24,071 nucleotides of DNA from the NCBI GenBank assembly GCA_016212295.1, contig JACRGO010000212.1, positions 1 through 24,071 of the forward strand, in the 5' to 3' direction. The stretch comes from Nitrospinota bacterium. Lineage in GTDB: Bacteria > Nitrospinota > Nitrospinia > JACRGO01. The position numbers and the translations under genes were made by a program. Positions 1 to 24,071 of the stretch are shown in pieces. The notes below the pieces were generated by a model, which was not told the DNA's origin, did not search any database, and saw only the letters and a list, made by a program, of their open reading frames with translations. Within the stretch, counting starts at the first letter, position 1, and each line of letters begins with the position of its first letter.

Positions 1-236
1 AATATCATAACGGCCTGTAAAATAGCCATGCCTGTAAATGAGCATAAGCATGGAAGGTGAAATTTTTACAATTTTTTTATCCAATAAAAAAGAATACCTT
101 GTTGATTTAAAAGACTTTTTCTTATTTATGCGTAGGCTCTTTAGTTTTGCATTACAATCTGTTTAAGGCGGCATAATCTGAAATTCAAAATATCTTTTGT
201 GCCAAAAGGCCGTTTTTTATTTATAAGAGGGTGCGC
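1..236. other. AT-rich leader, no gene seen
   Basis: This stretch is AT-rich and holds no convincing reading frame. It presumably carries the promoter of the CNB-PilZ gene, but only weak -35/-10 matches are visible (TTGATT near 102 followed by T/A-rich sequence), so I do not place one. An AAGAGGG ribosome binding site lies at 225-231. Confidence 0.4.
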
Positions 237-1163
237 ATGGACAGTGAGTTAATAAAAATAATCGAGCAAAATTTGGCCGTTATCAAGGACTTCTTGCTGT
301 TTCAAAACATCCCCCCCAGGGACGTGGTGAATATCCTCGCCAATTTCCAGAAGTGCGAGCATTCCGAGGGGGACATTTTCTTTAATGAAGGGGAAGACAG
401 CCATAGCATGCATATAGTCCTGAAAGGCACGGTGAACATCATCAACAAGAACAAGCGGATATGCGCCCTGGAGTCCCCTTCCCTCATCGGCGAAATGGGC
501 CTTTTCACGGGGATGCCGAGGAACGCCACGGCGGTGGCCGCGGAAGACGATACCCTGAGCCTGAGAATAACCAGCGCGGAGTTGAATGGCTTGCTCGATA
601 AAGACCCCCAACTCCTTTCCAAGATTTACCGCAATATTATTTTATGCCTGAGGAACAAAATAAATAACGACAACCAGCAAATCCTCAGCCTCCTCGATGA
701 AGCGAAAAAAAACCACCGGGAAATCCTGGAACTAAAGGCCCGCGCTGATGGGAAGACCCTCCCCCAGGAAGAAATCGCGGATGGTTCCGGAACAGGCACG
801 GTCCCTGTCGTGGAACGGTTGATGGGCAATAAAAGAAAATTCATACGGGTGATCATCTCCCAGCCCAGTTTTTGTTATGCCAAGGTGGATGACCATAAAT
901 TAAACATCAAGGATATTTCCACTGGAGGGGTCTGCGTGGATTTAACGGACTTGCCTAGGGAGATCAGGGCCGGGTTCACGGAAGGACGCGCAGTGGCGGG
1001 TAAAATTTTTCTCAAATACCAGGGGATTTTCCAGTTTACCGGAGAGGTCATAAACCTTTTTCCGAACCTGTGCGGGATTGAGTTTCGCAACATGGCCCCT
1101 CCCTTTAAAAAGGCCATAGAGAAGATGGTTGACACCTTCCAGAGGCTTGGGCAAATAGTATGA
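237..1163 (+). CDS. Cyclic-nucleotide-binding domain / PilZ domain regulatory protein
   Basis: A 308-residue soluble protein with two ligand-binding domains. Residues about 18-135 form a CNB/CAP-type beta roll, with a phosphate-binding-cassette segment GEMGLFTGMPRNATA at about 85-99. A charged helical linker follows (about 140-175). Residues about 198-300 are a PilZ domain with the c-di-GMP motifs RKFIR (R200xxxR204) and DISTGG (about 226-231). The arrangement suggests a protein that integrates a cyclic mononucleotide and c-di-GMP; no output domain is present, so it probably acts through a partner. The start is set at ATG 237 because AAGAGGG at 225-231 is spaced correctly for it, whereas the in-frame GTG at 231 touches that site. 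It ends 15 bp before the next gene, so the two are probably cotranscribed. The domain calls are solid; ligand identity is inference. Confidence 0.88.
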   Translation: MDSELIKIIEQNLAVIKDFLLFQNIPPRDVVNILANFQKCEHSEGDIFFNEGEDSHSMHIVLKGTVNIINKNKRICALESPSLIGEMGLFTGMPRNATAVAAEDDTLSLRITSAELNGLLDKDPQLLSKIYRNIILCLRNKINNDNQQILSLLDEAKKNHREILELKARADGKTLPQEEIADGSGTGTVPVVERLMGNKRKFIRVIISQPSFCYAKVDDHKLNIKDISTGGVCVDLTDLPREIRAGFTEGRAVAGKIFLKYQGIFQFTGEVINLFPNLCGIEFRNMAPPFKKAIEKMVDTFQRLGQIV

Positions 1164-1178
1164 TAGAGGGGCGCTTGA

Positions 1179-2915
1179 ATGGATTGCATCCCGGCATCCG
1201 ATAAAAAGGGTGCTTCAAATGATTCGGACCCTGGCTGCCAGGAGCCGCACACAGGCGCCTTCGGGGGGCTACTCATCCTGGCCCTTGCCGCGGCCTACGC
1301 CATGTTCAAGGCCAATATTCAGAGGAACGGAGGCCCGCCCGCCAATGATTGGCTCCCCCTTCCCATCTTCACCGCTGAATTCCATAACATAAACCGCGAT
1401 TACTTCGATATCGTGATGATAGTGGCCATGGGGCTGGTCTTCATGATCGCATGGGAGTTCCGCGCGTCCAAAACAAGCAGGGCAATGACAGCGGCGATAG
1501 CCCTGGCGCTTGTGGCCGTTGAGTGGATGACGGCGCACGGGGCTAAGTTTTTTTTTGCGGCGCCGGTCCATCGCTTCGCAGAATGGGACTGGACCGCCTT
1601 CGAGGTCCCGCTCGCGATCGCCTGCGGCGCTTTCGCGCTCCATTTCGCGGTTGACGTAGCCCGTAAAAATGGCTCGCTCAATCCCGCGCCGTTTTACTGG
1701 GCCTTGAAAACGGGTTTTTTCCGATGGCTCTCCGGACTAGTTTTCTTCTCAATTGCCATGCCGCTTTTTTGCAGGCATCCTTTTTATACATCCCAGTATT
1801 ACGAAAACTGGCGCATAACGGTTTCGTATCTTTACCTTGTCTACCTCTTTCTCGGCCTCCCTTATTCCGTATTGACGAATCTTTTGAGGCCGCGCCGCGT
1901 GGAGGACAGGCAAGACCCTTGCTTCACGCTCATGCTCATATTCCGAGCAGTTTTCCGGCTCATGGCCTGCCGCCGCGCGGCCAGGGCCAGGCTTCAGGCC
2001 GCGCTTAAAAACGGCCAAACCAGGACCGCGCTGCTGGACCTTGTAGTCAAGATTTTCTTCCTTCCAATAATGACCACCTTCCTGTTCATTGAGTGCGGCG
2101 GTTTTTTTTCGAGTTTCCCGGCGCTGCTGAAAACCGCTGGAGATTTTTATTTGAAATCTGGACAGCCCGGCGGCGTCCCGTTTGCCCAGCCCTTCAATCT
2201 CTTCTACTCCAGCGCATATCACGCCATATTCATAATTGACGTGGGGCTAAGCATTATCGGCTATGCCTGCTCTTCACGATGGCTTGGCAACAAGAGCAGG
2301 AGCGTTGACCCTTATTTCACCGGGTGGCTGGCCGCGCTGATATGCTATCCGCCGTTCAACGGAATCACCAGCAACTATCTGCCTTACAACCAGGCCTTCG
2401 GAGGCGAGCCTTACACGGTCCTGCTAGCCGGCCTTATAGGCGGCGCCGCGGGGACCGAGGCCGCGTTGAGCGCCATTGACACGGCCCTGAAAATAATGAC
2501 GCTTTTCGCGTTCTCCATATACGTGTGGGCCACCATGGCCTTCGGGCTCAGGTTTTCAAATCTCACGCACAGGGGCATTATATCGCGAGGCCCTTACGCC
2601 TATATAAGACATCCTGCATTCGTGGCCAAGAATATCGCTTGGTGGACGGAAAACCTTCGCAACTTCTCCAGCCCTTGGCAATTCGTATTTCTCGCGGTCT
2701 GGAACTATATTTATTATCTGCGGGCCGTGACCGAGGAGCGCCACCTGGGCATGGATCCGCGTTATATCGAATACATGAACAGGGTAAAGAGCAGGTTCAT
2801 ACCAGGGGTGTTCAGCGATATCCCTTCTTTAATAGAACACAGCCGACACACGCCGGAGCCCAAAAAATCTAAGGAACGAAATTCCAGATTTCAAATAAAC
2901 TCAAAATTCCAATAA
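1179..2915 (+). CDS. Polytopic membrane protein with C-terminal ICMT/PEMT-like methyltransferase domain
   Basis: A 578-residue protein with many hydrophobic segments from residue about 29 onward. The C-terminal part (about 440-545) matches the isoprenylcysteine carboxyl methyltransferase / phospholipid methyltransferase fold: RGPYAYIRHPAF at 470-481, then a membrane hairpin, then TEERHLGMDPRYIEYM (about 518-533). These RHP and EE elements form the SAM site in known family members. The roughly 440-residue membrane region before it is unusual, because most ICMT-like bacterial proteins are 150-250 residues long. Its substrate cannot be read from the sequence. The start ATG 1179 has GAGGGG at 1166-1171, and the gene follows the CNB-PilZ gene by 15 bp, suggesting an operon. 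The last dozen residues (from about residue 567) are encoded by an intergenic-type repeat, so the original stop has probably been lost or extended. Confidence 0.78.
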   Translation: MDCIPASDKKGASNDSDPGCQEPHTGAFGGLLILALAAAYAMFKANIQRNGGPPANDWLPLPIFTAEFHNINRDYFDIVMIVAMGLVFMIAWEFRASKTSRAMTAAIALALVAVEWMTAHGAKFFFAAPVHRFAEWDWTAFEVPLAIACGAFALHFAVDVARKNGSLNPAPFYWALKTGFFRWLSGLVFFSIAMPLFCRHPFYTSQYYENWRITVSYLYLVYLFLGLPYSVLTNLLRPRRVEDRQDPCFTLMLIFRAVFRLMACRRAARARLQAALKNGQTRTALLDLVVKIFFLPIMTTFLFIECGGFFSSFPALLKTAGDFYLKSGQPGGVPFAQPFNLFYSSAYHAIFIIDVGLSIIGYACSSRWLGNKSRSVDPYFTGWLAALICYPPFNGITSNYLPYNQAFGGEPYTVLLAGLIGGAAGTEAALSAIDTALKIMTLFAFSIYVWATMAFGLRFSNLTHRGIISRGPYAYIRHPAFVAKNIAWWTENLRNFSSPWQFVFLAVWNYIYYLRAVTEERHLGMDPRYIEYMNRVKSRFIPGVFSDIPSLIEHSRHTPEPKKSKERNSRFQINSKFQ

Positions 2916-2925
2916 CAAAATCATA
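2876..2925 (+). repeat. Dispersed AT-rich repeat, copy overlapping a gene end
   Basis: This stretch is nearly identical to the segment at 19927-19975; the shared core is CTCAAAATTCCAATAAC preceded by CAAATAAA. Here the repeat runs through the last codons and stop of the + strand membrane gene and abuts the stop of the convergent minus-strand pseudogene at 2921. Confidence 0.7.
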
Positions 2926-3300
2926 ATCCGAGAAAGACGTGGTAAAGCATGAATGTGTGAGGCTTTAGGCTATGACTTGTTTCCTGGACAATTTGTCTAT
3001 TTGAAACCAGAGGGCATGGCGTCATTTTGATATTCGGGCTTAAGCAAAGCAAATCGCGGTCCTTTTCCACGGCATTTGCGATGGAATCGATGATTCCGGC
3101 CAAATTGTGAAAGGTAAAAATTGAAGGCCTTTATTACGGCGTAAATCTTCAACAAAACGTCTGGTGATAGGGACTTCAAGGTCCAAAGGGGCGGGTTTCC
3201 TGAAATTTTTCCAGGAATTTGCCACTAATTCGAGGATTTCCGGAACAAGATGATCGGGAAATAAATCAGACCACAGACCCGGATGCCCCTGGACTGACAC
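2921..3300 (-). pseudogene. Internally deleted partner gene of the truncated DNA methylase
   Basis: The N-terminal part reads from GTG 3300, directly after the methylase stop, as an 86-codon frame containing HPGLWSDLFPDHLVPEI and EVPITRRFVEDLRR up to FTIWPESS. From about 3100 the sensible protein continues in another frame: ANAVEKDRDLLCLSP, then a tail VQETSHSLKPHTFMLYHVFL ending at 2921. As I recall, proteins encoded beside N6-methylases of this type have the same N-terminal and C-terminal landmarks with roughly 100 residues between them. The middle part and the frame are therefore lost here. The family's biochemical role is not known to me. Confidence is moderate because the family assignment rests on memory of short motifs. 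Confidence 0.5.
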
Positions 3301-4890
3301 TTAATTGTCCCTCCCGGCGGAAAGAATTGCCGCGGCTATCTCATCGGCATCGTTGAGGGCAGCCGACCGGGTCCAGTGCCTTAATGCAAGTGGTTTGACG
3401 ATATGCAATTCATTTTTTTCAAAAACTTTTAGTCCCCGTAGATAAGAAAATCTTCCCTTTTCTTCAGGAAGGGTTTTGGTTATTCTTTTTAAAGAGGATT
3501 GCAGTGCGTCTGATGTCGTATTTTCCGAGTAGGGTTTAATGCTATCTGACTTACGAAGAGTAACGATTCCCAAGCCTATAGAGGTGGAAATTTTTGCTTC
3601 ACCGCTTACCTTGAACTTGCTCCTTTTCCCCCAGGAGTTCAATACTTCGCAAAGCAAATCCACATAGGTTTTTCTATTTTCAAAAGTTGCGGGTTTTAGA
3701 GTTGGAATATTGCCCTTAACCGAATGAGGGGTGGAACTCGGTTCTAAAATATTTACCGTGTCCTCAATCAACATTTTTTCTTGTTCCGATATTTCATAAT
3801 AATCATAGATCAAGGGTTCAATAATGCCTTGGGTTTCTTTTATTGAATTTTTCCGTTCCAGGAAGTTTCCTTGAATGTCCTCTTTCAGTCTCTCAAAGCA
3901 ATCCGCCACTTGCTTTACAATTTGTTCGGATTTTGAAGGGTCCGGCGTGGATTCAGGAAGTGGGAAGGGTAAGCGCAATAATTCAAAGAAATGCACCTTG
4001 TCTCTTTCGATTCCCCAGTTGGCGGAAGTGTGGAAAAGAAAATATTTTGAAAGATTTGACTTTAATACCGCTGCCAAGAACTTTAGTAAATCTTCATCTT
4101 TTTTAGGACCACAGATTGACTGGAGAGAGTCCTGAAATAAAATATCAAAATCCACGTAGGCAAACTTGGAAAACCCTTGATTTGCCAAAACCATTGGCCC
4201 TTGAAATAATTTAGGGTCCCTCGGTCTATGTAAAACTGGGAAGCTATCCCTAATTTCATAACAGTCACTTTTTAAAAGTATAAGGTTTATTAGTTTGCTT
4301 TTTGCGTTTATAAAAAGATGGTTTGGCTTCCACCATGGTTTTTGGGGAGTAACGCTTGTACCTTTTGTGTCTGGTTGAACCCCCTGGCCTTTAATCCATC
4401 TTTTCCCTTCGTTAAGAGAGGCAACTATTTGGTTGAGAGGCGGATTTGCCTGAAGCCTATTTATGAACTGGGTATCTCTTAAGCTTCCCCAAAACGTCTT
4501 TTTCAAAATAGTGGGGGCGTTATCGTCCTTGGATTGTGAAGTCACCTCCGTCAGCATAATTTTTTTTTGGTCTTCAGCTAAAACGGTGACAATCCCTTTT
4601 CTGGGGTCGTGGCGGTCCACCTTGGGGACTTCATAATCAAACATATAATTTTTATCAACCGGCTTGACTGATTTATATTTGACTATCATTGCGGGGCAGG
4701 ATGCGTTTTCAAAGAGAATAAAACGCATATCGGAAAGTTGTATGACCTTCTCAACGGTAAAACTGGAAAACCACCCCGCTTGAAATCGGAATGAAGGATG
4801 TGTGCCACCAGTCAATCTGGTCTTCACGTGGTTCCCTCCCATACGCCTTTTTGAAACACGTACTCCAAAGTTCCTCAACACCATCATCAA
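3301..4890 (-). pseudogene. C-terminal remnant of an N6-adenine DNA methyltransferase (restriction-modification)
   Basis: The frame is open for 529 codons, but recognisable protein begins only at about codon 40 (near 4773) with SFTVEKVIQLSDMRFILF and ENASCPAMIVKYK. In N6-DNA methylases this is the region just after the catalytic domain. No SAM motif (DPxxGxG) and no NPPY motif precede it, so the catalytic half is absent. The remaining 490 residues resemble a target-recognition and C-terminal region (for example FHTSANWGIERDKVHFFELL, and LLRLPFPLPE). The first 39 codons are out-of-frame sequence of the phospholipase-like gene that starts upstream at 5212, so a deletion joined the two genes. 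The remnant is unlikely to have methyltransferase activity. A product that still binds DNA cannot be excluded. Confidence 0.65.
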
Positions 4891-5212
4891 GATCGATATG
4901 GGTACCGCAGGATCTAATTTCGCCCTTCATGTTGTCGGAGACATGGAGATCAAGTCCGACAATCTGCTTATATATCCATACATCTTGGTTCATCTCGCAC
5001 AGGCGATGCTCCTTTTTGTGGCCCTCGTACTTACCGACCTTGATGTTAACCACAGGATGGACCGTGACATCGGCGATTACATGTGAAACAAAGCCTATAA
5101 GCCAGGCGAATTGCTGGCGCCATTCATTGGCTTCCGGATTGGCGAGACGCGCATCATATCCGTGTGCGATGGCACTACGAACCAGCGTCAAATGCGTGTA
5201 GCCCCCTGCCAT
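4751..5212 (-). pseudogene. Truncated zinc-dependent phospholipase C-like protein
   Basis: The frame gives 153 residues and begins MAGGYTHLTLVRSA. The metal-binding pattern of the zinc-dependent phospholipase C-like family is visible: His7, then FVSHVIADVTVHP (His44, Asp48, His52), then GHKKEHRLCEMNQD (His65, His69, Glu73). Proteins of this family are normally longer; here the frame leaves recognisable sequence near 4790 and stops at 4751 after a short unrelated tail. The start is put at ATG 5212 because AGGAG lies 9 bases upstream; the in-frame ATG at 5221 touches that site. The gene was presumably functional before the deletion that fused it to the methylase remnant. Whether the truncated product folds is unclear. 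Confidence 0.6.
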
Positions 5213-5535
5213 AACTACCATCTCCTATTAAAAACTTTCACCGTCAGCCACAAAACAGCATATGTAAAATTTTTTGACATAAGTATATCCATAGTTTTTT
5301 ATTCTGTCAACAATTCATGTGTAAATTCTTTTTTTAAAAATTATTCACTCTTAATAAAAGTCAAGAGTGTAGCTCCAGTTTTCTCAAAGTAACGTGGTAA
5401 CAGTTTAGCCCAAGTAAAATAAGAGTGCATCAAGGCATCAGCTTGAGTTCTGATATAGGGCAGCTTGGGCGGACATAATAAAGGCAATGAAAAGTTACCA
5501 TGAAAACACATCACTAATTTAAAAGGAGAAAGAAA
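5213..5535. other. AT-rich spacer with hairpin and RAYT-linked motif
   Basis: No convincing gene is present. The spacer contains an inverted repeat CACTCTT / AAGAGTG (5345-5368 region) and the 17-bp TGGTAACAGTTTAGCCC at 5395-5411, which recurs exactly at 23930-23946 upstream of the gene at the window end. A 73-codon minus-strand frame (5341-5562) runs through these repeats and looks non-coding. Confidence 0.5.
5395..5411 (+). repeat. 17-bp repeat TGGTAACAGTTTAGCCC, copy 1
   Basis: An exact 17-base match to 23930-23946. An AAGAGTG-type inverted repeat lies close to both copies (5345-5368 here; 24018-24035 at the other). The pair may mark ends or solo copies of a small mobile element. Confidence 0.6.
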
Positions 5536-5574
5536 ATGAAAAAAGGGCAACGAAAAATTCATGCAATCATATGA
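5536..5574 (+). CDS. Possible 12-residue leader ORF
   Basis: AAGGAG at 5523-5528 is well spaced from ATG 5536. The frame reads MKKGQRKIHAII and stops with TGA at 5572-5574. The stop overlaps the ATG of the next ORF (5571) in an ATGA arrangement, a classical translational-coupling geometry. It could equally be the start of one small gene that suffered a frameshift. It is too short to be supported by coding statistics. Confidence 0.25.
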   Translation: MKKGQRKIHAII

Positions 5575-5750
5575 ACAAAATGTTTAGTAAAAAGTTACGT
5601 TCCTTTGTCAATGTAAGTGCTGATTATACCGCGACGCCTAATGTTGAACGAGCCTGCGATGGAGTAGACTATTCAAACACAATTGCTTTCTTCGACAAGC
5701 TTAGTTCAATCGTAGGTATTCAATTTAAGCCCGCTCGTAAGAAAAAATAA
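5571..5750 (+). CDS. Possible small basic protein, 59 residues, unknown
   Basis: The frame starts MNKMFSKKLRSF, includes VERACDGVDYSNTIAFFDKL, and ends KPARKKK before TAA at 5748-5750. The composition is plausible for a protein (amphipathic middle, basic tail). It has no ribosome binding site of its own, but overlaps the preceding 12-codon ORF, which has one. I do not recognise a family. It lies in an AT-rich spacer with repeat motifs, so it may be a mobile-element fragment or chance. Confidence 0.3.
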   Translation: MNKMFSKKLRSFVNVSADYTATPNVERACDGVDYSNTIAFFDKLSSIVGIQFKPARKKK

Positions 5751-5865
5751 ATGGATTGAAAATCAGGGTTATCCATTAAAAGGGTGACCGTCAAGCGTAG
5801 CCCCCTTCTGTCTGCAAAAAGATAATCAAGGCCCACCTTAAATTTTTTTACAAAGTTTTTTCAGT

Positions 5866-6381
5866 TCAAGTTCTCCCTTCCACCGCCTTGAGAATACCCT
5901 TCAGGATGGCCCAGGGAGAGGGAGGGCAACCGTGGATGTAGACGTCCACGGGCAAGACCTCCCCTACCCCGCCCAGGGAGGCGTAACTCTTCCCGAAAAT
6001 CCCGCCGTCATATCCGCAGTCCCCGACCGCAACCACCAGCTTTGGAGGGGGAGCGGCGGCGTATGTCCTCCTTAGCGCTATCTCCATGTTGATCGACACC
6101 GGCCCTGTAACCAGCAGCATATCAGCGAACCTGGGAGAGGCGGTGAAGTGAATTCCGAAGCGTTCGCAATCATAAAAGGAATTGTTGACCGCGTGGATCT
6201 CCAGCTCGCACCCGTTGCATGATCCGGCGTCCACCATCCTTATGGTAAGGCTTCGCTGGAAACGGCCCAGTATCGCGCTTTCCAACTGTTTCCCCACTAC
6301 TTCGATCCGCTCCTCAACCTCTGACGGCAGGGGCTCGGTAACAATGCCGGTCCGGAATATCTGATGCAGGATTCTTAACAT
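5866..6381 (-). CDS. Ehr complex NuoB/HyfI-like iron-sulfur subunit
   Basis: A 171-residue homologue of the small subunit of group 4 [NiFe] hydrogenases and complex I NuoB. All four cysteines for the proximal N2-type [4Fe-4S] cluster are present: SCNGCE (Cys55, Cys58), VGDCGYDGG (Cys122) and HGCPPSP (Cys152). It should sit at the interface of the peripheral arm and the membrane domain and pass electrons to the active-site subunit. It is the last gene of the operon, downstream of the HyfG-like gene. The 69-bp gap before it is filled with a heptad-like repeat (GGGTTTAAGGTTTAGGGTTT), and no ribosome binding site is visible before ATG 6381. The operon assignment comes from strand, order and family. 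Confidence 0.88.
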   Translation of the reverse strand: MLRILHQIFRTGIVTEPLPSEVEERIEVVGKQLESAILGRFQRSLTIRMVDAGSCNGCELEIHAVNNSFYDCERFGIHFTASPRFADMLLVTGPVSINMEIALRRTYAAAPPPKLVVAVGDCGYDGGIFGKSYASLGGVGEVLPVDVYIHGCPPSPWAILKGILKAVEGRT

Positions 6382-6450
6382 AATAAACCAAATTCAGGGT
6401 TTAAGGTTTAGGGTTTAAATTTGAAATCTCAAATCTGAAATCTGAAATTT
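6382..6450. repeat. Low-complexity repeat between operon genes
   Basis: CAGGGTTTAAGGTTTAGGG is followed by alternating CTCAAATCTGAAATCTGAAA units. The same vocabulary appears at 11184-11314, 19834-19975 and 21305-21345. It separates the HyfG- and HyfI-like genes. Confidence 0.7.
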
Positions 6451-8010
6451 TTATAGATCATGCCCTGAATAGGACTGGTTAAAGCTCTTGTTGCACAGGG
6501 GGAAGTCAGGGACCATGTTGCCCTTCGCCGCTTGCTCGAGTCCCAGCCAGTTGACTGATGACGGGTCGCGTACCATGCAACGGTTGATCTTGCCGTCCGG
6601 TCCGGCCTGTACCCACGTTATTATCTCGCCTCGCCAACCTTCCACGGCGGCAAACCCCTTCGCGTCCGGCAACGGCGCCGGACACGGAATTTCAATGCCG
6701 CCTTCCGGCAGACTCTTCACGATATCCTGTATGAAACAAATTGACTCGCGGATTTCCTCCACCCTCACCCACGCCCTGGCGTGCGCGTCGCCGGAATGAA
6801 GGACCGGGACCCTTGGGACCAGCTTGTGGTATGGGGGAAACGGTCTCCGCAAACGGGCGTCCATTTTTTGTCCGCTGGCCCGCGCTACAATCCCCACCAC
6901 CCCGAATTCCTCCGCCTGGGCCGGAGAAAATACGCCTGTGTCATATAACCGGTCCCCAAGCGAGGGATGGTCGTCGTAAATCCTCACAAGCCTTTCAAAT
7001 TCCCGTGAAAGCCCTTCCATCTCGGAAAGGATGGCGCGCCGCGCCTCGGAATCCATATCAGCCGATACGCCGCCAGGACGGACCTTGTCCATGAGGAGCC
7101 TGTGTCCGAAGAGGGCCTTGTTGGCCCTCAGCACAATCTCGCGCAAGCGTCCCATCTGATAATACATGAAGGCAAAGGCCACGTCGTTGCAGATGGCCCC
7201 GATGTCGCCCAAGTGATTGGCGATCCGTTCCCGCTCTAGAAAAAGCGCGCGGAGCCAAGAGGCCCGCTCCGGCGGCTCAAGGCCGGACGCCGACTCCACC
7301 GCCTGGGAATAGGCAAGCGCATGGGCAACGGTCGTGTCCCCTGAAATTCTTCCGGCAAGCCTCGCTCCTTCTTCCCACGAAAGCGACTCAAAGCACTTCT
7401 CGATCCCCTTATGCGCGTACCCAAGCCTTTCCTCCAGATTCAAAACAGCTTCCCCGACCGCCTGGAACCGGAAGTGTCCCGGCTCTATGATCCCGGCATG
7501 CACTGGTCCCACCGGGATTTCATACGCCCCCTCCCCTTTTGTCTTGATCCAGTGATATTCCCCGGACGCCCTTTGCAAAGGATGTGTCCCGTCAAAGGAT
7601 TTCCGCAAGGGGTAGGCGTCCTTGGGCCAGTCCTCGAACTTGATCCAGGGGCGCGCATCCGGATGCCCTTCGGCTGTCAAGCCCATGAGACTCATTATCT
7701 GGCGCTCGAATCTCCATGCGGGTATGAATATCCGCGCCAGACTGGGGAAGAAGGCGGGGGCCTCTTTTTCGAGTTCCAGCCTGGCCAAAACGTACTCATT
7801 TCCAAGGCAAAACACGCAGCACAGGACAAAGCCACGGCCAAAGGGGGCCTCGTCAACTCCCCATTGCGCGGCCAGCCTGCCCTTTGCGGCCTTTATTGCC
7901 TGGGCCGCATGGATAAAACGTTCCCTGGAAATGGTGAAGGCGTCAATTCCACGCTGGGAGTTGTCCTTTAAGGCCCCTTCAATGATTAACAATTCTGAAA
8001 GTGTTTTCAT
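6451..8010 (-). CDS. Ehr complex large subunit (NuoC-NuoD / HyfG-like fusion) without Ni-Fe ligands
   Basis: The protein has about 519 residues from ATG 8010; an in-frame TTG at 8025 would add five. The N-terminal 150 residues are NuoC-like (FPSLARIFIPAWRFERQI). The rest is the NuoD/hydrogenase large-subunit fold, with GPVHAGIIEPGHFRF and DFPLCNKSFN. The hydrogenase motif RxCGxC is RISGDT here (about 221-226), so both cysteines are changed to Ser and Thr. The C-terminal CxxC is replaced by SYSG (about 513-516). None of the four nickel ligands remains, as in the energy-converting-hydrogenase-related (Ehr) complexes. It cannot be a hydrogenase; its substrate could be a quinone-like or other unknown partner. 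The frame is intact and well conserved, so this is a functional divergence, not decay. The start is uncertain: only AGGTGG about 15 bases upstream of the ATG is available. Confidence 0.88.
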   Translation of the reverse strand: MKTLSELLIIEGALKDNSQRGIDAFTISRERFIHAAQAIKAAKGRLAAQWGVDEAPFGRGFVLCCVFCLGNEYVLARLELEKEAPAFFPSLARIFIPAWRFERQIMSLMGLTAEGHPDARPWIKFEDWPKDAYPLRKSFDGTHPLQRASGEYHWIKTKGEGAYEIPVGPVHAGIIEPGHFRFQAVGEAVLNLEERLGYAHKGIEKCFESLSWEEGARLAGRISGDTTVAHALAYSQAVESASGLEPPERASWLRALFLERERIANHLGDIGAICNDVAFAFMYYQMGRLREIVLRANKALFGHRLLMDKVRPGGVSADMDSEARRAILSEMEGLSREFERLVRIYDDHPSLGDRLYDTGVFSPAQAEEFGVVGIVARASGQKMDARLRRPFPPYHKLVPRVPVLHSGDAHARAWVRVEEIRESICFIQDIVKSLPEGGIEIPCPAPLPDAKGFAAVEGWRGEIITWVQAGPDGKINRCMVRDPSSVNWLGLEQAAKGNMVPDFPLCNKSFNQSYSGHDL

Positions 8011-8025
8011 ATAAAAATAGTTCAA

Positions 8026-8119
8026 CCACCTGAAAAGTTATCTCGCACAAAGCCACAAAGGCGCAAAGTTTCTTTCTCTGTGATCTCCGTGCCTTTGTGT
8101 GGGATATGCGTTGATTTTT
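8026..8119. repeat. Inverted-repeat intergenic element in the operon
   Basis: CACAAAGGC (8054-8062) and GCCTTTGTG (8091-8099) form a perfect 9-bp inverted repeat inside an AAAGCCACAAAGGCGCAAAG-type sequence. Related words occur at about 14155-14176 and 18517-18541. It separates the HyfF- and HyfG-like genes, whereas other junctions in the operon overlap by one base. Confidence 0.6.
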
Positions 8120-9568
8120 TCATATCAAAAGCTCCACCGCCTTTTGGAACCATTGGTCCAGGAACCGGGGCATGTAAAGTCCAACCGCAAGCGCCAGGGC
8201 GATATGCAGGATCACCGGCACATGCGCGGCCTTTATCGCGCCTTGCCAGGCCGGGACTTGGCCGAAGACCATCGGCTGGACCCTTCGCAGCAGGGCAGCG
8301 AAGGCCACCGCTATTCCCAAAAGGAAGAAGGGTGCCATCAACGGAGCGTCCTTCATGGTCGCGGTGAGGACCAGGAACTCGCTCACGAACACCCCGAAGG
8401 GCGGCATTCCGGCTATTGCCATGACCCCGAACATAAGGCCCCATCCAACCATCGGGTTTCCCGCTATCAGCCCCTTGATCCTGGACATCTCCTGGGTCCC
8501 GTGCATCTGAGAGGCGTGGCCCACGGTATAAAAGATAGATGACTTGACCAGGCTGTGGACCAGCATGTGGTAGAGTCCGCCGAAGGTGGCGATGGGTCCT
8601 CCCAATCCAAAGGCGAAGGTGGCGATTCCCATGTGTTCGATTGAGGAATAAGCGAACATCCTCTTTATGTCCTTTTGCCGCAGGAGGGAAAAGGCCGCCA
8701 CCAGAATGGAAAGAATCCCGAAGCCCATCATGATCCTCCCGGCCCAGTTGGACCCCATGGCCCCATTCACCAGCACCTTTACCCGCACCAGGGCGTAAAG
8801 GGCCACGTTGAGGAGAAGTCCGGATAAGACCGCTGAAATCGGGGTAGGCCCCTCGCTGTGCGCGTCAGGCAGCCAGTTATGCAAAGGGACAAGGCCAACC
8901 TTTGTGCCGTAACCCACCATGAAGAATATGAAGGCAAGGGAGAGGACCGTCGGCTCAAGGTGGCCGCTCATGGCGTTAAGATTGGTCCACAGCAGCGCCT
9001 GCGAGCCTTCGCCCAATACCTTTTCAGCGGCGAAATAAAGAAGCACTGTGCCGAACAGGGCCAGGGCAATGCCCACTCCGCACAGGATGAAATATTTCCA
9101 AGCCGCCTCGACCGAGGACGGGGTCCGGTACAGGGAAACAAGGAGCACGGTGGACAAGGTCGCAAGCTCCATTGAAATCCAGAGCACCCCGACGTTATTT
9201 GTCAACAGCGCCAGCAGCATGGCGAAGATAAAAAGCTGGAACATGGCGTGGTAGAAGCGCATCCCCCGATGCCCTATCTTCCCGCGCGCGCGCTCAAATC
9301 TCATGTACTTTCGGCTGAATATGGCGGTGGTCATGGAAACGAAACTCGTCAGCACCACCAGGTACACGTTAAAGGGGTCAACAAAAAAATAACCTCCGCC
9401 CACCGACATGGGCCCTTCGGAATAGACCTGGAAAGCCAGGGACGTCCCGGCCAGGAAGGAGGCGAAAGAGCCTATTATGTTGATCTCGTGCGCGAAGCGC
9501 CGGTCGCCAACCACTGCCAAAATAAACGTGGCCGCCACCGAGGCGCCAAGCAAAATCCATATAGACAT
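8120..9568 (-). CDS. Ehr complex HyfF/NuoN-like antiporter subunit
   Basis: A 482-residue polytopic membrane protein of the Mrp-antiporter/NuoLMN superfamily. Family landmarks are ISMELATLST (Glu134) and GYGTKVGLVPLHNWLPDAHS (Lys223 in the broken helix). The second lysine position is Asn254 in LSGLLLNVALYALVR, which is usual for HyfF-type rather than NuoM-type proteins. It should form a proton or sodium half-channel. The start ATG 9568 overlaps the stop of the HyfE-like gene (TGATG), and the upstream AGGAGG is a strong ribosome binding site. It is cotranscribed with its neighbours. Confidence 0.9.
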   Translation of the reverse strand: MSIWILLGASVAATFILAVVGDRRFAHEINIIGSFASFLAGTSLAFQVYSEGPMSVGGGYFFVDPFNVYLVVLTSFVSMTTAIFSRKYMRFERARGKIGHRGMRFYHAMFQLFIFAMLLALLTNNVGVLWISMELATLSTVLLVSLYRTPSSVEAAWKYFILCGVGIALALFGTVLLYFAAEKVLGEGSQALLWTNLNAMSGHLEPTVLSLAFIFFMVGYGTKVGLVPLHNWLPDAHSEGPTPISAVLSGLLLNVALYALVRVKVLVNGAMGSNWAGRIMMGFGILSILVAAFSLLRQKDIKRMFAYSSIEHMGIATFAFGLGGPIATFGGLYHMLVHSLVKSSIFYTVGHASQMHGTQEMSRIKGLIAGNPMVGWGLMFGVMAIAGMPPFGVFVSEFLVLTATMKDAPLMAPFFLLGIAVAFAALLRRVQPMVFGQVPAWQGAIKAAHVPVILHIALALAVGLYMPRFLDQWFQKAVELLI

Positions 9569-10233
9569 CAGTCGCCCTCCTTGAGTTTTTCCATGTCCTT
9601 AAGATCCAGGCTGTCGAAGGTGGTGCGGATATGGAACATGAAGATGCCGAAAATAAAGGCCGCTATGAGGATATCCAGCGCGACCCCCAGTTCCACCACA
9701 AGGGGCATGCCGTATGTGGCGCTTGTGGCGGCGAAGAAGAGGCCGTTTTCCATGGAGAGCAGGCCGATGATCTGGGTCACCGCCTTCTTCCTGGTGATCA
9801 TCATAAGGAAACTCAATAGGACCGTTGCAAGGGCCACTGCCAGGGTTGACCGCGTCACAAGCGTGGAAAGCTCCCGGATTGGAGAGGTGAGGTGGTAGGA
9901 AAAAATCACCAGCGCTATCCCGATGAACATGGTGGCCGGGATATTGACCACCGCTTCCACCTCCTTGCGGATGTTCATCCTGTGCACAAGCTCGAACAGG
10001 ATATACGGCAAGGCCGCCACCTTCAGAAGGAGCGTCAGAAACGAGGATATGTACAAGTGGTTCTGCCCTGCCACATAGGCCACGACAGCGGTGCTGATGG
10101 AAAGGAAAAGGCCCTGCAAGGCGAAGATCTGCAGCAGCCCTATGATTCTCCTCTGGGCCAGGAGCCCGAAGGTTGTAAGGAGGATCAGCGCCGCTAGCAG
10201 ACTGTTGATTTGCGCAGGCAGATTATTCGACAT
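9568..10233 (-). CDS. Ehr complex HyfE/NuoK-like membrane subunit
   Basis: A 221-residue membrane protein starting MSNNLPAQINSLLAALILL. The C-terminal half carries the NuoK-like signature (TQIIGLLSMENGLFFAATS, then VVELGVALDILIAAF), with the buried glutamates of proton-translocating NuoK relatives. A longer open frame reaches 10500, but ATG 10233 is chosen because it overlaps the HyfC stop in TGATG, the same junction used elsewhere in this operon, and gives the family length. It links the HyfC-like quinone-chamber subunit to the antiporter-like subunits. Confidence 0.88.
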   Translation of the reverse strand: MSNNLPAQINSLLAALILLTTFGLLAQRRIIGLLQIFALQGLFLSISTAVVAYVAGQNHLYISSFLTLLLKVAALPYILFELVHRMNIRKEVEAVVNIPATMFIGIALVIFSYHLTSPIRELSTLVTRSTLAVALATVLLSFLMMITRKKAVTQIIGLLSMENGLFFAATSATYGMPLVVELGVALDILIAAFIFGIFMFHIRTTFDSLDLKDMEKLKEGD

Positions 10234-11177
10234 CACGTCTCCAGCATGAAGTAGGAAAGCATCCCAAGGGTGGCGAAGAGAAAGGCGCTTCCCAGGAATT
10301 CCGGGACCCTGAATATGCGCATTTTCGCCATCATTGTTTCGATCAACACGATCCCGATTCCAGCGGCCATGAGCTTCATGGCAAGGAACCCCAAGGCAAC
10401 GGCAAGTGATTTGGCGTCCATTGTGGAAGCTATGCCCCAGGGATAGGAAAAGGAAAATCCCAGTGAAACGATAAGAAGCAGCTTCATCATCTTTGCCCAT
10501 TCCATGAGGGCGAGGTGGCGTCCGGAATATTCCAGGATCATGGCCTCATGCAGCATGGTGAGTTCCAGATGGGTCGCGGGATTGTCCACCGGCACCCTGC
10601 CGGTTTCCGCCAGGGCGATGAAAATGAAGGCCAGGCACGAGAAGGCCAGGGACGGCCTCAGGAGAAAATTCCCTTCCTGCATCACGCGGACGATCTGGGA
10701 AAGGGAGGTGGACCGGCAAATAAGCGACACCGTGAAAACGGACATGAGAATGGCCGGCTCCGCCATTGAGGCCACCATCATTTCGCGGCTCGAACCCATG
10801 CCGCCGAAGGCCGTGCCGACGTCCATGCCCGCGAGGGCGGTGAAGAACCTGGCTATCCCGAAAAGGGCCACCAGCGCTATTACGTCCGCAGTCGCGGTGA
10901 GGGGAAGCTCCGTTGACACCATTGGAATGATGGCCCCCGCCAGGAGAGTGGAGCCGAACACCACGTAAGGCGTGAAACGAAACACCCACGAGGCGTTCTC
11001 GGCCAACAGCACGTCCTTGTAACAAAGCTTCAGCAGGTCGCGGAAGGGTTGAAGGACCCCTGCGGAGGTCCGGCCCTGGGACCAGCACTTGAGCATCCTG
11101 ATCCAGCCTATAAGCAACGGCGCGCCCAGGAGGACGATAAGGATTTTAAATGCTTCCATGAGGATTTGAGTTGCCAT
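10233..11177 (-). CDS. Ehr complex HyfC/NuoH-like membrane subunit
   Basis: A 314-residue polytopic protein of the NuoH / HycD / HyfC family. Conserved blocks are FGGMGSSRE (124-132) and AETGRVPVDNPATHLELT with HEAMILEYSG (190-219), which line the interface with the peripheral arm. It anchors the NuoB/NuoD-like subunits to the membrane and starts the proton path. The start is ATG 11177. No Shine-Dalgarno is seen because the preceding gap (11178-11313) is replaced by tandem repeats. Its stop overlaps the HyfE start by one base. Confidence 0.9.
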   Translation of the reverse strand: MATQILMEAFKILIVLLGAPLLIGWIRMLKCWSQGRTSAGVLQPFRDLLKLCYKDVLLAENASWVFRFTPYVVFGSTLLAGAIIPMVSTELPLTATADVIALVALFGIARFFTALAGMDVGTAFGGMGSSREMMVASMAEPAILMSVFTVSLICRSTSLSQIVRVMQEGNFLLRPSLAFSCLAFIFIALAETGRVPVDNPATHLELTMLHEAMILEYSGRHLALMEWAKMMKLLLIVSLGFSFSYPWGIASTMDAKSLAVALGFLAMKLMAAGIGIVLIETMMAKMRIFRVPEFLGSAFLFATLGMLSYFMLET

Positions 11178-11183
11178 GAATAA

Positions 11184-11314
11184 AGGGTTAGGGGCTAAAG
11201 GTTAAAGGTTCAGGGTTCCAAGGTTCAGGGTTCAGGGTTCAAGGTTCAAGGTTCAAGGTTCAAGGTTCAATGACTTAATGACTTAATGACTTAATGACTC
11301 AATGACCAATGACT
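11184..11314. repeat. Heptad (GGTTCAR) and octad (TGACTTAA) tandem tract
   Basis: About eleven degenerate 7-base units of the GGTTCAA / GGTTCAG type run from 11184 to 11270. About five 8-base TGACTTAA / TGACTCAA units follow, up to the stop of the HyfB-like gene. The tract fills the whole gap between the HyfB- and HyfC-like genes. Confidence 0.85.
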
Positions 11315-13359
11315 CACAAAGCAAAAACCAGCAATATAATAATGGTCATGAATGAATAAACCAGGTATATGTGTATGCGTCCGTGCTGCAGTTTTCCAGC
11401 CATCCTGGCAAGAATAAAGGTGTAATCCGCCAAGGGTGAATAAATCGCCCCCCATATACGGTCCCTTATCCTCAAATGGTAGTTGATCCCCGCTGGAAAG
11501 GCCGGATGCGCCGTCCTTGCCGTTGCCCCGGAAGACTCACGTATATGAAAAAGAAAGCCGAAGATGGTCCTGAGTGGCATGGAAAAGGACGCGGCGTTAT
11601 ATTGCATCCTCGGCGTCATTTTTTCAAAACCGCAATCCCATATAGGAACCCGGTGTATCTTGCCGCTTCGCGCGTGGAGGACCAAATAAGAAACCACCAC
11701 AACCAGGAGAATGCCCAGGAACACAATGGGGGCGGAATAAGAGGCCCGCTCAGCGGCTATGGGAGTCAGCCAGAGCCATCCGAACTTCCCGGCGGAGGTG
11801 GCGATCGCGCCGCCGGCCAATTGGGACGGCACGCTGTCCATCCATCGCAGAACCATGGTGGGAAATATCCCCAAAAGCAGGCACGCCAAGGCCGCCATGC
11901 CCATGCCCAGCCTCATTGGTATATCAGCCTCATGGGCATTCAGCTTCCTCTCCCCTCTCCAATGCCCAAGGAAAGTGACCCCGAAGGCCTTAACGAAACA
12001 GGTGGCGGCAAGGACCCCGGTAAGGGCCAGGAGCGCCGCGCCAAGGGGGATGATGAGGTTCATCAATCTCCCAGGCAACGCGGGCGACAAAAGAAACGCC
12101 TGAAAGGTCAGCCACTCCGAAACGAACCCGTTGAATGGAGGCAGGGCCGAGATGGACACGCACCCCACGAGAAAAAACACGGAGGTCCAAGGCATGCAAT
12201 GGATCAGTCCTCCCATTTTTTCCATGTTCCTTTCCCCGGCGCCGTGAAGCACGGCCCCAGCGCCCATGAACAGGAGTCCCTTGAACATGGCGTGGTTGAG
12301 GATGTGGTAGAGTCCGGCCGTCATGGCAAGGGCCGCCGGCAGAGGCATTCCGTGAAAGGTGAATATCATGGAAAGGCCGACGCAGATAAGTATCACTCCA
12401 ATGTTTTCAACCGAGGAATATGCAAGCAGGCGTTTGAGGTCCTTTTGCATCAAGGCGTAAAGTATCCCCATCACGGCGGACACAAGCCCGGCCAGCAGGA
12501 CGATCCCTCCCCACCACCAATACGCCACGTGGAGCAGATCAAAGGAAAACCGCAAAATACCGTACACGGCTGTTTTCAACATCACCCCGCTCATCAGGGC
12601 CGAAACGTTGCTTGGGGCAACGGGGTGCGCCTCAGGCAGCCACACGTGAAGAGGGACAACCCCTGCCTTTGCGCCGAATCCCAGGAAGGACAATAAAAAC
12701 GCGATCGAGGCCCAAAGAGGCGGCACATGGGCCTCGCGCATGGCGGAGAAGGTATAGCCGTTAAAGTCCTCCAGCCCTGTCGCGAACCCGGCCAGTATTC
12801 CGAAGGAAAGCAAAATCGCCACCGCCCCGACGTGGGCCATGAGCAGATAAAGAAACCCCGCCCTGCGGTTTTCAGTTTTGTCGTCTTCAAAGAGGACCAG
12901 GAAGTAAGAGGATATAGCCATGAGTTCCCACGACACCAGGAAGATGAAGGCGTCATCGGCCAGAATAACCAGGAACATCCCGGCCATGAAGAGGGCGTAA
13001 AAAATTATCAAGGGGAGCGCCGGCCTTTCCGCCAAAAGGCCCTTCACATATCCCACGGAATAAACAGACACGAAAAGCCCAAGCAGCGCGATCACGGTGA
13101 GGAAAAATCCGGCAAGGGGATCGAGCCGGAAATGAAAGGGGAGTTCTGGAAGTCCCAGTGGGACTACTAATGCCTGGGCGGTCTCGTTCGATACGGTTGA
13201 AATTCCCGCCCATAGAATGGGCAGCATAACCGCGGCCATGGCCCAAAAGGAAAAATGGATCATGGCCTTGGGCCGGCGGCGGAGAAAAGGCGCGGCCGCG
13301 GCTATTCCCGGCAGGAGCGAAACGGCAAGGACGGCGAAATGAATTTGAGAGGAGGCCAT
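11314..13359 (-). CDS. Ehr complex HyfB/NuoL-like antiporter subunit
   Basis: A 681-residue polytopic membrane protein, close to the usual HyfB length. The antiporter landmarks are complete: LVSWELMAISSYFLVLFE (Glu145), GAKAGVVPLHVWLPEAHPV (Lys231) and LMSGVMLKTAVYGILR (Lys262). The C-terminal extension has the HyfB-type block IWDCGFEKMTPRMQYNAASF. It is predicted to translocate protons or sodium, driven by redox chemistry in the peripheral arm. The start ATG 13359 overlaps the stop of the HTH-EIIA gene (TGATG). It is followed by a repeat-filled gap before the HyfC-like gene. Confidence 0.92.
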   Translation of the reverse strand: MASSQIHFAVLAVSLLPGIAAAAPFLRRRPKAMIHFSFWAMAAVMLPILWAGISTVSNETAQALVVPLGLPELPFHFRLDPLAGFFLTVIALLGLFVSVYSVGYVKGLLAERPALPLIIFYALFMAGMFLVILADDAFIFLVSWELMAISSYFLVLFEDDKTENRRAGFLYLLMAHVGAVAILLSFGILAGFATGLEDFNGYTFSAMREAHVPPLWASIAFLLSFLGFGAKAGVVPLHVWLPEAHPVAPSNVSALMSGVMLKTAVYGILRFSFDLLHVAYWWWGGIVLLAGLVSAVMGILYALMQKDLKRLLAYSSVENIGVILICVGLSMIFTFHGMPLPAALAMTAGLYHILNHAMFKGLLFMGAGAVLHGAGERNMEKMGGLIHCMPWTSVFFLVGCVSISALPPFNGFVSEWLTFQAFLLSPALPGRLMNLIIPLGAALLALTGVLAATCFVKAFGVTFLGHWRGERKLNAHEADIPMRLGMGMAALACLLLGIFPTMVLRWMDSVPSQLAGGAIATSAGKFGWLWLTPIAAERASYSAPIVFLGILLVVVVSYLVLHARSGKIHRVPIWDCGFEKMTPRMQYNAASFSMPLRTIFGFLFHIRESSGATARTAHPAFPAGINYHLRIRDRIWGAIYSPLADYTFILARMAGKLQHGRIHIYLVYSFMTIIILLVFAL

Positions 13360-14048
13360 CAGCGCGCCCCCGCCAAGGTCTTCTCTTCTGCCTGGAGAAA
13401 GAGATTATAAATGTCCTCGCGCAATGGGACTTCCCGAAGTCCGGCCAAGACATCTTCCTCCCTCAGAAGTCTCAGGAGCTTGGATTGGATCTTCAAGTAC
13501 CTTTCCTCGTTCTTGGGAAAGATGAAAAAAAGGAGGTTGGCGTCCTTGCCGTCCACTGCCTGGAAGTAAACCGGCTTTTCCAGAAAACAGAGGCATATCG
13601 AGGAAAGGGGCGACGGGAATTCGTTGAATCGCCTTGGGTGCGGCAGGGCCACCCCGTGCCCGATGCCGGTGGAGCAAAGCCGCTCCCTTTCCATGATGGC
13701 GTTATATAATCTTTCCAGTTCGGAGGGATTTAGCCCGGGTTTCATGACAGCCAGGGACTCACGGATAACGGCCTCCTTGGAGTCTCCGCCTATCCTGTAA
13801 AAAACCCCTCCCCGTTGGAGAAACCTGGAGATGGATATGCCCTCCTCGGAGTCGTCCAGTTCCTTGCCCTCATTCGCCGCGGCGGCGGACTCCTTGGCGT
13901 CCTCCAGCCACGAAATTATCTCTTCTCTCTTGAATCTCCATTGGCCTCCCACGCGGATCGAGGGTATGGCCTCGTTTTTCAGGAAACGGTAGATGGTCTT
14001 GTCTGATACTTTAAGAAGTTTTGCTACGTCTTTTACGGAAAGGTCCAT
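13359..14048 (-). CDS. HTH-EIIA (PTS) fusion regulator, first gene of the Ehr operon
   Basis: A 229-residue protein. Residues 4-50 are an excisionase/MerR-type helix-turn-helix (SVKDVAKLLKVSDKTIYRFL, then VGGQWRFKREEIISWLED). A linker of about 20 residues is rich in Ala, Glu and Asp. Residues about 75-225 are a PTS EIIA type-2 (fructose/Ntr) domain with the active-site pattern GIGHGVALPHPR; His137 is the expected phosphorylated residue. No EIIB or EIIC is near, so a regulatory role like PtsN is likely. It is translationally joined to the HyfB-like gene by a one-base overlap and stands directly behind the operon promoter. It probably controls its own operon; the direction of control is not visible. 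Confidence 0.87.
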   Translation of the reverse strand: MDLSVKDVAKLLKVSDKTIYRFLKNEAIPSIRVGGQWRFKREEIISWLEDAKESAAAANEGKELDDSEEGISISRFLQRGGVFYRIGGDSKEAVIRESLAVMKPGLNPSELERLYNAIMERERLCSTGIGHGVALPHPRRFNEFPSPLSSICLCFLEKPVYFQAVDGKDANLLFFIFPKNEERYLKIQSKLLRLLREEDVLAGLREVPLREDIYNLFLQAEEKTLAGAR

Positions 14049-14062
14049 TTATATTATTGCGC

Positions 14063-14084
14063 TGTCCAAAATTGTCCAGAATTG
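14063..14084 (-). promoter_or_regulatory. 10-bp direct repeat, candidate operator
   Basis: On the + strand, TCCAAAATTG (14065-14074) is followed by TCCAGAATTG (14075-14084): two units with one mismatch, in register with one helical turn. They lie just downstream of the predicted -10 element, in the expected 5' leader, where a bound repressor would block transcription. The HTH-EIIA product is an obvious candidate ligand; this is inference. Confidence 0.45.
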
Positions 14085-14094
14085 ACTAACAATG

Positions 14095-14123
14095 ATCATA
14101 AATGGGAAAGATTGGTTTGTCAA
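14095..14123 (-). promoter_or_regulatory. Sigma70-type promoter of the Ehr operon
   Basis: Read on the minus strand, TTGACA (14123-14118) is a perfect -35, followed by a 17-base spacer and TATGAT (14100-14095), a near-consensus -10. Transcription would start near 14088, about 40 bases before the HTH-EIIA start codon. Confidence 0.7.
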
Positions 14124-14154
14124 GGAAAGGTAACTAACGCCTGAACGAAAACCT

Positions 14155-14176
14155 TCAAAGCCACGAAGACACAAGG
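14155..14176 (+). repeat. Short dispersed word (AAAGCCACGAAGACACAAGG)
   Basis: It belongs to the same word family as 8047-8070 (AAAGCCACAAAGGCGCAAAG) and, more distantly, the region near 18517. It lies between the Ehr promoter and the TIR remnant. Confidence 0.45.
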
Positions 14177-14184
14177 ATTTATAA

Positions 14185-14400
14185 ATGTCCACAGGGGGCA
14201 AGGGGCAGTGGCGAGTGGAATCGGGCATCCCGGTTATCCCCGCGCTTTTGCCTGGAGTCGAGGAAATTCCTGAAGACCTGATTTTTCTTAGGGAGTTAAA
14301 TCATGTCCGGTTCAGCAAGGACGTCAATGAAGATGGACCCATGTATGCCCTGGTTTGGGGAATCACCGGCGAAAGGCCCGGTGGCCTGATAAAGCGTTGA
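14185..14400 (+). pseudogene. C-terminal remnant of a TIR-domain protein
   Basis: The frame encodes 71 residues. From residue about 15 it reads IPVIPALLPGVEEIPEDL, then FLRELNHVRFSKDV, then MYALVWGITGERPG. This is the last strand-helix part of bacterial TIR domains (iPVlLPgv..iP..L.fL....vrF....d.....L.wgItG.rP). The N-terminal two thirds, including the catalytic glutamate region for NAD hydrolysis, are missing, and the first 14 residues are not TIR-like. It is a fragment of a former defence or signalling gene next to the VapBC pair and the broken methylase. The domain assignment comes from pattern memory and needs a profile search. Confidence 0.6.
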
Positions 14401-14703
14401 ATAGTAGGAATAGGGGACAGGTGTCAGGGTGCAGGAAGCACTTGGTTTAACTCAATAAGCGTTGTGCGCTCAAGGCTCATCATGACTCATGACAACTGCT
14501 CCCTGGCCCCTGATACCTGACTTCCTTTTTTGCCCGTCCTATGCATCCGCCGCATCCCCTTCGCCCTTCGCCTCTTTTCGCCCTTTGCCAACTAAAGGCG
14601 ATTCTTGCCCCAAGAAGTTTTTTCTTGCCTGTTTTTGTGCTTTTTCTTATACTATGAGCGACACGACTTCGTGAATTAACAAGAAATAATGGAGGATGGA
14701 ATT
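14401..14703. other. Low-complexity spacer with repeat words
   Basis: No gene is seen. The spacer contains GGGGACAGGTGTCAGGGTGCAGG, CCCCTGATACCTGACTTCC (compare 20149-20168) and GCCCTTCGCCTCTTTTC (14563-14579). The last is one of two direct copies flanking the antitoxin-toxin pair. Confidence 0.55.
14563..14579 (+). repeat. 17-bp direct repeat, left of VapBC
   Basis: GCCCTTCGCCTCTTTTC recurs exactly at 15434-15450. The two copies bracket the antitoxin and toxin genes, which could reflect insertion or excision of the cassette, or simply a common repeat word. Confidence 0.6.
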
Positions 14704-14949
14704 ATGAGAACTGCTTCTAATTACAGGGAAGATTTGATAAACCTGACAAAAGAGCTGCCCTCAAGCAAGGTCAGAGAATTATGGAATTTTGCCCGTTTCC
14801 TTAAAATCAAGGACTCAGGCTTCAGTTACAAGAACGTTATTCACAGCGATGAATACGTAAAAAAAATGAGGGAGGAAGAAGGCAGGAAGTTGAAGTCCGG
14901 CAAAAATTTTGTCGAAGAGCTTCTGGAATGGCAAAAATCAGACTTTTAG
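14704..14949 (+). CDS. Antitoxin-like protein paired with VapC
   Basis: An 81-residue protein starting MRTASNYREDLINLT. ATG 14704 is chosen because GGAGGA lies 7-8 bases upstream; an in-frame ATG at 14689 precedes that site. The N-terminal half contains a helical segment LPSSKVRELWNFARFLKIKD. The C-terminal half (FVEELLEWQKSDF) is charged and probably the toxin-binding tail. The fold resembles small DUF2281-like antitoxins, but I cannot name the family with certainty. The stop lies 22 bases inside the PIN toxin gene, the typical antitoxin-first overlapping layout. It probably autoregulates with the toxin. Confidence 0.65.
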   Translation: MRTASNYREDLINLTKELPSSKVRELWNFARFLKIKDSGFSYKNVIHSDEYVKKMREEEGRKLKSGKNFVEELLEWQKSDF

Positions 14950-15314
14950 TGGATACCGACATTATCATTGATCAGCTAAAGGGAATAAAGTCGGCAAAGG
15001 AGCTTTTCCGTTCCCCTGACTTTGTCCTTTATTGCTCCATCCTCAGCAAAAAGGAGCTTATTTCCAAGCCAGGACTGGATGCTTCCGAAAGGAAAAAAAT
15101 CGCGAAGTTGATGAACACCTTGAAGGTCTTGAAGATTGATGAAAACATCCTGGCTAAATACTCATTCCTTGTTAAAAAATACGGAGAAAATCAAAATTTT
15201 TTCGCTGATTACATCATAGCCGCAACGGCGTGGGCAAAAGACCTGCCACTATTAACAAGGAATATAAGCCATTTCAAAAAAATAAAAGAAATTGTCCTTG
15301 CGCCTACTTACTGA
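14928..15314 (+). CDS. VapC-type PIN-domain ribonuclease toxin
   Basis: A 128-residue PIN-domain protein. Acidic active-site positions are visible: LLVDTDIII (Asp9), SKKELI (Glu43) and FFADYIIAATA (Asp94). The final region reads LLTRNISHF, keeping the Asn of the T-x-N motif but with His where an acidic residue is common. It is predicted to cleave RNA and to be neutralised by the upstream gene, with which it overlaps by 22 bases. No frameshift is seen. The two genes lie between broken defence genes, in a block bounded by 17-bp direct repeats. Confidence 0.82.
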   Translation: MAKIRLLVDTDIIIDQLKGIKSAKELFRSPDFVLYCSILSKKELISKPGLDASERKKIAKLMNTLKVLKIDENILAKYSFLVKKYGENQNFFADYIIAATAWAKDLPLLTRNISHFKKIKEIVLAPTY

Positions 15315-15461
15315 GCGAGGGTCTCGAACTTTAAATCTGTGCTGAGCCCTGTCAAAGCATCCGCAATCCTCTTCCCAGTTTTCGGTTTCCAGTTGCCGGT
15401 AAACGCCACAGCAACCACCAGCTTCCCCCTTCAGCCCTTCGCCTCTTTTCCCCTTACGCCT
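15315..15461. other. Low-complexity spacer
   Basis: C/T-rich words (GCCCTTCGCCTCTTTTC at 15434-15450 is the right copy of the VapBC-flanking repeat). No gene or clear terminator is seen. Confidence 0.5.
15434..15450 (+). repeat. 17-bp direct repeat, right of VapBC
   Basis: Exact copy of 14563-14579. Confidence 0.6.
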
Positions 15462-18400
15462 TTAGCCGCCATTATGCTCGTCAAACAAATTGCCGTTTAA
15501 ATCCGGCGGCGCGGGAGGCTTGCGCCTCTTATCAGGAACAGCAGGCAGTTCGCCTGCCTGGAAACAGTCTCCGGCCGCGACGGCCTCCAGGAGTATAGCC
15601 TGCTCCGGGTAGCCCGCGACCGTGGCTTCAAGGACCCAAAGGAGTTCGAGCAGCTCTGTTGTGAACCGGCTGGTCCAGCGCTCAGGGCGGATATCGTCCA
15701 GGGGCGAGGATTTCTTGCCGGACCCTTTCCTCATGCGATACTTGAGCCACGATTGCACGGCCTTGAGGCCGGACACCTCGAACTCAAAAACTTCTCGCGC
15801 GACCGGGGCGAACTCGCCGTCGCCGACGCGGAGCGTCCGGGTCTCGTCGTTATATTCAAACGTTTCAGGGCAGCAGTCCGCGTGGCCTGGGACGGCCTTT
15901 ATGCACTCGGCCGCGCCGCGCGGAACATGGCCGCGTTGTTTGCCCTTGGGGACGAAGCGTTCGCCGTAGGTGTGCAGCCACAACAGCCGCGCCCCCGCGT
16001 CCCCAGTTCCTCCGCGAAGCGCTTAGTGAAAGCAGGCTGCGCCAGCACTCCATAAACATACGCAAGAAAATCCTCCGGGGAAAGCTTCTTGAGTTTGTAT
16101 GTCTTGCATAGCTGTTCCAACAGGCCAGGCAGGATGTTAGCTTCCGAAGCGTCAGCGGAGCGATAGAGGGGTACAGTGTCCTTTGCGCCGCGCCCTGAAA
16201 AATGGTCTAGGTCTGGGACCGCCGCGCACGCTACAAGCGCCGGACCTGCGCCAAGGAATTTGGTCAACAAACTTGTCAGATAAACCTGCCGCTCGCCGTG
16301 GGCGCGCCAGAGATCAGGGCGTAAGTAGTCGCCCAATCGATTGTCGGCGAATATCCACTGCCGGTCGAACGAGCGATAGGCATAGCGTTCGATACGCGGG
16401 ACTGGAGCGTTGCGTGGAGACCTGGCGATAGGTGTTTGCGCATCGCCCTTATTTAAAAGCTGCGAGCACTTAAAATCTATTTTTCGATCGCGTGTTTCTT
16501 TGAATGCCATGGCCTGATTCGCGGAAGCAAGAAGCTCACGCCATCGTTGTTTCAATGTCTCGGCATCGGGACAAATGGGCCATGTGCGCTTGAATTGCGC
16601 TCCCGAATGCTGCCACGGCATGATATCTGTCAATAGCGGCCAGTCAAAGTAATCGCCCTTGCCTGAAGGCCGGAAGGGGGCCTGCCAGTCCTTGGGACAA
16701 TCCTGCCATTTCACTTTCTTGAAACCGCTGATGGCGTCAAGCGCGGCGAGCTTGGCCTCGCGCGTCCCCTCAATGCGGGCATAGTGGACCTTGGCCGGCT
16801 TGTCCTTCTTCACTTTCTTCGCGCGGACAGCCACCGCTATGGCCACTGGCGTCTGTATGGCAAAGACATTATCACTCTTGCGAGTGCCGCGTCCCTCGCC
16901 GCCTAGGTCAAGAATCCATACCTCGTCGCACTGGCGGCGCATATGCTCGCGCATCCCGCTGAAGGCGTCGCCGTCAAGATAGCTCGACGCGCTGATGAAA
17001 CTAACCACCCCGGGTCCGCTGGCGGTTGAGTGCTCGAAGACCTTCCACAACGCCCAGCGCCAAAAATAGACATACAGGTTATAGAGATTCTTCACATGAA
17101 CGCCATGGCCGGTTGCCGTGGCCGGGTCAAGAAAATCACGAAAGATAGCTGGAACAATTTGTGATTTCCCATTTTTCTTAATTGTCCGGCCGCCCTTGCC
17201 GTCATCGCCCCACCTGACCCATCCGCCGGTGCGGGACTGGTTCCCGCACGTGGCGGCTTCGTGCCTGTCATAAGGAGGATTGCCCAGGCAGACGATGACC
17301 GGCACGTTGCTCTTTACCTTGAGAGCCTTGGCGTGCTGGTCGGCTATGGGCCGCAGAAAGAGCGGCAATTGCTGAGGCTCGGCATTTGGACTTTCCAGCG
17401 TGTCGGTCAGGTAGACATGCGCGCCGTCCTTGGGCAGCGCCGCTCCCCGGTCCCGCAGGGCGCGGCTTACGCGGAGTTCGGCTACGGCGTAAGGCCCGGC
17501 CATGAGTTCAAAGCCGTAAAGATTATCGGCAAGCGCGGCGGCCTGGCCGGCGCCCGCGCCTTGTTCGGCCTTGACGCGGCCCAGGGCGTGTTCTATGACG
17601 CCAAGCAGGTATGTGCCGGTGCCTGCCGCCGGGTCCAGCGTCACAACGCCTGGGTCGGCAAAGCCCATTGGTTTATTCAGGTGGTTGACAAGCAGATCAT
17701 CAATCAGGCGCACCTGGGCGCGGACGACCTCGACCGGGGTATAGTAGACCCCGGCGTCCTTGCGCAGCTTGGGGTCGTAGACCGCGAGAAAGTCCTCGTA
17801 AAAATAAAGCCAGGGGTCTTCCGGGCCGGTAAGGGTCGAGGGCGGCACGACGGCGATAACGCGCAGAAGGAGGTCGAGCGAGGCGGCCATCTCGCAGCAT
17901 CCTGCACAATGGGGCCAGCAGGGCGGCTAAGCCCTGGAGGTCGATCTTGCCCTTGCGGCCCGCTGGAATGATCGGCTCCCAGGAAAGGAAGTCCCGCAAA
18001 AGGCGCTCGATTGCGCGGGCGTCCTCGGCCGTTGCGGCCTGGCCGCCGCTGGTCGCGACGTCGCCGGAAACGCGGACAATTTTGCCCACAAGCTCGCCGT
18101 CACGGTAGAGCGCCCATTCGTTGCCGTCGGAGTAAAGGATATTAGGAATCGCGGAGAAACGCTTCCACTGGCCGCGGTTGTGGCCCTTGAAGCGCGAGTG
18201 GTTAGCGCCTACGCCAGGGGCCTTTAACTCGACGTAACCCGCCAGGAGTCTGTTGAGGTGAACAGCATAGTCAGGGCGTCCAAGACGGCCCGGCAGCGGG
18301 GTCTCGCCGGTGCACACGACGTTCCAGTCCAGGACGCGGGCGGCGTCGGCCATGAATCGCTCGAAAGGTCCGCGCAACTGGTCTTCCGGCCCGCCGGGGG

Positions 18401-18476
18401 TGAGCTGGCTCATCTTGGCCGTGACCGCTTCGGCGAAGCTCTGCAGGGCTTCATGGATAGTGATGCTCTTTTTCAT
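15462..18476 (-). pseudogene. Type ISP-like nuclease-N6-methyltransferase gene, broken in two places
   Basis: Three minus-strand frames form one gene. The first (from ATG 18476) has a PD-(D/E)xK-like nuclease site, GRPDY (66-70) and YVELKAPG (81-88), and reads sensibly to APLCRMLRDG near 17895. The second frame carries DPWLYFYEDF, GVYYTP, the SAM motif LDPAAGTGTY, GNPPYDRH, and a type ISP C-terminal region (EDFLAYVYGVL, FTKRFAEEL). Between the two, the family has roughly 100-150 residues that are absent here, so an internal deletion changed the frame. The second break is near 16000: after EELGTRG the protein continues as LWLHTYGERFVP in the third frame (to 15462), explained by loss of one G in a GGGG run. 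All catalytic motifs survive, but no intact polypeptide can be made. The second break alone could be a sequencing error. Confidence 0.78.
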
Positions 18477-18640
18477 GCCGTGGGTACATTCCTTTACTCC
18501 GCTGCCATGAAAATGAACCGCGGAGACACGGAGACGCGGAGATTTTTATAAAAAATTTTAGTTGTTGTGGCACGATGCGTCGTACCCTTGCCTTTCTAAG
18601 CGTCTTCGCGCCTTCGCTGTAAAAAAATTAAGCTGGCGGC
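18477..18640. repeat. Intergenic repeat words
   Basis: CGCGGAGACACGGAGACGCGG (about 18517-18541) and GCGTCTTCGCGCCTTCGCTG (about 18600-18619) are near-complementary to each other and of the type that recurs at 8041-8105. No gene is seen. Confidence 0.5.
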
Positions 18641-19810
18641 TCATCGCACTTTGTTCTTGCCTGTTGCCTTGCACTCATACAGGGCCTTGTCAGCGTAGTG
18701 GACCATGTCCCTGACGTCCTCTATCCTGTGCCGGGCCACTTCGCTCACCCCTATGGACACCGTGATCCTAACCGGCTGGCCCCGTACCGTGAAATTTTCT
18801 TCCTCTATGTTTTTCCTGATGTTTTCAGCGGCGGACAAGGCGTTTGGATATCTAGTATTCGGGAAAATCACCACGAATTCCTCGCCCCCGTAACGCGCGA
18901 GAAAATCGGAGTTCTTGATGCTGCCCTTTACCATCCTTGCGATATGGGTAAGAGCGTGGTCCCCTATCTGGTGTCCGAAGGTGTCGTTGATCTTTTTAAA
19001 ATCGTCTATGTCGATTATGGCCAGGGCGCACGGCCTGTTTTTTTCCAGACTCAACTTGAGTTCCTTGGCTATCTCTTCATCAAAGGCCCTCCTGTTGTAG
19101 ATCCCTGTGAGCGCGTCGGTATAGACAATGCGCTGGGTCTCCTCCAGTTTTTTTTGCAGTTCCTCGACCGATTCCTCGAACGCCTGCTGCTGGAGTTGCA
19201 GAATTTTCATGAGTTCCTTTTCCTTCTTGGAGAATTCCGCCTCAACCTGCTTGCTTTTCTCAACGGTCTCGCTCAACTGCTCCCCGATGTCCTTCGCGAA
19301 CTCATGTTCGATCTTTTTCATTTTAACGCCTTCCTCCAATCTGGACGCGGTCTTGGTCATGTCCAGGTGAAGTCCGGTGGTGAAATTCTTAAGGGACACG
19401 CTCCGCTCGGTAAGGTCGTTCAGGGAGTTTTGAGTGTGGGAGACGCTGAACAGAGCCTGCACTATGGCGGCGGTCTTTTCAAAAAGCTCGATTGTGCTCT
19501 TGGTTTTTTTTGTTTCGTAGAGCAGTTTCAGGAGAAGGTCGTCATATTTTCCCTTGAAGATGCCGAAGAAATATTTTTCCAGAAGATTTTTTATCGATTC
19601 TTTTTCCAGTATCTCCTCTTCCTGCATGCTCTCGTACAGGTCCCGTTCCTTTTTGTCGTCCCCGCTCTCGCTTTCCTCGTAAAACTTTTTATAATTATAA
19701 GGCGTGGCGGGCTTATCGTTTTGCCTCAGCTTAGGGAGCGCTTCCTTGGCCAGATGGTAGGAGCGCTCTTTCAGGTGTTTTGACAATTCTATTATTTCAA
19801 TGTCTTTCAT
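18641..19810 (-). CDS. GGDEF diguanylate cyclase with helical N-terminal region
   Basis: A 389-residue protein. The C-terminal GGDEF domain (about 228-389) has DALTGIYNRRAF, IIDIDDFKKINDTFGHQIGD and an intact active-site GGEEF (308-312), so it should make c-di-GMP. The inhibitory-site RxxD position, upstream of GGEEF, reads KNSD, so product inhibition may be weak. The N-terminal 225 residues are helical and highly charged, with a coiled coil at about 175-225; there is no membrane segment, suggesting a cytoplasmic enzyme activated by dimerisation or a partner. The start ATG 19810 has AGGA seven bases upstream. A functional link with the distant CNB-PilZ protein through c-di-GMP is possible but not shown. 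Confidence 0.9.
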   Translation of the reverse strand: MKDIEIIELSKHLKERSYHLAKEALPKLRQNDKPATPYNYKKFYEESESGDDKKERDLYESMQEEEILEKESIKNLLEKYFFGIFKGKYDDLLLKLLYETKKTKSTIELFEKTAAIVQALFSVSHTQNSLNDLTERSVSLKNFTTGLHLDMTKTASRLEEGVKMKKIEHEFAKDIGEQLSETVEKSKQVEAEFSKKEKELMKILQLQQQAFEESVEELQKKLEETQRIVYTDALTGIYNRRAFDEEIAKELKLSLEKNRPCALAIIDIDDFKKINDTFGHQIGDHALTHIARMVKGSIKNSDFLARYGGEEFVVIFPNTRYPNALSAAENIRKNIEEENFTVRGQPVRITVSIGVSEVARHRIEDVRDMVHYADKALYECKATGKNKVR

Positions 19811-20040
19811 ATTAAAATCCTGTGATAGCGCATAGGTTTCAGGCTTCAGGTTTCAGGTTTCAGGTTTCAGGGGTCAGGGGTCAGGGATTAGGGATTAGGA
19901 AATAATCGTTTTATTTCAAAGTCAGGAACGAAATTCCAAATTTCAAATTACAAATAAACTCAAAATTCCAATAACGAAAGGTCTTTGCTTGGCATTTTGT
20001 TTTTGGAGCTTATTTGTGATTTGATGCTTGCCATTTGGTG
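19811..20040. repeat. Heptad tract (CAGGTTT) and AT-rich dispersed repeat
   Basis: From 19834 to 19900 there are about nine 7-base units drifting from CAGGTTT to CAGGGGT to AGGGATT. From 19927 an AT-rich element follows that matches 2876-2920 (CAAATAAACTCAAAATTCCA). A second half (TTTTGGAGCTTATTTGTGAT) is partly complementary to the first. A short minus-strand frame across it looks non-coding. Confidence 0.75.
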
Positions 20041-20269
20041 AATAAATGATCCCTGCCGCAAGTAGCGAGGTAAAGGGGGAATCATTGTAAACCCGTGACA
20101 AACCACGGGGAATTACCTGATTAAAAAATTTTTGCATATGCTGTCCCCTGTACCCTGATACCTGACTCCTGCCCCCTATAAATCGGGCAGGACTTTATTT
20201 TAACAACTTTTAGTGGCTTAATGAAACATTACGCCAATTTAATACCAGCAATCTAAAATCATCAGACAC
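20041..20269. other. Spacer upstream of cbiB with two hairpins
   Basis: CCCGTG / CACGGG (about 20093-20110) forms a 6-bp stem with a 6-base loop, preceded by GCCGCAAGTAGCGAGGTAAA. CCTGCCC / GGGCAGG (20168-20174 and 20185-20191) forms a 7-bp stem with a 10-base loop and a T-rich trail (ACTTTATTTT), so it could be a weak + strand terminator. I looked for a cobalamin riboswitch and did not find its conserved core. Confidence 0.5.
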
Positions 20270-21217
20270 ATGGAACCTTGGATTCTCATAGCGGCTTTTG
20301 TCCTGGACATTGTTCTTGGCGACCCGGAATGGCTCCCCCATCCTGTCCGGTGGGTCGGCAAGGCCGCCACCGCATCGGAAAACTTCTGGCGCAAGAAGAT
20401 TGCGCCAGAGTTCTGGGGCGGCGCCGCATTGGCCGTGTCCCTGGTGTTTTCCGTCTGGCTGGGCGCTTGTGTTTTTTTGTGGGGATTAAATACTTTGGGC
20501 GGCGTGTTCCATTTGATGGGAAGTGTCCTTCTGCTCTATTATTGCCTTTCCGTGAGGTCATTAGCCTCCGAGGCATGGAGGGTAAAGGCGTTGCTGGACT
20601 CGAACGGCCTGGACGCGGCCCGGCGGCAATTGTCGCGGATCGTTGGCCGGGACACGGAAAATCTGGACAGGGAAGGGGTTGTCCGCGCCGCAGTGGAGAC
20701 GGTGGCTGAAAATTTCGTGGACGGGATACTTTCCCCGCTTTTTTTCGCGTTGATCGGCGGACCTCCAGCCGCGCTGGCCTTTAAGGCCGTCAGCACCCTT
20801 GATTCAATGGTGGGATATAAAAACGAAAGATACCGCCGGTTCGGGACTTTTTCCGCCAGACTCGATGACGCGGCGAATTTCATCCCGGCCCGCGTTTCAC
20901 CCATCCCCATCTTTTTCGCGGCCATGATTTTTAATAAAGCCCCTTTTCACGCGCTAAGGATTTGTATCCGAGACGGCGGGAAGCATTCCAGTCCGAACGC
21001 GGGGATCCCGGAGGCCGCCTTTGCCGGGGCCTTGGGCGTACAGCTTGGCGGGCCTAATTTTTACGGAGGCAGGTTGGTGGAAAAACCATTTATAGGGGAC
21101 GAGGGCGCGCCGGTGAGGAGTTCACTTATCCTGGACGCCATACTGTTAATGGCCGGGGCCTCCATAATAACTGTTGCCGGGTGCGCGGCGCTTGCAGTCG
21201 CGTGGGCCATGAAATAG
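20270..21217 (+). CDS. cbiB: Adenosylcobinamide-phosphate synthase (CbiB/CobD)
   Basis: A 315-residue polytopic membrane protein close to the usual family length (about 320). It attaches aminopropanol (or its phosphate) to adenosylcobyric acid in cobalamin synthesis. Family landmarks are LDIVLGDPEWLPHPVRWVG near the N terminus, VAENFVDGILSPLFFALIGG, KAVSTLDSMVGYKNERY, LDDAANFIPARVSPI, and a C-terminal AFAGALGVQLGGPNFYGG. The frame is intact. No other cobalamin gene is in the window, so it stands apart from any cob/cbi operon. The ribosome binding site before ATG 20270 is weak. Confidence 0.95.
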   Translation: MEPWILIAAFVLDIVLGDPEWLPHPVRWVGKAATASENFWRKKIAPEFWGGAALAVSLVFSVWLGACVFLWGLNTLGGVFHLMGSVLLLYYCLSVRSLASEAWRVKALLDSNGLDAARRQLSRIVGRDTENLDREGVVRAAVETVAENFVDGILSPLFFALIGGPPAALAFKAVSTLDSMVGYKNERYRRFGTFSARLDDAANFIPARVSPIPIFFAAMIFNKAPFHALRICIRDGGKHSSPNAGIPEAAFAGALGVQLGGPNFYGGRLVEKPFIGDEGAPVRSSLILDAILLMAGASIITVAGCAALAVAWAMK

Positions 21218-21237
21218 AATAAGAAATAGTTCAGCGC

Positions 21238-21347
21238 AATGAAACTCCAAATCTCAATTGTCAAATAACAAACAAGGAAATGGAATTATTTTGGACATTT
21301 GGTAATTGTCATTTAAAATTTGAAATTTGAAATTTGAAATTTTATTT
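21238..21347. repeat. Imperfect dispersed repeat, left of TPR gene
   Basis: It contains AAACTCCAAATCTCAATTG, AAATAACAAACAAGGAAATG and TTTGGTAATTGTCATTT. The same ordered blocks recur at 21838-21967. The ends are partly complementary (AAACTCCAAAT against ATTTGGAGTTT of the other copy), giving a hairpin-like, MITE-like character. Confidence 0.6.
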
Positions 21348-21376
21348 CCGGTTTATCAGGGTAAGGAGGATTTGAT

Positions 21377-21805
21377 ATGAGAAGAGGATGGCTGCTGGTT
21401 CCGGTTTTCGCGGCGTTTTTATATAGCGATTCCCTGGCCCTGGACTTCACATGGCCCGGCAAGGGTAAAAAGGAGGGGGCCGGCAAGGCGGAAAAACTGT
21501 GCGCCGAGGCCAACCGCGCTTATGGAAGCGCGGATTACGCAAAGACCGTTGAACTGGCCGGCAAGGCCATTCAGGAGGACAATGGTTACGCCAAGGCGTA
21601 CCTTCTCCGCGGAAAGGCAAGCAAGGACATGGGAAACATCGACCAGGCATTCAAGGACCTTAACCGGGCAATCGAATTGGACCCAAAATCAGGCGAGGCG
21701 TTCTTCATGCGGGGCCAGGCCCACGATATCATGGGGGACATGAAGAAATCCGAGGAGGATTATAAAAAGGGATGCGCCTTGGGGTATAAGGAAGCGTGCC
21801 AGTGA
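21377..21805 (+). CDS. Secreted TPR-repeat protein
   Basis: A 142-residue protein. MRRGWLLVPVFAAFLYSDSLA looks like a Sec signal peptide. The mature part has two to three TPR units: AEANRAYGSADYAKTVELAG (43-62), AYLLRGKASKDMGNIDQAFK with DLNRAIELDPKSG (74-106), and AFFMRGQAHDIMGDMKKSEE (108-127). It ends DYKKGCALGYKEACQ, a Sel1-like finish. It is likely a periplasmic scaffold protein of unknown partner. AAGGAGG lies 7 bases before ATG 21377. The gene stands alone between two copies of a dispersed repeat. Confidence 0.85.
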   Translation: MRRGWLLVPVFAAFLYSDSLALDFTWPGKGKKEGAGKAEKLCAEANRAYGSADYAKTVELAGKAIQEDNGYAKAYLLRGKASKDMGNIDQAFKDLNRAIELDPKSGEAFFMRGQAHDIMGDMKKSEEDYKKGCALGYKEACQ

Positions 21806-21837
21806 TTTTCCTGGCGACTTATCCCGGGCGCCAGCAC

Positions 21838-21967
21838 TACAAATCCCAATAATCAAATAACAAATAAATCTCAATATCCAAAATTACAAAAAAACAAACA
21901 AGGAAAAGAAATATGGAATTGTTTTGAATATTCGGTAATTGTCATTTGGAGTTTGGAGTTTTGTTTT
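21838..21967. repeat. Imperfect dispersed repeat, right of TPR gene
   Basis: It contains CAAATAACAAATAAATCTC, AACAAACAAGGAAAAG and CGGTAATTGTCATTTGGAG, in the same order and orientation as 21238-21347. Confidence 0.6.
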
Positions 21968-22003
21968 CCTTTGGCTGCGGCCAAGCCGCGCCATGAACGA
22001 TTA

Positions 22004-22687
22004 CTATTTCAGTAACTGCTTTAAATACATTTTCAGCCTGTACCCATAATTTGGAATGGCGCTGGAACCTATATCCTGTTCATTCCCGCGGCCTTGAGGG
22101 CCGGCGAAACCAGATGAGCAATCAAAATTTTCCCTCCACTTATCCGGGTTCCTTGACGCGATGGAAAATATATACACTGAACTCATTGCGTGGCTGTTGC
22201 AGCTCAGATAAAGAATTCCGTACCCATTATCCTCGAACATGCGTTTCAGCGACAATGGCGTAAACCGCCAGTAATCACCGTAATCGGAGTGATATGGCTG
22301 GAGGAACGGAACAACGATGATTACAATGTCTTTTGACAAAAGACACAGGTTCTTAAAGGCCGCTTGAAACGCATAAATATGCTCCAGTGTCGTGTGGTTA
22401 AAAACGACGTCAAAACGCTGGAGCAGTTCACCGGGTAGTTCTTTTTCAAGGTCCAGGAATATCTCGTTTTCCATCCCCTGAAAACCGCGGGCGTCCGCCT
22501 TGTAATTCGTGAGCGTGTAGCTATTGGAATTGCGGAAATAGCTTTGGTAGCGCCTGCCTTCCTTGTCTATATCCTTCCAAGCGCTTACGTTAACAACATC
22601 ACCATGAAACAGGTGGGCGAATTTGGCAAGCTCTCTATTCGACCAGGTCCTTGGGAGACGATGGGCTTTGTCGATAAGGAATTTCAT
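22004..22687 (-). CDS. SAM-dependent methyltransferase-like protein with atypical motif I
   Basis: A 227-residue protein with a class I methyltransferase-type core. Motif IV-like FDVVFNHTTLEHIYAF (92-107) and the later IVVPFLQPYHSDYGDYWRFT (about 123-142) resemble type 11 methyltransferases encoded in glycan or nucleotide-sugar loci. The SAM-binding motif I position reads VVNVSAWKDIDKEG (31-44) with no GxGxG, so cofactor binding is doubtful or unusual. No signal peptide or membrane segment is seen. ATG 22687 has no clear ribosome binding site. The gene is alone, with no glycosyltransferase near, and the substrate is unknown. Confidence 0.65.
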   Translation of the reverse strand: MKFLIDKAHRLPRTWSNRELAKFAHLFHGDVVNVSAWKDIDKEGRRYQSYFRNSNSYTLTNYKADARGFQGMENEIFLDLEKELPGELLQRFDVVFNHTTLEHIYAFQAAFKNLCLLSKDIVIIVVPFLQPYHSDYGDYWRFTPLSLKRMFEDNGYGILYLSCNSHAMSSVYIFSIASRNPDKWRENFDCSSGFAGPQGRGNEQDIGSSAIPNYGYRLKMYLKQLLK

Positions 22688-22974
22688 TGGACCGCAATTT
22701 CAAGGTTTAGCTGATAAAGCCTGGAACCACAGATTACACAGATGGCACAGATTTTTTATTCTTTGTAACATTTTAGTTGTTTGAAAAAAAATACTTTAAC
22801 CACTAATTTACACGAATTATAAATTTTTAAAAAATAATATTCGTGTAAGTCAAATAATTGTAGTTTCATATCAAAAAAAAAGCCTGCCCGATAAACAGGC
22901 AGGCTTAGACAGACATTTTTGATAATAAGTCCCCGGCACAGCGAACTATACCGGTAATTCCTGTTAGGTTATGG
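22688..22974. other. AT-rich spacer with repeat words and terminator
   Basis: It contains AACCACAGATTACACAGATG (about 22725-22745), a word common in intergenic repeats, and an ACACGAATTATAA...ATTCGTGTA inverted repeat near 22810-22850. The terminator of the downstream minus-strand gene lies at 22873-22906. No gene is seen. Confidence 0.5.
22873..22906 (-). terminator. Rho-independent terminator
   Basis: On the minus strand, AAGCCTGCC / GGCAGGCTT makes a 9-bp stem with a 9-base loop (stem at 22906-22898 and 22888-22880), followed by a run of nine T. It lies about 70 bases past the stop of the coiled-coil membrane protein gene and should end its transcript. Confidence 0.85.
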
Positions 22975-23451
22975 TTATAATACGCCTTTTGGAGGTAAAA
23001 GTTTTTCTATAAGGCTTTTCAGGAATAAAAACTCGTCTTTATGGGCCTCAAGGGTTGTCTCCATCTGGGTCTGCCTTCTATGCATCTGCCACTGCATGCG
23101 GAGCATAAAACCAAGCACCACAACAGCAATAGTAACAAGAATCCCAAACATCCAGCGAATATCTTCTCTTAGCTGCTTTATAGACTCTGTGTTGTCTTCC
23201 CTTAGCTGTTTTACAGCCTCTGCGTTGTCTTCTCTTAGCTGTTTTACAGCCTCTGCGTTGTCTTCTCTTAGTTGTTTTACAGCCTCTGTATTTGCCCTTA
23301 TCTCTGCCCTTAATTCCTTAATATCACCACGAATATTGGCCAGTTCTTCAATAATCTCCCTGTCGGATATGCGAGGGGCGGCTTCTACCGCAAAAACAAT
23401 TGCAGGAGAATACAGAATAATATATAGAATAAGGATAAAGAATTTCTTCAT
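22975..23451 (-). CDS. Membrane protein with four tandem 11-residue coiled-coil repeats
   Basis: A 158-residue protein. Residues 1-21 look like a signal peptide (MKKFFILILYIILYSPAIVFA). Residues 27-53 are helical. Residues 54-97 are four tandem hendecads: NTEAVKQLRED, NAEAVKQLRED twice, and NTESIKQLRED. A transmembrane helix at about 100-117 is followed by a charged coiled-coil tail. The 33-bp DNA units of the repeats are nearly identical in the middle copies, so repeat number could vary between strains. Hendecads favour a slightly right-handed coiled coil. Orientation would put the repeats outside and the tail in the cytoplasm. I do not recognise a named family. The gene has its own terminator and a promoter overlapping its start. 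Confidence 0.8.
   Translation of the reverse strand: MKKFFILILYIILYSPAIVFAVEAAPRISDREIIEELANIRGDIKELRAEIRANTEAVKQLREDNAEAVKQLREDNAEAVKQLREDNTESIKQLREDIRWMFGILVTIAVVVLGFMLRMQWQMHRRQTQMETTLEAHKDEFLFLKSLIEKLLPPKGVL
23166..23296 (-). repeat. 33-bp coding tandem repeats (about four units)
   Basis: The segment encodes the four hendecads. The two central units are identical or nearly so at DNA level (for example TTTACAGCCTCTGCGTTGTC on the + strand), which suggests recent duplication by slippage. Confidence 0.8.
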
Positions 23452-23487
23452 GGCTAAAGTTTAGCCGTAATATGGGAGGGATGTCAA
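23452..23487 (-). promoter_or_regulatory. Promoter with palindrome overlapping -10 and start codon
   Basis: On the minus strand, TTGACA (23487-23482) is followed by an 18-base spacer and TAAACT (23463-23458). A transcript would start about at the ATG (23451), so the message may be leaderless; indeed no ribosome binding site precedes the ATG. A perfect palindrome GGCTAAA-n-TTTAGCC (23452-23466) covers the -10 and touches the start codon. Confidence 0.5.
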
Positions 23488-23632
23488 TGGCCGATTTCTA
23501 ATGGCCAATGGCTATTTTTGATTTCGGATTTTGAACCTGATTCCTTTATGCGCCATGAGTCATGCGCCTCTGCATTCTGTCCTCCGTCTTCCGCCTTATG
23601 CCCTTCCCTGACAACCGCCAATTGTCTTTTTT

Positions 23633-23698
23633 TATCCTGCCTATCCTGTCCATCCCTGCCAAAAAAATTTAACAGGGATATGCAGGATGTACAGGATA
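23633..23698. repeat. Imperfect hairpin of ATCCTG / CAGGAT words
   Basis: The 26-base arm 23633-23658 (TATCCTG...ATCCTG...ATCCCTG) pairs with 23673-23698 at 20 of 26 positions across a 14-base AT loop. Confidence 0.65.
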
Positions 23699-23929
23699 TT
23701 TTGTTACTGCTCGTTACAGGTTTGCAACCTTTTTGATTTTAGATTTAGGATTTTAAATCCAAGACCTTAATCCCCCGGTCTCCAGCGGCTTTCCAATTGT
23801 AAATCGTCAATTGACTCTGCCCCCTGCCCCCATGATACCTGCCTTTTTCACTGCAAATCCACGACGCGCGGGAAGACGCGCTGCCAATTCACAATTCAAG
23901 ACGCGACCCCATTCACTTTGCCCAATGAT

Positions 23930-23946
23930 TGGTAACAGTTTAGCCC
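23930..23946 (+). repeat. 17-bp repeat TGGTAACAGTTTAGCCC, copy 2
   Basis: Exact match to 5395-5411. It lies about 110 bases before the start codon of the gene at the window end. Confidence 0.6.
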
Positions 23947-23983
23947 TTTCTGTGTCTTTTTTGTTCTAATACCGTCCATTATC

Positions 23984-24035
23984 TTGACAAATGGGTGGTT
24001 TTTTTATATTTTATATCAAGAGTAAAAATACTCTT
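23984..24035 (+). promoter_or_regulatory. Promoter and hairpin before the last gene
   Basis: TTGACA (23984-23989), a 17-base spacer and TATTTT (24007-24012) form a plausible sigma70 promoter. AAGAGTA / TACTCTT (24018-24024 and 24029-24035) is a perfect 7-bp inverted repeat with an AAAA loop, in the predicted leader. Confidence 0.5.
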
Positions 24036-24057
24036 ATAAAAGATGGAGGAGGGCAAA

Positions 24058-24071
24058 ATGGCTAGGTTAGA
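24058..24071 (+). CDS. Start of a gene cut by the window end, possibly a REP-associated (Y1) transposase
   Basis: Only MARL is readable. GGAGGAGGG at 24045-24053 is an excellent ribosome binding site. Many REP-associated tyrosine (IS200-like) transposases begin MARL or MARP, and the upstream hairpin and repeat motif fit a mobile element, but four residues cannot prove this. Confidence 0.3.

Follow-up and report, generated by a model that had tools for sequence, protein, structure and literature searches.

The window, i.e. the whole 24,071-nucleotide stretch of the Nitrospinota contig JACRGO010000212.1 that was analysed, carries all six genes ehrABCDLS of an Ech-hydrogenase-related (Ehr) complex, and the operon very probably encodes a member of this family of non-hydrogenases. 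Since the large subunit EhrL cannot hold a NiFe centre, the complex is expected neither to make nor to use H2. According to the explanation that we prefer, and to which we assign a probability of about 75%, a soluble donor would deliver electrons to the single cluster of EhrS, from which they would pass to a small acceptor and thus drive ion pumping. The genes concerned are given below; the name of the gene set comes from Methylacidiphilum (PMC6688271), the letters EhrA (NuoL-like) and EhrC (HyfE-like) follow PMC7894505, and the letters of other membrane subunits are our own assignment.

5866..6381, minus strand: ehrS, NuoB/HyfI-type small subunit of 171 aa (Pfam Oxidored_q6; aligned with HycG, HyfI and NuoB)
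6451..8025, minus strand: ehrL, HycE/NuoCD-type large subunit with fused 30-kDa and 49-kDa domains (Pfam, HycE alignment, tree)
8120..9568, minus strand: ehrD, HyfF/NuoN-M-like antiporter-type subunit (NCBIfam hydrogenase 4 subunit F, 759.7 bits against a cut-off of 543)
9568..10233, minus strand: ehrC, HyfE-like membrane subunit (NCBIfam hydrogenase 4 membrane subunit, E=4e-23, below cut-off); start taken at ATG 10233, the open frame continuing to 10500
10233..11177, minus strand: ehrB, NuoH/HyfC-like membrane anchor (Pfam NADHdh, E=2.6e-35)
11314..13359, minus strand: ehrA, HyfB-like antiporter-type subunit with a C-terminal extension (NCBIfam hydrogenase 4 subunit B, 815.2 bits against 667)
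13359..14048, minus strand: regulator gene, excisionase-type HTH plus PTS EIIA(Ntr)-like domain (Pfam HTH_17, PTS_EIIA_2)

The open frame of ehrL begins with TTG at 8025, from which residues are numbered here (524 aa), while the internal ATG at 8010 gives exactly 6451-8010 and a product of 519 aa. The protein matches Pfam Complex1_30kDa and Complex1_49kDa, gives a sub-threshold score of 22.8 bits with the Pfam nickel hydrogenase model, and has E. coli HycE (7z0s_E) as its best PDB match in phmmer (E=1.2e-59). In this pairing RISGDT (226-231) stands opposite RVCGIC and NQSYSG (516-521) opposite DPCYSC, and both motifs fell in the same columns when the protein was aligned by MAFFT with HycE, HyfG and NuoCD of E. 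coli. Replacement of all four Ni cysteines, which an earlier note had read as RISGDT and SYSG, was thus borne out by both alignments, the four positions being occupied by S228, T231, S518 and G521. Three segments of EhrL are of importance for what follows:

7474..7509, minus strand: GPVHAGIIEPGH (residues 173-184), the beta1-beta2 loop, with E181 at the position of MbhL Glu21 and Nqo4 His38
7333..7350, minus strand: RISGDT (residues 226-231), the former RxCGxC, with S228 and T231 at Ni positions
6463..6474, minus strand: SYSG (residues 518-521), the former C-terminal CxxC, three residues before the protein end

It is known that HycE loses its C-terminal tail during maturation, the cut falling at the point where EhrL ends. 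In the MAFFT alignment the EhrL chain terminates at SYSGHDL, HycE and HyfG are longer by about 30 residues, and a maturation tail of this type is therefore lacking. A fused 30+49 kDa large subunit and the EPGHFR loop are shared with HycE and HyfG, which also provide the best structural match, whereas EhrL differs from them in having neither the CxxC motifs nor the tail. The predicted fold superimposes on HycE over 457 aligned residues (span 7-521; Z 35.8, rmsd 3.0 A); the single-chain AlphaFold model has a confident core, with pLDDT below 50 at residues 148-209, 228-231 and 497-524, i.e. in the pocket loops.

Conservation was estimated over 77 related loci, which belong mostly to Nitrospirota, with some from Geobacter and other Proteobacteria. 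S228 is present in 76 of them and G229 and D230 in all 77, position 231 is occupied by T, S or A (66, 10 and 1 loci, respectively), and S518, Y519, S520 and G521 were each found in 76/76. D230, invariant here, is new relative to RxCGxC. A wider set of relatives tolerates S, A, V or G at the first Ni position, T, S or A at the second, and S or N at the third; the Gly-Asp pair is kept throughout, with Gly-Glu of Meiothermus as the sole exception. From this column conservation the Ehr signature GP[VI]HA[GS]xIEPGHFR, R[IV]xGDx[TS]VA[HY], NKSF[ND]xxY[SAC]GxDL-stop was derived, to which a few rows have single exceptions. Neither a displaced Ni-ligand cysteine nor a CxxC pair or any other fully conserved cysteine was found in EhrL across the 77 loci and the alignments; none of the commonest cysteine columns of the 49-kDa part (279, 390, 483 and 511) is free from substitution among the relatives. 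The loss of all Ni ligands might in principle speak for a decayed hydrogenase, but this explanation, to which we leave a negligible probability, is refuted by the open frames, by the near-invariance of the motifs and by the fact that several phyla share the operon in intact form. Since the motifs are near-invariant in 77 loci, the replacement of the Ni site is fixed and selected, and is neither a sequencing error nor decay; the frame is indeed otherwise intact and conserved, as was claimed before.

A maximum-likelihood tree was built from 39 large subunits, including rows from Nitrospira and Geobacter and not the published Ehr reference sequences. In this tree 27 Ehr rows, that of the window among them, form a clade (100/100) apart from the NuoD clade (100/100), and the cysteine-bearing group 4 hydrogenases fall outside both; three of these (L138-L140, RVCGICSTSH) come from the class to which the window belongs. 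HycE and HyfG are the nearest cysteine-bearing relatives of Ehr (96/96). Because of their long branches, the Meiothermus row and a second Variovorax row are less certainly placed. The window EhrL is sister to a clade of Nitrospirota and Geobacter, which includes one other genome of the window's class (G075), while four further genomes of this class have a more distant Ehr with identity near 50%. Within the phylum EhrL is confined to 6 of 77 genomes, which together with the split within the class points to patchy inheritance or transfer. Nitrospirota and Geobacter have the six genes in this same order, as do other members of the window's class and plasmids of Pseudomonadota, the plasmid-borne operons belonging to soil and root-associated members. 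Ehr genes are common in environmental bacteria.

The Ehr class, which Coppi (2005) and Marreiros (2013) are said to have defined, is not new, since the complex has already been published in Geobacter, Nitrospira and Methylacidiphilum. Several papers on these bacteria concur with the statement of the earlier note that Ehr complexes lacking Ni ligands were known: Ehr with missing Ni sites was found in about half of Nitrospirales genomes (PMC12342949), and the CxxC is missing in Ehr of comammox Nitrospira (PMC10284858). For other Ehr types there is an FDH-Ehr hypothesis (PMC6349859). The complex of the window is a further member of this known family, having the same six gene types, a Ni-ligand-free large subunit related to group 4, and NuoH-like and antiporter-type membrane subunits. 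It differs in its host, which is outside the Nitrospirota/Geobacter clade, with the window copy branching just outside, and in the HTH-EIIA regulator gene, present in only some relatives.

The small subunit has one predicted [4Fe-4S] cluster (C55-x2-C58, C122, C152) with spacing as in HycG and HyfI. This strict pattern is matched by 70 of 73 homologues, the other three being two slight variants with all four cysteines and one copy ended by its contig. Charged pump motifs are retained in 65 to 68 of 69 EhrD homologues and in 45 to 57 of 57 homologues of EhrA. No gene for a ferredoxin of NuoI/HyfH type was registered in or beside the operon, either in the window, in related loci or in annotated plasmid operons; a ferredoxin-motif scan of related loci gave just four scattered and unrelated candidates, and the window operon contains no genes for HycB/HyfA, HyfD, HyfH, HycI or formate dehydrogenase.

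Based on this anatomy one can assume that EhrABCDLS works, probably and perhaps reversibly, as a redox-driven ion pump and not as a hydrogenase, which is what the earlier note had proposed and what finds support at the sequence level. All steps of the mechanism beyond the anatomy are those that we infer. Since a NuoI/HyfH-type subunit is lacking, a soluble low-potential donor, for instance ferredoxin, would dock directly on EhrS. From its single cluster electrons would then reach a small acceptor located in the chamber formed by EhrL, EhrS and EhrB, and a proton-coupled movement of the E181 loop may drive translocation of H+ or Na+ by EhrA and EhrD. In this host the acceptor would most likely be menaquinone, though the assignment of a quinone to this role is tentative and falls somewhat short of even odds. 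This route, in which electrons of a donor pass a single cluster and end on menaquinone or on some other small acceptor, is favoured because of the pocket features together with the menaquinone, rnf-like and hydrogenase-type genes of the host. The host genome has menaquinone genes of the futalosine-pathway type and a set of frames resembling an rnf operon (RnfB-, RnfA-, RnfE-, RnfD- and RnfC-like; contig C48 of G000, L152, 6918-12570), which makes ferredoxin and menaquinone pools plausible, as well as HypD and several matches of the [NiFe] hydrogenase type. The clusters obtained from flanking ORFs consisted essentially of shadow frames belonging to the operon or of unrelated genes that occur sparsely, and revealed no conserved neighbour that might serve as donor or supply a substrate, which counts against our preferred explanation.

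The pocket itself was compared with those of solved complexes. In Pyrococcus MBH Glu21 and His75 conduct protons to NiFe, Glu21 sitting where complex I has His38 (PMC11228991). This Glu is kept in EhrL as E181 (76/76), and H235 at the position of His75 is kept in most rows, being replaced by Tyr or Phe in several Pseudomonadota; the four-Cys proximal cluster is also shared with MBH, whereas the NiFe site is not. Complex I (NuoD/NuoB) resembles Ehr in the fold, in the loss of four Ni cysteines and in the NuoH and antiporter-type subunits, but its quinone ligands are absent in EhrL, which has Glu at the Nqo4 His38 position and Gly at that of Tyr87, again at variance with the donor-to-quinone route. 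Ehr is further distinguished from complex I by its separate clade, by an operon devoid of NuoEFG and NuoI, and by the CxxC of the EhrS cluster motif in place of the adjacent CC of NuoB. The Ni site is altered also in MBS, likewise a solved relative, in which the Cys loop is shortened, the cluster has three Cys ligands with one iron lacking such a ligand, and two of the four Ni cysteines are retained (PMC7684303). One could therefore imagine that the proximal cluster of Ehr serves, as in this archaeal complex, for sulfane sulfur reduction, but four cysteines with HycG/HyfI spacing in EhrS and the lack of any Ni cysteine in EhrL already make it very improbable. An MbhN/MbsN-type ferredoxin subunit, present in both MBH and MBS, is lacking in Ehr. 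Thus, judging from the residues compared, the EhrL pocket is unlike all three solved types.

D230 and the pair N512-K513 are specific for Ehr and show no or almost no variation. Together with the retention of the Mbh-type Glu in the absence of quinone ligands, this leaves some room for a substrate oxidoreductase instead of a quinone reductase: a small polar substrate (formate-like, a carbonyl or another anion) would be held by D230, K513, E181 and the Ser/Thr hydroxyls, and the EhrS cluster would take or give its electrons. In line with this, Ehr proteins of Geobacter (GSU0739-0745) are more abundant on formate than in hydrogen-containing conditions (PMC7894505), although this effect is a correlation. 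However, the operon is not accompanied by any dehydrogenase or substrate gene, and the side chains concerned lie in low-confidence loops of the model; we consider such an activity rather unlikely, while keeping it as a live alternative. To a similarly limited extent one may suppose that the invariant Gly-Asp of R[IV]xGDx[TS]VA[HY], Lys513 and the Mbh Glu build a distinct active site of neither NiFe, quinone nor MBS type, with a reaction new to the complex I superfamily that is served by a single Fe-S cluster with no ferredoxin subunit, the cluster having been lost in distant branches. It is this Ehr-specific conserved pocket, combined with the single-cluster architecture, that could become important. 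The signature and the small subunit count sharpen the question of which soluble donor reduces EhrS and what D230, K513 and E181 bind.

Another live alternative is suggested by a distant relative. The plasmid of Allomeiothermus silvanus (the Meiothermus relative, L142:9010-11159) keeps the Ehr gene set with an altered pocket motif in EhrL (GGE-PVAH), and the cysteines of the cluster are no longer present in its small subunit (NTGLDDTE, GNEAIGG, GSPARP), so that a version of Ehr without redox chemistry may exist. Given also that the antiporter-type subunits are well conserved and that a role in pH homeostasis was proposed for Methylacidiphilum ehrABCDLS (PMC6688271), the complex might be mainly a pH- or Na+-homeostasis antiporter with EhrL and EhrS as a structural or redox-sensing cap. 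This is improbable, since a pure cap would need neither the cluster cysteines nor the EhrL pocket that are invariant or almost so in the main clade, and the redox-driven pump is preferred. In the accounts of Ehr consulted here (among them PMC12342949, PMC10284858, PMC7894505, PMC6688271 and PMC6349859) we saw neither the signature described above, nor the retention of the Mbh Glu without complex I quinone ligands, nor a Meiothermus Ehr devoid of Fe-S ligands.

NuoD or NuoH outside Ehr was not found in the window's own assembly; this absence counts in favour of the preferred explanation but is not firm, because the assembly is 90.5% complete and a genus mate has NuoD. Of the six genomes of the class with EhrL five also carry NuoD, and the idea that Ehr replaces complex I across the class was therefore rejected.

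The regulator gene overlaps ehrA by 1 base, and its EIIA(Ntr)-like domain retains the TGIGHGVALPHP site. In 16 of 51 relatives it lies next to the operon in the same direction, and in three it is divergent, which suggests PTS-linked control of Ehr. Three Geobacter loci (L060, L062, L064) have, near the Ehr operon, one more antiporter gene of HyfB-like type, which is accompanied by an HTH-EIIA-like regulator of its own.

Several database annotations of Ehr large subunits are misleading. The one on an Azospirillum plasmid (L126:11743-13308) is labelled 'nickel-dependent hydrogenase large subunit', yet it lacks all four Ni ligands, and further relatives bear the label 'NADH-quinone oxidoreductase subunit C'. 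By gene names, rv0082-rv0087 of M. tuberculosis, called a putative [NiFe] hydrogenase, looks like the Ehr gene set. A Variovorax plasmid (L125:1201-3416) bears, next to its six-gene operon, a second and divergent Ehr-like pair, in which the small subunit has two N-terminal 4Fe-4S ferredoxin motifs and the large subunit has VGDS and SYCG at the Ni positions.

Elsewhere in the window, a Type ISP restriction-modification protein (N6_Mtase and Type_ISP_C; 15899-18476, minus strand) is apparently split over two overlapping frames and is probably broken or frameshifted. At 14689-15314 on the plus strand a small ORF overlaps a downstream PIN-domain protein, the two likely forming a VapBC-type toxin-antitoxin pair.
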